This document shows, in pieces, positions 1 through 64,000 of a stretch of 64,000 bases of DNA. The position numbers and the translations under genes are program-made. Location: the NCBI RefSeq assembly GCF_900188485.1, contig NZ_FZPH01000002.1, forward strand, positions 124,001 through 188,000, written 5' to 3'. Origin of the DNA: Asanoa hainanensis (lineage in GTDB: Bacteria > Actinomycetota > Actinomycetes > Mycobacteriales > Micromonosporaceae). The notes beneath the pieces were generated by a model. The model was given only the letters and a program-made list of their open reading frames with translations, was not told where the DNA came from and did no database searches. How positions within the stretch are numbered: the first letter of the stretch is position 1; each line of letters starts with the position of its first letter.

Positions 1-239
1 CGATCGACGGGGTCCGGCACACCATCGCCGGCCGGGTCTGCATGGACCAGGTCGTGCTCGACGTCGGCGACCAGCCGGTCGCGCCCGGCGACGTGGCGAC
101 GCTGTTCGGCCCCGGCGACAACGGCGGCCCGACCGCCGACGACTGGGCCGCCGCGATCGACACGATCAACTATGAGATCGTCACCCGCTTCGGCAGCACC
201 AGAGTTCCACGGGTATACGACAACAAGGACGGTGAATGA
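1..239 (+). CDS. alr: Alanine racemase, C-terminal part (cut by window edge)
   Basis: This is the last 79 or so codons of a PLP-dependent alanine racemase, which converts L-alanine to D-alanine for peptidoglycan in the cytoplasm. The reading frame begins at base 3 and carries the family's conserved GR-x-CMDQ stretch (GRVCMDQVVLDVGD) and the terminal NYEIVTR segment of the beta-barrel domain. The N-terminal PLP domain lies outside the window. The stop overlaps the next start as ATGA, so this gene heads the operon running into tsaE-tsaB-rimI-tsaD. M. tuberculosis has alr in the same position. Confidence 0.93.
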   Translation, partial: IDGVRHTIAGRVCMDQVVLDVGDQPVAPGDVATLFGPGDNGGPTADDWAAAIDTINYEIVTRFGSTRVPRVYDNKDGE

Positions 240-1300
240 GCACCCGACGCCGGGCGGGAATCGTCGGCGCGGTGGTCGGTCTGGCCGCGGCCGGCATCGC
301 CACCGGGATCGCCGTCGAGCGTGCGGTCGTCCGCCGCTCGAAGCGCGGGGTCTCCGACCCGTACGTCGACGAGCCGTTCGATCGGCTGCCCTATGACGAG
401 TCGCTCGCCGTCACCACCGCCGACGGCACCGACATCCACGTCGAGGTGGTCGAGCCCACGGCGGCCGGACCCAAAAAGCCGACCCTCGTCTTCGTCCACG
501 GCTTCTGCCTCGACATGGGCACGTTCCACTTCCAACGCAGCGCGCTGACCGCCCGCGGCGAGCACCGCATGGTCTTCTACGACCAGCCCGGCCACGGCCG
601 CTCCGGCCGGCTGGAGACGGGTGAATACGAGCTGCCGGCGCTCGGCGAGACGCTGCACGCGGTGCTGGCCGAGACCGTCCCGGACGGGCCGCTGATCCTC
701 GTCGGGCACTCGATGGGCGGCATGACCATCATGGCGTTCGCCGAGCTCTACCCGGAGTTCTTCGAGGACCGGGTCAAGGGCTGCGTGCTGATCGCCACCT
801 CCGGCGGCCTGATCGACGAGACCCGACTGGGCCTGCCCGCGCTGATCGGCCGCGTCGGCGGCCCGCTGCTGCCGCTGGTCAACAGCGCGACCCGGCTCAC
901 CGGCCCGACCATCGACCGCGCCCGGGTCGCCGCCACCGACCTGGCCTGGCTGCTCACCCGCCGCTACGGCTTCGGCGAGTCCCGGCCGAGCCCGTCGCTG
1001 GTGTCCTATGTGGAGAAGATGAACTCGCGCACCTCGGTCGACACGGTCGCCCGCTACCTGCGCACCCTCTACACCCACGCCCGCTATCCGGCACTGGCCG
1101 CCCTCGAGCGCACGCCCACCGTGATAATCGTCGGCGACAAAGACATGATCACACCGGTCGCGCACTCCGAGGAGATCCTCCGGCACCTGCCCGACGCGGA
1201 GTTCGTGAAAGTCAACGACAGTGGCCACGTCGTCATGCTCGAACATGCCGACGAGGTCAACTCGACGCTCATCACCTTCCTGGAGAAGATCTCGGCATGA
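236..1300 (+). CDS. Alpha/beta hydrolase with N-terminal membrane anchor
   Basis: The protein has 354 residues. It starts with a positively charged stretch and one hydrophobic segment (about residues 8-27), so it is probably membrane anchored or exported. An alpha/beta-hydrolase fold follows: an HG oxyanion motif (FVHGFC), the nucleophile elbow GHSMGG, and a late Asp (VGDKD) and His (DSGHV) that complete a plausible Ser-Asp-His triad. The substrate is unknown; lipid or ester hydrolysis is a reasonable guess. It overlaps alr by 4 bases and tsaE by 4 bases, so it is translationally coupled in the operon. A hydrolase between alr and tsaE is common in actinobacteria. Confidence 0.85.
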   Translation: MSTRRRAGIVGAVVGLAAAGIATGIAVERAVVRRSKRGVSDPYVDEPFDRLPYDESLAVTTADGTDIHVEVVEPTAAGPKKPTLVFVHGFCLDMGTFHFQRSALTARGEHRMVFYDQPGHGRSGRLETGEYELPALGETLHAVLAETVPDGPLILVGHSMGGMTIMAFAELYPEFFEDRVKGCVLIATSGGLIDETRLGLPALIGRVGGPLLPLVNSATRLTGPTIDRARVAATDLAWLLTRRYGFGESRPSPSLVSYVEKMNSRTSVDTVARYLRTLYTHARYPALAALERTPTVIIVGDKDMITPVAHSEEILRHLPDAEFVKVNDSGHVVMLEHADEVNSTLITFLEKISA

Positions 1301-1782
1301 TCGAGCTGACCACAGTGGACGACACGCGGGCGTTCGGCGCCCGGCTGGCGGCCGTGCTGCGCCCCGGCGACCTCGTCGTGCTCACCGGCCCGCTGGGTGC
1401 CGGCAAGACCGCGCTGGTGCAGGGCATCGGCGCCGGGTTGCGGGTGCTGGGCGACGTCACCTCGCCGACCTTCGTGATCGCCCGGGTGCACCGGCCGGAC
1501 CCGGCCCGTGGCGGCACCGTGCCACTCGTGCACGCCGACGCGTACCGGATCGGCGCCGCCGCCGACCCGCTCGCCGAGATCGACGGCCTCGACCTCGACG
1601 CGTCGATGGACGACGCGGTCACCGTGGTCGAGTGGGGCGAGGGCATCGTCGAGCAACTGCGCGACGACCACCTCCAGGTACGCATCGACCGGCGCGACGA
1701 CGACACCAGGGTGATCGAGCTGGAGCCGACCGGCGGCGACTGGGCCGCCCGCGTCGCGACGCTCACGGAGGATGCCCGGTGA
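1297..1782 (+). CDS. tsaE: tRNA t6A biosynthesis ATPase TsaE
   Basis: The 161-residue product carries the TsaE P-loop GPLGAGKT near residue 32 and the family stretch TSPTFVIARVH after it, with a later VVEWGEG (Walker B region). TsaE works with TsaB and TsaD, both encoded just downstream, to place threonylcarbamoyl on adenosine 37 of ANN-decoding tRNAs. Length and motifs are normal. It overlaps the hydrolase upstream and ung downstream by 4 bases each, showing tight coupling. Confidence 0.95.
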   Translation: MIELTTVDDTRAFGARLAAVLRPGDLVVLTGPLGAGKTALVQGIGAGLRVLGDVTSPTFVIARVHRPDPARGGTVPLVHADAYRIGAAADPLAEIDGLDLDASMDDAVTVVEWGEGIVEQLRDDHLQVRIDRRDDDTRVIELEPTGGDWAARVATLTEDAR

Positions 1783-2462
1783 ACCTGCCCGACCTGTTGC
1801 CGACCGCGTGGCGCACCGCGCTGGAGTCGCACCTCGACCCGGCCGCCACCGCCGACCTGGGCGCGTTCGTGGCCGCCGAATACGCCGCCACCCCGGTCTT
1901 CCCGCCGTTGCCGGACCTGTTCACCGCCTACCGGCTGTGCGAGCCCGCCGACACCCGGGTGGTCATCCTCGGCCAGGATCCGTACCACAAGGCGGGCCAG
2001 GCACATGGGCTCAGCTTCAGCGTGCAGGCCGGCGTACGCGTGCCGCCTTCGCTCCGCAACGTCTACAAGGAGCTGGCCGCCGACCTCGGCGCCGCCGCTC
2101 CCGAGGGCGGTGACCTGCGAGGCTGGGCGACGCAAGGGGTGCTGCTGCTCAACGCGGTGCTCACGGTGCGCGAGGGTGCCGCGGGATCGCACGCCAACAA
2201 GGGTTGGGAGGCGTTCACCGACGCCACCATCCGCGCCCTCCAGGACCAACCCCACCGGGTGGTCTACCTGCTCTGGGGCAGCTACGCCCGCAAGAAGGCG
2301 GCCCTGGTCACCAACCCGGCCCACGTCGTGCTGGAGGCCGGCCACCCGAGCCCGCTCAACCCCCGCAGTTTCCTGGGCAGCCGCCCGTTCAGCGCCGCCA
2401 ACAAGGCGCTCGCCGACGCCGGCCTGACGCCGATCGACTGGAGCCGCTCGGCGGCGGCCTGA
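1779..2462 (+). CDS. ung: Uracil-DNA glycosylase, family 1
   Basis: The GTG start at 1779 overlaps the tsaE stop and gives 227 residues, the usual length. GQDPYH (catalytic Asp67) and HPSPLN (DNA-intercalation loop) are the two diagnostic family-1 motifs; FSV and LLLNAVLTVR are also present. The enzyme removes uracil from DNA to start base-excision repair. It sits inside the t6A operon between tsaE and tsaB, where many actinobacteria have tsaE and tsaB adjacent. Confidence 0.95.
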   Translation: MNLPDLLPTAWRTALESHLDPAATADLGAFVAAEYAATPVFPPLPDLFTAYRLCEPADTRVVILGQDPYHKAGQAHGLSFSVQAGVRVPPSLRNVYKELAADLGAAAPEGGDLRGWATQGVLLLNAVLTVREGAAGSHANKGWEAFTDATIRALQDQPHRVVYLLWGSYARKKAALVTNPAHVVLEAGHPSPLNPRSFLGSRPFSAANKALADAGLTPIDWSRSAAA

Positions 2463-2500
2463 GCGGCACCCACCCCAGCGCGCCGGATAAGGTGCATATC

Positions 2501-3157
2501 GTGCTCGTTCTCGTTCTCGACACGTCGACGCCCGCGGTCACCGCGGCGCTGGCCGACGTCACCCCGACCGGCCACACCGTGCTCGCCGAGCTGCGCACGG
2601 TCGACGGGCGGGCGCACGGCGAGCTGATGGCGCCCGAGATCGACGAGGTGCTGCGCAAGTCCGACGCCACCGTCCGCGACCTCGCGGCGATCGTCGCGGG
2701 CACCGGCCCGGGCCCGTTCACCGGGCTGCGGGTGGGCCTGGTCACGGCGGCGAGCATGGGCCAGGTGCTGGGCATCCCGACGTACGGCGTCTGCTCGCTG
2801 GACGCCATCGGCGGCGTGCCCGGCCAGGTGACCCTGGCCGCCACCGACGCCCGCCGCCGCGAGGTCTACTGGGCCGTCTACGACCAGAGCGGCGCCCGCA
2901 TCGAGGGTCCGCACGTCGACGTGCCGGACGCGGTGGCACACCAGGCCATGGTCGCGGTCGGCGACGGAGCCCTGAAATACGCCGACCGGCTCGGCGTCAA
3001 AGTGCTCGACGAGCCTCGCTACCCGGTGGTCGACGCGTTCGTGCGGCTGGCCGCCGAGCGGATCCGCGCCGGAGCGCCCAGCGAGCCGCTCACCCCTCTC
3101 TACCTCCGCCGCCCGGACGCCGTCGCGGCGGGAGGGCACAAGCCGGTGCTGCAGTGA
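2501..3157 (+). CDS. tsaB: tRNA t6A complex subunit TsaB
   Basis: I chose the GTG at 2501 because AAGGTG lies about 7 bases upstream; another GTG at 2492 is in frame. The product has 218 residues with the ASKHA start (VLVLDTSTPAVTAAL) and the conserved GPGPFTGLRVGL loop. TsaB is the inactive paralogue of TsaD and scaffolds the TsaB-TsaD heterodimer of the t6A pathway. A 38-base gap separates it from ung, and it overlaps rimI by 4 bases (GTGA). Confidence 0.94.
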   Translation: MLVLVLDTSTPAVTAALADVTPTGHTVLAELRTVDGRAHGELMAPEIDEVLRKSDATVRDLAAIVAGTGPGPFTGLRVGLVTAASMGQVLGIPTYGVCSLDAIGGVPGQVTLAATDARRREVYWAVYDQSGARIEGPHVDVPDAVAHQAMVAVGDGALKYADRLGVKVLDEPRYPVVDAFVRLAAERIRAGAPSEPLTPLYLRRPDAVAAGGHKPVLQ

Positions 3158-3594
3158 AGACCGGAACGCTGACCCGTCTGCGCTGGTGGCACATCGCCCA
3201 GTTGCTGCCGATCGAGGAAGACCTGTTCGGCGCCGAGAAGTGGTCGGCCGGCATGTTCTGGAACGAGCTCTCCAGCGGCCACTACTACCTGGTCGCCGAG
3301 GACGAGGGCCGGATACTCGGCTACGGCGGTCTCGCGGTCAACGGCGACGAGGCCTGGATCCAGAACATCGCGGTCGTACGCGACGCGCAGCGCCAGGGCA
3401 TCGGTCGCACGATCCTGGAGGCGTTGCTCGCCGAGGCCGCCCGCCGCAAGGCCCCGGCCGTGCTCCTCGAGGTCGCGGTCGACAACGCCCCGGCCCAGAA
3501 GCTCTACGCCACCTACGGTTTCGAGCCGATCGGCGTACGCCGTGGCTACTACCAACCCAGCAACACCGACGCACTGGTGATGAGACGTGACTGA
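3154..3594 (+). CDS. rimI: Ribosomal protein S18-alanine N-acetyltransferase RimI
   Basis: This 146-residue GNAT enzyme has the acetyl-CoA loop QRQGIG and the terminal Y[15 protein letters not shown] segment typical of RimI. It is expected to acetylate N-terminal residues of ribosomal proteins. The GTG start overlaps the tsaB stop, and its own end overlaps tsaD by 8 bases. The tsaB-rimI-tsaD order is the standard actinobacterial arrangement. Confidence 0.92.
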
Positions 3595-4630
3595 CGAACC
3601 TCTGGTCCTCGGGATCGAGACCTCTTGCGACGAGACGGGCGTGGGCATCGTCCGCGGCACGACGTTGCTCGCCGACGCGCTGGCGTCCAGTGTGGACCTG
3701 CACGCGCGGTTCGGCGGCGTGGTGCCCGAGGTGGCCAGCCGCGCGCACCTCGAGGCCATGGTGCCGACGATGCAGCGGGCGCTCGACGAGGCCGGCGTCA
3801 CGTTGGCCGACATCGACGCGATCGCCGTGACCTCAGGCCCGGGCCTGGCGGGCGCGCTGCTCGTCGGTGTCGCCGCGGCCAAGGGCTACGCGGTCGCCGC
3901 CGAGAAGCCGATCTACGGCGTCAACCACCTGGCCGCTCACGTCGCCGTCGACACCCTGGAGCACGGGCCCCTGCCCAAGCCGGCGATCGCCCTGCTGGTC
4001 TCCGGCGGGCACTCGTCGCTGCTGCTGGTCGACGACCTGGCCGGCGGTGTGGTGCCGCTCGGCTCGACCATCGACGACGCCGCCGGCGAAGCCTTCGACA
4101 AGGTGGCCCGGCTGCTCGGCATGCCGTTCCCCGGCGGTCCGCCGATCGACCGCGCGGCCCGCGACGGGCAGGCCACGATCGCCTTCCCGCGTGGCCTGAC
4201 CGCGGCCAAGGACCAGGCGGCGCACCGCTTCGACTTCTCCTTCTCCGGCCTGAAGACCGCCGTGGCCCGCTGGGTCGAGGCGCGCGAGCGGTCCGGCGAG
4301 CCCGTGCCGGTCAACGACGTGGCGGCCTCGTTCCAGGACGCGGTCTGTGACGTCCTCACCGCCAAGGCGATCGCCGCCTGCCGGCAGCACGGCGTCGACA
4401 CCCTCGTGATCGGCGGAGGCGTGGCGGCCAACTCGCGGCTGCGCGCCATGGCCGAGGAGCGGGCGGCGAAGGTGGGCATCACGGTGCGCGTGCCGCGGCC
4501 CAAGCTGTGCACCGACAACGGCGCGATGGTCGCCGCGCTCGGGTCGCACCTGGTCGCCGCCGGGGTCCGGCCGAGCCGGCTGGATCTGCCGGCCGACTCC
4601 GCGATGCCGTTGACCCTCGTGAGTGTGTAA
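3587..4630 (+). CDS. tsaD: tRNA N6-adenosine threonylcarbamoyltransferase TsaD
   Basis: The 347-residue protein begins with [11 protein letters not shown], contains the metal-binding HLAAH motif, [10 protein letters not shown] and [10 protein letters not shown], and matches the TsaD family in length. It catalyses transfer of the threonylcarbamoyl group to A37 of tRNA together with TsaB and TsaE from the same operon. The GTG start at 3587 lies within the end of rimI. The stop overlaps the start of the next small gene (TAATG). Confidence 0.96.
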
Positions 4631-4896
4631 TGTCCGGCGACGTGATCGTGCGCATGTGGGAGGCCCGCGCCGAGAAGGGGCGGCTGCCCGACCTCGTCGA
4701 GTGGGTCTGCGACACCGCCCTGCCGCGCATCGAGGTCAGCCCGCTGCACATCACCAGCGAGGTGTTCTCGTCGTCCGACGACCGCTGCGTCGTGATTTCC
4801 AGATGGCGCAGCGACCCCGAGCGCCTCGCGGCGCCGCCTCCGCTGCTGGTGGCCAGGCCACCGCACGAGTGGGACTTCACGCAGGTAGACCGATAA
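4630..4896 (+). CDS. Small conserved protein, possible ABM-like ferredoxin fold
   Basis: The ATG at 4630 shares a base with the tsaD stop, giving 88 residues. The opening beta-strand (VIVRMWEARAEKG), a helix and the later VFSSSDDRCVVISRW strand resemble small antibiotic-biosynthesis-monooxygenase-like dimers, but no catalytic residues identify it. It closes the alr-tsaD operon. I assign no function. Confidence 0.7.
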   Translation: MSGDVIVRMWEARAEKGRLPDLVEWVCDTALPRIEVSPLHITSEVFSSSDDRCVVISRWRSDPERLAAPPPLLVARPPHEWDFTQVDR

Positions 4897-4939
4897 TCAG
4901 TAGCGCCGCCCAAAGTTGATCATTTAGCTTCGGGGCGTT

Positions 4940-6637
4940 ATGCGCCCCTTACCCGTCGGCGATCCCGGCGACCCCGACGTCCGGTCGGCCACGCGTTATC
5001 TCCTGTGGCTGGCGGCTCGCACCTGGCCGTCCCTGCTGGCCGCGATGGGGTTCGCGACGCTCTGGTTGGTCAGCCAGGCGCTGATCCCCGCCACCGTCGG
5101 CCGGGCCATCGACGCGGGCCTGTCCGCGCGCGACCGCGACGGCCTGCTGCGCTGGGGCGCGGTGCTGTTCGGCCTCGGCCTGGTCACCGGCGTGAGCGGC
5201 GTCCTGCGCCACCGGATGGCGGCGTTCAACTACCTGTCCGCCATCTACCGCACCGTCCAGCTCACGGTGCAGCAGGCCAACCGGATCGGCGCCACCCTGC
5301 CCAAACGGCTGTCCACGGGCGAGGTGGTCAGCATCGGCACCTCGGACATCAACCACATCGGCGGCGCGCTCGACATCACCGCCCGGGGCACCGGCTCGCT
5401 GGTCGCCGTGGTCACCGTCGCCGTCATCCTGCTCACCACGTCGGTGCCGCTCGGCCTGGTGGTCGTGGTCGGCGTGCCGGTGATGATGCTCATCGCGGGC
5501 GCCCTGATCAAACCGCTCCAGCGCCGCCAGCAGGTCTACCGCGACCAGGAGGGCAAGCTGACCACCCGGGCCGGCGACCTGGTCGCCGGCCTGCGGGTGC
5601 TGCGCGGCGTCGGCGGCGAGGCGACCTTCGCCGGCCGCTACCGCGCCGAGTCGCAGGATCTGCGGTCAGCGGGGGTACGGGTCGCCCGGATCGAGTCGCT
5701 CCTCGCGGCCTCGGAGATCCTGCTGCCCGGCATGTTCCTGGTGCTGGTCACCTGGCTCGGCGCCCGGTTCGCCCTGCGCGGCGAGATCACCGCCGGCGAG
5801 CTCGTGGCCCTCTACGGCTACGCGGCGTTCCTGGTCAGCCCGCTGCGCCAGCTCACCGAGGCGATCGACCGGCTGACCCGGGGGCACGTGGCGGCCCGCC
5901 GGGTGGTGCGGATGTTCACCCTCGTGCCGGAGTTCACGTCGCCGGCCGCGCCGGTGACCGCACCCCGCGGCCCACTGGTCGACGCCGAGTCCGGCCTGAC
6001 CGTCCAACCCGGACGGTTGACGGCCATCGCCGCCCGAGAGCCCGGTGACGCGGCCGCGATCGCCGACCGGCTCGGCCGGTTCGCCGACGGGCGCGTGACC
6101 CTGTCCGGCGTACCCCTGGCCGACCTCGACCTGGCCGACTTGCGACGGCGGATCCTGTTGGCCGACAACGACGCCCGGCTGTTCGCCGGCCCGCTGCGCG
6201 CCGAGCTCGACCCGGCGGGCAAGGGCGACCGGCCGGTCGCCGACGCCCTCGACGCCGCCAGCGCGGTCGACGTGGTGGACGCGCTGCCGGACGGGCTCGA
6301 CGCCTTGGTCGCCGAGCGCGGCCGCGAGTTCTCCGGCGGTCAGCAGCAGCGGCTCCGGCTGGCCCGCGCGCTCGTCGCCGACCCGGAGACGCTGGTCCTG
6401 GTCGAGCCGACCAGCGCCGTCGACGCGCACACCGAGGCCCGGATCGCGGCCCGGCTCGGCGCCGCGCGCGCCGGCCGCACCACGGTCGTCTGCACGACCA
6501 GCCCGCTGGTGCTCGACCAGGCCGACGAGGTCAACTTCGTCGCCGACGGCCGGGTGGTAGCGGCGGGCACCCACCGCGACCTACTCCGCCGGCGCCCCGA
6601 CTACGCCGCCGCCGTCACCCGGGAGGAAGACCAATGA
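4940..6637 (+). CDS. ABC exporter half-transporter with degenerate nucleotide site (subunit A)
   Basis: The 565-residue protein has an N-terminal exporter membrane domain with about six segments (to about residue 310) fused to an ATPase domain. That domain keeps the ABC signature FSGGQ (464-468) but has lost most elements that grip ATP. The Walker A loop reads AAREPGDAA with Asp370 at the lysine position, the Walker B aspartate is Val (LVLVEPT), the Q-loop Gln is replaced (DNDARLF) and the switch His is Thr (VCTTSP). It overlaps the next gene by 4 bases and surely pairs with it. The exported substrate is unknown. Confidence 0.9.
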   Translation: MRPLPVGDPGDPDVRSATRYLLWLAARTWPSLLAAMGFATLWLVSQALIPATVGRAIDAGLSARDRDGLLRWGAVLFGLGLVTGVSGVLRHRMAAFNYLSAIYRTVQLTVQQANRIGATLPKRLSTGEVVSIGTSDINHIGGALDITARGTGSLVAVVTVAVILLTTSVPLGLVVVVGVPVMMLIAGALIKPLQRRQQVYRDQEGKLTTRAGDLVAGLRVLRGVGGEATFAGRYRAESQDLRSAGVRVARIESLLAASEILLPGMFLVLVTWLGARFALRGEITAGELVALYGYAAFLVSPLRQLTEAIDRLTRGHVAARRVVRMFTLVPEFTSPAAPVTAPRGPLVDAESGLTVQPGRLTAIAAREPGDAAAIADRLGRFADGRVTLSGVPLADLDLADLRRRILLADNDARLFAGPLRAELDPAGKGDRPVADALDAASAVDVVDALPDGLDALVAERGREFSGGQQQRLRLARALVADPETLVLVEPTSAVDAHTEARIAARLGAARAGRTTVVCTTSPLVLDQADEVNFVADGRVVAAGTHRDLLRRRPDYAAAVTREEDQ

Positions 6638-8430
6638 GCCGGCAGCTTCCCATCGCTGACGCGCAGGAGGTGCGGCGGTACGCGCGTGCGCTGGTGCGGC
6701 GCCATCCCGGGCAGTTGGCGCTGGCGCTCGGCCTGCACGGCCTGGCCGCGGTCGCCGGCCTGGTCGCCCCGCGCCTGCTCGGCAACCTGGTCGAAGGCCT
6801 GTCCACCGGCACCACCACCCGCACCGTCGACGAGGTCGCCATGGCCATCGCGGCGTTCGTGGTGACGCAGGCGGTGCTGACCCGGTTCGCCGCCTTCTGC
6901 TCGGCCCGGCTCGGCGAACGGGTGCTGGCCGAGCTGCGCGAGGAGTTCGTCGACCGGATCCTGGCCATCCCACTGTCCACGGTGGAGCGGGCTGGCACCG
7001 GCGACCTGCTCACCCGCACCTCGCGCGACGTCTCGGCGCTGTCGCACAGCGTCCGCTTCGCGGTGCCGGAGATCCTGATCGCGACCCTCACCGCGGTGTT
7101 CGTCGTCGCCGCGATCCTGCTCACCAGCCCGCTGCTGGCCCTGCCCTGCCTGGTCGCGGTGCCGATGCTCTGGTTCGGCACCCGGTGGTACCTGCGCCGT
7201 GCGCCGGCCGGCTACCTCCGCGAGAACGCCGCCTACTCCGACATCACCGACGGCATCAGCGAGACCGTCGAAGGATCCCGCACCACGGAGGCGCTGCGCC
7301 TGCAGGACCGCCGCCGGGTGCGCACCGACAGCGACATCGCCCGGTCGTACGCCGCGGAGAAGTACACCCTGATGCTGCGTACCGTCTGGTTCCCGATCGT
7401 CGAGGTCGGCTACGTGGTGCCGGTCGTGGCGACACTGCTCCTCGGCGGCTGGTTCTACCTCGAGGGCTGGGTGACCCTGGGCGAGGTGACCGCCGCGACC
7501 CTCTACGTGCAGGCCCTCGTCGACCCGATCGACCGGTTGCTCTCCTGGCTCGACGAGCTCCAGGTCGGCGGCGCCTCGCTGGCCCGCCTGCTCGGTGTCG
7601 CGGGCCGGCCCGCACCGACCCCGACCCCGACCCAGACACCGGCCGGTCGTGGTCAGCGCCTGGTCGCCGAGGACGTGCGATACGCCTATGTGGAGGGTCG
7701 CGAGGTGCTGCACGGCATCGACCTGACCGTCGAGCCGGGGGAGCGGCTGGCGATGGTCGGCCCGTCCGGTGCCGGGAAGTCGACGCTGGGTCGCCTGCTG
7801 GCCGGCATCCACGCGCCCACGGGCGGTTCGGTCACCGTCGGCGGCGTCCCGTTGGCGTCGCTGCCACTCGACGAGCTTCGCTCGCACGTCGCCCTGGTGA
7901 CCCAGGAACACCACGTCTTCATCGGTACGGTCCGCGACAACCTCGTGATGGCTCGGCCGGGCGCGACCGACGAGGAGGTGCGGTCGGCGCTGGCGGCGGT
8001 CGACGCCCTCGACTGGGTCACGGCATTGCCGTCCGATTTGGACACCGTGGTCGGCACCGGCGGCCATCCCGTGCCGCCGGCCCAGGCCCAGCAGCTCGCC
8101 CTGGCCCGGCTGGTGCTGGCGGACCCGCACACCCTGGTGCTCGACGAGGCCACCTCGCTGATCGACCCGCGGGCGGCCCGGCACCTGGAGCGGTCACTCG
8201 CCGCAGTCCTGCAGGGGCGCACCGTCATCGCCATCGCGCACCGGCTGTTCTCGGCGCACGACGCCGACCGGGTCGCGGTCGTGGAGGACGGGCGGATCAC
8301 GGAGCTCGGTTCGCACGCCGAGCTCGTCGCGGCCGGTGGCTCGTACGCCGCGCTCTGGCGTTCGTGGCATGGAGAGGAAGGGCATTCGGCCCAGAAACGG
8401 CGTCAAAGTCCTTATTCGACAGTGGCGTAA
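6634..8430 (+). CDS. ABC exporter half-transporter with intact Walker sites but lost signature (subunit B)
   Basis: The 598-residue protein has the same membrane-plus-ATPase layout. Here Walker A (GPSGAGKST, Lys382), the Q-loop (VTQE), Walker B (LVLDEATS) and the switch His (AIAHRL) are intact, while the LSGGQ signature is VPPAQ (480-484). The changes are exactly complementary to the upstream subunit. The heterodimer should therefore have one complete ATP site (Walker A/B from this protein, signature from its partner) and one dead site. The ATGA overlap supports fixed stoichiometry. It is likely a multidrug, lipid or peptide exporter. Confidence 0.9.
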   Translation: MSRQLPIADAQEVRRYARALVRRHPGQLALALGLHGLAAVAGLVAPRLLGNLVEGLSTGTTTRTVDEVAMAIAAFVVTQAVLTRFAAFCSARLGERVLAELREEFVDRILAIPLSTVERAGTGDLLTRTSRDVSALSHSVRFAVPEILIATLTAVFVVAAILLTSPLLALPCLVAVPMLWFGTRWYLRRAPAGYLRENAAYSDITDGISETVEGSRTTEALRLQDRRRVRTDSDIARSYAAEKYTLMLRTVWFPIVEVGYVVPVVATLLLGGWFYLEGWVTLGEVTAATLYVQALVDPIDRLLSWLDELQVGGASLARLLGVAGRPAPTPTPTQTPAGRGQRLVAEDVRYAYVEGREVLHGIDLTVEPGERLAMVGPSGAGKSTLGRLLAGIHAPTGGSVTVGGVPLASLPLDELRSHVALVTQEHHVFIGTVRDNLVMARPGATDEEVRSALAAVDALDWVTALPSDLDTVVGTGGHPVPPAQAQQLALARLVLADPHTLVLDEATSLIDPRAARHLERSLAAVLQGRTVIAIAHRLFSAHDADRVAVVEDGRITELGSHAELVAAGGSYAALWRSWHGEEGHSAQKRRQSPYSTVA

Positions 8431-8440
8431 TCGTTCGCCC

Positions 8441-8719
8441 TCAACGGGTCACGGCCATGTAGAGGCCGAGTAACAGCAAGGTCACGGCCGCGATCCCGAA
8501 CAGCACAAGTAGGTCACGGCGACCTGTGTGTTCGTTCTCAGGAAGCGGCGGAGGATCGCTGGTCACCACCGCTAGATCACGCAGAGTGCTGGCGGCATAA
8601 GCGTTTCCGACACGGTCGGTGAACTCGTCGAGACTCAGCCGACCGACGGCCGTGTGCTGCTGTAACAGCTCGACCACGCGCTGTCGATCGTCGTCCGACG
8701 CACGAGTATCCAAAGTCAA
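8441..8719 (-). CDS. DUF1707 protein with C-terminal membrane segment
   Basis: I use the TTG at 8719, preceded by GAGAGGGGATAGG, giving 92 residues that begin at the DUF1707 domain (RASDDDRQRVVELLQQH, GRLSLDEFTDRV). Starting further upstream would add a basic tail with no similarity to the family. One hydrophobic helix (LLVLFGIAAVTLLLLGLYMAV) ends the protein. DUF1707 domains are frequent in actinobacterial membrane proteins and have no settled function. It is divergent from the sugar transporter. Confidence 0.72.
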   Translation of the reverse strand: MTLDTRASDDDRQRVVELLQQHTAVGRLSLDEFTDRVGNAYAASTLRDLAVVTSDPPPLPENEHTGRRDLLVLFGIAAVTLLLLGLYMAVTR

Positions 8720-8754
8720 CCTATCCCCTCTCCGCGGGCGAAAGCGTACGCTCT

Positions 8755-8768
8755 GAGAGCGCTTTCTC
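8755..8768. promoter_or_regulatory. LacI-family-like operator
   Basis: GAGAGCGCTTTCTC is a near-perfect inverted repeat with the central GCGC typical of LacI/GalR-type operators. It lies about 190 bases before the sugar-binding protein gene and just upstream of the divergent DUF1707 gene. No LacI regulator is encoded nearby, so the binder would come from elsewhere. Confidence 0.4.
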
Positions 8769-8956
8769 GACCCGCCCGAACGCCTAGAAGCCGGTTCCAG
8801 TGCCGTGACCGGATCGTTACGGCAGCGTGTCGACCGCGCGAGGTAGCGCATCAAATGCGCGAGTATTTTGTGTTTCGGATCGCCAGGGTCCGGGAGGTTG
8901 ACAACGCCGTTCGCCCCCGCGCGGTCCGCTCAACGGCCATGAAGGAGTCCAAGGTT

Positions 8957-10066
8957 ATGCGTAACCGATTTTTGTCGGTCGCTGTCGCCACTATGGCGGT
9001 CGGCGCGCTGGCACTTGCGGGTTGTGGATCGGACGACGGTGGGAGTGACGCCGGCAGCGGCGGCACCGCCGCCAAGAAGGTCGGCGTGATCCTGCCCGAC
9101 GCCGCCACGTCCCCGCGCTGGGAGGCCAACGACCGTCCGCTGCTCAAGGCAGCGTTCGACGGCGCCGGCATCACGGCCAACATTCAGAACGCCGACGGCG
9201 ACAAGGCCAAGTTCGGCACCCTCTGCGACAGCATGATCAACGAGGGCGTCTCGGTCCTCCTGATCGTCAACCTCGACTCTGACTCCGGCAGCGCCTGCCT
9301 GAAGAAGGCCCAGGGCGCCGGCATCAAGACGATCGACTACGACCGCCTGACCCTCGGCGGCGAAGCCTCGTACTACGTCTCCTTCGACAACGTCCAGGTC
9401 GGCAAGCTGATGGGCGAAGGCCTCACCAAGTGCCTGACCGACGCTGGCAAGACCAAGGCCAACATCGTTCAGATCAACGGTGACCCGACCGACAACAACG
9501 CCGCGCTGTTCAAGCAGGGCTACGTCGAGGCGCTGAAGCCGAAGGTGGACTCCGGCGACTACACCATCGTCGGTGACCAGACCGGTAAGTGGGACGCCAC
9601 CGTCGCGGGCACCGCGTTCGAGCAGCTCTACACCCAGGCCGGCGGCAAGGTTGACGGCGTCGTCTCCGCCAACGACACCATGGCCCAGGGCATCATCGCC
9701 CGCCTGACCGCCAACGGTCTCAACGGCAAGGTGCCGGTCACCGGCCAGGACGCCAGCAAGGAAGGCCTCCAGGCCATCCTCTCCGGCAACCAGTGCATGA
9801 CCGTCTACAAGGCGATCAAGAAGGAGGCCGACACGGCCTCCAAGCTCGCCATCGCGCTGATCAACGGCCAGACCCCGGGCAGCGACCTGGTCAACGGCTC
9901 GGTCAAGGACACCGTCCTGAACAAGGACGTCCCCTCCGCGCTCGCCACCCCGCAGGCCATCTTCAAGGACTCCGTCAAGGACGTCATCGCTGACGGCTTC
10001 TGGAAGGCCAGCGACATCTGCACCGGCCAGTACGCCGCGCTCTGCACTTCGGCAGGCGTTCAGTAA
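8957..10066 (+). CDS. Sugar ABC transporter substrate-binding lipoprotein (XylF type)
   Basis: The ATG at 8957 has GAAGGAG 9-10 bases upstream and gives 369 residues; the ATG at 8939 has no such site. A lipoprotein signal ends in LAGC (Cys23). The mature protein is a type I periplasmic-binding fold of the CUT2 class; the YDR...YYVSFDN..VG.L.G.. segment resembles xylose-binding XylF. It delivers a monosaccharide, perhaps xylose, to the permease encoded downstream. A strong hairpin follows the gene and may give it higher expression than the rest of the operon. Confidence 0.9.
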   Translation: MRNRFLSVAVATMAVGALALAGCGSDDGGSDAGSGGTAAKKVGVILPDAATSPRWEANDRPLLKAAFDGAGITANIQNADGDKAKFGTLCDSMINEGVSVLLIVNLDSDSGSACLKKAQGAGIKTIDYDRLTLGGEASYYVSFDNVQVGKLMGEGLTKCLTDAGKTKANIVQINGDPTDNNAALFKQGYVEALKPKVDSGDYTIVGDQTGKWDATVAGTAFEQLYTQAGGKVDGVVSANDTMAQGIIARLTANGLNGKVPVTGQDASKEGLQAILSGNQCMTVYKAIKKEADTASKLAIALINGQTPGSDLVNGSVKDTVLNKDVPSALATPQAIFKDSVKDVIADGFWKASDICTGQYAALCTSAGVQ

Positions 10067-10077
10067 GTGACGCCGAG

Positions 10078-10106
10078 GGCCCGGCAGGGAGACCTGCCGG
10101 GCCTTT
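10078..10106 (+). terminator. Hairpin between binding protein and ATPase genes
   Basis: An 11-bp perfect stem (GGCCCGGCAGG / CCTGCCGGGCC) closes a GAGA loop and is followed by TTT. It lies inside the operon, so it probably acts as an attenuator or 3' stabiliser for the binding-protein mRNA. Confidence 0.7.
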
Positions 10107-10160
10107 GGGCGCTTGAGGTCACGGTTGCTGCCGGGCCTAGAAACAACTAGTGAGGTGACC

Positions 10161-10982
10161 ATGACGGTGCCGGAGGGTGCTGCGGGGGCGGCGACGGCGA
10201 CCGAGGACGCCGCGCCACTGCTGTCGTTGCGCGGTATCAACAAGAGCTTCGGAGCGGTCCACGTCCTGCAGGACGTGGACTTCGATGCATATGCGGGACA
10301 GGTGACCGCGCTCGTCGGCGACAACGGCGCGGGCAAAAGCACCTTGATCAAGGGAATCGCCGGCAGTCAGCCGTTCGATTCCGGGGAGTACGTCTTCGAC
10401 GGCAAGCAGGTCGCGGTGACGAACCCCAAGCACGCCAACGAGCTCGGCATCGAGGTCGTCTACCAGGACCTGGCGCTCTGCGACAACCTGGACATCGTCG
10501 AAAACCTGTTCCTCGGCCGCGAGGTCACGAAGAACGGCATCCTCGACGAGGCGAACATGGAGCGTCGGGCTCAGGAGACCCTGGCCGGCCTGTCGGTTCG
10601 CACGGTCAAGTCGATCCGTCAGGTGGTCGCCAGCCTTTCCGGTGGCCAGCGCCAGACGGTCGCGATCGCCCGCGCGGTGATCTGGAACTCCAAGCTCGTG
10701 GTGCTCGACGAGCCGACGGCCGCCCTCGGCGTCGCGCAGACCGAGCAGGTGCTGCGGCTGGTGCGCCAGTTGGCCGACAACGGTCTCGCCGTGGTGCTGA
10801 TCAGCCACAACCTCAACGACGTGTTCCAGGTGGCCGACCGGATCTCGGTTCTCTACCTGGGTCGCATGGCGGCGCAGATGAAGACCAAGGACGTGAAGAG
10901 CAACCAGGTCGTCGAGGTCATCACGACCGGACGATCCGATGCCATCGGTGGCATCACCAACGGCAACGGGGAGTTGAAATGA
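10161..10982 (+). CDS. Sugar ABC transporter ATP-binding protein, single-NBD CUT2 type
   Basis: I chose the ATG at 10161 (GAGGTG 4-5 bases upstream), giving 273 residues. Walker A GDNGAGKST, signature LSGGQRQTV, Walker B LVVLDEPTAALG and switch ISHNL are intact. CUT2 ATPases such as RbsA or XylG usually contain two NBDs; this protein has one, as in FrcA-type importers, and should work as a homodimer. It overlaps the permease gene by 4 bases. Confidence 0.9.
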   Translation: MTVPEGAAGAATATEDAAPLLSLRGINKSFGAVHVLQDVDFDAYAGQVTALVGDNGAGKSTLIKGIAGSQPFDSGEYVFDGKQVAVTNPKHANELGIEVVYQDLALCDNLDIVENLFLGREVTKNGILDEANMERRAQETLAGLSVRTVKSIRQVVASLSGGQRQTVAIARAVIWNSKLVVLDEPTAALGVAQTEQVLRLVRQLADNGLAVVLISHNLNDVFQVADRISVLYLGRMAAQMKTKDVKSNQVVEVITTGRSDAIGGITNGNGELK

Positions 10983-12250
10983 CCGCCCCGACGAAGGTCG
11001 AGACGACCGAGGAGCACATCGAGGAGACCGGCCCGAGCAACCCGCTGGGTGCCGCGGTCGGCAACTGGTGGGCCCGGGTACGCGGCGGCGACGCCGGCTC
11101 CCTGCCCGCCCTCCTCGGCATCATCGCGCTGGTCATCGTGTTCGCGGCCCTGCGGCCCAACACGTTCACCAACGCGTTCAACTTCGCCAACCTGATCCAC
11201 CAGGCGGCGGCCGTCATCGTCATCGCGATGGGTCTGGTCTTCGTCCTGCTGCTGGGCGAGATCGACCTGTCCGCCGGTTATACGGCGGGCACGGCGGCGG
11301 CCGTGATGGGCGTCGTGGTCACGCGCTGGGGCTGGTCCTGGCCGGTCGCCCTGATCGCCTGTCTGATCACGGGTGCCGTGGTCGGTCTGCTCATCGGTTT
11401 GCTGGTGGCCAAGCTGGGCATCCCGTCGTTCGTCGTGACCCTGGCGGCGTTCCTCGGTCTGCAGGGCGTGCTGCTCCAGCTGATCGGTGAGGGTGGCACG
11501 ATCGCCATCCGCGACGACACGCTGCTCGCGATCAACAACAACGACATGCCGGTCTGGTTGGGCTGGGTGCTGTTCGCGCTGATCGTCGGCGGTTACGCCG
11601 CCATCGTCCTGCGGCGGGGCGCGAAGCGCCGCGCCAGCGGCCTGACCTACGAAGCGATCCAGGTGACCCTGGCCAAGATCGCGGCGCTGGTGGTGCTGCT
11701 CGGCCTGGCGACGTACTGGCTCAGCATCGAGCGCAGCCGCAACCCCACGATCACCTCGCTCAAGGGCGTCCCGATCGTGGTGGCGGTGCTGCTGGTCCTG
11801 CTGGTCGGCTTGACCTTCCTGCTCACCAAGACGTCGTTCGGCCGCCACGTGTACGCGGTCGGCGGCAACGCCGAAGCGGCCCGCCGCGCCGGCATCAACG
11901 TGGGCCTGGTCAAGCTGGCGTGCTTCATGATCGCCTCGACGTTGGCGGCGGTCGGCGGCATCATGCTCGCCAGCCGCGACAACTCGATCTCCCCGAGCAC
12001 CGGCGGCGCCTCCACCCTGCTCTACGCGGTGGGCGCGGCGGTCATCGGCGGCACGAGCCTCTTCGGCGGCAAGGGCCGAATCGTCGACGCCATCCTGGGT
12101 GGCTTCGTGATCGCGATCATCATCAACGGCATGGGCCTGCTCAACCAGCCGTCGAGCGTGGTCTACATGGTGACCGGCCTGGTCCTCCTGGTGGCAGCAA
12201 GCGTCGACGCGATCTCGCGCCGCCGTGCGCGGTCTACTGGCCGGGTCTAA
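10979..12250 (+). CDS. Sugar ABC transporter permease (XylH type)
   Basis: The 423-residue protein has 10 or more hydrophobic segments and CUT2 permease landmarks (GEIDLSAGYTAG, GIPSFVVTLA, GGTSLFGGKG near the end). It is longer than RbsC (about 320 residues) but near XylH, agreeing with the XylF-like binding protein. It overlaps the ATPase gene (ATGA) and ends the operon before a strong terminator. Confidence 0.9.
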   Translation: MTAPTKVETTEEHIEETGPSNPLGAAVGNWWARVRGGDAGSLPALLGIIALVIVFAALRPNTFTNAFNFANLIHQAAAVIVIAMGLVFVLLLGEIDLSAGYTAGTAAAVMGVVVTRWGWSWPVALIACLITGAVVGLLIGLLVAKLGIPSFVVTLAAFLGLQGVLLQLIGEGGTIAIRDDTLLAINNNDMPVWLGWVLFALIVGGYAAIVLRRGAKRRASGLTYEAIQVTLAKIAALVVLLGLATYWLSIERSRNPTITSLKGVPIVVAVLLVLLVGLTFLLTKTSFGRHVYAVGGNAEAARRAGINVGLVKLACFMIASTLAAVGGIMLASRDNSISPSTGGASTLLYAVGAAVIGGTSLFGGKGRIVDAILGGFVIAIIINGMGLLNQPSSVVYMVTGLVLLVAASVDAISRRRARSTGRV

Positions 12251-12262
12251 CCGATCAGCCAA

Positions 12263-12298
12263 GAAAGCCCCCGACGGCTCCGGCCGCCGGGGGCTTTC
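12263..12298 (+). terminator. Terminator of sugar transporter operon
   Basis: A 15-bp stem with one mismatch (GAAAGCCCCCGACGG / CCGCCGGGGGCTTTC) follows the permease stop. With an A-rich left and a T-rich right flank it could act in both directions, also serving the convergent ybaK gene. Confidence 0.8.
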
Positions 12299-12385
12299 GC
12301 CGTTTCTGGGGAGCTGGTCACCGTCGCGGCCTTGCGCGAGCGTCCGCCCCTCCCTCCCCCTGGGTCCCCGCAGCTCGGGCCGGGA

Positions 12386-12402
12386 CCGGGGCAAAGCCCC
12401 GG
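12386..12402 (-). terminator. Short GC hairpin downstream of ybaK
   Basis: CCGGGGC-AAA-GCCCCGG forms a perfect 7-bp stem 56 bases past the ybaK stop. There is no U-tract, so termination here is uncertain. Nothing else stands out in 12299-12457. Confidence 0.3.
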
Positions 12403-12457
12403 AAACAGGACCACAGAACCAAGCCCTGGCCGAGCCACCCGGACGCCCCACGCCCAA

Positions 12458-12943
12458 TCAGCTTGTGGCGATCGCCGCCACCGCAGCCCCAGTGAGATGG
12501 ACCAGATCAGCCGGGGAGAGTTCGAGCTGCAACCCTCGCTTCCCGGCCGACACGAAGATCGTCTCGAAGGCCATGGCCGAGTCGTCCAGGACCACAGGCA
12601 GGCGCGAGCGCTGGCCGAGCGGCGAGATTCCACCGGTGACATAACCAGTAGCCCGCTCCGCCGCCGCGGGCTCGGCCATGGCGGCCCGCTTCCCACCCAG
12701 CGCCGAAGCCAACGCCTTGAGGTCGAGGGTCCGGGCCACCGGCACCACCCCGACGCCCAACTGGCCGTCGACCGTCGCGATCAAGGTCTTGAAGACGCGC
12801 GCCGGCTCGAGGCCCAGCGCCGCCGCTACCGCCTCGCCGTATCCCGACGTCTTCGGGTCGACCTCATACGGATGCGTCGTGAACGGGACCTTCTCGCGGG
12901 TCAGCACCACCGTCGCCGGGGTTCCCTGCGCTTTCTTGGCCAC
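12458..12943 (-). CDS. ybaK: Cys-tRNA(Pro)/Cys-tRNA deacylase, YbaK/EbsC family
   Basis: The 161-residue protein starts in typical YbaK fashion (MAKK..GTPATVVLTREKVPFTTHPYE) and contains VFKTLIATVDG, the conserved catalytic-region lysine in that segment, and the GYVTGGISPLGQR loop. The enzyme hydrolyses mischarged Cys-tRNA(Pro) in trans. Its first 80 bases overlap the end of the upstream methyltransferase gene in another frame on the same strand. Confidence 0.92.
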   Translation of the reverse strand: MAKKAQGTPATVVLTREKVPFTTHPYEVDPKTSGYGEAVAAALGLEPARVFKTLIATVDGQLGVGVVPVARTLDLKALASALGGKRAAMAEPAAAERATGYVTGGISPLGQRSRLPVVLDDSAMAFETIFVSAGKRGLQLELSPADLVHLTGAAVAAIATS

Positions 12944-14105
12944 CTTCGAAGGTTATCGGTGTGGCCAGCACGGCCACTGGTGCACCCGCGACCCGGGTCA
13001 GCAGCAGCGAGATCGATGCCTGTCCCGCCAGCCGGAGGTCCCGCCGGAACTGGGCGGGATCCAGCGCCGATCCGCGCTTGAGGATCTCGACCGTTCCTAC
13101 GTCGCGGGACCGCAGCAACGTGCGGAGCCGCTTCAGCGAGAACGGCACCACGTCGGTCACCGCGAAACACCGACCCAACGACGTCGGTACGGGTGCGTCG
13201 GCCCACACATAAGCGATGGTCGGGTCACCGAGGCGACCCCCGACCGTCGAGGCGAACTCGGCCACCAGCCCGGCCCGGACCACCGCGCCGTCGGGGTCGT
13301 AGAGATAGCCGCCGACCGGCCCGACCGGCGCCGCGGAAAGACCCGACCCGGTCAGAGAGTGCGCCACCCCCGCCCGCAACACCGTCGCCCGCCGTGGCAC
13401 CTCGGCCAGTGCCCCGCACCACAGCGTGGCCTCGACCACATCCCGGTCGACGCTGACGAGCTCCGTCTCCGCCCCCGCCGGCACCCGGGCATGGTCGAAC
13501 CCCGGCGCCACCTTGACCGCCACCCGGGGGAAACGGGCGGCGAGCCCGGAGACGAAATCCCAGGACGGTGAATACGCGGAAGGGTCGAACACCCGCCGCC
13601 CACCGGAGGACCGCCGGGCCGGGTCGCAGAACACCGCGTCGAACCCGCTCACGTCGAACGTCGTGGCATCACCCTGGACCACCGAGAACAGGCCAGCACC
13701 GTTGGCGGCCGCGACCGCCGCCGTGGCCGGGTCCAGCTCGACACCGACGACCCGGAGGCCGGCCCGGGCGGCGGCCAGCGAGTCGGCGCCGATCCCGCAC
13801 CCCAGGTCGGCCAGCGACCGGACCCCGGCCGCGACCAGCCGCGCCGAACGCCGCCGCGCGACCACCGACCGGGTCGCCTGTTCCAGCCCGGCCCGGGTGA
13901 AGAACATGCCGCTCGCCGAGGCACCGAACTTGGCCACCGCCTGCCGGCGTAGCGTGGCCTGGGTGAGTGCGGCGGCCGCGAGGTCGGGCGGCACACCCGC
14001 GGAGCGCAGCGCGGCGGCTGCGGCGAGCGGGTCGCCTCCGGCCAGGTCGGTCGCCGCGGCCAGGGCGGCTTCGCCGTCGGGGGTACGCAGGTCGTGCAGG
14101 TCCAC
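12864..14105 (-). CDS. Class I SAM-dependent methyltransferase with THUMP-like C-terminal domain
   Basis: The GTG at 14105 has GGGAG about 10 bases upstream and gives 413 residues. A helical N-terminal part precedes the SAM-binding motif LADLGCGIGADSL, the acidic loop VVGVELDP and the motif-IV-like FCDPARR, as in RNA/DNA methyltransferases. The C-terminal half is the THUMP-like domain often annotated with this family. The substrate is unknown, probably RNA. The final 25 or so residues (ESAGNPGDGGADPREGP...) are low-complexity, run into ybaK, and look like a recent read-through extension. It is divergent from groES. Confidence 0.82.
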   Translation of the reverse strand: MDLHDLRTPDGEAALAAATDLAGGDPLAAAAALRSAGVPPDLAAAALTQATLRRQAVAKFGASASGMFFTRAGLEQATRSVVARRRSARLVAAGVRSLADLGCGIGADSLAAARAGLRVVGVELDPATAAVAAANGAGLFSVVQGDATTFDVSGFDAVFCDPARRSSGGRRVFDPSAYSPSWDFVSGLAARFPRVAVKVAPGFDHARVPAGAETELVSVDRDVVEATLWCGALAEVPRRATVLRAGVAHSLTGSGLSAAPVGPVGGYLYDPDGAVVRAGLVAEFASTVGGRLGDPTIAYVWADAPVPTSLGRCFAVTDVVPFSLKRLRTLLRSRDVGTVEILKRGSALDPAQFRRDLRLAGQASISLLLTRVAGAPVAVLATPITFEGGQESAGNPGDGGADPREGPVHDASV

Positions 14106-14131
14106 GAAGTGATTCTCCCGGGTGTGGCGCG

Positions 14132-14158
14132 TTGGCACTCTCCTTGACGGAGTGCTAG
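14132..14158 (+). promoter_or_regulatory. CIRCE element 1 (HrcA operator)
   Basis: TTGGCACTC-N9-GAGTGCTAG matches the CIRCE consensus TTAGCACTC-N9-GAGTGCTAA with two changes. It overlaps the -35 box of the groES promoter and also lies just upstream of the divergent methyltransferase gene. Confidence 0.9.
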
Positions 14159-14172
14159 TCGCGGAATAACCT
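14144..14172 (+). promoter_or_regulatory. groESL promoter
   Basis: TTGACG (14144-14149), a 17-base spacer and TAACCT (14167-14172) form a good vegetative sigma promoter placed between the two CIRCE repeats. Repressor on either repeat would block it. Confidence 0.7.
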
Positions 14173-14176
14173 GCGA

Positions 14177-14203
14177 TTAGCACTCTCAGTCTGAGGGTGC
14201 CAA
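14177..14203 (+). promoter_or_regulatory. CIRCE element 2 (HrcA operator)
   Basis: TTAGCACTC-N9-GGGTGCCAA has a perfect left arm and a weaker right arm. It covers the predicted transcription start of groES, 45 bp downstream of element 1. Confidence 0.88.
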
Positions 14204-14320
14204 CAACGCCAGGCAGGTCCGGCACCCGCGACGACGGTCCCGCCCTGGTGGCATGAGGCAAATTGGCGCCGGTCGGATTCTCGGCCGGCTACGAACCTGA
14301 TACCCCAGGAGGGTATGCCC

Positions 14321-14629
14321 GTGACTACCGCGACCAAGGTTGCGATCAAGCCTCTCGAGGACCGGATTCTCGTCCAGGCCAACGAGGCTGAGACGACCAC
14401 GGCGTCGGGCATCGTGATCCCCGACACCGCCAAGGAGAAGCCGCAAGAGGGCACCGTCAAGGCCGTCGGCCCGGGCCGGGTCGACGACAACGGCAACCGC
14501 GTTCCGGTTGACGTCAAGGTCGGCGACACGGTGATCTACTCGAAGTACGGCGGCACCGAGGTCAAGTACGCCGGCGAGGAGTACCTGGTGCTCTCCGCCC
14601 GCGACGTCCTCGCGGTCATCGAGAAGTAA
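14321..14629 (+). CDS. groES: Co-chaperonin GroES
   Basis: The product has 102 residues with the family start [13 protein letters not shown], the mobile loop (about residues 18-35) and the roof and terminal segments [30 protein letters not shown] prefer the GTG at 14321 because AGGAGGG ends 7 bases before it; the in-frame ATG at 14315, often used in annotation, is only one base from that site. GroES caps the GroEL ring encoded next. Two CIRCE sites indicate HrcA control and heat induction. Confidence 0.95.
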
Positions 14630-14654
14630 CTGATCACAAGCTGAAGTGCGTGGC

Positions 14655-14684
14655 GCCCCGGACCGGTTCTGCCCGGGCCGGGGC
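14655..14684 (+). terminator. Hairpin between groES and groEL
   Basis: GCCCCGGACCGG and CCGGGCCGGGGC pair with one mismatch around a 6-base loop. There is no U-tract; it may be an mRNA processing or partial attenuation site in the 78-base gap. Confidence 0.4.
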
Positions 14685-14707
14685 GTCGTGCGTTCGAAGG
14701 GACATAA

Positions 14708-16345
<1,638 letters not shown>

Positions 16346-16366
16346 GTCTGACGAATTGATTACGGT

Positions 16367-16405
16367 CCGCGCGGTCGGGGGGAACCCCGGCCGCGCGGTC
16401 TTTTT
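16367..16405 (+). terminator. Terminator of groESL
   Basis: A 14-bp stem (CCGCGCGGTCGGGG / CCCCGGCCGCGCGG, one G-U pair) is followed by TCTTTTT, a textbook intrinsic terminator. Confidence 0.9.
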
Positions 16406-16425
16406 CGTGGAGCACACTTGCGGGC

Positions 16426-17979
16426 GTGACACGCAAGTCGTGGAAGTTCGGTGCGCTGGCCGGGGTAGCGGCCGCCGCCGTCGCGCTCGGCCTGGCCGAG
16501 GTGGTCGCCGTGGTGACCGGGTCGCGCAGCGCCCCGCTGGTCGCCGTCGGTGGCGTGGTCGTCGACCACGTTCCGGAGTCCCTCAAGCAGTTCGCGATCA
16601 CGCTGTTCGGCGTACACGACAAGACCGCCCTGCTGGTCGGCACCGCGGTGTTGCTCTGCCTGTTCGCCGCCGTGATCGGCGCGCTCTCCGTCCGGTGGCT
16701 GTGGGCCGGCTTCGCGGGCATCGGCGTGTTCGCCGCGGTCGGCGTCGCCGCCGCGCTGACCCGCCCGGACGCGGGCGTCGCAGCCGCGCTGCCTTCCCTG
16801 CTCGGTGCGGCCGCCGCGGGAGCCACCCTCTGGTTGCTCGTGGTCGGCCCGCTGGCCCCGGCCGAGGTGACCGAACTGGTCGCGCCGAGTGTGCAGGAGG
16901 AAGAAGAGGCGCTCGCCGGCCGACGCAGGTTCCTGCGCGGCGGCCTGCTGTTCATCGCCGGTGCGGTCGCACTCGGCTTCGCCGGGCGCTGGCTCTCGAC
17001 CCGGCGCAGCGTCTCGACGGCGCGCGCCGAGGTGCGGTTGCCGGCTCCGGCCACCCCCGCGCCCGAGGTGCCGGCCGGTGCGGACCTGCGGCTGGCCGAC
17101 CTGTCCTCCTACGTCACCCCGAACGAGGCGTTCTACCGCATCGACACCGCGCTCGTCGTGCCGCAGGTCGACCCGACGGACTGGACGCTGCGGATCCACG
17201 GCCGGGTGCGCAAGGAGGTCCGGCTGACCTACGCCGAGCTGCTGGCCCGGCCGATGATCGAGCGCTACGTCACCCTGGCCTGCGTGTCCAACGAGGTCGG
17301 TGGCGACCTGATCGGCAACGCGCGCTGGCTCGGCGTACCCCTGAAGCAGCTCCTGGACGAAGCGCAGCCGCTCGACGGCGCGGACCAGGTGGTCGGTCGC
17401 TCGGCCGACGGCTGGACCTGCGGCACGCCGACCGAGGTCATGCGCGACGGCCGTGACGCGATGCTCGCCGTCGGCATGAACGGCGCGCCGCTGCCGATCG
17501 AGCACGGCTTCCCGGTACGCGTCGTCGTGCCCGGCCTGTACGGCTACGTCTCCGCCACCAAATGGGTCGTGGAGCTGGAGCTGACCAGCTTCGCCGACTA
17601 CGACGCCTACTGGGTGCCGCGCGGCTGGTCGGCCAAGGGTCCGATCAAGACCCAGTCCCGGATCGATACCCCACGGGGCCGCAACGGGTTGCGGCCGGGC
17701 CCGGTCACCGTCGCCGGCGTCGCGTGGGCGCAGCACCGTGGCATCGAAAAGGTAGAGGTGCAGGTCGACCAGCAACCCTGGCAGGAGGCCCGGCTGGCCC
17801 GCGCGGTCTCCGACGACACCTGGGTGCAGTGGTCGTGGAACTGGGACGCCACGAGCGGCGACCACGAGCTCCGCGTACGAGCCACCGACAAGACCGGAGA
17901 GACGCAGACCTCGCAGCCGGCGGACGTGCTACCGGACGGGGCGACCGGCTACCACACCGTCGCTGTCACCGTCGGATGA
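16426..17979 (+). CDS. Membrane-anchored molybdopterin oxidoreductase, sulfite-oxidase family
   Basis: This 517-residue protein starts at a GTG. The first 180 or so residues hold about four hydrophobic segments and a linker with an RRRFLRGGL stretch near residue 166. From about residue 230 follows an oxidoreductase molybdopterin-binding domain (AELLARPMIERYVTLACVSNEVGGDLIGNARW) with Cys286 as the probable Mo ligand, then VPGLYGYVSATKWV and a C-terminal Mo-cofactor dimerisation domain (GVAWAQHRGIEKVEVQVDQQPW). The catalytic part should face outside the membrane. The substrate is unknown; sulfite or another small oxo-compound is possible. Confidence 0.85.
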   Translation: MTRKSWKFGALAGVAAAAVALGLAEVVAVVTGSRSAPLVAVGGVVVDHVPESLKQFAITLFGVHDKTALLVGTAVLLCLFAAVIGALSVRWLWAGFAGIGVFAAVGVAAALTRPDAGVAAALPSLLGAAAAGATLWLLVVGPLAPAEVTELVAPSVQEEEEALAGRRRFLRGGLLFIAGAVALGFAGRWLSTRRSVSTARAEVRLPAPATPAPEVPAGADLRLADLSSYVTPNEAFYRIDTALVVPQVDPTDWTLRIHGRVRKEVRLTYAELLARPMIERYVTLACVSNEVGGDLIGNARWLGVPLKQLLDEAQPLDGADQVVGRSADGWTCGTPTEVMRDGRDAMLAVGMNGAPLPIEHGFPVRVVVPGLYGYVSATKWVVELELTSFADYDAYWVPRGWSAKGPIKTQSRIDTPRGRNGLRPGPVTVAGVAWAQHRGIEKVEVQVDQQPWQEARLARAVSDDTWVQWSWNWDATSGDHELRVRATDKTGETQTSQPADVLPDGATGYHTVAVTVG

Positions 17980-18027
17980 ACAGCGGTCCGGGACCACGCG
18001 GGGTCCCGGACCGGAAGAATGGAGAGG

Positions 18028-18438
18028 TCAGCTTGCTCGGCGCTGGGCCGGCGCGGGGGACGGCCGGAGCGCGGCCGGCACCGCTGACTTGTGCGGGCGG
18101 CCGAGGCGGGCCTCGAGCCGTTCGACGTCGACCCGGGTCTGCCGGCGGTCGGCCAGGTCCTCCCAGCCCATCGCCAGCAGGCGGAGCCGTTCGGACTCGC
18201 TGAAACCGCCCCAGACGCCGTAGGGCTCACGCACCGACAGGGCGTGCGCGGCGCACTCGGCGCGCACCGGGCAGGTGCCGCACACCTGCTTGGCCTTGAG
18301 CTCACGACGGTTGCGGGACGACCCGCGCTCCCCGTCGGGATGGAAGAACTGTGCACTGTCACGGCCCCGGCAGGCACCCAGCCGCTGCCAGTCCCAACGC
18401 TCGTCGATGGGACCGGGCAGCCTTCGAACGTTGGACAT
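18028..18438 (-). CDS. whiD: WhiB-family iron-sulfur regulator, WhiD/WhiB3 type
   Basis: The ATG at 18438 has GGAGG 8 bases upstream and gives 136 residues. The four cluster ligands are Cys23, Cys53, Cys56 and Cys62, followed by the GVWGG turn and a basic region. The stretch FFHPDGERG...EPYGVWGGFSESER matches WhiD of Streptomyces and WhiB3 of mycobacteria rather than other WhiB classes, and the position beside groEL1 agrees. Such [4Fe-4S] proteins bind the sigma factor and control sporulation or redox metabolism. The Pro/Ala-rich C-terminal extension (about 30 residues) is not part of the core domain. Confidence 0.92.
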   Translation of the reverse strand: MSNVRRLPGPIDERWDWQRLGACRGRDSAQFFHPDGERGSSRNRRELKAKQVCGTCPVRAECAAHALSVREPYGVWGGFSESERLRLLAMGWEDLADRRQTRVDVERLEARLGRPHKSAVPAALRPSPAPAQRRAS

Positions 18439-18460
18439 CGGCACCCCTCCTTCTGGACTA

Positions 18461-18495
18461 GGGGTGTCACTACCCCAGGCGGTGTGAACTCACAC
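18461..18495. promoter_or_regulatory. Two inverted repeats in the whiD/bldM divergent region
   Basis: GGGGT-N6-ACCCC (18461-18476) and the 14-bp GTGTGA-AC-TCACAC (18482-18495) lie 23-57 bases upstream of whiD and about 140 bases upstream of the bldM-like gene. They are plausible operators for either gene. The two-base spacer is too short for a CRP site (TGTGA-N6-TCACA). Confidence 0.45.
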
Positions 18496-18631
18496 GTGCC
18501 TGATCGATTCGTTGCACGCACCTATCGCATCGGCGTGGCGAACTGTCCGGAACTTTCCTGTTCTTTCCACTGAAACGCCGTAATGATCTCAGCGCTGCGT
18601 GGTCCTCTTCTATGAGGAGAGGAGGACCACC

Positions 18632-19456
18632 GTGCGTACTGTCCTCGTTTGCGTTCGGACATCGCAGGCCGCGCAGAACGTCAATGCGGCAGCGGCCCGG
18701 CTCGGAGTAGCCGGCGCCGTCAGAACTGCGGTATCCGAGCCCGAGGTATTGCTCCGTCTCGCCGAGCGCCCCGCTGATGTGGTGCTCGCGGACACCGCCG
18801 TCACCAGACCGGACACCGTCGGATTCACCCAGCGCGTGCTGGGCCGGGCGCCGGGGGCGACGATCGTGCTCTTCGGGTCGGAGGACCCGAGGATCGCGGC
18901 CGCCGCCGTCAACGCCGGAGCCCGAGCCTTGATCCAGGGCGGTGACCAGGATCTGGTCAGTGTCGTGGCCAAGGCCGTGCTGCTGCTCTGCGTCGCCGGC
19001 CGGGTGCCGGCCGGCGCGGCAGTCGGCGGTCTCGCCGGCGCGGCCACCCGCAACGCCGGGCCGATGCGGATGCAGGCCGGCGTGGGTGCCGGACATCCAC
19101 AGATCGGCCTCGCCGAGTCGACCGCCGTCGTCCCGGTGCAACGTGGCGATCTTGGCCCTGGCATGGACGTCCGCGACAACGCCGAAGAGGGTCGTTATTT
19201 CGGCGGCCAGCCGGACCCGGTCAACCGCTACGGCGCGCGCGAGGAGCCGGTCACCCGGCGAGCCGCGCTCACCGAGCGGGAGCTCCAGGTGCTTCGCGGC
19301 ATGGCCGACGGGAAGAGCAATGCCGAGATCGGGCGTGAGTTGTTCGTGTCGGAGGACACGGTGAAGACCCACGCCAGGCGGCTGTTCCGGAAGCTGGGCG
19401 CGCGCGACCGTGCGCACGCCGTTGCCGCCGGCTTCCGATCGGGCCTCGTGGCCTGA
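18632..19456 (+). CDS. bldM: BldM-like orphan LuxR-family regulator with degenerate receiver domain
   Basis: The GTG at 18632 follows GGAGG by 6 bases and gives 274 residues. The C-terminal HTH (LTERELQVLRGMADGKSNAEIGRELFVSEDTVKTHARRLFRKLGARDRAHAVA) is nearly the BldM signature, and the gene sits beside whiD as in Streptomyces. The N-terminal domain keeps the receiver outline, but the acidic pair is gone (VCVRTSQ), Asp54 remains at the phospho-site position and the switch Lys is missing. About 75 residues of linker separate the domains, making it longer than Streptomyces BldM (about 200). It probably works without phosphorylation in developmental control. Orthology is inferred from the HTH and position. 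Confidence 0.8.
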   Translation: MRTVLVCVRTSQAAQNVNAAAARLGVAGAVRTAVSEPEVLLRLAERPADVVLADTAVTRPDTVGFTQRVLGRAPGATIVLFGSEDPRIAAAAVNAGARALIQGGDQDLVSVVAKAVLLLCVAGRVPAGAAVGGLAGAATRNAGPMRMQAGVGAGHPQIGLAESTAVVPVQRGDLGPGMDVRDNAEEGRYFGGQPDPVNRYGAREEPVTRRAALTERELQVLRGMADGKSNAEIGRELFVSEDTVKTHARRLFRKLGARDRAHAVAAGFRSGLVA

Positions 19457-19504
19457 CTCACGCACCGACCGGCCGCACCCCTCTCCTTGGCCGGTCAGGT
19501 GTGA
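19457..19504. terminator. Bidirectional terminator between bldM and DUF5319 genes
   Basis: GACCGGCC (19467-19474) and GGCCGGTC (19489-19496) form an 8-bp perfect stem extended by CTCAC/GTGAG. It sits between convergent genes. Confidence 0.65.
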
Positions 19505-19510
19505 GGCGAC

Positions 19511-21590
<2,080 letters not shown>

Positions 21591-21599
21591 GGAGTCTCC

Positions 21600-22718
21600 G
21601 TGCGTGACGTGGTCGAGATCGGATTGGGGAAGACCGCGCAGCGCGGCTATCACCTGGACGACATCGCGATCGTGCCCAGCCGTCGCACCCGCGACGTCGA
21701 CGACGTGTCGACCGCGTGGCAGCTCGACGCGTACCCCTTCAAGATCCCCTGCGTGGGGCACCCGAGCGACGCGACGATGAGCCCGGCCTCCGCCGTGGCT
21801 CTCGGCCAGCTCGGTGGTCTCGGCGTGCTCAACGTCGAGGGACTGTGGACCCGCTACGAGGACCCGCGCAAGATCCTCGACGAGCTGGCCGCCCTCGACG
21901 AGGACTCCCCGGCGACCCGCCGGCTGCAGGAGGTCTACGCCGAGCCGATCCGGCCCGAGCTGATCGTGGAGCGGGTCCGCGAGATCCGTGAGGGCGGTGT
22001 CACCGTCGCGGTGCGGGTGTCGCCGCAGCACACCCTCGCGCTGGCGCCGGTGATCCTCGACGCGGGCGTCGACATCCTGGTCATCCAGGGCACGCTGGTC
22101 TCGGCCGAGCACGTCTCGACCACCGACGAGCCGCTGAACCTCAAGGAGTTCATCGCCGACCTCGACCTGCCGGTCATCGTCGGCGGTTGCACCGACTACA
22201 AGACGGCCCTGCACCTGATGCGCACCGGCGCCGCCGGCGTGATCGTCGGGGTGGGCGCCGACGAGTGGTCGACCACCGACACCGTGCTCGGCATCCGGGT
22301 GCCCATGGCCACCGCGATCGCCGACGCGGCCGCGGCCCGCCGCGACTACCTCGACGAGACCGGCGGTCGCTACGTGCACCTGATCGCCGACGGCGACGTG
22401 CAGAGCTCCGGCGACATCGCCAAGGCGCTCGGCTGCGGTGCCGACGCGGTGATGCTCGGCGAGCCGCTCACCCAGGCCGCCGAGGCGCCGGCCAACGGTG
22501 CCTGGTGGCACTCGGTGTCCAGCCACCCGAAGCTTCCACGCGGCGCCTTCGGTGTCGCCGGGCCGCCGCTGGGCAGCCTGGAGCAGCTCCTCTACGGCCC
22601 CGCCGACGACCCGGACGGCCAGCTCAACCTGTTCGGCGGCCTCAAGCGCGCGATGGCCAAGTGCGGCTACCGCGACCTCAAGGAGTTCCAGAAGGTCGGC
22701 CTGGTCATCGACCGCTAG
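21600..22718 (+). CDS. guaB3: IMP dehydrogenase-like protein GuaB3
   Basis: The 372-residue protein starts at a GTG after AAGGAGTCTCC. It has the IMPDH barrel (EIGLGKTAQRGYHLDDIAIVPSRRTRDVDDVSTAWQ) without CBS domains, the GuaB3 hallmark. The active-site loop reads GVGADEWSTTD, so the catalytic Cys is Ser, and ordinary IMPDH chemistry is unlikely. The phosphate-binding part IADGDVQSSGDIAKAL is kept. It is coupled to guaB (9-base gap). Its role, regulatory or a purine reductase-like reaction, is unsettled. Confidence 0.93.
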   Translation: MRDVVEIGLGKTAQRGYHLDDIAIVPSRRTRDVDDVSTAWQLDAYPFKIPCVGHPSDATMSPASAVALGQLGGLGVLNVEGLWTRYEDPRKILDELAALDEDSPATRRLQEVYAEPIRPELIVERVREIREGGVTVAVRVSPQHTLALAPVILDAGVDILVIQGTLVSAEHVSTTDEPLNLKEFIADLDLPVIVGGCTDYKTALHLMRTGAAGVIVGVGADEWSTTDTVLGIRVPMATAIADAAAARRDYLDETGGRYVHLIADGDVQSSGDIAKALGCGADAVMLGEPLTQAAEAPANGAWWHSVSSHPKLPRGAFGVAGPPLGSLEQLLYGPADDPDGQLNLFGGLKRAMAKCGYRDLKEFQKVGLVIDR

Positions 22719-22735
22719 ACCCCATACTGGGGTTT

Positions 22736-23374
22736 ATGTCCGAATCGGCGGACGACATACGGGAACGGCGCGGTCGGGGACTCGACCGCGCCATCTCGTT
22801 CAGCGACGCCGTCATGTCGATCGCGCTCACCCTGCTCGTGCTGCCGCTGGTCGACATCGCCACGGACAACCCGGACGAGCCGGTCGTACACCAGCTCGAC
22901 CGCTTCTCGCCGGAGATCCTCGGCTTCCTGGTCTCGTTCCTGGTGATCGCGCAGTTCTGGGGCGCCCACCGCAGGCTGTGGGAGTACCTCGTGGACTACG
23001 ACGAGAAGCTGCTCACGATCAACACCTTCTGGCTGTTGCTGATCGTCTTCCTGCCGTACCCGACCGCCCGCCTCTTCACCGAGGAGGCCACGAACGACGG
23101 TGCGGCGATCTTCTACCTGCTCGTGCTCCTCGGCATCGGCCTGCTGATGCTGTTCCAGGCCTGGTACGTCGCCGTGCACCCGGCGCTGCGGCACGGCGAG
23201 GACCGCCGCACGCTGCGCGACCAGCTCCTGCCGACCGTCGGCACCACCGCGGTGTTCGCCCTGGCCATCCTGCTCACGCTGGTCAACCGCGAGGTCGGGC
23301 TGGTGTCCCTGGTCCTGCTGGCCGTGGTGCAGCGGTTCAGCGGCAAGTACGAGCGTCGCGATACGCGTCCGTGA
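22736..23374 (+). CDS. TMEM175-family (DUF1211) potassium channel-like protein
   Basis: The ATG at 22736 gives 212 residues with about six membrane segments. The first carries the TMEM175 signature F-S-D (ISFSDAVMSIALTLLVL), which lines the ion path of this family, and the second FWGAHRRLWEYL is also typical. Bacterial members conduct K+ as tetramers of single repeats. A small hairpin (CCCCA-TAC-TGGGG) fills the 17-base gap after guaB3. Confidence 0.85.
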   Translation: MSESADDIRERRGRGLDRAISFSDAVMSIALTLLVLPLVDIATDNPDEPVVHQLDRFSPEILGFLVSFLVIAQFWGAHRRLWEYLVDYDEKLLTINTFWLLLIVFLPYPTARLFTEEATNDGAAIFYLLVLLGIGLLMLFQAWYVAVHPALRHGEDRRTLRDQLLPTVGTTAVFALAILLTLVNREVGLVSLVLLAVVQRFSGKYERRDTRP

Positions 23375-23397
23375 CTACCGAAGATTAGGCTCTGGTG

Positions 23398-24804
23398 ATG
23401 ATGATCAGGCGATCGGCGCTCGCCGTCCTGACGGTCCTGACCATCGGCGGTGCGGCCGCCTGCACCGACTCCGGTTCGGCCGACGAGGGTTTCGCCCCCG
23501 GCGCCGCCGGCATCGGCGACCCCTACTTCCCGACGTACGGCAACGGTGGCTACGACGTCACCAACTACGCGCTGGCGCTGCGCTACGACCCGGCCAGCGA
23601 CCGCCTCGAAGGCACCACGACGATCACCGCGACGGCGACGCAGAACCTGTCCCGGTTCAACCTGGACTTCCGCGGCCCCGAGGTCTCGGCGGTCACCGTG
23701 GACGGTGCCGCCGCCGAGCAGAAGCGCGAGACCGACGAGCTGGTCGTCACGCCGAAGGCCGGCCTGCGCAAGGGCAGCACCTTCACGACCGCCGTGACGT
23801 ACGCGGGCGTGCCGCAGCCGATCACCAGCCCCGAGCTCGGCACCGGCGGCTGGCTGGCTACCTCGACCGGCTCGATCGCGCTCGGCCAGCCCGAGTCGGC
23901 CAGCAGCTGGTACCCGGTCAACGACCACCCCGCCGACAAGGCGACCTGGGCGTTGGAGATGACCGTCCCGTCGAGCGTCTCCGCCCTGAGCAACGGCGTG
24001 CCGGGGGAGAAGACCGAGCAGGACGGCTGGACCACCTGGCGGTGGACCGAGACCGAGCCGATGGCCAGCTACCTGTCGACCGTGGTGATCGGCAACTACC
24101 GGGTCACCACCGGCACGCACCAGGGCAAGCCGCTGGTGACGGCCGTCGACGCCGGGCTGCCCAAGGACTCCAACGCCGACAAGGCGATGGCCCGCACCGG
24201 CGAGGTCGCCGACTTCCTGGCCACCCAGTTCGGGCCGTACCCCTTCGACTCGTACGGCGGCATCGTGGTCGTCGACAACCGGATCCGGTACGCGCTGGAG
24301 ACCCAGTCCCGCCCGGTCTACAGCGACTCGTTCTTCGGCACCGCGACCAACGAGTGGGTGGTGGCGCACGAGCTCGCACACCAGTGGTTCGGCGACAGCG
24401 TGTCGATCAAGGCCTGGAAGGACATCTGGCTCAACGAGGGCTTCGCGACCTACGCCGAGTGGCTGTGGGCCGAGCACGACACCGGCACACCGGTCCAGAC
24501 CTCGTTCGACCGGGCGTACGACAGTGTCACCTGGACCGACCCGACGTACGACCCCGGCCGCACGGGGCTGTTCGGCAACTCGGTCTACGTCCGCGGCGGG
24601 CTGACCGTGCACGCGCTGCGGCTCGAGGTCGGCGACGATGCGTTCTTCCGGATCCTCCAGGAGTGGACGAGCCAGAAGCGCAACGCCACCGCGACCACCG
24701 ACGAGTTCATCGCGCTGGCCGAGCGCGTCGCGGGCAAGCCGCTGCGCGAGTTCCTGATGACGTGGCTGACCTCGAAGACGGCGCCCCCGAAGCCGGGCAC
24801 CTAA
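23398..24804 (+). CDS. Secreted M1-family zinc aminopeptidase, short lipoprotein form
   Basis: The 468-residue product begins with a lipoprotein-type signal (LTIGGAAAC). The N-terminal beta-domain (about 50-240) is followed by the M1 catalytic domain with HELAH (His324, Glu325, His328) and NEGFATY (Glu347), a complete zinc site with the normal 18-residue spacing. The exopeptidase loop reads VDNRIRYALET where GAMEN is usual. Large C-terminal domains of PepN-type enzymes are missing, as in many actinobacterial secreted M1 enzymes. ATGs at 23398 and 23401 are both possible. Its stop overlaps that of the convergent LCP gene. Confidence 0.88.
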   Translation: MMIRRSALAVLTVLTIGGAAACTDSGSADEGFAPGAAGIGDPYFPTYGNGGYDVTNYALALRYDPASDRLEGTTTITATATQNLSRFNLDFRGPEVSAVTVDGAAAEQKRETDELVVTPKAGLRKGSTFTTAVTYAGVPQPITSPELGTGGWLATSTGSIALGQPESASSWYPVNDHPADKATWALEMTVPSSVSALSNGVPGEKTEQDGWTTWRWTETEPMASYLSTVVIGNYRVTTGTHQGKPLVTAVDAGLPKDSNADKAMARTGEVADFLATQFGPYPFDSYGGIVVVDNRIRYALETQSRPVYSDSFFGTATNEWVVAHELAHQWFGDSVSIKAWKDIWLNEGFATYAEWLWAEHDTGTPVQTSFDRAYDSVTWTDPTYDPGRTGLFGNSVYVRGGLTVHALRLEVGDDAFFRILQEWTSQKRNATATTDEFIALAERVAGKPLREFLMTWLTSKTAPPKPGT

Positions 24805-25934
24805 CGCTTCACGACCAGCTTCGGGTTGGCCTTGAGGTACGCGTCCGCCTTGCCCGCCCGGAGCTGCGTGATGAAGCCTTTGCCGACCGAGGTGAGCTGC
24901 TCGCCGCGGTAGCCGCTGCCGCTGCCCACGCCGCCGCCCGGCAGGGAGACCAGCGTCAGCGTCTCCGGGCGCAGCTTGGAGAGGGCGAAGCCGTACTCGA
25001 CCGGGGTGCGCTCGCCGGCGATCACGTCGACCGAGCTGCCCAGCGCCTTGAACAGCCGCTCGATCGCGGAAGCGTCCGTCGGCAGACCGGTGGACAGCGC
25101 CTTCGCCAGGATCGCCTTGATCAGCTGCTGCTGGTGGCGCTGCCGGGTGTAGTCGCCGCCGGCCGTGTAGCGCTGCCGCGCGTAGTCGATCGCCTGCCAG
25201 CCGACGAAGTGCCGGTTGCCCGGGTTGTACGTCGCCTGCGGTCCGACATAGTCGCCGCCGCGCAGCGTCCGCGCCTTGCCGTTCGGCTGGCGGTGCTTCG
25301 AGACCACCTTCTGGTCCACGTACATGTCGACACCGCCGAGCTCGTCGACCAGCTTGGCGAAGCCACCGAAGTTGAGGATCGCGCCGGCGTGGAACTTCTT
25401 GATCCCCGTGTACTTGCTGACCGTCTGGCTGAGGAGCTGGAAGCCCTGGGCGGCCGAGGGCTCGCCCTTGCCGCGCCGGCTGCCGTAGCTCATCGCGTGG
25501 GTCAGCTTCGTCGTGCCGCCCCGGTAGCCAGACTTCGGGAACGCCGGGATGTCGACGACCAGGTCACGCGGCAGCGAGAACAGGTAGCCGCTCTCGAGGT
25601 CGGCGTTGACGTGCAGGATCAGCACCGCGTCGGCGTGCGGCTCCCAGCCCTTCACCGAGACCCGGGTGTCGACTCCGACCAGCAGCAGGTCGAGCGGCCC
25701 GCGCAGGTCGGCGCCGGGCTGGACGGTCGGGGTCGGGGTCGGAGTGGGTGCCGCGCTCTGGCTCGGCGGGTTGGTCGGCGCGGCGGCCGGCGGTGGCGAG
25801 TCACCCCGGGTCACCGCGAACACCGCGCCACCGACCAGCAGCACCGCGACCACCGCCGCCGCGACCAGGAGGACGGGCCTGCGCCCGCTCAGCCGCCGCC
25901 AGAACCCACGCGCCGCGTTCCCCGTCCCAGTCAC
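24801..25934 (-). CDS. LytR-CpsA-Psr (LCP) family cell-wall ligase
   Basis: From the GTG at 25934 the protein has 377 residues: a cytoplasmic N-terminus, one membrane helix (about residues 20-43), a Pro/Thr-rich linker and an extracellular LCP domain (LLLVGVDTR, HADAVLILHVN, FSLPRDLVVDIP, QRHQQQLIKAI). LCP proteins transfer glycopolymers from lipid carriers to peptidoglycan. The conserved Arg/Asp residues that hold pyrophosphate and Mg2+ are present. No clear ribosome-binding site was seen, and a leaderless start or one further upstream is possible. Confidence 0.87.
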   Translation of the reverse strand: MTGTGNAARGFWRRLSGRRPVLLVAAAVVAVLLVGGAVFAVTRGDSPPPAAAPTNPPSQSAAPTPTPTPTVQPGADLRGPLDLLLVGVDTRVSVKGWEPHADAVLILHVNADLESGYLFSLPRDLVVDIPAFPKSGYRGGTTKLTHAMSYGSRRGKGEPSAAQGFQLLSQTVSKYTGIKKFHAGAILNFGGFAKLVDELGGVDMYVDQKVVSKHRQPNGKARTLRGGDYVGPQATYNPGNRHFVGWQAIDYARQRYTAGGDYTRQRHQQQLIKAILAKALSTGLPTDASAIERLFKALGSSVDVIAGERTPVEYGFALSKLRPETLTLVSLPGGGVGSGSGYRGEQLTSVGKGFITQLRAGKADAYLKANPKLVVKR

Positions 25935-25995
25935 GCCGAAATGATGACGGGATTTCACGATGGCGCAATACCTACCAGCCGGTAATGATGAGGCC

Positions 25996-27645
25996 ATGCG
26001 GTACGACGTGGTCGTCATCGGCTCCGGCTTCGGCGGCAGCGTGGCCGCGTTGCGCCTGGTGGAGAAGGGTTACTCGGTCCTCGTGCTGGAGGCGGGGCGG
26101 CGGTTCGCCGACGACGAACTGCCGGCGACCTCGTGGCGGCTGCGGCGGTTCCTGTGGGCGCCCTGGCTGCGCTGCTTCGGCATCCAGCGGATCGACGTGC
26201 TGCGTCCGGCCAGCCGGCGGGCCGGTGGCGACAAGGTCCTGGTGCTCTCCGGCGCCGGCGTCGGCGGCGGGTCGCTGGTCTACGCCAACACGCTCTACGA
26301 GCCGCTGCCCGACTTCTACACCGACCCGCAGTGGCGCGGCATCGCCGACTGGCAAGCCGAGCTGGCACCGCACTACGACCAGGCCAAACGGATGCTGGGC
26401 GTCGCCACGTACCCGCTGACGACGGCCGCGGACCGCGCGATGCGCGCGGTGGCCGACCGGATGGGTGCCGGCTCGACGTTCCACCCGACGCCGGTCGGCA
26501 TCCACTTCGGCCGGCCGGGCGAGACCGTCGACGATCCCTACTTCGGTGGGGCCGGGCCGCCGCGCACCGGTTGCCTGCACTGCGGCGCCTGCATGACCGG
26601 CTGCCGGCACGGCGCCAAGAACAGCCTGGTGAAGAACTATCTGTGGCTCGCGGAGCGGTTGGGCGCCGAGGTGCGGCCGCTGACCACGGTGGTCGGCGTG
26701 CGACCCCTGGCCTCCGGGTACGCGGTCGACACCGTTCGCACCGGTGGCCGGCGGCGGTCCGTCGTCGAGGCCGACCAGGTGGTGTTCGCGGCCGGCGCGC
26801 TCGGCACGGTCCGGCTGCTGTTCGCGTCCTCGTTGAACGGGTTGTCCGCCCGGCTCGGCGCGCTGGTGCGCACCAACTCCGAGTCGATCCTGGGCGCGAC
26901 GGTGCCGGGTCGCAGCCGGGTCGACTACTCGGAAGGCGCGGCGATCACGAGCTCGTTCCACCCCGACGCGCGTACGCACATCGAACCGGTCCGCTACGGG
27001 CGCGGCTCCAACTCGATGGGGCTGCTCCAGTCGGCGTTGGTCGACGGCGGGCCGCACCGGGTCCGGCGGCTGCTGGCGACGCTGGCCCGGCAGCCGCTGA
27101 CCTACCTGCGCGCGCTGTCCGTGCGGGACTGGTCCCGGCGCACCGTGATCGCATTGGTCATGCAGTCGGTCGACAACTCGCTGACGCTGGCCTGGCGGCG
27201 CGGGCGGCTGGTCTCCACACCCGGCCACGGCGCACCGAACCCGACCTGGGTGCCGGCGGGCAACACCGCGGCCCGGCTGCTGGCGGAGGAGATCGGCGGC
27301 GTCGCGGGCGGATCGCTGAGCGAGGCGTTCGACATCCCGATCACCGCGCACATCCTCGGCGGCGCGGCGATCGGCGCGTCGCCCGCGTCCGGCGTCGTCG
27401 ACCCCTACCAACGGGTGTACGGCCACCCGGGGCTGCACGTGGTCGACGGCGCGGCGGTGCCGGCCAACCTCGGCGTCAACCCGTCGCTGACGATCACCGC
27501 GCTGGCCGAGCGGGCGCTGTCGTTCTGGCCCAACAAGGGCGCGGCCGACCCGCGACCGGAGGTTGGCGCTCCTTACGCCCCGATCGACCGGGTCTGGCCC
27601 GACCGGCCCGCTGTTCCGCCCTCGGCGCCGGGCGCGCTGAAGTAA
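25996..27645 (+). CDS. choD: GMC-family cholesterol-oxidase-like FAD enzyme (ChoD type)
   Basis: The ATG at 25996 (GAGG nearby) gives 549 residues. The dinucleotide motif [17 protein letters not shown] binds FAD, and the end [27 protein letters not shown] is the GMC C-terminal signature. [12 protein letters not shown] segment (Cys193, 196, 199, 203) is unusual for flavin cholesterol oxidases but occurs in the mycobacterial ChoD group, which is also found between guaB3 and guaA. The substrate is probably a sterol or terpenoid alcohol. No secretion signal is visible, so it is cytoplasmic. Confidence 0.85.
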
Positions 27646-27716
27646 AGCGTGAGATGCGCCCCGGAGGGGGTGAGCGAGCGACGGCCGGCCCGGCCCGGTC
27701 GGTAAACTCCGGACAC

Positions 27717-29270
27717 ATGACCACGCCACGCCCGGTTCTCGTCGTCGACTACGGCGCGCAGTACGCACAGCTCATCGCACGCCGGGTGCGGGAGGCGAAG
27801 GTCTACTCCGAGATCGTGCCGCACACCATGCCGGTCAAGGACATGCTGGCCAAGGACCCGGTGGCGATCATCCTGTCTGGGGGACCGTCCAGCGTCTACG
27901 AGGTTGGCGCCCCGCAGGTCGACAGCGACCTGTTCGACACCGGTGTCCCGGTGTTCGGCATCTGCTACGGCTTCCAGGCGATGGCCCAGGCCCTCGGTGG
28001 CACGGTGGCGCACACCGGCCGCCGCGAGTTCGGTGGCACCGAGCTCACCGTGGCGCCCGAGGCCGGTGTGCTGTTGCGTGACCTGCCGGACGCCCTGCCC
28101 GTGTGGATGAGCCACGGCGACAGCGTGACCGCCGCGCCGGCCGGCTTCACCGTCACCGCCGCGACGCCGGGCGCCCAGGTGGCCGCGTTCGAGGACCTGG
28201 CCGGGCGGCGCGCCGGCACCCAGTTCCACCCCGAGGTCATGCACACCGCGCACGGGCAGGACGTGCTGACCCGGTTCCTCTACGACATCGCCGGCATCGA
28301 GCCGAGTTGGACTCCCGACAACATCATCGACGACCAGGTCGCCGCGATCCGCGAGCGGGTCGGCGACAAGGAGGTCATCTGCGGCCTCTCCGGCGGCGTC
28401 GACTCCGCGGTGGCGGCGGCCCTCGTCCACAAGGCCGTCGGCGACCAGCTCACCTGCGTGTTCGTCGACCACGGCCTGCTGCGGGCGGGCGAGGCCGAGC
28501 AGGTCGAGCAGGACTACGTCGAGGCCACCGGCGTCAAGCTCAAGGTCGTCGACGCGGCGGACCGGTTCCTCTCCGCCCTCGACGGGGTGACCGACCCGGA
28601 GCAGAAGCGCAAGATCATTGGCCGCGAGTTCATCCGGGTCTTCGAGCAGGCGGCCCGCGAGGTGGCCGCCGAAGGCGACGTCGAGTTCCTGGTCCAGGGC
28701 ACGCTCTACCCGGACGTCGTCGAGTCCGGCGGTGGCACCGGCACGGCCAACATCAAGTCGCACCACAACGTGGGCGGTCTGCCCGACGACCTGAAGTTCA
28801 GCCTCGTCGAGCCGCTGCGCACCCTGTTCAAGGACGAGGTGCGCACCCTCGGCACGGCCCTCGGCCTGCCCGACCCGATGGTCTGGCGGCACCCGTTCCC
28901 GGGCCCGGGCCTGGCGATCCGCATCATCGGCGCGGTCAGCCGCGACCGGCTCGACATCCTGCGCGCGGCCGACCTGATCGCCCGCGAGGAGCTCACCGCG
29001 GCGGGCTTCGACCGCGACGTCTGGCAGTTCCCGGTGGTCCTGCTGGCCGACGTGCGCAGCGTCGGCGTCCAGGGCGACGGCCGCACCTACGGCCACCCGG
29101 TGGTGCTGCGCCCGGTGTCCAGCGAGGACGCGATGACCGCCGACTGGTCACGGCTGCCCTACGAGGTGATCGCCCGCATCTCGACGCGCATCACCAACGA
29201 GGTCCCCGAGGTCAACCGCGTCGTGCTCGACGTGACCAGCAAGCCCCCGGGCACCATCGAGTGGGAGTAG
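27717..29270 (+). CDS. guaA: GMP synthase (glutamine-hydrolysing)
   Basis: The 517-residue enzyme has an N-terminal class I amidotransferase domain with nucleophile Cys83 (FGICYGFQ) and FHPEVMHT. The ATP-pyrophosphatase domain follows with LSGGVDSAV, then the dimerisation domain ending KPPGTIEWE. It aminates XMP to GMP, the reaction after guaB. The ATG at 27717 gives the expected length. It is separated from choD by 71 bases with no terminator. Confidence 0.97.
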
Positions 29271-29323
29271 CCGGCCCGCGGGTGCGGGCCGGCAACGTCC
29301 GCGCCGACGAACCGGCCCCGCCG

Positions 29324-29743
29324 TTACGCGCGGGGCGTGGTGTTCGGGTCGTCGCCCGTGGTGGGCGGCTGGGCGTCCGGCGCCGGGTAGGTGGGCTCCA
29401 CGTAGGACGCCTGCGGGCCGGGCTGCTGGTTCGTCGGACCCTGGTACGTCGGCGGCTGGTAGTAGCCACCGCCACGGGTCTGGGCCTGCCAGTCCGCGGG
29501 CGCCCCGCCGCCCGGCCCCCACGTGCCGGCCGCGTCGCGGTCCTCCGGCATGAGGAACCACAGCACCGGGTAGGCCAGCAGCGCCAGGCCGCCGGTCAGG
29601 ACCACGGTGACCGCGAAGATCACTCGCATCAGGACCGGGTCGACGCCGAAGTAGCGGCCGAGGCCGCCGCACACGCCTGCGATGATCTTGTCGTCGGTGG
29701 TTCGGCGTAGTTGTTTGTACGGTGGGTTCGCGCTCGTCGTCAT
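29324..29743 (-). CDS. PspC-domain membrane protein
   Basis: The product has 139 residues: a PspC domain (RRTTDDKIIAGVCGGLGRYFGVDPVLMRVIFAVTVV) with two hydrophobic stretches, ending in LMPED, followed by a Gly/Pro/Gln/Tyr-rich cytoplasmic tail. PspC proteins sense membrane stress; in actinobacteria small forms are common and not assigned. It is convergent with guaA and one of three PspC proteins in the window. Confidence 0.88.
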   Translation of the reverse strand: MTTSANPPYKQLRRTTDDKIIAGVCGGLGRYFGVDPVLMRVIFAVTVVLTGGLALLAYPVLWFLMPEDRDAAGTWGPGGGAPADWQAQTRGGGYYQPPTYQGPTNQQPGPQASYVEPTYPAPDAQPPTTGDDPNTTPRA

Positions 29744-29865
29744 GCTTCTACGGTCCACCCGGCAGGACGGTTCTACCTCGGGTACCGCCCGGACCCGTAC
29801 CCTGAAACCTGACCCCTGCGGGTGATCAAGTGTCAGCAATCCGACTCCAGCCCCGGAGGTGTCGA

Positions 29866-30837
29866 GTGATTCGGGAAGAATCTCCCTCTGTGACCCCTGC
29901 GCTCGAGCCTGTCCGCCGCATCGCCGCTTACGCCGTCTGCACCGACGGCAGCGGTCGTGTGCTGTTGGTCCGGGCGTCGACGCGGTCCGGCACCCCGGGT
30001 GCCTGGTCCCTGCCCGGCGGCGCTGTCGACCATGGCGAGGACCCCAACCACACGGTCGTCCGCGAGAGCGCCGCCGAGACCGGCCTGTCGATCACCGTGA
30101 CCGGCCTGCACGACGTCCTGGCCGACATGCGCGCGCTGCCGCACCGCGGCGTCACCATCCACACCGACCGCCTCGTCTACGCGGCGTCGGTGCGGGGCGG
30201 CACCCTGGTCGACCGGGTCGGCCAGCCGACGGACCTCGCCCGCTGGCACACGCTCGACGAGGCCAAGGGCCTGCCGCTGCGCCCGTTCACGGCCAACGCG
30301 CTCGGCCTGCCGCCCGGCTCGATCGACCTGCGCCCCGACGAGACACCCGACTTCCCGTCGTTCTACGCCGCTCCCGGCCCCGACGGCCTGCACCGCGCTC
30401 AGCGCTTCGCCGCGTACGCGGTCGCCACCGACCCCGACGGCCGGGTGCTGCTGACCCGGGTCGCGGCCGGCTACCCCGGCGCGGGCTGCTGGCACCTGCC
30501 GGGCGGCGGCACCGACTTCGGCGAGCAGCCCGGTGCGGCCCTGCTCCGCGAGCTCGTCGAGGAGACCGGCCAGTCCGGCCGCCTCGTCTCGCTGCTCGGC
30601 GTGGCCAGCCACCGCGACGCGGCCTCGCTCGGCCCCGAGGGCTACCCGATCGACTGGCACGGCGTCCGGGCCTTCTACCGGGTCGCCGTCGACAGCCCGG
30701 TCGCCGCGCGCGTTGCCGACGTCGGCGGCTCGACCGACGCCGCCCGCTGGTTCCCGGCCGACGAGCTCCGCGACCTACCTCCGGAGGCGACCACCGAGGT
30801 CACGGCCGAGGCCGTTCGGGCCGCGTTCCCCCAGTAA
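29866..30837 (+). CDS. Double-Nudix hydrolase 1
   Basis: The GTG at 29866, with GGAGG 6 bases upstream, gives 323 residues with two Nudix domains. In domain 1 (about 14-140) the box GAVDHGE...RESAAETG has Ala where the first Glu of the catalytic EE pair belongs, suggesting weak or altered hydrolysis. Domain 2 (about 165-310) has an intact box GGTDFGE...RELVEETG. The substrate, some nucleoside diphosphate derivative, is unknown. The next gene is a paralogue. Confidence 0.88.
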   Translation: MIREESPSVTPALEPVRRIAAYAVCTDGSGRVLLVRASTRSGTPGAWSLPGGAVDHGEDPNHTVVRESAAETGLSITVTGLHDVLADMRALPHRGVTIHTDRLVYAASVRGGTLVDRVGQPTDLARWHTLDEAKGLPLRPFTANALGLPPGSIDLRPDETPDFPSFYAAPGPDGLHRAQRFAAYAVATDPDGRVLLTRVAAGYPGAGCWHLPGGGTDFGEQPGAALLRELVEETGQSGRLVSLLGVASHRDAASLGPEGYPIDWHGVRAFYRVAVDSPVAARVADVGGSTDAARWFPADELRDLPPEATTEVTAEAVRAAFPQ

Positions 30838-30882
30838 GCCGGGTCGGGCAGCCGCCGGCTACCGGCCAGTAAGATCAACCCG

Positions 30883-31791
30883 ATGGAGCGACGGCGACGA
30901 ATCGGGGCGTACGGGCTGTGCCGGGACGGCGATCGGGTGCTGCTCGCCCGTTCGTCCGACAAGTCCGACTTCCCCGGGGTCTGGCAGATCCCCGGCGGCG
31001 GCCTCGAACACGGTGAGGCGCCCGCGCACGCCCTGGTCCGGGAGTACCGCGAGGAGACCGGCCTGGAGATCGAGATCGGCCGCCCGCTGACCGCGCTCGC
31101 GTCCGTGCGCGAGCTCCGCGACATCGACGTCGTCTGGCATTACGACCTGATCGTGTACGAGGTAACGGTGCTGCGCGGCACCCTACGGAGCGAGGCGGCC
31201 GGCACCAGCGACGACGTCGCGTGGGTCGACCAGCGCGACCTGGCCGACCTGCGGCTGATGCCGTTCACCGCCGAGCTGCTCGGCCAGCCCGTCGTTCCCC
31301 TGGACTTCGTGGCACCGCACCCCCTCGGGCGCCGTCGGCCGCCACCGCCGCTCCGGACCGACCGGGGCCAGCGGTTCGCCGCCTACGGCCTGGTCACCTC
31401 GCCGCGCGGCGTACTCCTGACGAAGATCTCCGAAGGGTTTCCCGGTGCCGGCAAGTGGCACCTGCCCGGCGGCGGCACCGACTTCGGCGAGCAGCCGGCG
31501 GCCGGCCTGCTGCGGGAGCTCGCGGAGGAGTCCGGCCAGGTGGGTGAGGTCGTGGAGCTGCTCGGGGTGTCCGACCGCCACAACCCGCGGGCGATCGGCC
31601 CGGAGCCGCATCCGATGGACTGGCACGCGGTGCGGGTGATCTACCGCGTGGCGGTCCCGGTGCCCACCGAGCCCCGGGTCGCCGAGGTGGGCGGATCGAC
31701 GGTCGACGCGGCCTGGTTCACCCGCGACGAGCTTCGCGGGCTGACGCTCACCGATGTCGCCGCCACCGCTACCGAGGCTTGGGCCGCCTGA
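30883..31791 (+). CDS. Double-Nudix hydrolase 2
   Basis: The 302-residue protein again has two Nudix domains, both with full boxes (GGLEHGE...REYREETG and GGTDFGE...RELAEESG). Its second half shares long runs with the upstream gene (GAGKWHLPGGGTDFGEQP versus GAGCWHLPGGGTDFGEQP), so the pair arose by duplication. It begins 45 bases after the first gene and may be co-transcribed. Confidence 0.88.
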   Translation: MERRRRIGAYGLCRDGDRVLLARSSDKSDFPGVWQIPGGGLEHGEAPAHALVREYREETGLEIEIGRPLTALASVRELRDIDVVWHYDLIVYEVTVLRGTLRSEAAGTSDDVAWVDQRDLADLRLMPFTAELLGQPVVPLDFVAPHPLGRRRPPPPLRTDRGQRFAAYGLVTSPRGVLLTKISEGFPGAGKWHLPGGGTDFGEQPAAGLLRELAEESGQVGEVVELLGVSDRHNPRAIGPEPHPMDWHAVRVIYRVAVPVPTEPRVAEVGGSTVDAAWFTRDELRGLTLTDVAATATEAWAA

Positions 31792-32037
31792 GCTGCCCGA
31801 ACGCCCACAAATCACCAATGTGGCCGCCTAGGGCCTATAATCGATGGTTGGGCCAAGAGCTCGTACCGTCGGCTATGCCGCATAAATGAAAACTGTCGCG
31901 TTCGTGCCTGGTTCATCCGATAGAACCGTGTACGAGTCTCGCCAACCAGCCCCATCTGTGCGATGGTGTAAACCGCAAGATCGGGCGGTTGTTCGATCTG
32001 GCGGCGGAGAGATCCGATCCTGGACCTGGAGGACCAC
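31792..32037. other. Intergenic region upstream of pssA
   Basis: This stretch is less GC-rich than its surroundings. It holds a perfect TATAAT (31836-31841) without a recognisable -35, and GGTTC-N8-GAACC around 31909-31926. I see no tRNA cloverleaf and no convincing ORF. It probably carries the pssA promoter and leader. Confidence 0.45.
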
Positions 32038-33009
32038 GTGCCGAGAGCCCCTTGGCGTCGGCGTATCAGCACTGATAGTCCGCGCCTAGCTTTCGACAGC
32101 CCGCGCCCCGGCGGTCGCCGGTGGTACGGCCTGCGTCGCGGGGGCAGCACCCTCGCCCGGCAGGTCCTGCGCGTGCGGGTCGGGCGGCGTTCCCGGGTCG
32201 CGGTGGTGCACCCGGACAGTCACTCCATCGACCCGCTGGCGGTCCGCGAGATCCAGGCGATCGCACCCGTCAGCCCCGCCGTCGGTCCGAGCGAGCCCGC
32301 TCCCGCCGTCGGCATGTCGATCCCGCTGCTGCCGGGTGAGCGCACGCTGGCCCGGCGCGCGAAGTTCGCCCTGGTCAACAGCTGCACGCTGGCGAGCCTC
32401 GGGCTCGGCCTGCTGGCCATCTTCCTGGCGATGCAGGGCGACGTCCGCATCGCCGCGATCTGCCTCGTCGCCTGCGTCGTCTTCGACGGTCTCGACGGCC
32501 TGCTCGCCCGCCGCCTCGGCGTGGCCAGCCCGTTCGGTGCCCAGATGGACTCGCTGGCCGACATGTGCTCGTTCGGCCTCGCCGCGCCCGTCGTGGTCTA
32601 CGCGTCGCTGGCCGGCACGGTCTCCACCGCCGCGGCCGCGGTCGCCTGTGCGCTGGTCGCCGGCTGCGCCGCGATCCGGCTCGCCCGCTTCAACGTCTCG
32701 CCCAAGGACGGCCGCTTCTTCTGCGGGGTGCCAACCACGATGGCCGCGGCGGTGCTCGCGCTGGCGGTCCTGATCGGCCTGCCGGTTTCCGGCACGCTGG
32801 TCGTGGCCGGCGTGGCCATCCTGGCCTTCACGATGGTCTCCAGCTTCCCGTACGCCAAGCTCGCCCGGCTGGTGAAGCTGCCCCCGTGGCTGCTGCTGGT
32901 CCCGGTGGTCGGCGGCCTGCTCGACATCCGCGCGACGTTCTTCGCGATCGTCATCGCCTACCTCGCGAGCGGCCCGCTGCTCTGGCTCCGCCAGCGCCGC
33001 ACGGCCTGA
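32038..33009 (+). CDS. pssA: CDP-diacylglycerol-serine O-phosphatidyltransferase-like enzyme
   Basis: The GTG at 32038 follows GGAGGA and gives 323 residues. A basic, poorly conserved N-terminal stretch of about 105 residues precedes the membrane domain. The CDP-alcohol phosphotransferase motif D-G-x2-A-R-x8-G-x3-D-x3-D is perfect (DGLLARR...GAQMDSLAD), followed by 6-8 helices. PssA makes phosphatidylserine from CDP-diacylglycerol and serine; psd, encoded 5 kb away on the other strand, would decarboxylate it. Other CDP-alcohol substrates cannot be excluded, but the CGVPTT and LARFN motifs favour PssA. Confidence 0.85.
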   Translation: MPRAPWRRRISTDSPRLAFDSPRPGGRRWYGLRRGGSTLARQVLRVRVGRRSRVAVVHPDSHSIDPLAVREIQAIAPVSPAVGPSEPAPAVGMSIPLLPGERTLARRAKFALVNSCTLASLGLGLLAIFLAMQGDVRIAAICLVACVVFDGLDGLLARRLGVASPFGAQMDSLADMCSFGLAAPVVVYASLAGTVSTAAAAVACALVAGCAAIRLARFNVSPKDGRFFCGVPTTMAAAVLALAVLIGLPVSGTLVVAGVAILAFTMVSSFPYAKLARLVKLPPWLLLVPVVGGLLDIRATFFAIVIAYLASGPLLWLRQRRTA

Positions 33010-33015
33010 TCGCAC

Positions 33016-33050
33016 GAAAGCCCCCGCCGGTCACCGGCGGGGGCCTTCTT
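33016..33050. terminator. Terminator between pssA and the TetR gene
   Basis: An 11-bp perfect stem (GCCCCCGCCGG / CCGGCGGGGGC) with TCA loop has CTTCTTTCT on one side and GAAAG on the other, so it can serve both convergent genes. Confidence 0.85.
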
Positions 33051-33052
33051 TC

Positions 33053-33673
33053 TCATCGGGTACGCGCGTGCGCCTCCAGCCCGTCGACCAGCAGCGCGAT
33101 GCCGAAGTCGAACGCGGATGGCTCGGGTGCCTGGTCGGCCGGGTTCTCGTGGTCCAGGGAGTGCCGCTCGGCCACCGCGCCCAGGCTGTCGGCCTGCATG
33201 CGCTGCTGGCGGTGGAAGGCGTGGCCGACGACGAAGTGCACCATCGTCTCGGCGGCCAGGGCGACCGTCCGGTCGTCGAACCCACCGCCGCCTAGCGCCA
33301 CCGTCAGCCGCCGCTGCAGGTCCTCCGCGCCCAGACCGAGCGCCAGCGTGCTCGACACCACCTCGGCGCCGTCCTTGAAGGCCAGGAGCGCGTCGTGCAG
33401 CGCGGCGGCCTCGGCCCGCACCGCGGCCCGCCAGTCGTCCCCGGTGGCCCCGACGGCGCGGGCCCCCGCGATGATCCGGTCGGAGACCGCGGCCAGCAGC
33501 GACTGCTTGTTGGGGAAGTGCCAGTAGAGCGCGCTGGGCGCGACGCCGAGCGTGGTCGCCAGGTGCCGCATGGTCAGGTCGGGCAGGCCCTGCTGGTCAA
33601 GAATCCCGAGGGCCGCGCTCACGACGTCGTCGCGGCTGTTGCGGACATACCCGGCGCTATCCGATCTCGGCAT
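33053..33673 (-). CDS. bioQ: TetR-family repressor, probable BioQ
   Basis: The ATG at 33673 gives 206 residues. The HTH (LTMRHLATTLGVAPSALYWHFPNKQSLLAAVSDRI) is a classic TetR recognition unit; the C-terminal ligand domain follows the TetR_C pattern (TMVHFVVGHAF). It is divergent from bioY, and three 13-bp palindromes lie between the two genes. In corynebacteria and mycobacteria, BioQ is a TetR repressor of biotin genes with operators of the TGAAC-N3-GTTCA kind, which the palindromes here match. Identification as BioQ rests on this context. Confidence 0.8.
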   Translation of the reverse strand: MPRSDSAGYVRNSRDDVVSAALGILDQQGLPDLTMRHLATTLGVAPSALYWHFPNKQSLLAAVSDRIIAGARAVGATGDDWRAAVRAEAAALHDALLAFKDGAEVVSSTLALGLGAEDLQRRLTVALGGGGFDDRTVALAAETMVHFVVGHAFHRQQRMQADSLGAVAERHSLDHENPADQAPEPSAFDFGIALLVDGLEAHARTR

Positions 33674-33686
33674 CTCACCACTATAG

Positions 33687-33729
33687 TGAACGCCGTTCAG
33701 GAGAACGGTGTTCAGGTGAACGGCGTTCA
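33687..33729. promoter_or_regulatory. Triple palindromic operator of the bioQ/bioY region
   Basis: Three 13-bp inverted repeats, TGAACGCCGTTCA (33687-33699), AGAACGGTGTTCA (33702-33714) and TGAACGGCGTTCA (33717-33729), have centres at 33693, 33708 and 33723, exactly 15 bp apart. The last ends 13 bases before the bioY start. A palindromic ACTATAGT at 33681-33688 could supply a -10 box for either direction. Confidence 0.8.
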
Positions 33730-33742
33730 AGAGGGGGAGTCG

Positions 33743-34330
33743 ATGGACGGATCTCGCAGGTTCGAGACGCGCGACATGACGAGGATCGTGGCCTTCGCCG
33801 CCATCCTGGCGGTGCTGGGTATCCCGGGCGCGATACCCATCGGCGGCTCCGTGCCGATCACCGCGCAGACCCTCGGCGTCATGCTCGCCGGCGCGGTGCT
33901 GGGCGCGTGGCGCGGTGCGGCCGCCGTGGTCATCTTCCTGGTGCTGGTCCTGGCCGGCCTGCCGCTGCTGTCCGGCGGCCGGGGCGGCGCGGGCGTGTTC
34001 GCGGGCCCGTCCGCCGGCTACCTGATCGGCTGGATCTTCGGTGCCTTCGTGGTCGGCGCGATCGTCCGCGTCGGCGGCCGCCCGCCGGTGTGGTGGCGGA
34101 CAGCGGTCGGCTGCTTCGTCGGTGGCGCGCTGGTCGTCTACGCGATCGGCATCCCGGTGCAGTCGGCGGTCACGGGGCTCGGGTTGTGGGAGACCATCAC
34201 CACCAGCGCCGCCTTCCTGCCCGGCGACCTGCTCAAGGTGGTCGCCGCCACGGTCATCACGATGGCCCTCTGGCGGGCCTACCCCCGCGCGTTCGGCAAC
34301 CCGACCCGGCTCCGGCGCGCCGCTTCGTGA
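33743..34330 (+). CDS. bioY: Biotin ECF transporter S component BioY
   Basis: The ATG at 33743 follows AGGGGG and gives 195 residues with about six membrane helices. GPSAGYLIGW and the N-terminal VPITAQTLGVMLAGAVLG stretch are BioY hallmarks. BioY binds biotin with high affinity and uses the BioM-BioN energising unit encoded at the end of the same operon. Its stop overlaps the next start (GTGA). Confidence 0.93.
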   Translation: MDGSRRFETRDMTRIVAFAAILAVLGIPGAIPIGGSVPITAQTLGVMLAGAVLGAWRGAAAVVIFLVLVLAGLPLLSGGRGGAGVFAGPSAGYLIGWIFGAFVVGAIVRVGGRPPVWWRTAVGCFVGGALVVYAIGIPVQSAVTGLGLWETITTSAAFLPGDLLKVVAATVITMALWRAYPRAFGNPTRLRRAAS

Positions 34331-35547
34331 CCGCTCTGCTCTGCGGTGACACCGCCCTGTCGGCCACCGAGCTCAGCGCCCGGATCGCCGCCGCGGCGAA
34401 GCACCACCGGCCCGGCCGGGCGGTCCCGATCCGCGACCCCGACCGGGTCAACGCCCTGGTCAGCGCGCTCGCCGTGCACGACGCGGGCGGTGTGCCGCTG
34501 GTCGGCGACGACCGCTGGGACGCCACCTACTGGGCCGGCCTGCGCCGCCGGGTCGAGTCGGCACCAACCGTGCCGGGCCCGGGCTGGGGCACGTTCACGT
34601 CGGGCAGCACCGGGGCGCCGCGCATGATCGTGCGTACCGCCGCGTCCTGGGCGGCCTCGTTCCCGGCCGTCGAACGGCTGGTCGGGCTCACCGCCGACGA
34701 CGTCGTCTACCTGCCGTCGCCGCTGGTCTCCTCGGTGACCATGTTCTCCGTCGCGCACGCCCGCGCGCTCGGTGCCACCGTCCGGCTGCCCCGCGCGCAC
34801 ACCGTCTCGGCCGCCGACCTGGCCCACGCGACCGTGCTGCACGGCACCCCGTACGCGCTGCGCGACGTCCTCGAGACAGGTGCCCCGCACCGGCTCCGGG
34901 TCGCGTTGACCGGCGGCGCGCGGCTCGACCCGGACCTGCGCGCCCGGGCGGAGGCGGCCGGGATCCGGGTGGTCAGCTACTACGGCGCCGCCGAGCTGTC
35001 GTTCGTCGCGGCCGACCCCGACGGCCAGGGGCTGCGCCCGTTCGAGGGCGTCGAGCTCCGGGTCGACGACGGGGTGCTGTGGGTCCGGTCGCGTTACTTC
35101 GCCACCGGCTACCTCGGCGGGGTCGACGGTCCGTTCCGCCGCGACGACGACGGCTGGGGCACGGTGGGCGACCTGGCCGACCTCGACGGCAGCCTGAGGC
35201 TGCGTGGGCGCAGTGACGGCGCCATCCTGACCGCCGCCGCGACCGTGGTCCCCGAAGACGTCGAGGCGGCGCTGCTCGGCATCGACGGGATCGCCGACGC
35301 GGTGGTCTTCGCCCTGCCTCACGAGCGGGCCGGCGAGCTGGTCGCCGCGCTGATCGAGACCGAGCCCGGCCGACGGCCGCCCACGGCGGCCGAGCTGCGC
35401 AGCCAGGCCGGCACGCTGTTGACCGGCACCCACCGGCCGCGGCGCTGGTTCTGGACCGACAAGCTGCCCCGGACGGCCACCGGGAAACCGGCCCGCGAGC
35501 AGATCCGGCACGCGGCGATCGAAGGACGGATGACCCGCATTGGTTGA
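34327..35547 (+). CDS. Short adenylate-forming enzyme (acyl-CoA ligase-like) in biotin operon
   Basis: The 406-residue protein starts at a GTG overlapping bioY. It has ANL-family motifs: phosphate loop TFTSGSTGAPRM, YYGAAELSFV, hinge region VGDLADLDGSLRLRGRSDG, and the C-terminal LPRTATGKPAR with catalytic Lys. It is about 100 residues shorter than most ligases, mainly in the N-terminal domain. B. subtilis YhfT, a ligase-like protein in a biotin-regulated bioY operon, is the nearest functional parallel I know. It probably activates a biotin precursor such as pimelate, or a related acid; this is inference. Confidence 0.78.
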   Translation: MTALLCGDTALSATELSARIAAAAKHHRPGRAVPIRDPDRVNALVSALAVHDAGGVPLVGDDRWDATYWAGLRRRVESAPTVPGPGWGTFTSGSTGAPRMIVRTAASWAASFPAVERLVGLTADDVVYLPSPLVSSVTMFSVAHARALGATVRLPRAHTVSAADLAHATVLHGTPYALRDVLETGAPHRLRVALTGGARLDPDLRARAEAAGIRVVSYYGAAELSFVAADPDGQGLRPFEGVELRVDDGVLWVRSRYFATGYLGGVDGPFRRDDDGWGTVGDLADLDGSLRLRGRSDGAILTAAATVVPEDVEAALLGIDGIADAVVFALPHERAGELVAALIETEPGRRPPTAAELRSQAGTLLTGTHRPRRWFWTDKLPRTATGKPAREQIRHAAIEGRMTRIG

Positions 35548-36649
35548 CCCGAACACGCCGGTCGTGGTGGCCGCGCGGCGCACACCGATCGCACCCAAGG
35601 GCGGTGCGCTGGCCCGGCTGACCGCCGCCGAGCTGGCCGCGCCGGTGGTCCGGGCCTGTGTGGACGAGGTGGTAGCCGAGGTGGGCGATGTCGTGCTGGG
35701 CAACTGCGTGGGTCCCGGTGGCAACGTCGCGCGGGTCGCCGCACTGGCGGCCGGACTCGACGTGTCCGTGCCGGGGATGACCGTCGACCGGCAGTGCGGC
35801 AGCGGCCTCGCGGCGATCATCACCGCCGCCGAGGCGATCCGGGCCGGCGACGGCCGGCTGCGCATCGCCGGCGGCGTGGAGAGCTGCTCCACGGCGCCGG
35901 TCCGGATCGCGGCCGGCGTCGCCTACGACCGGGCACCGTTCGCGCCGCCGGGGCACCCGGACCCCGACATGGTCCGGGCCGCGCAGGACCTCGCGGTGCT
36001 CGACGGCATCGACCGTGACCGCCAGGACGCGTACGCCGCCCGGAGCCACCGCCGCGCGGTGCTGACCCGGAGCCGGGGCGGCTTCGACGCGGAGCTTGTA
36101 CCGCTGGCCGGCGTGACCACCGACGCCGGTCCACGCGAACGCGTGCCGACGATGCTCGACCGGTTCCCACCGCTGTTCCCGGACATCGGCGGCACCCTCA
36201 CCGCCGGCAACTCCTGCCGGGACAGCGACGGGGCCGCGGCGGTCGCGCTCGCACCCGCCGGCGCCGGCCTGGCTGTCGTCGCGACGGCCACCGTGGGCTG
36301 CGATCCCGCGCTGCCCGGCCTCGGCCCGGTCCCGGCGGTCGAGCGCGTCCTGGCGACCGCCGGTGTCACGCTCGCCGACGTCGCGGCCATCGAGATCGTG
36401 GAGGCCTTCGCCGGGCAGGTGCTGGCCGTGCTCACCCGGCTCGGTCTGGGTGACGAGGACGAGCGGGTCTGCGCCGACGGCGGCGCGCTGGCGCTCGGCC
36501 ACCCGTACGGTGCCAGCGGTGCGGTCAGCGTGGTCCGCCTGTTCAGCCGCCTCGTCCGATCCGGCGCACCGGCCGGCACGCTCGGCCTGGCCACGGCGGC
36601 GATCGGCGGCGGACTTGGCGTGGCGGCGCTGTTCGAGGTCGTCCGGTGA
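35540..36649 (+). CDS. Thiolase-like protein in biotin operon, lacking second catalytic Cys
   Basis: The TTG at 35540 gives 369 residues overlapping the ligase by 8 bases. Thiolase features are clear: VVVAARRTPI start, nucleophile Cys86 (DRQCGSGLAA) and GHP with His321. The NEAFA loop reads VEAFA (Val287), and the terminal C-x-G-G-G-x-G motif has Ala354 in place of the second catalytic Cys. Claisen condensation or thiolysis by the standard mechanism is therefore doubtful; simple acyl transfer from Cys86 remains possible. YhfS of B. subtilis is the positional counterpart. Confidence 0.8.
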   Translation: MVDPNTPVVVAARRTPIAPKGGALARLTAAELAAPVVRACVDEVVAEVGDVVLGNCVGPGGNVARVAALAAGLDVSVPGMTVDRQCGSGLAAIITAAEAIRAGDGRLRIAGGVESCSTAPVRIAAGVAYDRAPFAPPGHPDPDMVRAAQDLAVLDGIDRDRQDAYAARSHRRAVLTRSRGGFDAELVPLAGVTTDAGPRERVPTMLDRFPPLFPDIGGTLTAGNSCRDSDGAAAVALAPAGAGLAVVATATVGCDPALPGLGPVPAVERVLATAGVTLADVAAIEIVEAFAGQVLAVLTRLGLGDEDERVCADGGALALGHPYGASGAVSVVRLFSRLVRSGAPAGTLGLATAAIGGGLGVAALFEVVR

Positions 36650-37335
36650 CCGAGCTCGAGCTGTCCGCCGTCACGGTCGAGTTCCCGGGCCGGACCGCGC
36701 TGCGGGACGTGACGCTGCGCCTGCACCAGCGCCGGATCGCGGTGATCGGCTCCAACGGGTCGGGCAAGTCCACCTTCGCCCGCACGCTCAACGGCCTGGT
36801 CACCCCGACCACCGGCGAGGTGCGGGTGCACGGCATCGACCCCGTCCGCCAGTCGGGGCAGCTGCGCCGCCGGGTCGGCTTCGTGTTCAGCAACCCCGAC
36901 ACCCAGATCATCATGCCGACGGTCGCCGAGGACGCGGCCTTCTCGCTGCGCGGGCGCGGCCTGTCCCGGGCCGAGGTCCGCGAGCGCGTCGCAGCCGCGC
37001 TGCACCGGGTCGGCCTGTCCGAGTACGCCGACTCGCCGGCACACAGCCTCTCCGGCGGGCAGAAGCAGCTGCTCGCCCTGTGCGCGGTGCTGATCGGCGA
37101 GCCGAGCCTGGTGGTGGCCGACGAGCCGACCGCCTACCTGGACGCGGCCAACAGCCGGCGGATCGCCCGCTTCCTGCTCGACGAGATGCCCCAGCAGCTG
37201 GTGCTGGCCACCCACGACCTGCGGCTGGCGGCGCGCTGCGACATCGCGGTCCGGTTCGAGGACGGCCAGGTGGTCGACCAGGGCGACCCGGCACCGGTCA
37301 TCGCCCGGTACGAGCACGACCAGGACGAGTCGTGA
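36646..37335 (+). CDS. bioM: Biotin ECF transporter ATPase BioM
   Basis: This 229-residue single NBD has Walker A GSNGSGKST, the ECF-type Q-loop FSNPDTQI, signature LSGGQKQLL and Walker B LVVADEPT. It energises uptake with BioN and BioY. The GTG start overlaps the thiolase stop (GTGA), and the end overlaps bioN, so the operon is fully coupled. Confidence 0.9.
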   Translation: MTELELSAVTVEFPGRTALRDVTLRLHQRRIAVIGSNGSGKSTFARTLNGLVTPTTGEVRVHGIDPVRQSGQLRRRVGFVFSNPDTQIIMPTVAEDAAFSLRGRGLSRAEVRERVAAALHRVGLSEYADSPAHSLSGGQKQLLALCAVLIGEPSLVVADEPTAYLDAANSRRIARFLLDEMPQQLVLATHDLRLAARCDIAVRFEDGQVVDQGDPAPVIARYEHDQDES

Positions 37336-37928
37336 TCTCCCTCTATCGCCCCGGTGACAGCCTGCTGCACCGCCTGCCGGCCGGGCCGAAGCTGCTCGTC
37401 GTGATGGCGCTCGCGCTCGGTGTCTCGCTCGCCCCGGCGGACCCCTGGACGCTGACCGGCGCCGCGCTGGCGGTCGCCGCCTGCTACCTGCTGGCGGGAC
37501 TCGGCGCGGTCGAGATCGCCCGGCAGGCGTACAAGCTGCGCTGGTTGGTCCTGGTCATGGTGGTGAGCCAGGTCTTCTTCCTGCCCGCGCTGACCATGGC
37601 GGCCAACGTCGTGCGGGTGGTCGTGGTGATCCTGCTGGCGAACCTGGTCACCCTGACCACCCGCACCGAGCAGGTGGTGGACGCGATCGAACGGGCGCTG
37701 ACGCCGCTGCGGCGGCTGGGTGTCAACCCGAGCCGGGTCGCGCTGATGCTCTCCATGACCATCACCACGATCCCGGTCATCGCCGGTTTCGCCACTCAGA
37801 TCCGGGAGGCACAGCGCGCCCGTGGCGTACCCGCGGCGCCCCTGGCCTTCGTCGTACCCCTATTGATCATGGCGCTGAAGCACTCGGACGACCTGGCCGA
37901 CGCGTTGACGGCCCGCGGGATCGACTAG
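37332..37928 (+). CDS. bioN: Biotin ECF transporter T component BioN
   Basis: The GTG at 37332 overlaps the bioM stop and gives 198 residues with about five helices. The two coupling motifs ARG (REAQRARGV and ALTARGID) that touch the ATPase grooves are present. A short EcfT such as this is typical of dedicated BioN proteins. Confidence 0.9.
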   Translation: MISLYRPGDSLLHRLPAGPKLLVVMALALGVSLAPADPWTLTGAALAVAACYLLAGLGAVEIARQAYKLRWLVLVMVVSQVFFLPALTMAANVVRVVVVILLANLVTLTTRTEQVVDAIERALTPLRRLGVNPSRVALMLSMTITTIPVIAGFATQIREAQRARGVPAAPLAFVVPLLIMALKHSDDLADALTARGID

Positions 37929-37937
37929 GGCTGGGCG

Positions 37938-37989
37938 CGCCAGCGGGCGATCACCGAGTTGACCCTGACCGCCAGCGGGCGATCACCGA
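37938..37989. repeat. 20-bp direct repeat from a 32-bp tandem duplication
   Basis: CGCCAGCGGGCGATCACCGA occurs at 37938-37957 and 37970-37989, offset by 32 bp. The second copy encodes the VIARWR end of psd; the first holds what seems to be the older end of that gene. Confidence 0.85.
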
Positions 37990-39213
37990 CGCCCCGCCGA
38001 CGACCCGGTCGCCGGGTGCCACGAGCGCGTCCGCCGTGCCGGCCGGCAGGTAGACGTCGGTGCGCGAGCCGAACCGGATCAGGCCGAACCGCTCACCGCG
38101 GGCCAGCAGCGCACCCACGGGCGCGCGCTGCACGATCCGGCGGGCGATCAGGCCGGTCCGCTGGGCCACCACCACGGTGCCGCGCGGGGTGTCGAGCACC
38201 GTGTACGCGGCCACGTTGTGCTCCGCCGCCGGCTTCATCGCGGCCGCGTAGCCGCCGTCCGTGACGAAGTAGTCGACCACCTTGCCGGCCACCGGGCTGC
38301 GGTTGACGTGCACGTCGAGTACCGACAGGAACACCGCGACCCGGAGGAACTCGCCGTCGCCGAACCGCTCGTCGGTGACCCGCTCGACCGAGAGGACCTT
38401 GCCGTCGGAGGCGGCGACCACGGCGGTCGGGTCCTCCGGCACGTCGCGCTCGGGGTCGCGGAAGAACGCCGCGACCGGCAGTGCGGCCAGGGCCGGCACC
38501 AGCCACAGCTTGGACGACGGGCGGGCCCGGCGGGTCAGCGCGGCCACGCCGAGGGCGATGCCGGCGGCGGCCACGCCGTTGGAGTCGATGTGCATCGAGC
38601 GGGTCAGCTTGACGCTCGATGGCCGGTAGGCCGGCGCGAGCCGCTCGGCCAACGCCGCGTCGGCGGGCGAGAACCGCAGGCGGTGCACCCGCACCGGCGG
38701 CCGGTTGGCCAGCACCAGGTCGGAGCCGACGCCGAAGAGCGCCGCCTGCCGGTCGAGCTCGGCCGCCGCTCCGCCGGTCAGGCCGGGCAGCGCCGGCGCC
38801 GCGACGGTCAGCACGCCGCCGTCGGCCAGGTATTTGGCCAGCCCGTCGATGGTCGCCCGGGCGTCTTCCGCCGAGCCGGTCAGCGCCTCGCCGACGATCA
38901 CGACCTGGGCCGGGTCGGCCTCGCCGACCGACTCGGCCACCCGCACGCGGTCACCGACCCACTGGCCCTGCTGGTGCACGTGGGACCGCAGCGCGGCGCT
39001 GGTGGTGCCCGCGCCCGGCGTGACGACCAGCGCGTCGCCCGGGAGCAGCGCGTCGATCGCGGCCTGGAGCACCGCCGACCCCGGCGCGGCACCGACCACC
39101 AGGGCGGTCTTCGGGCCGGCGTGGCGGGCGAGCTCGGCGGTGAGCGTGCGCGCGGCGCGCTCGCCGAAGCTGTCGCGGCCGCTGTCGGCGGGGTGCGCGG
39201 GGGAGGCGGTCAT
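37951..39213 (-). CDS. psd: Phosphatidylserine decarboxylase proenzyme with N-terminal Rossmann-like domain
   Basis: The ATG at 39213 gives 420 residues. The C-terminal 190 or so are a short-type PS decarboxylase: FFRDPERDVP, VHVNRSPVAGKV and the self-cleavage site FGSR in which Ser383 becomes the pyruvoyl group. The first 210 or so residues look like a separate alpha/beta domain (TALVVGAAPGSAVLQAAIDALLPGDALVVTPG) resembling a methyltransferase-like Rossmann fold without clear catalytic residues. The product is phosphatidylethanolamine. The C-terminus was changed by a small duplication (ends VIARWRSGSTR). Confidence 0.88.
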   Translation of the reverse strand: MTASPAHPADSGRDSFGERAARTLTAELARHAGPKTALVVGAAPGSAVLQAAIDALLPGDALVVTPGAGTTSAALRSHVHQQGQWVGDRVRVAESVGEADPAQVVIVGEALTGSAEDARATIDGLAKYLADGGVLTVAAPALPGLTGGAAAELDRQAALFGVGSDLVLANRPPVRVHRLRFSPADAALAERLAPAYRPSSVKLTRSMHIDSNGVAAAGIALGVAALTRRARPSSKLWLVPALAALPVAAFFRDPERDVPEDPTAVVAASDGKVLSVERVTDERFGDGEFLRVAVFLSVLDVHVNRSPVAGKVVDYFVTDGGYAAAMKPAAEHNVAAYTVLDTPRGTVVVAQRTGLIARRIVQRAPVGALLARGERFGLIRFGSRTDVYLPAGTADALVAPGDRVVGGASVIARWRSGSTR

Positions 39214-39264
39214 GTCGGGCTGGCTCCTCAGCGTTCGAATCGGTGATGCCGGCGGGACAAAGCA

Positions 39265-39298
39265 CTGGCCGGCGGAGGTGAAAACCTCCACCGGCCAG
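39265..39298 (-). terminator. Hairpin terminator of the PspC-region operon
   Basis: A 15-bp stem with one mismatch (CTGGCCGGCGGAGGT / ACCTCCACCGGCCAG) lies between the small membrane protein gene and psd, both on the minus strand. It likely separates the two transcripts. Confidence 0.75.
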
Positions 39299-39315
39299 CA
39301 TAGGTGGCGCGGGGC

Positions 39316-39630
39316 TCAGTCGTGGTTTTGACCGCGCGGCGGAGCCGAGACGGGGTCGGTCGTGAGCGCCGGCTCCAGATCGACCTCCGTGACCGGATCG
39401 GTGCCCGGGCTGACCGGGGCCGCCGAGCGCTGCGCCGCGTTGGCGTTGCGGGCGGACCGGACGGCGCCGACCAGGCCGAGCAGGCCCAGCAGGATCAGCC
39501 CGAACGCGACCCACCAGCCGGCGGCCGGCACGTTGACGTCGACGACCTGGGCGAACACCCACCAGCCGACGATCGCCAGGAAGATCACCGCGAAAACCAG
39601 CGAGATCGCGTCGGTCTTGTGCGCCTTCAT
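39316..39630 (-). CDS. Small two-helix membrane protein
   Basis: The 104-residue product has two hydrophobic helices (about residues 8-27 and 36-58) and a polar Pro/Thr-rich tail, with no known catalytic motif. Its ATG overlaps the stop of the upstream PspC gene (ATGA), so the two are co-translated and probably act together in envelope stress. Confidence 0.75.
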   Translation of the reverse strand: MKAHKTDAISLVFAVIFLAIVGWWVFAQVVDVNVPAAGWWVAFGLILLGLLGLVGAVRSARNANAAQRSAAPVSPGTDPVTEVDLEPALTTDPVSAPPRGQNHD

Positions 39631-41165
39631 CGGGTCACCTCCACCCGTCCGGCATTGTTGTGGATGGTCAGCCGCAGCGTGCCGCCGCCGACACCGTCTT
39701 CCCCGTCGTCCTCGACGGTGATCGACTGGCCGAACCCGCTCGCCGAGCGGTTGAAGACCTGCGCGTCGCCGGCGTCGACGCTGACGTCGGCGATCACGTC
39801 GACGTAGTCGGGCACCCGCACCTCGAGATCGCCCGCGTTGAGGCTGACGTCGACCTGCCTGTCCTGGTTGGTGAAGTCCAGGGCGCTCAGGTCCAGCCGG
39901 GCGTCACCGAACGGCAGCCGGTAGCTGGTCCGGAGCTCGTTCATCGTCTGCGGTTCCCAGACCGCGTCCCGCCGCCCGAGGTTGTCGTGGTCGATCTGGT
40001 ATTCCGCGATGGACGAGATCCCCAGCGCGGCGGCGGCCGCCAGGCCGAGGGCGATCAGCCAGCGGGCCCGGCCCAGCCAGGCGCCGACCAGCAGGCCCAG
40101 CGCGATGGTCAGCAGGGCTGCCGCGAAGTAGGTGGTCGGGCGGACCCGGACCACGTTGAGGAGGTCCAGCATCGCCACGATGCCCATGGCCACGAAGATC
40201 ATGGAGAAGGTCGCGAAACCCAGCGCCGAGCGCTCCTTCGGTGGCTTCGGTGGCTTGGCCGGCTTCGGCGGTGCGGGCGGGGGCGGGGGCGGCGGCCCAC
40301 CGTACGGGCCGTAGGGCGCGAACGGTGGCTGGTAGCCCTGCTGCTGCCGGGGCGGGAACGGCCCCGCGGCCGGCGGGAACTGCGCGGTCGGCTGGGGGTA
40401 CTGCGGCGGTGCCTCGTACGTCTGGGTCGGCTCGTCGTACGCCCGCGTCGGCTCGTCGACCGCGACCGGCGGCGGACCCGCCGGGGCGGGCGGCGCCGGT
40501 GCCGCCGCGAAGGGCTGGGTCGGCTGTTCCGGGGTCGACCGCCACGGTGTGGCGCCGCCCCAGGGTGCCGATCCCGACCAGGGTGAGATGTTGGACCAGG
40601 TGAACCGCTCGTCCGTCGGGCCGGACGGCACGGGCTGTGGCCCGCGCTGGTTGCGGTTGAGCAGCAACGCGCCTCCAATCAGAATCGCGGCGCCCAGCAC
40701 GACCGCGCGGAACGGGTCGGTGACCAGGAAGCCGAACAACACCGTGCAAGCGACGCCGAGGACGATCGCGGTCACGGGCGACATGCTCGACCGGCCCTTG
40801 CCGAGCACCGACTCGATCGGCGACGCGGTGTCGCCCTCGCCCGGGATCAGCAGCCACGCGGTCACGTAGATCAGCACGCCGACGGCGAAGAAGAGGGTGA
40901 GCACGGCGAACAGCACGCGCCACAGGATCGGGTCGGTGTTGGTGGCCCGGCCGATCGCCGCGCAGACCCCGGCGAGATACCGACCGTTGTACGGGCGGGT
41001 CAGCCCGTACCGCGCGGCGAAGCTGGCCGGGCCCGGCGCGGTGCCAGCCCCGGGGGTGCCGTGCGGGCCGGCCCCGGGCGGGGGCGGCGGCGGTGGTCCG
41101 GGCGGCGGCGCGGCGGCCTCGTCCGCCGGGCGCGGGCCGGCCGGTGTCTCGGGGGTCTCGGTCAT
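39627..41165 (-). CDS. Large PspC-domain membrane protein with beta-structured C-terminus
   Basis: This 512-residue protein has a Pro-rich N-terminus (a PPPPPPP run), then a PspC domain (RPYNGRYLAGVCAAIGRATNTDPILWRVLFAVL), several hydrophobic helices and a long Pro/Gln/Tyr-rich cytoplasmic linker. More helices follow, and a final repeat-like beta domain (VDVSLNAGDLEVRVPDYVDVIADVSVDAGDAQVFNRSA) recalls the LiaF/DUF4097 type. It is divergent from a PspC-fused sensor kinase, so it is probably the sensor partner or target of that system. Confidence 0.85.
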   Translation of the reverse strand: MTETPETPAGPRPADEAAAPPPGPPPPPPPGAGPHGTPGAGTAPGPASFAARYGLTRPYNGRYLAGVCAAIGRATNTDPILWRVLFAVLTLFFAVGVLIYVTAWLLIPGEGDTASPIESVLGKGRSSMSPVTAIVLGVACTVLFGFLVTDPFRAVVLGAAILIGGALLLNRNQRGPQPVPSGPTDERFTWSNISPWSGSAPWGGATPWRSTPEQPTQPFAAAPAPPAPAGPPPVAVDEPTRAYDEPTQTYEAPPQYPQPTAQFPPAAGPFPPRQQQGYQPPFAPYGPYGGPPPPPPPAPPKPAKPPKPPKERSALGFATFSMIFVAMGIVAMLDLLNVVRVRPTTYFAAALLTIALGLLVGAWLGRARWLIALGLAAAAALGISSIAEYQIDHDNLGRRDAVWEPQTMNELRTSYRLPFGDARLDLSALDFTNQDRQVDVSLNAGDLEVRVPDYVDVIADVSVDAGDAQVFNRSASGFGQSITVEDDGEDGVGGGTLRLTIHNNAGRVEVTR

Positions 41166-41319
41166 ACCGTCGATATTGCGGGCGCCGGTGCCCGAGCGGC
41201 CTCAGGCATGGACCCTGAGCGCACCCTGAGAAATACGGCGGCCCAGGTTAAGGGGCCTCCCCGTGGTCGCGGGCCGCTGTTACGTGTGACCATCGGAATC
41301 ACCCGAAAGGAGGCCCGCC

Positions 41320-42585
41320 ATCACCGCACCCGCCGCACCGACCGCACCACGCCTCTACCGCGCCCGCGATCGCCGCATGGTCGCCGGTGTCGCGGCCGGC
41401 CTGGCCGAGCACCTGGGCGTGCCACCCACCCGGGTACGCGTGGCGTTCCTGTTGCTGCTGGGGTTCAGCGGGCTCGGGCTTCTCCTCTATGCCGCGTTCT
41501 GGGCGGTGTTGCCGCAACGGTCCCGCACCTCCGGTGACACGACCCGGCGCGACCTGACCCAGGTGCTGCCGTTCCTGCTCATCGGCATCGGCGTCCTGAT
41601 CAGCCAGGCCCTCCTGCTCAACTCCGTCGGCGCGGCGGCCACCGGTGGCTGGCTGATCGCCCTGGTCGCGGTCGGCGCGGGCGTCATCTGGCACCAGTCC
41701 GACCCCGAACGGCGCCGGCAGTGGAGCGAGACCCTGCCCTCGATGCCGTGGCTCGCGGCGGTGGTCGACGAGAGCGACCGCCGGGCGTTCCTGCTCCGCT
41801 TCATCGGCGGCGGCGTGCTCGTCGCGACGGGCTTCATCGGCGTCGTCGCCGTCTACGCCCCCAACGGCGACATCGGCGCCGTGATCAACGGCGTGATCTT
41901 CGCGCTGGTCGGCCTGTTCGGCGTCGCCGTGGTCGCCGGGCCGGCCCTGTGGCGCACGTTCAACCAGCTCCGCGCCGAGCGCGAGGGCCGGATCCGCGAG
42001 ACGGAGCGCGCCGAGGTCGCCGCCATGGTGCACGACCAGGTGCTGCACACGCTCGCCCTGATCCAGCGCAACGCCGGCGACGTCAAGGTGGTCCAGCGGC
42101 TGGCCCGCGGCCAGGAGCGCTCGCTGCGCAACTGGCTCTACAAGCCGACGGCGTCACCGACCGAGCGGTTCGCGGCGGCCCTGGAGCAGGCGGCCGCCGA
42201 GGTCGAGGACACCTTCGCGATCACCGTCGAGACCGTCGTGGTCGGCGACCGGGATACCGACGAGCGGGTCAGCGCGCTGGTCGCCGCCGCCCGCGAGGCC
42301 ATGGTCAACGCCGCCCGGCACGCCAAGGTCCAGACGGTGTCCCTCTACGCGGAGGCCGAGCCCGACCAGCTGAGCGTCTTCGTTCGCGATCGCGGTGCGG
42401 GATTCGACCCCTCTACAGTGGAAGAGACCAGGCACGGGGTGCGCGGCTCGATCATCGGCCGGATGGCCCGCCACGGCGGCCGGTCCGAGATCCGCAGCGA
42501 GCCGGGCACCGGCACCGAGGTGCGCTTGTTCCTGCCGATCGCCCGGATGACGACGACCTCAGCAAACGCCAGCAAGGACAGGTGA
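41320..42585 (+). CDS. PspC-domain sensor histidine kinase, apparent ATC start
   Basis: The only in-frame codon with a proper ribosome-binding site is ATC at 41320 (AAAGGAGG ends 6 bases upstream). The first ATG, at 41377, would cut into the PspC domain (LYRARDRRMVAGVAAGLAEHLGV). From ATC the protein has 421 residues: PspC domain, several membrane helices, a HisKA_3-like region with His238 (MVHDQVLHTLAL) and a HATPase domain (NAARHA, DRGAGFD, GVRGSIIGR). It should phosphorylate the LuxR-type regulator encoded 7 bases downstream, in LiaS fashion. Confidence 0.85.
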   Translation: MTAPAAPTAPRLYRARDRRMVAGVAAGLAEHLGVPPTRVRVAFLLLLGFSGLGLLLYAAFWAVLPQRSRTSGDTTRRDLTQVLPFLLIGIGVLISQALLLNSVGAAATGGWLIALVAVGAGVIWHQSDPERRRQWSETLPSMPWLAAVVDESDRRAFLLRFIGGGVLVATGFIGVVAVYAPNGDIGAVINGVIFALVGLFGVAVVAGPALWRTFNQLRAEREGRIRETERAEVAAMVHDQVLHTLALIQRNAGDVKVVQRLARGQERSLRNWLYKPTASPTERFAAALEQAAAEVEDTFAITVETVVVGDRDTDERVSALVAAAREAMVNAARHAKVQTVSLYAEAEPDQLSVFVRDRGAGFDPSTVEETRHGVRGSIIGRMARHGGRSEIRSEPGTGTEVRLFLPIARMTTTSANASKDR

Positions 42586-42592
42586 GCCGGAC

Positions 42593-43264
42593 ATGACCGA
42601 GAACCCCACGCCGACCGAGGCGCCACAGGCGTTGCGGGTGTTCGTCGTCGACGACCACGCCATGTTCCGGGCCGGCGTACGCGCGGAGCTCGCCGGCCGG
42701 GTCGACGTGATCGGCGAGGCGAGCACCGTGGCCGAGGCGGTCAGCCGCATCGGGGCGCTGGAGCCCGACGTGGTCCTGCTGGACGTCCACATGCCCGACG
42801 GCGGCGGCCGCGCGGTGCTCGAGGTGGTCCGCCGCACCCACCCGCACGTCCGTTTCCTGGCGCTGAGCGTCTCGGACGCCGCCGAAGACGTGATCGGCCT
42901 GATCCGGGCGGGCGCGCGCGGCTACGTCACCAAGACGATCTCCTCGGACGAGCTGGCCGCCGCGATCCGCCGGGTGGCCGACGGCGACGCGGTCTTCAGC
43001 CCGCGCTTGGCCGGCTTCGTGCTGGACGCGTTCGCGAGCCGCTCGGACACGGCGGTCGCCGACCCGGAGCTGGACCAGCTCACGAACCGCGAGCGCGAGG
43101 TGCTGCGGCTGCTGGCCCGCGGCTACGCGTACAAGGAGATCGCGAAGGAGCTGTTCATCTCCATCAAGACGGTGGAGACGCACGTGTCCAACGTCCTCCG
43201 CAAGCTCCAGATGTCGAACCGCTACGAGCTCTCCCGCTGGGCCGCCGACCGCCGCCTGGTGTAA
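42593..43264 (+). CDS. NarL/LuxR-family response regulator
   Basis: The 223-residue regulator has an intact receiver (Asp20, Asp21, phospho-site Asp64, Lys114) and a C-terminal LuxR HTH (LTNREREVLRLLARGYAYKEIAKELFISIKTVETHVSNVLRKL). It lies 7 bases after the PspC-type kinase, forming a two-component system, and probably controls the divergent PspC operon. RBS and ATG are normal. Confidence 0.92.
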   Translation: MTENPTPTEAPQALRVFVVDDHAMFRAGVRAELAGRVDVIGEASTVAEAVSRIGALEPDVVLLDVHMPDGGGRAVLEVVRRTHPHVRFLALSVSDAAEDVIGLIRAGARGYVTKTISSDELAAAIRRVADGDAVFSPRLAGFVLDAFASRSDTAVADPELDQLTNREREVLRLLARGYAYKEIAKELFISIKTVETHVSNVLRKLQMSNRYELSRWAADRRLV

Positions 43265-44013
43265 ATATTCGGATTAATCGCATTTGCTCGGGTCCGCACC
43301 GGTCCGGACCGTTCCTCCAGCGAGAGACCGCTCCGCTTCGCTCCGCTGCCAGGCCCGCGCCGGGTCGCGCTTCAAGATCTAGGTAATCCGTGGTGGCGGA
43401 GAGCGATTCACTACCGCCGAACCCCCGCGCGTTCGGGAGTCTGGGCGTTGACGGAGGGGATTGTTGTCGGGACCGTTCGTGGCGAATTGTTGCCGGCGTG
43501 TTAGATGGTCCGGTCAAACCCTTGTGTACGGCGGCGAGATGTGTTGATCTAGCGCCTGCGTTCGCCGTGTCGGTTGTCCGGTCGCTTCGCCTTGGCGGTG
43601 GACGTGGGTTGGGCAAGGAGCGGCGGGACGTGGTCGCCGGTCGACACGAACTCGCCGCGTGGCCGCAAGGCTCCATCGCAATCTTCGCCCATCCGTGCAA
43701 CCTAAAATCTCCGCTGGCGCGTCTCGTCAGCTGCACGGAGCGTGTCGGAACGCTGGCGGGTGGCTATTGGACACACTGGTGGATCGGTGCAAATCGCCTC
43801 CAAACGATCGCGTAGAGCGCGGTCGATTTGGTCCGATTTGCGCTGCCTTCCGTCTGATGTGCACGGTCGGCTCGCTGTTACACCTGACTGCCCGTTCGCT
43901 GACATCACTGTTATCTGAACGATGCATTCGACTATTCCGAACTCGCTTCATGACGGCTAGCTTTTGCCGAACAGGCGAAGCGACCCTTCGTCCGATCTAG
44001 GAGGCCCCCGTCC
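43265..44013. other. 749-bp region without a supported gene
   Basis: GC content looks lower and codon bias is absent in all frames. A short hairpin, GGTCCG-N8-CGGACC (43291-43310), may end the response-regulator transcript. The 3' part (about 43750-44000) is the leader of the peptide importer and may contain its promoter (TTCCGA-N17-TAGCTT near 43937-43965 is a weak candidate). Open frames here (for example 43390-43815) have no recognisable motifs. It may be a long leader, a decayed gene or a small RNA locus. Confidence 0.5.
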
Positions 44014-45063
44014 ATGAGGAAGACCGACTCGGCGTCTGACGTCCCTGCCGCCGGCGCAACCGATGGCCTTGGTGGGACCGTCGCGTTGGAGGTCAATTCC
44101 CCGGTCGACGCCCCCATTGAGGCGCAGAAGAAGGAGTTCGTCGGTCGTTCGCCCGGTCAGCTCGCCTGGCTGCGCCTCAAGCGCGACCGCACGGCCGCCA
44201 TCAGCGCGATCACGCTCGTCATTCTCGGTGTGATCGCACTTCTCGCCCCGGTGATCGGCAAGCTGCGCGGGATGTCGGCGACCCAGCCCTTCACCGACAA
44301 GCTCAACGACTACGCCATGCCGCTCGGCTACGCCGGCGGCATGAACAGCACCCACTGGCTCGGCTTGGAGCCCGGCAACGGGCGCGACATCCTGATGCAG
44401 TTGGTCTACGGCATGCGCACCTCACTGCTGATCGCCTTCGCCTCCGCGATCGTCGCCTCGACGATCGGCGTCCTGATCGGAGTCCTCGCGGGTTACGCGC
44501 GCGGCTGGCTCGACAGCGCGATCAACTGGGTCATCGACCTGACGCTGGCGTTCCCGTTCCTGATCTTCGCGCTGGCGGTCATCCCGATCGTCGAGGACCG
44601 CTTCTTCGGCGCTCGCGACGCGATCCCCGCCAGCTTCCGGGTCGGTCTGATCATCGCGACGTTCGGCATGTTCAGCTGGACCTACACCGCCCGCCTCGTC
44701 CGCGGCCAGGTGATCGCGCTGCGCGAACGCGAGTTCGTCGAAGCCGCTCGGGCCGCCGGAGCGGGCACCCAGCACATCCTGTTCCGGCAGCTGCTGCCCA
44801 ACATCTGGGCGCCCATCCTGGTCACGCTGTCGCTCAACGTGCCGGCCTTCATCACCACCGAAGCCGCCCTGGCGTTCGTCAACATCGGCGTCATCGAGCC
44901 GACGCCCGACCTCGGTCGAATGATCTTCAACTCGATCGCCTTCGTGGCCAGCGACCCGTGGTACACGCTGTGGCCCGGTATGACGATCTTCATCCTGGTG
45001 CTCGCGTTCAACCTGCTCGGTGACTCGCTGCGGGACGCCCTGGACCCGAAGTCCACGCGCTGA
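44014..45063 (+). CDS. Peptide ABC importer permease, OppC/DppC type
   Basis: The 349-residue permease starts after AGGAGG. It has an N-terminal cytoplasmic part, six helices and the EAA loop (FVEAARAAGAGTQHILFRQLLPNIWAPILV) that contacts the ATPase. The order of this operon (C, A, B, D, F) is unusual because a permease gene precedes the binding protein. Confidence 0.9.
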   Translation: MRKTDSASDVPAAGATDGLGGTVALEVNSPVDAPIEAQKKEFVGRSPGQLAWLRLKRDRTAAISAITLVILGVIALLAPVIGKLRGMSATQPFTDKLNDYAMPLGYAGGMNSTHWLGLEPGNGRDILMQLVYGMRTSLLIAFASAIVASTIGVLIGVLAGYARGWLDSAINWVIDLTLAFPFLIFALAVIPIVEDRFFGARDAIPASFRVGLIIATFGMFSWTYTARLVRGQVIALREREFVEAARAAGAGTQHILFRQLLPNIWAPILVTLSLNVPAFITTEAALAFVNIGVIEPTPDLGRMIFNSIAFVASDPWYTLWPGMTIFILVLAFNLLGDSLRDALDPKSTR

Positions 45064-45158
45064 CCCCGCGGAGCACCCAAGACTTTGCAACACGCACGTT
45101 TCGTTCGGAAATCTCGGGAGCTGAGGGAGCCCCCAGCCGGGCGGGAAGGGAGAAGATC

Positions 45159-46907
45159 GTGCGATTTAAGGGAGGAGCGCTGGTCGTCGGCGCTCTTGCC
45201 GTGGCGCTCGCAGCCGCGGGTTGTAGTGAAACCACCAACGATGGAGACAACGGCGGTTCGCAGGAGGCGAAGACCCAGAGCGGGTCCATCTCCTACGAGG
45301 CCGCTGACAACACCGGTCCGGCGAAGGCCGTCGAGGGCGCCACCAAGGGCGGCACCCTCACGGTCATGCAGAACTCGGACTTCGAGCACCTCGACCCCGC
45401 CCGTAACTACGTCAACGTGCAGCAGCTGACGGCCAACCTGATCTACCGGTCGCTCAACGGTTACGTCGAGGACGGCAGCGGCAAGATGCTGCTCGTCGGC
45501 GACCTGGCCACCAACCCGGGCACCGACGTCAACAAGGACTGCAAGGTCTGGGAGTTCAAGCTCCGCGACGGCCTGAAGTACGAGGACGGCTCGGCGATCT
45601 CCACCAAGGACGTCGCCTGGGGCATCGCGCGCAGCTTCGCGCCGGAGCTCAACGAGGGCCCGCACTACATCCAGCAGTGGCTCTACCCGGGCGGCGCCTA
45701 CAACGCCTCCTACAAGGGCCCCTACGAGGGTGGCCAGATGCCGGCCGGCATCGAGACGCCGGACGACAAGACCATCAAGTTCACGTTCGCGGCTCCGCAC
45801 TGCGACATGCCGTACGCGGCCGCGCTGCCGACGTCCGCGCCGGTGCCGCAGGCCAAGGACACCAAGGGCCAGTACGACCTGAAGCCGTTCTCCTCGGGTC
45901 CGTACAAGGTCAAGTCCTACACCCGTGACAACCTGCTCGAGCTCGAGCGGAACCCGAACTGGGACGCCAACACGGACCCGATCCGCACCGCGTACCCGGA
46001 CGTCTACAAGTTCTCGTTCGGTCTCGAGCAGCAGCAGATCGCGGAGCGGCTCGTCGCCGACGCCGCGGCTGACCAGGCCTCGATCACCTGGGGTGACACC
46101 CCGCCGGCCGTTCTGCCGCGTACCACCGGTGCCGGTGTGGCCGAGCGCGTTGCCAAGGGCCCGACGCAGTACGTCTGGTACTTGGGCATCAACAACCAGC
46201 GGATCAAGGACAAGAAGATCCGTGAGGCGCTCTACTACGGTCTCGACCGTGACGCCGCGCTCAAGGCGATCGGTGGCACCTCGGCCGGTACTCCGGCCAG
46301 CACGCTGATGTCCCCGACCACCGCGGGCTTCGAGGCGTACGACGCCTACAACGCTCCGGCGACCGGTGACGTCAACAAGGTCAAGGAGATCCTGGGCGGC
46401 ACCACGCCGCCGCCGCTGGTGCTGGCGCACAGCAACACGCCGCTGCGTACCGCGCAGGCCGAGGCGATCCGTGCCAGCCTGGTCAAGGCGGGCTTCCAGG
46501 TCACCCTGAAGGCCATCGAGGCGACCAGCTACTACGACGAGGTCGGCCGCAAGAACACGCCGTTCGACCTCTACCTGCACGGTTGGGGTTCGGACTGGCC
46601 GACCGGTTCGACCATCATCCCGCCGCTGTACGACAGCCGCGAGATCGTCGACGAGGGCAACCAGAACCTGGCCTACTTCGCCGAGCCGAGCATCGACGCC
46701 GAGATCGACCGCATCAAGACCCTGTCCGCGGCCGAGCAGGACGCGGCGTGGATGGCGCTCGACAAGAAGATCATGACCGAGTTCCTTCCCGAGATCCCGG
46801 CTTACTACGACGCCACCCACGAGCTCTTCGGCTCGAAGGTTGGCAACGTGTTCCTGAGTGACGCCTTCGGCGCCATCCAGCTGAACAAGATCTACGTCAA
46901 GCCGTAA
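45159..46907 (+). CDS. Peptide ABC importer binding lipoprotein (family 5)
   Basis: The GTG at 45159 follows GGGAG by 6 bases; the product has 582 residues with a lipobox LAAAGC (Cys22). The family 5 solute-binding fold is evident (LDPARNYVNVQQLTANLIYRSL, KDVAWGIARSF, YFAEPSIDAEIDRI). It captures oligopeptides or similar ligands outside the membrane for the OppBCDF complex. Confidence 0.92.
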   Translation: MRFKGGALVVGALAVALAAAGCSETTNDGDNGGSQEAKTQSGSISYEAADNTGPAKAVEGATKGGTLTVMQNSDFEHLDPARNYVNVQQLTANLIYRSLNGYVEDGSGKMLLVGDLATNPGTDVNKDCKVWEFKLRDGLKYEDGSAISTKDVAWGIARSFAPELNEGPHYIQQWLYPGGAYNASYKGPYEGGQMPAGIETPDDKTIKFTFAAPHCDMPYAAALPTSAPVPQAKDTKGQYDLKPFSSGPYKVKSYTRDNLLELERNPNWDANTDPIRTAYPDVYKFSFGLEQQQIAERLVADAAADQASITWGDTPPAVLPRTTGAGVAERVAKGPTQYVWYLGINNQRIKDKKIREALYYGLDRDAALKAIGGTSAGTPASTLMSPTTAGFEAYDAYNAPATGDVNKVKEILGGTTPPPLVLAHSNTPLRTAQAEAIRASLVKAGFQVTLKAIEATSYYDEVGRKNTPFDLYLHGWGSDWPTGSTIIPPLYDSREIVDEGNQNLAYFAEPSIDAEIDRIKTLSAAEQDAAWMALDKKIMTEFLPEIPAYYDATHELFGSKVGNVFLSDAFGAIQLNKIYVKP

Positions 46908-47014
46908 CCAGTTCCACTAGCGTTCCCTGAACCGCTGTGATCGGGTGCGGGTGGCTTCCCACAGGACAGCCACCCGCACCCGACCCGGCAATCGTCATCG
47001 GATAGGTGCGTCCC

Positions 47015-48007
47015 ATGGTCCGGTTCATTACCCGCCGAGTGCTCGTCGGCGTCGCGACGATCATCGCGATCAGCATCATCGTCTTCGGGCTGTTCTTCGC
47101 CGTACCCTCTTCGCCGGCGAAGGTCATGTGCGGTAAGAACTGCGACCCGGCCAGCATCGCCGCCGTGGAGACCCGCCTCGGTCTCCGCGAGCCGATCGTC
47201 GAGCAGTACACCTCGTTCATGAAGGGCGTCTTCGTGGGCCGCACCTACGCCCCGGGGACCGCTTTCGAGCGGCAGTGCGACGCGCCCTGCCTCGGCTACT
47301 CGTTCCGCAACGACGAGCCCGTGACCGCGATCCTCAAGCGGACCGTGCCCGTCACCATCAGCATCGTCGTGGGCGCCGCCATCCTCTGGCTGCTGATCGG
47401 CGTCTCGCTGGGCATGATCTCCGCGCTGCGAAGAGGCACTCTCTTCGACAAGATCGCGATCGGCATCTCGCTGACCGGTGCGTCGATGCAGGTCTTCTTC
47501 TTCGGGTTGATCCTGCTCTACGGCCTGGTGTACGCCACCGGCTGGCTGGACTTCCCCTCCTATACGCCGTTCACCGAGAACCCACTGAAATGGGCGCAGG
47601 GCCTGATCCTGCCCTGGGTCACGCTGGGCTTCCTCAACTCGGCGATCTACGCCCGGCTGTCCCGCGCCCAGATGCTGGAGACGCTCTCCGAGGACTACGT
47701 GCGTACCGCCCGGGCCAAGGGCCTGCCGCTGGGCCGCGTCTACACCAAGCACGCGCTGCGCGCCGCGATCACGCCGATCGTGACGATCGCCGGCCTCGAC
47801 ATCGGTGCGTCGCTCGGTGGCACGTTCATCACCGAGACCATCTTCGGCCTGCGCGGTCTCGGCAAGGAGACCGTCGAGGCCGTCAACTTCCTGAACCTGC
47901 CGATCGTGGTGGCAACGGTCCTCCTGGCGGCGGTCTTCATCGTCGTGGCCAACCTGATCGTCGACCTGCTGTACGCCGTGATCGACCCACGGGTCCGGCT
48001 GAGCTGA
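47015..48007 (+). CDS. Peptide ABC importer permease, OppB/DppB type
   Basis: The ATG at 47015 (AGGTG 6 bases upstream) gives 330 residues with six helices and the EAA loop YVRTARAKGLPLGRVYTKHALRAAITP. A periplasmic insert after helix 1 contains Cys pairs (MCGKNC, QCDAPC) that could form disulfides. It pairs with the OppC gene. Confidence 0.9.
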   Translation: MVRFITRRVLVGVATIIAISIIVFGLFFAVPSSPAKVMCGKNCDPASIAAVETRLGLREPIVEQYTSFMKGVFVGRTYAPGTAFERQCDAPCLGYSFRNDEPVTAILKRTVPVTISIVVGAAILWLLIGVSLGMISALRRGTLFDKIAIGISLTGASMQVFFFGLILLYGLVYATGWLDFPSYTPFTENPLKWAQGLILPWVTLGFLNSAIYARLSRAQMLETLSEDYVRTARAKGLPLGRVYTKHALRAAITPIVTIAGLDIGASLGGTFITETIFGLRGLGKETVEAVNFLNLPIVVATVLLAAVFIVVANLIVDLLYAVIDPRVRLS

Positions 48008-48026
48008 AGCGCGAGGGAGAACAACA

Positions 48027-49109
48027 GTGACCGCACCAGCCTCGGCGCCAAACAGCCCGACGACCACCGACAAGGACCCGTACCTGCGGGTCAACGACCT
48101 GCGTGTGCAGTTCCCGACCGAAGACGGCGTGGTCAAGGCCGTCGACGGGGTGTCCTTCTCGGTCGAGCGCGGCAAGACCCTGGGCATCGTCGGCGAGTCC
48201 GGATCCGGCAAGAGCGTCACCTCGCTGACCATCATGGGTCTGCACAACACGAAGCGCGCCCGCATCTCGGGCGAGATCCTGGTCGGCGGCCGCAACGTGG
48301 TCGGCATGACCGAGGAGCAGACCCGTCGCCTGCGTGGCCGCGACATGGCGATGATCTTCCAGGACCCGCTGTCCGCGCTGCACCCCTATTACAAGGTGGG
48401 CGCGCAGATCGCCGAGGCCTACAAGGTCCACCACCCCAACGCGTCGAAGGCCGAGGCCAAGAAGCGCGCGGTCGACATGCTGGGCCGGGTCGGCATCCCG
48501 CAGCCCGCGCGCCGCGCCGACTCGTACCCCCACGAGTTCTCGGGTGGTATGCGCCAGCGCGCGATGATCGCGATGGCCCTGGTCAACGACCCTGACCTGC
48601 TGATCGCCGACGAGCCGACCACCGCGCTCGACGTGACCGTGCAGGCGCAGATCCTCGACCTGCTCGAAGACCTGCAGCGCGAGTTCAACTCCGCGATCAT
48701 CATGATCACGCACGACCTCGGCGTCGTCGCCCAGGTCGCCGACGAGGTGCTCGTGATGTACGGCGGCCGGGCCGTCGAGTTCGGCACCGTCGAGCAGGTC
48801 ATGCGCCGCCCGCAGCACCCGTACACGTGGGGCCTGCTGGCCAGCGTGCCCTCGCTGCACGGTGACTCCGACGCCGACCTGGTGCCGATCAAGGGCAACC
48901 CGCCGTCGCTGATCAACCTGCCGACCGGCTGTGCCTTCCACCCGCGTTGCCGCTACGCCGGCCGCAACGGCGACCGGTCGTTCACCGAGGTGCCCGAGCT
49001 TCACCAGGTCCTCGAACGGGGCCACCTGGTCGCCTGTCATCTGTCCGAGGCGGACCGCACCAAGTTCTACGCCGAGGACATCGCACCGTCCGCTGGAGTC
49101 GCGCAATGA
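48027..49109 (+). CDS. Peptide ABC importer ATPase, OppD/DppD type
   Basis: The GTG at 48027 (GGGAG upstream) gives 360 residues. Walker A GESGSGKS, signature FSGGMRQR, Walker [13 protein letters not shown] and the C-terminal oligopeptide-transporter extension with Cys ([12 protein letters not shown]) are all present. Together with the next gene it forms the heterodimeric motor. Confidence 0.92.
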
Positions 49110-50143
49110 CCGAGACCCTGGTCCAGGAGCCCGGCACGGAGCCGGTCAAGCCGTCCCGCCCGTCCGGCGAGCCGCTGCTGGTGGTCGACGAACTGACCAA
49201 GCACTTCCCGGTGCGGTCCGGCATGTTCGGCAAGACCGGCCTGGTGCGTGCCGTCGACGGCGTCAGCTTCTCCGTCCAGCCGGGCGAGACGCTGGGCCTC
49301 GTCGGCGAGTCCGGCTGTGGCAAGACCACCACCGGCCGCATGCTGGTGCGCCTGCTCGAGCCGACCTCGGGGAAGATCACCTTCGAGGGCAAGGACATCA
49401 GCCACGCCAAGGGCGCCGGGCTGCGTCAGCTCCGCCAGGACATGCAGATCATCTTCCAGGACCCGTACGCGTCGCTGAACCCGCGGCACACGGTCGGCCG
49501 GATCGTGGCGATGCCGCTGCAGGTCAACGGGATCAACCCGCCCGGCGGCGTGAAGAAGCGCGTCCAGGAGCTGCTCGAGCTGGTCGGCCTCAACCCGGAG
49601 CACTACAACCGCTACCCGCACGAGTTCTCCGGCGGTCAGCGCCAGCGCATCGGCGTCGCCCGCGCGCTGGCCCTCAAGCCGAAGATCATCGTCGCGGACG
49701 AGCCGGTGTCGGCGCTCGACGTGTCGATCCAGGCGCAGGTCATCAACCTGCTGCGCGGCCTTCAGCGCGACCTCGACCTGGCGTTCGTGTTCATCGCGCA
49801 CGACCTGGCCGTGGTGCGGCACTTCTGCCAGCGCATCGGCGTCATGTACCTCGGCAAGCTCGTCGAGATCGGCGACCGCAACTCGATCTACGAGCGGCCG
49901 GCCCACCCGTACACCCGCGCGCTGCTCTCGGCGGTGCCGGACGTGACCAAGATGGGCGCCTCGGGCCGCATCCGCCTGGAAGGTGACGTGCCGACGCCGC
50001 TCAACCCGCCGTCCGGCTGCCGCTTCCGCACCCGTTGCTGGAAGGCGCAGGAGATCTGCGCGACCCAGGAACCGCCGCTCACGATCAAGCCCAACGGCAC
50101 CACCGCCGCGTGCCACTTCCCGGAAGAGGGCGCGATCAAGTAA
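49106..50143 (+). CDS. Peptide ABC importer ATPase, OppF/DppF type
   Basis: The ATG at 49106 overlaps the upstream stop (ATGA) and gives 345 residues with [36 protein letters not shown] and the terminal [11 protein letters not shown] Cys region. It is the second ATPase of the importer and the last gene before a strong terminator. Confidence 0.92.
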
Positions 50144-50154
50144 CCCTCGTCGCT

Positions 50155-50200
50155 CGAACAGGGGCAGGTCACCGCTCAGCCGGCGACCTGCCCCTGTTCG
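50155..50200 (+). terminator. Terminator of the opp operon
   Basis: A perfect 16-bp inverted repeat (CGAACAGGGGCAGGTC / GACCTGCCCCTGTTCG) with a 14-base loop follows the last gene by 11 bases. It lacks a U-tract but is very stable. Confidence 0.8.
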
Positions 50201-50255
50201 TGACCTGAGCCACGACAGCTATCCCTCAGCCGACCGGTTTCGTACGGTCGGGCGC

Positions 50256-51011
50256 ATGGGGGAACAGATCGATGCGGTGGTCGAGGCGTGGCGGCGGGCG
50301 ATCGTGCTGTGCACGGAGGCGATCCCTGGCGCGTTCGAGCGGCTCGGCCCGCGGGGCACGGCGGAGATAGTCACCGGGCTGCCGGTGGCGACCTTGAACG
50401 GTCTGATCCAGATCGCGCCGGTGGTCGACGTGGACGAGGTCACGGCGTTCGCCACCTCTCCCCGGCTGGCCGAGCTGCCGTGGGGCCTGCAGGTGCGCGA
50501 CGCGGACGCGGCTGACCGGGTCGCGGCCGTTGCGGCGGAGCACAAGCTCGTTCAGCGCAGCCCGCTGCCATTGATGGTCAAGGAGCTGACCGACGCCGAC
50601 GCGACCGCCGTCGAGCCCACCGTGCGCCGGATCTCCGGGGCCGACAGCGATCTCTACCGGCGGGCGCTGGCCGCGGGCTTCGAGGGGCCCGAGTTCGTGT
50701 TCGAGGGGTTCAGCGCGCCCGCGCTGCTCGACCACCCGGCGATGGCGCCGTACGTCGTCGAGGTGGCCGGTGCGGTCGTCGCCACGTCATTCGGAGTGCG
50801 GGTCGACGACACGATCGGCGTCTTCAACATCTCCGTGCCGCCGGAGCACCGGCGCCGGGGCTACGGGCGGGTTGCCACGGCGGCCGTGCTCACCGACGCC
50901 TACCGCGAGGGCGCGCGGACGGCGTACCTGAACGCCTCCGTGATGGGTGAGCCGCTCTACCTCGCCATGGGCTTCCGCACCGCCGAGACCTGGACGGTGT
51001 TCACCGCCTAG
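50256..51011 (+). CDS. GNAT-family N-acetyltransferase
   Basis: From the ATG at 50256 the protein has 251 residues. The C-terminal half holds the acetyl-CoA site VPPEHRRRGYGRVAT and NASVMGEPLYLAMGFR; the first half is a degenerate GNAT-like or unrelated domain. The acceptor is unknown. Its stop overlaps that of the convergent chorismate mutase gene (CTAG). Confidence 0.82.
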   Translation: MGEQIDAVVEAWRRAIVLCTEAIPGAFERLGPRGTAEIVTGLPVATLNGLIQIAPVVDVDEVTAFATSPRLAELPWGLQVRDADAADRVAAVAAEHKLVQRSPLPLMVKELTDADATAVEPTVRRISGADSDLYRRALAAGFEGPEFVFEGFSAPALLDHPAMAPYVVEVAGAVVATSFGVRVDDTIGVFNISVPPEHRRRGYGRVATAAVLTDAYREGARTAYLNASVMGEPLYLAMGFRTAETWTVFTA

Positions 51012-51301
51012 AGGGCCCCGCGGCCCGCGCGCAGGATGAGCAGGGCGAGCTGGGTGCCGTCGGCGCCCAGTTCCGAGCGGAACTTCTCCAGGATCTCCCG
51101 CTCGCGGGACAGCACGAGGCGGGTGCCGCCCGAGGCGACCCGGGTCGCGCCGACCTGCTGGGACAGGTTCGCGCGCTCCTGCCACAGCTCGATCAGCGCG
51201 GTGTCGATCGCGTCGATCCGCTCGCGCATCGCGCGGATGCGGGCGGCTGCTGCTTCGTCTTCCGTGCCGGTGGTCGGCTGGGCGACGGCGTTGGTGCTCA
51301 T
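51008..51301 (-). CDS. Chorismate mutase, AroQ class
   Basis: The ATG at 51301 has GAGGAG 7 bases upstream; the product has 97 residues, all helical, with AroQ features (MRERIDAIDTALIELWQERANLSQQVGATRVASG, SREREILEKF). It converts chorismate to prephenate. M. tuberculosis has an intracellular chorismate mutase of this size in the same place beside uvrD1/pcrA; that enzyme gains activity by binding the DAHP synthase. Confidence 0.9.
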   Translation of the reverse strand: MSTNAVAQPTTGTEDEAAAARIRAMRERIDAIDTALIELWQERANLSQQVGATRVASGGTRLVLSREREILEKFRSELGADGTQLALLILRAGRGAL

Positions 51302-51371
51302 GTCGTGCTCCTCGGGGGCCATCTCGGTTCTCTTCTGGCTGGGTGGTGGGCTGCGCTGCGGACCCCGAGGG

Positions 51372-51409
51372 CAAAAAAAGCCCCGGGCTCCAGGAGCCCG
51401 GGGCTTTCG
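51372..51409 (-). terminator. Strong terminator downstream of the 5'-nucleotidase gene
   Basis: AAAGCCCCGGGCTCC and GGAGCCCGGGGCTTT form a 15-bp palindrome. Read on the minus strand it ends in TTTTTTT, so it stops transcripts from the secreted phosphatase gene before the chorismate mutase promoter. Confidence 0.85.
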
Positions 51410-51540
51410 CAGGTCTTGTGCTCAGGCGCGACCTACAGCTGCCGGACTCCCGGTGCCGTAGTAAAAGTAAAATCGCGGACGCTGGATCACGTTGGCAAGT
51501 ATGCCCGCGGCTCCCAAACCGGCGCAAGAGCCACCGGGGT

Positions 51541-51585
51541 GTGGCGCCCGACCCATCCCGACCAGCGGGACAGGGCGGGCGCCCA
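51541..51585 (-). terminator. Long imperfect GC hairpin after the 5'-nucleotidase gene
   Basis: GTGGCGCCCGACCC and GGGCGGGCGCCCAC pair with a bulge and a mismatch. It lies 9 bases past the stop and could stabilise the mRNA 3' end. Confidence 0.35.
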
Positions 51586-51593
51586 CCGCCGGA

Positions 51594-53426
51594 TCAGCCG
51601 AGGCGGGTGATGCGGTTGGCCGGTCCCGGCGCCACCGGTGCGTTCGCACCGAGGTAGCCGACCAGCGCGTCGACGTCGAAACCGGGCGCCGTGGTGCGGT
51701 TGGTGCCCGCGGTCAGGTTGGTGAAGCCGTCACCACCGTTGGCCAGGAAGTCGTTGGTGGTGAGCCGGTAGCTGGCGGCCGGGTCGATCGGGGTGCCGTT
51801 CAGCGCCATGGCGCTGACCCGGGAACCCGCCGGCAGCGTGGTGTTGTAGGTGTACGTGAAGCCCGCCGAGATCTGCAGCACGCGCTGGACCGTCTGCCCG
51901 CCGAAGCCGACGAACTGCTGCTCCAGCACGTCCTTGAGCTGCGCGCCGGTCACCGTCTGGGTGACCACCAGGTTGTTGAACGGCTGCACGGTGAACGCCT
52001 CGCCGTAGGTCACCTGGCCGGGTGCCTCGCCGCCGGGGGAGTTGGCGTACGAGAGCGAGGCCCGGATGCCGCCCGGGTTCATGAAGGCGACCTGGGCGCC
52101 GTCGGCCTGCGTCCAGGCGAGCTGCGCGTCGGCGATCACGTCACCGAGCGGGCTCTCCTGGTTGGCCTGGTTGTCGCGGACGATGTCCGCGGTGATCGCG
52201 CCAACCACCCGGTTGGCGATCGGGGCGACCGCCGTGCGGTACTTGTCGGCCAGCCGCTTCGCCGCCGCGTCGACCAGCGCCGGGTTGCGTACGAACGTGC
52301 CGTCGGGGTTGGTCTGGAAGGTGCCGTCCGCGTTGCGGACGCCGTTCTCGGCGATCACGTTGCGCGCGGTGATCGAGGCGAACTTGCCCGTCTTCTTGTC
52401 GAGCGAGTAGTCGATGTCGGTGACCAGCTGGCCATTGGTGCCGGCGCTTGTGACCACGACGTTGTTGCCGGCGGAGTTCGGCAGCGAGCACGAGTAGAAC
52501 CGGTGGGTGTGACCGGAGACGACGATGCCGTACTCCGGGCGCAGGCCCTTCACGATGTCGACGACCGGCCCGGCGAAGTTGTTGCAGCCGTCGACCGGCT
52601 GCGGGGTCCCGGACTGTGCCCCGCCCTCGTGCAGCAGCAGCACCATCGACTTGACGCCCAGCAGGCGCAGCAGCGTGGCGTACTTGTTGGCGGTCTCGAT
52701 CTCGTCCTTGAAGTTGACGTCCTGGATGCCGGCGGGGTTGACGATGCCCGGGGTGCCCTCGAGGGTCATGCCCACGAAGCCGACCGGCACGCCGTCGACG
52801 ATCCGGATGTTGAACGGCAGCAGCAGCGGCAGGCCCAGGCGCTTGGTCACCACGTTGGCGGCGAGGTACGTGAAGTCGGCGCCGCGGAACGGGTCGCCGT
52901 CCTGGCAACCGTCGACCGGGTGGCAGCCGCCGTACTGCAGGCGCTTGAGCTCGTCGGTGCCCTCGTCGAACTCGTGGTTGCCGACCGAGGTGATCTCCAT
53001 GCCCATCACGTTGAGCATCTCGATCGTCGGCTCGTCGTGGAACGCGGCGCTGACCAGCGGCGAGGCGCCGACCATGTCACCGGCGCCGACGGTGGTGCTG
53101 AGGCGGCCCTCGGCCTTGGCCTCGGCGCGCAGCCGCTTGACCGCGGTGGTCAGGTATTCGGAACCGCCGGCGGGAACGCCGGCGACGACCGCGCCGGACC
53201 CGACCGGTGGGTCGATGGAGCCGTGGAAGTCGTTGAACCCGAGCAGGTTGCCCTGGGCCAACTTGGCGCCGTGCGATTGCCCGAAGGTGACCGAGACCGG
53301 CGTCAGCACGGGTGCGGCGGACGCGGGCGACGGGCCGGTCCCGGGCAGGGCGACGATCACCCCGAGGGCGATGGCCGGTGCCGCGAGGTAGCGCAGCCAC
53401 CGGCTAGGTCGACTCGTGATCGGCAT
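51594..53426 (-). CDS. Secreted 5'-nucleotidase / 2',3'-cyclic phosphodiesterase (UshA-like)
   Basis: The ATG at 53426 gives 610 residues with a signal peptide ending near ASAAP. The metallophosphoesterase domain (about 50-310) has FNDFHG, VGNHEFDEG and VSGHTH metal motifs; the C-terminal nucleotidase domain (about 350-590) holds NPGGIR and NDFLANGGDGF for substrate binding. It releases phosphate and nucleosides outside the cell. A TCACA/TGTGA hairpin encloses its ribosome-binding site. Confidence 0.92.
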   Translation of the reverse strand: MPITSRPSRWLRYLAAPAIALGVIVALPGTGPSPASAAPVLTPVSVTFGQSHGAKLAQGNLLGFNDFHGSIDPPVGSGAVVAGVPAGGSEYLTTAVKRLRAEAKAEGRLSTTVGAGDMVGASPLVSAAFHDEPTIEMLNVMGMEITSVGNHEFDEGTDELKRLQYGGCHPVDGCQDGDPFRGADFTYLAANVVTKRLGLPLLLPFNIRIVDGVPVGFVGMTLEGTPGIVNPAGIQDVNFKDEIETANKYATLLRLLGVKSMVLLLHEGGAQSGTPQPVDGCNNFAGPVVDIVKGLRPEYGIVVSGHTHRFYSCSLPNSAGNNVVVTSAGTNGQLVTDIDYSLDKKTGKFASITARNVIAENGVRNADGTFQTNPDGTFVRNPALVDAAAKRLADKYRTAVAPIANRVVGAITADIVRDNQANQESPLGDVIADAQLAWTQADGAQVAFMNPGGIRASLSYANSPGGEAPGQVTYGEAFTVQPFNNLVVTQTVTGAQLKDVLEQQFVGFGGQTVQRVLQISAGFTYTYNTTLPAGSRVSAMALNGTPIDPAASYRLTTNDFLANGGDGFTNLTAGTNRTTAPGFDVDALVGYLGANAPVAPGPANRITRLG

Positions 53427-53621
53427 GTCACATCCTGTGTGATCGATTGGGGCGTCACCCGGACGGGGAGACGCGACAAAGGTCATCGTTCTCTTTCGGG
53501 GGACAAGACACCAGGGCCGCATTGATGACATGAGGGTGTCGGATAGGGGTGCGAGCGGGCCGTTCGGACGCAGCGCCGCCTCCGGAAGTTGTCGGGCGGT
53601 CGGAATAGACTTCGCGGTGCG

Positions 53622-56030
53622 ATGCGTGCTCTCTTCGAAATCCCGAGTCCTGACCGCCGGCCCGCTGTGCTCGCCGACGACGCCGACAGCCGGCCCAAGC
53701 GGCCTGCCCTTGATCCAGAGGCCCTGGTGGCCGGGCTCAACGGCCCACAGCGCGACGCGGTGACCCATGCGGGCTCACCGCTGCTGATCGTGGCCGGCGC
53801 CGGCTCCGGCAAGACGCGGGTGCTGACCCACCGCATCGCCTACCTGCTGGCGGCGCGCGACGTGCACCCCGGCCAGGTCATCGCGATCACGTTCACCAAC
53901 AAGGCCGCCGGCGAGATGAAGGAGCGGGTGGCCGCGCTGGTCGGCAACCGCGCCAGGCTGATGTGGGTGTCGACCTTCCACTCCGCCTGCGTGCGCATCC
54001 TGCGCGCCGAGCACGAGCACGCCGGCCTCAAGTCGACGTTCTCGATCTACGACGCCGACGACTCCCGCCGGCTCATGCAGCTCGTCGCCCGCGAGCTCGA
54101 CCTCGACCCGAAGCGGCACCCGGCCCGCGGGCTGGCCGCCCAGGTCTCCAACCTCAAGAACGAGCTGGTCGACCCGGAGACCTTCGCCGACCGGGCCAAG
54201 GGCCCGATGGAGCGTGCCGTCGCCGAGGCCTACACCCTCTACCAGCGCCGGCTCAAAGAGGCACACGCCCTCGACTTCGACGACCTGATCATGACGACGG
54301 TGCACCTGTTCCAGTCGCACCCGCACGTGGCCGAGACCTACCGGCGCCGCTTCCGGCACGTCCTCGTCGACGAATACCAGGACACCAACCACGCGCAATA
54401 CCAGCTCATCAAGGAGCTGGTCTCCGGCACCGAGGGCCTGGAGCCCGCCGAGCTGTGCGTCGTCGGCGACGCCGACCAGTCCATCTACGCCTTCCGCGGC
54501 GCGACCATCCGCAACATCCTCGAGTTCGAGCGCGACTACACCAACGCCCGCACGATCCTGCTCGAGCAGAATTATCGGTCGACCCAGACCATCCTCAACG
54601 CGGCCAACGCGGTGATCAGCCGCAACCCGTCGCGTAAGCCCAAGCGCCTGTGGAGCGACCAGGGCGCCGGCGAGAGCATCGTGGGCTACGTCGCCGACAC
54701 CGAGCACGCCGAGGCCGACTGGGTGGCGCGCGAGATCGACCGCCTCACCGACGACGCCGACGCCCGCCCCGGCGACGTCGCGGTCTTCTACCGCACCAAC
54801 GCCCAGTCCCGCGTCTTCGAAGAGGTGTTCATCCGGGTCGGCCTGCCCTACAAGGTGGTCGGCGGCGTCCGCTTCTACGAGCGGCGCGAGGTCCGCGACG
54901 CGCTGGCCTACCTGCGCGCGATCGTCAACGACGACGACACCGTCAGCATCCGCCGCATCATGAACACGCCGCGCCGAGGCATCGGCGACCGCGCCGAGGG
55001 CGCCGTCGAAGCGCTCTCGTCACGCGACCGGATTTCCTTCGGCGCCGCGATGCGCCGGGCGGCCGACGCCCCCGGCATCTCCAGCCGCGCGGTCAACGGC
55101 ATCGCCGACTTCGTGACGCTGCTCGACGAGCTACGCGAGCTGTCCGAGACGGCACCGCCCGAAGAGGTGCTGGAGGCGACCCTGACCCGCTCGGGCTACC
55201 TGGCCGAGCTGGAGGAGAGCACCGACCCGCAGGACGCGGGCCGGGTCGAGAACCTCCAGGAGCTGGTCTCCGTCGCCCGCGAGTTCACCGAGCGGGTCGA
55301 GGGCAACGACGAGCAGGCCACCCTGGCAGGCTTCCTGGAGCAGGTCGCGCTGGTCGCCGACGCCGACCAGGTCCCGTCCGACGACCCGGAGCACCAGGGC
55401 GTGGTCACGCTGATGACGCTGCACACGGCCAAGGGCCTGGAGTTCCCGATCGTCTTCCTGACGGGCCTTGAAGACGGCGTCTTCCCGCACATGCGCGCGC
55501 TCGGCGACAACAGCGAGCTCGAAGAAGAGCGCCGGCTGGCTTATGTCGGCATCACGCGGGCCCGGCAGCGGCTCTACCTGTCGCGGGCCGTGACCCGATC
55601 GGCGTGGGGTGCGCCGTCCTACAATCCGACGTCGCGCTTCATAGCCGAGCTGCCGGAAGAGCTGGTCCGGTGGGAGCGCACCGAGGGCTCCTACACGTCG
55701 TGGTCCGGCACCGGGGGCGGCGTCGGCAACCGCGGGGCCGGCTCGGCGAGCGGTGGCGCGGCGCGCGGCGGCGGCTTCTCCGGGGGCACGCCCAAGGCCG
55801 CGGCGCTCGCGCAACGACTCGGCATCGACGGCAGCAAGCTGTCGACGGCGTCCGAGCTGCGCCAGGCCGCGCCGAAGGTGGCGGTGGGGGATCGAGTCAA
55901 CCATCAGCGGTACGGGCTCGGGCGCGTGCTCGCCGTCGAGGGCCAGGGCCCCAGCGCGCGGGCTCAGATCGACTTCGGCGACCAGACGATGTGGCTGGTG
56001 CTGCGGCACGCACCGGTGGAGAAGCTCTAG
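53622..56030 (+). CDS. pcrA: DNA helicase PcrA/UvrD
   Basis: The ATG at 53622 gives 802 residues of an SF1A helicase: Q-motif LNGPQRDAV, Walker A AGAGSGKT, motif II VDEYQDTN, QNYRST, VTLMTLHTAKGLEFP and the GITRARQRLYL motif VI. The Gly/Ser-rich stretch (about 705-735) precedes a Tudor-like end (VAVGDRVNHQRYGLGRVLAVEG) that binds RNA polymerase. It unwinds DNA in excision repair and removes stalled polymerase. A TAGACT -10 element lies at 53606-53611. Confidence 0.95.
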   Translation: MRALFEIPSPDRRPAVLADDADSRPKRPALDPEALVAGLNGPQRDAVTHAGSPLLIVAGAGSGKTRVLTHRIAYLLAARDVHPGQVIAITFTNKAAGEMKERVAALVGNRARLMWVSTFHSACVRILRAEHEHAGLKSTFSIYDADDSRRLMQLVARELDLDPKRHPARGLAAQVSNLKNELVDPETFADRAKGPMERAVAEAYTLYQRRLKEAHALDFDDLIMTTVHLFQSHPHVAETYRRRFRHVLVDEYQDTNHAQYQLIKELVSGTEGLEPAELCVVGDADQSIYAFRGATIRNILEFERDYTNARTILLEQNYRSTQTILNAANAVISRNPSRKPKRLWSDQGAGESIVGYVADTEHAEADWVAREIDRLTDDADARPGDVAVFYRTNAQSRVFEEVFIRVGLPYKVVGGVRFYERREVRDALAYLRAIVNDDDTVSIRRIMNTPRRGIGDRAEGAVEALSSRDRISFGAAMRRAADAPGISSRAVNGIADFVTLLDELRELSETAPPEEVLEATLTRSGYLAELEESTDPQDAGRVENLQELVSVAREFTERVEGNDEQATLAGFLEQVALVADADQVPSDDPEHQGVVTLMTLHTAKGLEFPIVFLTGLEDGVFPHMRALGDNSELEEERRLAYVGITRARQRLYLSRAVTRSAWGAPSYNPTSRFIAELPEELVRWERTEGSYTSWSGTGGGVGNRGAGSASGGAARGGGFSGGTPKAAALAQRLGIDGSKLSTASELRQAAPKVAVGDRVNHQRYGLGRVLAVEGQGPSARAQIDFGDQTMWLVLRHAPVEKL

Positions 56031-56055
56031 TTCTTCGGTCGCTCACCTTCGATGC

Positions 56056-56084
56056 TCGACATATATCAGTAGTCGAAGTATGGT
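56056..56084 (+). promoter_or_regulatory. Promoter with internal dyad upstream of padR
   Basis: TCGACA (56056-56061), 17 bases, TATGGT (56079-56084) form a promoter whose start point would fall at or beside the ATG at 56093, implying a leaderless mRNA. TCGAC-N11-GTCGA (56056-56076) spans -35 and spacer, a likely autoregulatory PadR site. Confidence 0.55.
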
Positions 56085-56092
56085 CGAGAACC

Positions 56093-56431
56093 ATGAAGGA
56101 CGACGCACCTCTGCGCGAGCCGAGCTACCTCATCCTCACCTCGTTGGCGGCCGAGCCGCGGCATGGCTACGCCGTGATCGAAGACGTCAAGCAGATCTCG
56201 GAAGGCCGCGTCGTGATCGGCGTCGGCACGCTCTACACCGCGATCGACCGGCTGCACTCCGACGGCCTCATCGAGGTCGACCGCGAGGAGGTCGTCGACT
56301 CCCGGCTGCGCCGCTACTACCGCCTCACCAACGACGGCGCGCGGCGGCTGGCGGCCGAGACCGCCCGGTTGACCCGGCACGCCGCCGCGGCGACCAGCCG
56401 GCTGAGGGTGCTGGGAGTTGAGCCGGCATGA
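56093..56431 (+). CDS. PadR-family transcriptional regulator
   Basis: The 112-residue protein has the PadR winged helix (EPSYLILTSLAAEPRHGYAVIEDV, VGTLYTAIDRLHSDGLIEV, RRYYRLTNDGARRL) and a short C-terminal helix (PadR-s2 type). It overlaps the membrane-protein gene by 4 bases, a frequent arrangement in which the regulator controls its own operon and its membrane partner. Confidence 0.9.
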   Translation: MKDDAPLREPSYLILTSLAAEPRHGYAVIEDVKQISEGRVVIGVGTLYTAIDRLHSDGLIEVDREEVVDSRLRRYYRLTNDGARRLAAETARLTRHAAAATSRLRVLGVEPA

Positions 56432-57141
56432 CCGGCCTGGAGCGGCGCTACCGCAGACTGCTCGCCCTGTTCCCGAGCCGGCACCGGCAGGCGTACGAGG
56501 CCGAGATGCTGGCCGCCCTGCTGGCCGGAGCACGGGAGGGGCAGACCCGTCCCCGGGCCGGCGAGGTCGTCGACCTGGCCCGGGCGGCCCTCACCGCCCA
56601 CCTCGGCCTGATCATCTCAGCCACGTTCAGCTTCCTGGTGTTCGGCGTCGCGCACCTGCCGATCGCCGTCGTGGCGGCGCTGCTGACCGTCGGCTGCCTG
56701 GCCGTGTGGGCGGCCACCGACGGCCCGGTGTTCCGCGGACCTGCGTTGTGGCCCGCGCTGGGCGCCGGCGTGATCGGTGCCGGGACCGGCTGGCTTCCGC
56801 GCGCGCCGTTCTCCGGCACGGTGCCCTGGCTGCCCGTCGGAGGGCAATGGCAGTACGAGGCCGGCACGCTGGGCGTCGCCGTGGTGGCGGTCACCACCGT
56901 CCTGCTCGCGGCCACCGTCCTCATGCTGCCCAGCCCGATTCGCGCCCGCGTGGCCGTGCTGGCGCTTCCGGTGGTCGGGCTGGCGATGCTGCACAACGCG
57001 GGCGTCTCGTACCCCTCGACCGTCGTGGTGCTTTGTCTCCTGGTCGTCCCGTTCGTGGGCATCGCGCTGAGCCGAAGCCGACGATGGGCCCGGCTCCCGA
57101 AGGAGCCGGACCCATCGTTACCGGGGGCGGGTAAGCCTTAG
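56428..57141 (+). CDS. PadR-linked integral membrane protein
   Basis: The 237-residue product begins with the RRYRRLLALFPSRHRQAYEAEMLAALLAGA helix found in membrane proteins partnered with PadR regulators, then about six hydrophobic helices. No catalytic motif is seen. It may act as a small-molecule or stress response partner. Its stop overlaps the convergent M23 gene (TTAG). Confidence 0.78.
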   Translation: MTGLERRYRRLLALFPSRHRQAYEAEMLAALLAGAREGQTRPRAGEVVDLARAALTAHLGLIISATFSFLVFGVAHLPIAVVAALLTVGCLAVWAATDGPVFRGPALWPALGAGVIGAGTGWLPRAPFSGTVPWLPVGGQWQYEAGTLGVAVVAVTTVLLAATVLMLPSPIRARVAVLALPVVGLAMLHNAGVSYPSTVVVLCLLVVPFVGIALSRSRRWARLPKEPDPSLPGAGKP

Positions 57142-57998
57142 CAGCCGACGATCGGCACGCCCTTCGCCTTCAGGAACGGCGCGGGGTCGATCTGGTTCCA
57201 CATGGCGCCCTGGTGCACCTCGAAGTGCAGGTGGGGGCCGGTGGAGTCGCCGGTCGAGCCTTCGTAGCCGATGATCTGGCCGGCCTTCACCTGCTGGCCC
57301 ACCTCGACCGCGGTGCGGTTCTGGTGCGCGTAGTGGGTGAAGTAGCCGTCGCCGTGGTCGATGACCACCGAGATGCCGTAGCCGGTGTACGCCCAGCCCG
57401 CGGCGATCACGGTGCCCGCCGCGGCGGCCCGCTCAGGCGTGTTCTCCGGCATCGCGAAGTCGATGCCCTGGTGCGGGACACCCCAGCGCATGCCGAAGCA
57501 CGAGGTGACCTCGGAGCCCGGCATGGGGGAGGTCCAGCCGGCCTTGGAGATGACCGGGCCGGCGGCCTTGGGCTTCGCGGCGGCCTTCTTGGGAGCGGCC
57601 TTCTTCGCGGCGGTGGACTTCTTGGCCGTGGGCTCCTTCGCCTCGGTCGCCTTGGGGGTGGCGACCTCGGTGGTGGGGCTCACGGTGGGCACTGCGACGG
57701 GGGAGCGCAGCGCGCGGTCGGCGCGGCTGGCGGCGTCGATGCGCGCCTGCTGGTCGGCCACCGCGATGGTGGTCGGTGATGTCGAGTCATCGTTACCCAG
57801 AGTAGCGACGGCGCCACCCGCGATGCCGAGACCGAGCAGGCCGACAGCGGCCAGCGCGGCGACGCGACCACGCCCGACGAGCGACGAGCGCACGCGGTCG
57901 CGGACACCGAGCGGCGCCTGCGGCGTCGGCTCCTCTGGCCCGTTTTGAGCGTGAAACTCCTGCTCAGGCTGCTGGTCGTACGGGTAGTTCGATTGCAC
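57138..57998 (-). CDS. M23-family cell-wall endopeptidase
   Basis: The GTG at 57998 has GGAGG 9 bases upstream and gives 286 residues. A cytoplasmic start and one membrane helix (about residues 43-65) are followed by an Ala/Lys/Pro-rich linker (AAKKAAPKKAAAKPKAA) and a LytM domain with all zinc-site residues: HQGIDF, HYAH and HLHFEV. It should cut peptidoglycan cross-links in the envelope. Mycobacteria and streptomycetes have an M23 gene in this pcrA-sucCD interval. Confidence 0.92.
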   Translation of the reverse strand: MQSNYPYDQQPEQEFHAQNGPEEPTPQAPLGVRDRVRSSLVGRGRVAALAAVGLLGLGIAGGAVATLGNDDSTSPTTIAVADQQARIDAASRADRALRSPVAVPTVSPTTEVATPKATEAKEPTAKKSTAAKKAAPKKAAAKPKAAGPVISKAGWTSPMPGSEVTSCFGMRWGVPHQGIDFAMPENTPERAAAAGTVIAAGWAYTGYGISVVIDHGDGYFTHYAHQNRTAVEVGQQVKAGQIIGYEGSTGDSTGPHLHFEVHQGAMWNQIDPAPFLKAKGVPIVGC

Positions 57999-58220
57999 GA
58001 GGGTGAACCTCCGTGGTTGTGCGGCACGGACCGGCAAATGGTTGTACGAGCCGTGTTCAACGCGGCGACAGCCATGCGTATGCCGTGGTTATGACCACGC
58101 TGAGTGAGGGAGGCTATGTCCCGATCTGGACCGCTACACCCCGTACGCGTTCCGGCCACCGGAGTGGCCGCCGTCACATGGGCGGCTGTGGCGTAGGAAA
58201 CTTTGCCGAACAGCGGGCAA

Positions 58221-58255
58221 CGAAAAACCGCCCATCGCGTTGGCGACGGGCGGTT
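58221..58255 (-). terminator. Terminator after the degenerate M23 gene
   Basis: AACCGCCCATCG and CGACGGGCGGTT pair with one G-U; on the minus strand the hairpin runs into TTTTT. The remainder of 57999-58289 is the leader region of the downstream M23 gene; I see no riboswitch there. Confidence 0.8.
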
Positions 58256-58289
58256 CGGAGGACAGTACGGTGCGTGTAGGGCTCGCTAC

Positions 58290-58994
58290 TCAGCCGTAGA
58301 TTGACGCGACTTGTAGCTGGATGTCCACTCCGCGCTCGCGGAAGAACGGGATCGGGTCCGTGGACTGGCCGTCGACGTGCGTCTCCAGGTGGAGCTGCGA
58401 CCCGTACGCGTGCCCGGTCGAGCCGACCAGGCCGATCATGTCGCCGGCTTTGACCTCTTGGCCCTTCTTCACGAGGACCTGGCGCGCGTAGGCGTAGATG
58501 ACGTCGGTGCCGTCGCCGTGGTCGATGATCACGGCCATCCCGTATCCGCCGATCCAGCCGGCTTCCTTGACGACCCCGCCGTGCACCGCGGCGAACGGGG
58601 TGCCCTCGGGCGCGACCAGGTCGATGCCCGCCCGCAGCTGGTCGCCCTGCATGCCGTAGGGGTTGGTGAACGTGTAACCGGAGAGCGGGAGCTGCCAGAC
58701 GTCGGGAGAGTCGTTGAGCGACGTCTCCATCTTGTCGGTGCGCTCGGACCGCGAGGCCTTGCCGGCCTGGTCGGCACGATCTTGGAGGGCGTTGTTGACG
58801 GTGGCGCCGTGCAGGTCTGCGAGGATCTGCGGGTCGACGGCCTTCGCGTCCGGCATCGCGCTCGCGCCGAGGGCGACCACACCGGCACCGACGAATGCTC
58901 CGGTGACGACGATCGCGTAGCGGCTGCGGGGCGGGGTAGGTACGCGCCGACGACCGCGATAGCGGTCCTTCTCAGACGACAAGCGCTGGCGCAC
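58290..58994 (-). CDS. M23-family (LytM) protein with degenerate active site
   Basis: The GTG at 58994 has GGAGG 6 bases upstream; the product has 234 residues. One membrane helix (about 20-42) and a linker precede a LytM fold (GIDLVAPEGTPFAAVHGGVV, VIIDHGDG, VKAGDMIGLVGSTGHAYG). The zinc-site residues are mostly lost: H-x-G-I-D is RAGID, HYAH is YAYA, and HLHFE is QLHLE. It is therefore probably a binding or activating protein, like EnvC/NlpD-type LytM factors, perhaps for the active paralogue downstream. Confidence 0.88.
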   Translation of the reverse strand: MRQRLSSEKDRYRGRRRVPTPPRSRYAIVVTGAFVGAGVVALGASAMPDAKAVDPQILADLHGATVNNALQDRADQAGKASRSERTDKMETSLNDSPDVWQLPLSGYTFTNPYGMQGDQLRAGIDLVAPEGTPFAAVHGGVVKEAGWIGGYGMAVIIDHGDGTDVIYAYARQVLVKKGQEVKAGDMIGLVGSTGHAYGSQLHLETHVDGQSTDPIPFFRERGVDIQLQVASIYG

Positions 58995-59339
58995 GCACAC
59001 CCTCCGTTGTCGGAACAGTTGGGCGGAAGCGGCGTTTGTCACGGGGGGTGAACGCCGGTGATCCGCAGTGCCATTCCGGGGGGATCGGTTTGGCAGCCGT
59101 GGACACGGTAGCCCTCCCTTAAGCGAGTCTCAAGCTGGACGAGTGTTTCGCGGACATTAAGTCCGACCGTCCGCAGTGGAATGCCTGATTTCGTAACCTT
59201 TTGTGGGGAGCCTCGTTAATAGCTCTCCGTAACATCGAGGATTACTTATTGTCATGTGGCACGCCGCACCCGGTGTCGCCCTTAAGGGCGTGATCGGGTT
59301 ACCGTTCGTTCAGGCAACGTAGCCCCAGTGGAGGACCTC
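58995..59339. other. 345-bp divergent intergenic region, M23 gene / icmB
   Basis: The region is relatively AT-rich near 59140-59260. It holds a perfect 14-bp palindrome CGCCCTTAAGGGCG (59277-59290), about 50 bases before icmB, plus smaller repeats (GGAC-ATTAA-GTCC at 59152-59164). No B12 box or c-di-AMP riboswitch core was recognised. It must carry promoters for both flanking genes. Confidence 0.5.
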
Positions 59340-59744
59340 ATGAGCGCACGGATACGGGTTGTGGTCGCGAAGCCCGGCCTGGACGGGCACGACCGGGGCG
59401 CCAAGGTGGTCGCGCGCGCGTTGCGCGACGCGGGCATGGAGGTTGTCTACACCGGGCTGCACCAGACCCCCGAGCAGATCGTCGAGACCGCCATCCAGGA
59501 AGACGCCGACGCGGTCGGGCTGTCCGTCCTGTCGGGAGCGCACATGACGCTGTTCAAGCGCGTTCTCGAACTGCTGGAATCGCGCGGCGCCGGCGACATC
59601 GTGGTTTTCGGCGGCGGCATCATTCCCGAAGGCGACATTCCCGAATTGCAGCGAATTGGCGTGGCGAAGATCTTCACGCCGGGAGCGACAACCCAAGGCA
59701 TCGTCGACTGGGTACGCGAAAACGTCGCTCAGCCGGTCGGCTAA
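59340..59744 (+). CDS. icmB: Isobutyryl-CoA mutase small (B12-binding) subunit IcmB-like
   Basis: The ATG at 59340 (GGAGG 5 bases upstream) gives 134 residues, a stand-alone cobalamin-binding domain with the DxHxxG motif ([10 protein letters not shown], His supplying the lower Co ligand), LSVLSGAH and FGGGIIP. It closely resembles Streptomyces IcmB, which works with a separate large subunit to interconvert isobutyryl- and butyryl-CoA. No large subunit is encoded nearby. S. coelicolor has the gene in the same pcrA-sucCD neighbourhood. Confidence 0.88.
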
Positions 59745-59759
59745 AGCGACGAATAAGGG

Positions 59760-59796
59760 GAGAGGCCGGACGCACCCCTCACACGCCCGGCCTCTC
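59760..59796 (+). terminator. Terminator of icmB
   Basis: GAGAGGCCGG and CCGGCCTCTC form a 10-bp perfect stem with a 17-base loop 15 bases past the stop. The remaining 276 bases before sucC hold no gene I can support. Confidence 0.7.
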
Positions 59797-60072
59797 TATG
59801 CACGATGCCCCGCCGCCACCCCTCGACCGACAGGGCATCGGCCGTCTTTCGTCGGCTTTGTCGCTTGCGTGCCGACACTGAAGTCAACGACGCCCTTATC
59901 CGGCGGTTACGCGCCATCTCAGAAATTTCCGGGACGCCCGATCCTGTGGAGTGCCGCACACCGGTGACCCGGCCGGGTTGCCGACGCCGGCCCCGTGGAT
60001 AGGCTCCCCTCAAACACCAGAATGGGCGCGGCGCAAGGGTGCGCCGCGGAGACGAGGACGGGACGCGTAAAC

Positions 60073-61251
60073 GTGGACCTGTACGAGTACCAGGGGCGCG
60101 ATCTCTTCGAGCGACACGGGCTCCCCGTGCTCGCCGGCGGTGTCGCCGAGACCCCGGAGGAGGCCCGCGCGATCGCCGAGCGCCTCGGCGGCCGTGTGGT
60201 CGTGAAGGCCCAGGTCAAGGTCGGCGGCCGCGGTAAGGCCGGCGGCGTCAAGCTGGCCGACGGGCCGGAGGAGACGGTGGCCCGGGCGACCGACATCCTC
60301 GGGATGGACATCAAGGGCCACACGGTCCACAAGGTGATGCTGGCCGAGACGGCCGACATCGTGGAGGAGTACTACTTCTCCTACCTGCTCGACCGCGCGA
60401 ACCGCACGTTCCTGTGCATCGCGAGCGTGGCCGGCGGCATGGACATCGAGCAGGTCGCCGCCGAGACCCCCGAGCGGGTGGCCAAGGTCGCCATCGACGC
60501 CAACAAGGGTGTCGACGTCGCGACCGCCAAGGAGATCGTCGCCAAGGCGCAGTTCCCCGCCGAGGTGGCCGACGAGATCATCGAGATCGCGATCAAGCTG
60601 TGGAAGGCGTTCGTCGCCGAGGACGCCACGCTGGTCGAGGTCAACCCGCTGGCGAAGGTGGCCAGTGGCCGGGTGCTCTGCCTCGACGCCAAGATCACGC
60701 TGGACGAGAACGCCGGCTTCCGGCACCCCGACCACGAGGCGCTCGTCGACCAGAGCACGGTCGACCCGCTGGAGCAGGCCGCCAAGGCCAAGGACCTCAA
60801 CTACGTCAAGCTCGACGGCCAGGTCGGCATCATCGGCAACGGCGCGGGTCTGGTCATGTCGACGCTCGACGTGGTCGCGTACGCGGGTGAGCGGCACGGC
60901 AACGTCAAGCCGGCCAACTTCCTCGACATCGGCGGCGGCGCGAGCGCGGCCGTGATGGCCAACGGCCTCGAGATCGTGCTCTCCGACCCCAGCGTCAAGA
61001 GCGTGTTCGTCAACGTCTTCGGTGGCATCACCGCCTGCGACGAGGTCGCCAACGGCATCATCCAGGCGCTGGCGCTGCTCGAGCAGCGCGGCGAGGCGGT
61101 CACCAAGCCGCTGGTCGTCCGCTTGGACGGCAACAACGCCGAGGCCGGCCGGGCGATCCTGGACGGCGCGGCGAACCCGCTCGTCGAGCGGGTGGACACG
61201 ATGGACGGTGCGGCCGAACGTGCCGCCGAGCTCGCGGCTGCGGGGGTCTGA
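60073..61251 (+). CDS. sucC: Succinyl-CoA synthetase beta subunit
   Basis: From the GTG at 60073 the protein has 392 residues. It starts [19 protein letters not shown] and shows the ATP-grasp stretch [27 protein letters not shown] and the C-terminal [16 protein letters not shown] power-helix region. With SucD it makes ATP or GTP from succinyl-CoA in the TCA cycle. It is followed after one base by sucD. Confidence 0.96.
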
Positions 61252-61252
61252 C

Positions 61253-62140
61253 ATGGCAATCTGGCTGACCAAGGACTCGAAGGTCATCGTCCAGGGGATG
61301 ACCGGCTCCGAGGGGTCCAAGCACACCCGTCGGATGCTGGCCGCCGGCACCAACGTGGTCGGCGGTGTCAACCCGCGCAAGGCCGGCACCACCGTCGACT
61401 TCGACGGCACCGCGCTGCCGGTGTTCGCGTCGGTCGCCGACGCGATCAAGGAGACCGGGGCCGACGTCTCCGTCATCTTCGTGCCGCCGCAGTTCACCAA
61501 GGCCGCCGTGGTCGAGGCGATCGACGCCGAGATCCCGCTGGCCGTCGTGATCACCGAGGGCGTGCCGGTGCACGACACCGCCGCGTTCTGGGCCTACAAC
61601 GTCGAGAAGGGTCAGCGGACCCGGATCATCGGCCCGAACTGCCCGGGCATCGCCTCGCCGGGCGCGTCCAACGCGGGCATCATCCCCGCCGACATCACCC
61701 CCGCCGGCCGGATCGGCCTGGTCAGCAAGAGCGGCACGCTGACCTACCAGCTCATGTACGAGCTGCGCGACATCGGCTTCTCGACCAGCGTGGGCATCGG
61801 CGGCGACCCGGTGATCGGGACGACCCACATCGACGCGCTGGCCGCGTTCCAGGACGACCCCGAGACCGACGCGATCGTCATGATCGGTGAGATCGGCGGC
61901 GACGCCGAGGAGCGCGCGGCGGCGTTCATCAAGGAGCACGTGACCAAGCCGGTCGTCGCGTACATCGCCGGCTTCACCGCTCCGCCCGGCAAGACGATGG
62001 GCCACGCGGGCGCGATCATCTCGGGTTCGGCCGGCACGGCCGACGCGAAGAAGGTGGCGCTGGAGGCGGCCGGGGTCAAGGTCGGCAAGACGCCGAGCGA
62101 GACCGCCCGCCTGATGCGGGAGACCATCCAGGGCCGATAA
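61253..62140 (+). CDS. sucD: Succinyl-CoA synthetase alpha subunit
   Basis: The 295-residue subunit has the CoA-binding start [46 protein letters not shown] and the phospho-histidine loop [10 protein letters not shown] (His251). It carries the phosphoryl group between substrate and the nucleotide site in SucC. A near-perfect terminator follows. Confidence 0.97.
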
Positions 62141-62153
62141 GGCTGCAGGCGGT

Positions 62154-62190
62154 ACGGGGGACGGCGTTCGCGCCGTCCCCCGTTCTGTTT
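62154..62190 (+). terminator. Terminator of sucCD
   Basis: A 13-bp perfect stem (ACGGGGGACGGCG / CGCCGTCCCCCGT) closed by a UUCG tetraloop is followed by TCTGTTT. Confidence 0.92.
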
Positions 62191-62192
62191 GC

Positions 62193-62882
62193 CTAGTGGT
62201 AGTAGACGCCCGGGTACTGCCGGGTGAAGTTGAGCACCAGGCTGGCCACGATGTTGATCACGCTGAGCGCGATCGCGAGCCAGCCGAGGAGCTGTGACTG
62301 GCCGAACCGGCGCGCGTCGCGCAGCGACAGGACGCCGAAGATGATGCCGAGGACGCCGCAGCAGATCAGGCCGATGACGATGCCGAGGATGCCCCAGAAC
62401 TTGGAGTGGTCCTGCGCGCCCCAGCCCGAGCCGCGGCCCATCGGGAAGCGCCCGCCGGGTCCACCCGGGCCGCCCGGCCCACCCGGACCGCCGCCGCCTC
62501 CGTACGGGGGCGGTGGGTAACCGGGTTCCTGCCCGGGCGGCGGGTAGCCGACCGGCGGACCCTGGCCCGGCGGCGGGTAACCGCCCGGCGGCGGCTCCTG
62601 CCCCGGCGGCGGGGGATAGGACGGATAGCCCGCGTCCTGGCCCGGATAGCCCGGGTAGCCCGACGGCGCCCCGGAGGGCGGTGGGTACGCGCCCGGCGGA
62701 TCCGGGTTGGCCCCGGGCGTCACCGGTCCACCCGGCGGATAGGACGGGCCGGTCGGTGTGCCGGGCGGTCCCCAGGCCGGATCGGCAGGGCCCGACGAGC
62801 CGGCGCCGCCTGGACTTGGCGGGCCGGCGGATCGGTGCGGCTCGTCCGGCTCCTGCCCGCGGGGCGGATACTCGGCGGTCAT
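62193..62882 (-). CDS. Proline-rich DUF4190-type membrane protein
   Basis: The 229-residue protein has a 135-residue N-terminus made of Pro/Gly/Tyr repeats (units like GYPPPGQEP and a GGPGGPGGPGG run), then two membrane helices (ILGIVIGLICCGVLGIIFGVLSLRDARR and LLGWLAIALSVINIVASLVL) in the DUF4190 pattern. Low-complexity tails of this kind are usual in actinobacterial small membrane proteins. Function is unknown. It is convergent with sucD. Confidence 0.82.
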   Translation of the reverse strand: MTAEYPPRGQEPDEPHRSAGPPSPGGAGSSGPADPAWGPPGTPTGPSYPPGGPVTPGANPDPPGAYPPPSGAPSGYPGYPGQDAGYPSYPPPPGQEPPPGGYPPPGQGPPVGYPPPGQEPGYPPPPYGGGGGPGGPGGPGGPGGRFPMGRGSGWGAQDHSKFWGILGIVIGLICCGVLGIIFGVLSLRDARRFGQSQLLGWLAIALSVINIVASLVLNFTRQYPGVYYH

Positions 62883-63025
62883 GCGTCGCCTCCCGGTCGT
62901 TCGGGTGTTCGCCGTATGTTATCCCCTACTTTACGAAGCTTGTCCGCTTTCGCCGGTTGACGCGATGATCGAGGCCCGTGGTGTCGCGCCTAACCAGTGG
63001 GGCAGGCGTGAAAAAGTAGGCGGCG

Positions 63026-64000
63026 ATGCGCAGTCCGACGCCCGACGGCCAAACCCCGGCCGCCGACGACCGACGGGACCCGGCGACGGGCCCCATCCCC
63101 GGCATGGGCACGGACGCGGAGGCGATCGGCCTGGACCTGCCGCGCCACGACGACCCACCGCTGACCCGCCAGCAGGTGGCGGAGCCGACCGACGAGCCGG
63201 ATCCCGAGCCGGAGCCCGACGACGCCGAGCTCCGCAACCGCCCGACGGAGCGGCTCGACGTGGGCAACCGCCCGACCGTCCGGCTGCCCCGCCAGCGCAC
63301 GGCACCGCCACCCGGCCGCGCGCCGCTGCTGGTCGCCGGCCCGGTCGCGGCCCTGTTCGCCGCCACGTTCTCGTTCCTGCCGGTCGCCGTCGTGCTGACG
63401 CTCGCTCAGCTCAGCGAAGGGGTCAACGCGCTCGGTGGGGCGACCCGCGCCGGGCTCGCCGGCTGGCTGCTCGCGCACGGCGTGCCGCTGGGCACCTCGC
63501 TAGGCCCGCTCGGCCTGCCGCCCCTGGCCGTCGCCGTGTTCGCCGCCTGGCGGGTCAGCCGCGCCGGCGTGCACACCAGTCGGGCGTACGGCATCGCGCA
63601 CCGCGGCTCACCGCTGCAGGCCGCCGCGGTGGCGGGCACCGTCGCGCTCGGCTACGGGGTGGTCGGCACGGCCGCCGCCCTGCTGGTCGACCGGCCCGGG
63701 CTCGAAGTTTCCGCCCTGCGGGCCTTCCTGCACTTCGTCGTCTTCGGCTTCTTCGCCGCGCTGGTCGGCGCGCTGCGGGTGACCGGGGCGCTGCGGGTCA
63801 TGGCGGTGCGGATGAACCCGGTGCTGCGCGACGGCATCCGCACCGGCGTGGTCGGCGCGGTCCTGGTGCTCGGCACGGGCGCCGCGATGGCCGGCCTCTC
63901 GGTCGCGCTCAGCGGCGGCGACGCGGCGGACGTGCTCGGCGCCTATCGCACCGGCGTCGCCGGGCAGGTGGGCATCACGCTGATCTGCCTCGCGTACGCG
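63026..64000 (+). CDS. DUF6350 (PerM-like) membrane protein, cut by window edge
   Basis: The frame is open from the ATG at 63026 to the last base, 325 codons without a stop. An acidic, Pro-rich cytoplasmic head of about 95 residues is followed by membrane helices (LLVAGPVAALFAATFSFLPVAVVLTLAQLSEGV, LPPLAVAVFAAWRVSRAGVHTSRAYG, LHFVVFGFFAALVGALR). The pattern and the place after sucCD match DUF6350, known in M. tuberculosis as PerM, which supports cell division under stress. The ribosome-binding site is weak, so the exact start is tentative. Confidence 0.8.
   Translation, partial: MRSPTPDGQTPAADDRRDPATGPIPGMGTDAEAIGLDLPRHDDPPLTRQQVAEPTDEPDPEPEPDDAELRNRPTERLDVGNRPTVRLPRQRTAPPPGRAPLLVAGPVAALFAATFSFLPVAVVLTLAQLSEGVNALGGATRAGLAGWLLAHGVPLGTSLGPLGLPPLAVAVFAAWRVSRAGVHTSRAYGIAHRGSPLQAAAVAGTVALGYGVVGTAAALLVDRPGLEVSALRAFLHFVVFGFFAALVGALRVTGALRVMAVRMNPVLRDGIRTGVVGAVLVLGTGAAMAGLSVALSGGDAADVLGAYRTGVAGQVGITLICLAYA

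Follow-up and report, generated by a model that had tools for sequence, protein, structure and literature searches.

Gene pair and domain architecture

The window analyzed here, a 64,000-nucleotide stretch of DNA from Asanoa hainanensis, contains two adjoining ABC half-exporter genes, both on the forward strand, as are all features described below. The gene for subunit A spans positions 4940 to 6637 (565 amino acids) and that for subunit B positions 6634 to 8430 (598 amino acids), where a sequence-only reading had placed them, and the two overlap by ATGA at 6634 to 6637. In each subunit a transmembrane domain (TMD) is followed by a nucleotide-binding domain (NBD), detected as PF00664 (ABC_membrane) and then PF00005 (ABC_tran) in one chain, both above the cut-off. 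The PF00005 match spans profile positions 1 to 137 in B and starts only at position 38 of 137 in A. This domain order, together with the six long transmembrane helices and the NBD fold of the A model, is that of a type IV (exporter-fold) ABC half-transporter and the reverse of that of the PDR/ABCG family, in which the NBD precedes the TMD.

More specific identities were tried and rejected. Scores against the NCBIfam CydC/CydD models (143 and 118 bits for A, 223 and 227 for B) fell below the curated cut-offs of 329 and 435, as did those against MsbA (TIGR02203; 196 for A and 280 for B, with a cut-off of 602 bits). Partial NBD matches to the PADLOC defense models mad3 (2e-14 for A, 3e-17 for B) and mad8 (5e-6 for B) were taken as shared ATPase motifs.

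Complementary motif losses in A and B

Subunit B presents a live ATP-binding face, composed of an A-loop (DVRYAYVEG with Tyr352, 7672 to 7698), a Walker A motif (VGPSGAGKST, 7756 to 7785), a Q-loop (LVTQEHHVF, 7894 to 7920), a Walker B motif and D-loop (LVLDEATSLID, 8134 to 8166), and a switch region (AIAHRLFS with His536, 8230 to 8253). Its LSGGQ signature has become VPPAQ (residues 480 to 484, 8071 to 8085). Among the readable B rows of the broad set defined below, the Tyr, Lys, and Gln of the first three motifs are present in 149 of 149, the Walker B Asp and Glu and the switch His in 148 of 148, and an SGG signature in 0 of 149.

The motifs of A were read by alignment to those of B, and its residue assignments depend on that alignment. 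Where Walker A is expected, A has AAREPGDAAA (residues 364 to 373, 6029 to 6058), without the Lys and without GxxGxG, all three P-loop glycines being lost. The Q-loop (LADNDARLF, residues 407 to 415, 6158 to 6184) carries Asn410 in place of Gln, the Walker B segment (LVLVEPTSAVD, residues 485 to 495, 6392 to 6424) has lost its Asp, and the switch region (VVCTTSPL, residues 516 to 523, 6485 to 6508) has Thr519 in place of His. In the expected A-loop region (residues 347 to 354, 5978 to 6001), the column of B Tyr352 is a gap in 149 of 149 A-type rows. The face that A would lend to the live site is kept, with an intact FSGGQ signature (residues 464 to 468, 6329 to 6343; REFSGGQQQR in 81/81 sequences of the near set, SGG in 149/149 rows of the broad set) and the D-loop SAVD.

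These alignments bear out the sequence-only reading, which had assigned the losses of Lys, Asp, Gln, and His to an A subunit with FSGGQ, and the VPPAQ replacement to an otherwise intact B, so that all defects fall in one composite site. The Walker A Lys had, however, been placed at Asp370, which aligns with the last P-loop Gly; the Lys column is Ala371. That reading had also missed the gap at the A-loop aromatic column and the catalytic Glu kept in A (E489). Judged by its motifs, one composite site is canonical and the other is dismantled on both faces.

Predicted structure of A

The AlphaFold2 model of A (pLDDT, 86.3) contains long helices at residues 29 to 62, 66 to 116, 134 to 167, 169 to 221, 227 to 279, and 285 to 326. 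Its NBD keeps the ABC fold, superimposing on 3vx4_D with 2.0 Å over 219 residues and on ATP-bound HlyB (2fgk_A) with 1.9 Å over 220. In the model, strand 360 to 365 leads into helix 368 to 378 through a two-residue turn that replaces the phosphate loop. The model of B is weaker (pLDDT, 73.9) and was left out of the motif geometry because of the poor confidence of its NBD; both models are single chains.

Over its whole length, the A model matches 9iqg_A with a Z score of 27.4 (551 residues, 6.5 Å). Heterodimeric exporters with a degenerate site are among its best structural matches (MsRv1273c/72c, Z = 27.4; TM287/288, 27.1). This ranking gives no clue to the direction of transport, since the importers YbtPQ (26.9) and IrtAB (26.6) tie with the exporters.

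Conservation across relatives

The losses were followed in a near set of 81 A sequences and in a broad set of 342 aligned exporter proteins, with 149 A-type and 149 readable B-type rows. Loci were chosen by similarity to A, and the A and B labels were assigned with profiles derived from near-set sequences; relatives with intact motifs would therefore be classed elsewhere. One locus is counted twice in the broad set (L134 and L082, the same sequence in two collections), and an extra unreadable B fragment (L170) and a cut B (L028) were scored as gaps.

The motif losses of A are common to all 81 near-set sequences, which rules out a chance origin of the pattern. In the broad set the Walker A Lys is missing in 149/149 A-type rows, and the other losses are equally constant except that the Walker B Asp is kept in 21/149 and Gln occupies the Q-loop position in one row (L175). 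At least one of the three P-loop glycines remains in 5/149 rows and all three in none. The catalytic Glu position is Glu in 134 rows and Asp in 15, hence a carboxylate in 149/149. The sequence-only reading had proposed that orthologues be checked for co-occurrence, and the complementary losses do co-occur, in 148 loci with both subunits read (147 without the duplicate). The ATGA overlap is found in 60 of 141 pairs, with starts chosen automatically.

The residues of the live site are almost invariant in the broad set, those of A (S465, G466, G467, and D495) and of B (K382, Q424, D504, E505, and H536) standing at 100% each. Residues 364 to 373 of A, at the dead site, drift (25 to 87%). A is under purifying selection, with a dN/dS relative to Asanoa ishikariensis of 0.13 for its NBD (0.07 for that of B).

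Origin of the pocket loss

Trees were built from the TMD only, and a second tree left out the rows of L098, L100, L094, L089, and L097, which have long or odd branches. In the first tree, support for A alone was 91 and the long L098 row joined A. In the second, A forms one clade (100/100), A groups with one subunit of ordinary, mildly degenerate heterodimers (mild-A; 97/87), and B groups with the other (mild-B; 100/92). The mild-A rows alone are not one clade there, L090, L242, and L244 falling outside. L101 lies within the B clade on a branch of 6.26, a placement taken as an artifact, and the truncated B of L083, though scored as "other," also falls inside that clade.

On the first tree, the loss of the Lys and that of the A-loop each correspond to one change. 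The switch His requires four changes, three "other" rows also lacking it, and the signature class six, the rule used having scored as mild two B rows in which one position is Gly. Since each subunit of the mild heterodimers groups with a different member of the A:B pair, a single dismantling of the pocket, on the stem of the actinobacterial clade, is probable.

The mild heterodimers (loci L231 to L244), which supply a sister group for each of the two subunits, differ from A:B in that Walker A is intact in both subunits in 14/14. Their Q-loop Gln is changed to Glu in 11 and the catalytic Glu to Asp in 12 of the 14, and the partner signature reads LSAGE in 11, LSAGQ in 2, and LAAGE in 1. OmrDE, described in excerpts of PMC11109279 as a multidrug exporter with conserved motifs except for Glu to Asp in OmrD, was grouped with them by motif pattern alone and not by tree. 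Together with A:B, these sister groups form an evolutionary series in which site loss runs from weak to complete.

A putative one-site exporter

TM287/288, TmrAB, BmrCD, and MsRv1273c/72c resemble A:B as TMD-NBD half-transporters with one canonical and one degenerate composite site, and the first three bind ATP at the degenerate site through Walker A. MsRv1273c/72c does the same, and partial NBD dimerization at its degenerate site is described (PMC12038006, in excerpt). Unlike all of these, A:B has lost the P-loop, A-loop, Q-loop Gln, switch His, and signature at that site. The degenerate site of human ABCG5/G8 likewise has a changed Walker A Lys and signature, but the Lys has become Arg and the protein belongs to another subfamily (PMC7756269, in excerpt).

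The best explanation, which we regard as probable, is that A:B is a heterodimeric exporter in which a single ATP site is catalytic and the other site serves as a hinge made of protein alone, probably free of nucleotide. A and B would assemble with the type IV (MsbA/TM287-288) fold, a pairing that we infer from their adjacency in 148 loci and their complementary motifs; export is the presumed direction. By motif logic, neither homodimer could form a complete ATP site, and A:B would form exactly one, built from the Walker A, A-loop, Q-loop, Walker B, and switch of B and closed by the FSGGQ and D-loop of A. One ATP would be bound and hydrolyzed there per cycle. At the second interface, the remodeled P-loop of A would face the PPAQAQQ segment of B without nucleotide, as a protein-only hinge that keeps the NBDs joined throughout the opening and closing of the live site; a hinge role has been proposed for degenerate sites (PMC7756269, in excerpt). 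The arrangement may be the end point of the degenerate-site design, with mildly degenerate ancestors, a pocket dismantled on the actinobacterial stem, and its retention in that state. Observations that count against the one-site reading include the kept Glu of A, for which a dead site should have no use, the Walker B Asp kept in some A rows, and one B relative (L172) with NGGQ, near a working signature.

The main alternative, which we consider unlikely, is that a nucleotide, ATP or ADP, remains in the dismantled site for good and serves a structural role there, with two nucleotides bound and one never turned over. Pdr5 keeps a glycine-rich P-loop. Like A:B, the PDR transporters of fungi and plants have a composite site whose two faces have lost nearly all their motifs, and in Pdr5 (Lys to Cys, Glu to Asn, His to Tyr, and LNVEQ) this deviant site nevertheless holds ATP by cryo-electron microscopy (PMC8421411 and PMC7756269, in excerpt). 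This counts against a nucleotide-free site in A:B, and the carboxylate conserved at the Glu position would also suit a retained ligand. A:B may thus work like Pdr5 by analogy, though it is not a PDR/ABCG member, and Pdr5 differs in its reverse domain order, its full-length chain, and its lost Glu. Against retention stand the missing P-loop glycines, the gapped A-loop column, and the A model without a phosphate loop, so that sequence and model argue against nucleotide binding at the degenerate site.

With Pdr5 in view, neither the premise of the sequence-only reading that known degenerate sites are weakly degenerate nor its view that binding seems impossible is supported as worded; for A:B, such impossibility is plausible but unproven. 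Its suggestion of a purely structural site gains partial support from the missing P-loop, A-loop, Gln, His, and opposing signature and from the two-residue turn in the predicted structure.

A role of A:B as a type IV-fold importer, or as a regulator that transports nothing, is improbable. The tie of IrtAB and YbtPQ, both exporter-fold importers, with exporters would allow this. However, the nearest tree relatives of A:B are heterodimers of the kind that matches the multidrug exporter OmrDE by motif pattern (OmrDE itself being off the tree), and one member sits in a peptide antibiotic cluster. There is hardly a better case for a regulatory site for another ligand or a partner protein. The dead face does have conserved residues of its own in the near set (P368, Asp/Glu at 370, and N410 in 79/81 each; S521, P522, and L523 in 81/81), but several drift in the broad set (P368, 87%; D370, 56%; N410, 66%), although S521 (100%) and P522 (98%) do not, and plain packing accounts for the same pattern. 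Decay of A into a pseudogene-like subunit in this A. hainanensis strain, suggested by the many motif positions gone in one gene and by a stop codon within the match of one distant A relative (L191), is refuted by the conservation of the motif state across genera, with identical losses in 149/149 A rows, an open frame in the window, and a dN/dS of 0.13. Orthologues with intact motifs, which the sequence-only reading had named as a sign of decay, did not appear among these loci, and the one-site arrangement looks like a stable design in many actinobacteria.

We also think it rather likely that a large actinobacterial clade runs the full transport cycle on a single ATP per dimer, with the second site as a protein-only hinge. 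A current model attributes the hinge action of the degenerate site to the ATP that remains bound to it (PMC7756269, in excerpt). If the one-site reading is true, ATP in the degenerate site is dispensable to the alternating-access mechanism; a conserved natural exporter family lacking a recognizable nucleotide pocket there could be used to test whether ATP is needed for the hinge at all, and would offer a one-site system for counting the ATP cost per transport cycle. No prokaryotic exporter with a dismantled P-loop was apparent among the papers listed, up to 20 per search and few of them from subscription journals.

Genomic neighborhood and substrate leads

One relative of the pair, on a plasmid of Streptomyces globosus, lies in a pheganomycin-type RiPP cluster. 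A literature search for the exporters of labyrinthopeptin (LabT1 and LabT2) and SapB as characterized members gave nothing usable. Near loci share a cluster of S9 prolyl oligopeptidases (50/81) and one of PIG-L deacetylases (50/81), both being present in 49/81, with identities taken from a scan of one representative per cluster. We would call the deacetylase MshB-like. Neither cluster occurs in the window, and the MshB model scores above its cut-off on another contig of the host and below it on the contig of the window, about 169 kb away; the mycothiol link was therefore dropped as substrate evidence.

For distant members, the neighbors were surveyed in 20 wider loci, with ORFs kept by a G+C frame rule and matched across loci. 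This rule fails for low-GC genomes (L260 was left with four ORFs and without the pair), and the survey is too patchy to speak for or against a partner gene. guaA recurs in five and guaB in four of these loci, named by Pfam scan in L252 and L253 only. Other neighboring ORFs recur as well, for example, in L247 and L262.

Motif state of the two ATP sites

The half-exporter genes A (4940 to 6637, forward strand, 565 amino acids) and B (6634 to 8430, forward strand, 598 amino acids) are joined by an ATGA overlap and lie on contig C28 of the 8.6-Mb, 44-contig host genome (G000:C28:124001-188000). Profile searches place an ABC_membrane domain ahead of an ABC_tran domain in both proteins. The ABC_tran match spans profile positions 1 to 137 in B and starts at position 38 of 137, past the Walker A part, in A.

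According to section 6 of PMC7756269, a composite ABC site pairs the signature of one subunit with a set of elements from its partner (Walker A, A-loop, Q-loop, Walker B, and switch), and the D-loop occupies the middle of the interface between nucleotide-binding domains (NBDs). In A, this set of elements is lost and the signature and D-loop are retained; B retains the set and has lost its signature. Site 1 (A pocket and B signature) is therefore defective on either face, and site 2 (B pocket and A signature) is whole. This bears out the sequence-only reading, which had assigned all defects of A and B to a single composite site, and adds to it that A has the catalytic Glu (E489) and lacks the A-loop segment.

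The AlphaFold2 model of A (48 alignment rows) has a pLDDT of 86.3. It shows a strand at residues 360 to 365 followed by a helix at 368 to 378, so that the phosphate-binding loop of A is predicted to be down to two residues. The modeled NBD superposes on ComA with 2.0 Å over 219 residues and on ATP-bound HlyB with 1.9 Å over 220 residues. The top whole-chain matches, MsRv1273c/72c (Z = 27.4) and TM287/288 (Z = 27.1), are tied with others, including the importers YbtPQ (Z = 26.9) and IrtAB (Z = 26.6). The model of B is poor in the NBD.

Conservation of the dismantled state

A scan of genome contigs with A found at least 558 relatives, and the 80 best-scoring loci were retained; all 80 are actinobacterial by record title, mostly from genera of the Micromonosporaceae, Streptosporangiaceae, or Thermomonosporaceae. 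Across the near set, made up of these 80 loci and the window, the Walker A Lys, Q-loop Gln, switch His, and Walker B Asp are missing from every A sequence (81/81), and the Glu and the REFSGGQQQR signature are kept just as uniformly (81/81 each). A relative of B is present in all 80 loci, although in L083 the end of the contig truncates it.

When the class was sampled evenly, 172 of 394 genomes matched A at E 1e-60 or better, and 60 of these matches, selected over the identity range, were taken up as further loci. To these were added 13 stretches with the host's own exporters and 20 transitional loci; the latter came from searching the phylum at E 1e-50, a threshold passed by 276 of 396 genomes and by ordinary exporters too. 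The 342 aligned proteins comprise 149 A-type, 150 B-type, and 43 other rows, labels that come from profiles trained on the near set, for loci gathered by similarity to A, so that an intact relative would fall under "other" by construction.

All 149 A-type rows lack the Lys and the His and are gapped at the A-loop aromatic column; the Gln is absent from 148 and the Walker B Asp from 128. SGG and the D-loop Asp are present throughout (149/149 each). Residue 489 of A (window positions 6404 to 6406), the catalytic position, is Glu or Asp in all 149 rows (Glu in 134), despite loss of the adjacent Asp in 128. B-type rows keep the Lys, Gln, and A-loop Tyr (149/149 readable) and the Walker B Asp, Glu, and His (148/148 readable). 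SGG occurs in 0 of 149 readable B-type rows, the nearest to a working signature being the NGGQ of L172, and the D-loop Asp is Gly in 8.

The losses in A and B thus co-occur among orthologues, with both subunits found in 148 loci (one a duplicate). Score limits leave L083 with A only and L099 with B only; in L099, B is adjoined by a reading frame whose NBD resembles that of A. One locus was entered twice (L134 and L082), and without the duplicate the 148 A and 149 B rows give unchanged results. The Lys is present in all 42 readable "other" rows, and no half-kept Walker A intermediate was found among the 342 proteins, whose loci were picked by similarity to A.

Relatives and probable order of loss

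The host genome holds two further dismantled pairs, one on contig C32 (AADDPGTGAA with GPADAQQ) and one on contig C43 (VTTEIAAADA with LTASQAQQ and the D-loop AEAG). In the first tree, the C43 pair and loci L225 to L230 form a second class, which L099 joins by its motifs. The D-loop reaches the Walker A of the opposite subunit. The second class additionally lacks the D-loop Asp of B, which faces the dead pocket; B reads AEAG at the D-loop in L095, L099, and L225 to L230, all of this class.

The transitional loci L231 to L244 are ordinary heterodimers, both subunits having an intact Walker A in 14 of 14. One subunit has the Q-loop Gln replaced by Glu in 11 and the catalytic Glu by Asp in 12; the signature of the other is LSAGE (11 loci), LSAGQ (2), or LAAGE (1).

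Trees were built from transmembrane columns only, which are free of the motifs. A forms a single clade (support, 100/100) and groups with those subunits of ordinary heterodimers in which the Glu has become Asp (97/87), one such row, L090, falling outside. B groups with their partners (100/92), with row L101, taken as an artifact, inside. Since loss of the Lys and of the A-loop each map to one change on the first tree and loss of the Walker B Asp to four, the Lys and A-loop most likely disappeared early and once, and the Asp was lost, or regained, several times.

Selection and proposed mechanism

Between the window and Asanoa ishikariensis, a close relative (96% identity for A, 94% for B), dN/dS is 0.13 in both the NBD and the transmembrane domain of A, 0.14 in the transmembrane domain of B, and 0.07 in its NBD. 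Across the broad set, the live-site catalytic residues are fixed or nearly so in A and B alike, and most of those of the dead site vary.

We consider it fairly likely that A:B is an exporter with one live ATP site and one protein-only hinge site. The live site would drive the cycle and the second site would act as the hinge. In exporters with a degenerate site, ATP is proposed to stay in the second site and form a standing hinge (PMC7756269, sections 23 and 27). PMC12038006 describes NBDs of MsRv1273c/72c partly dimerized at the degenerate site in intermediate states. In the A:B family, protein contact apparently forms this hinge in place of standing ATP. A nucleotide-free hinge is not certain, since ATP has been seen in the deviant site of Pdr5, which is without Lys, Glu, His, and signature (PMC8421411, section 10; PMC7756269, section 23); in contrast to Pdr5, the dead site of A:B has lost the P-loop itself and the A-loop.

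The dead face of A carries a new motif (PxDA, N, and TTSPL) that is well conserved in the near set and partly kept in the broad set (S521, 100%; P522, 98%; L525, 100%). That this remodeled pocket is a site for another ligand or a partner protein seems improbable next to the hinge.

Genomic context

Directly upstream of A (236 to 4630) are an alpha/beta hydrolase, tsaE, a uracil-DNA glycosylase, a TsaD-family protein that is tsaB-like by position, an acetyltransferase, and tsaD. Downstream of B are a DUF1707 protein on the opposite strand and a probable sugar ABC importer. None of these window neighbors gives a clue to the substrate.

A plasmid protein search returned nine records with a relative of A, of which four were examined. 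The pair on a Streptomyces globosus plasmid (NZ_CP030864.1; L265, 11929 to 15539), which has the same dismantled motifs, neighbors a P450, an aminotransferase, dpgA-C, a radical SAM methyltransferase, a pheganomycin-family precursor, and a PGM1-related ligase. This pheganomycin-type RiPP cluster is the only setting found in the family that suggests a function, and what it hints at, export of a peptide or antibiotic, applies to the S. globosus member alone; the other three plasmid loci, whose pairs are also dismantled, have no comparable cluster. Two neighbor clusters, each typed from one representative, recur in L009 to L088, mostly downstream of B, and adjoin pairs other than that of the window: S9 prolyl oligopeptidase and PIG-L deacetylase are each found in 50 of the 81 near loci, and both together in 49.
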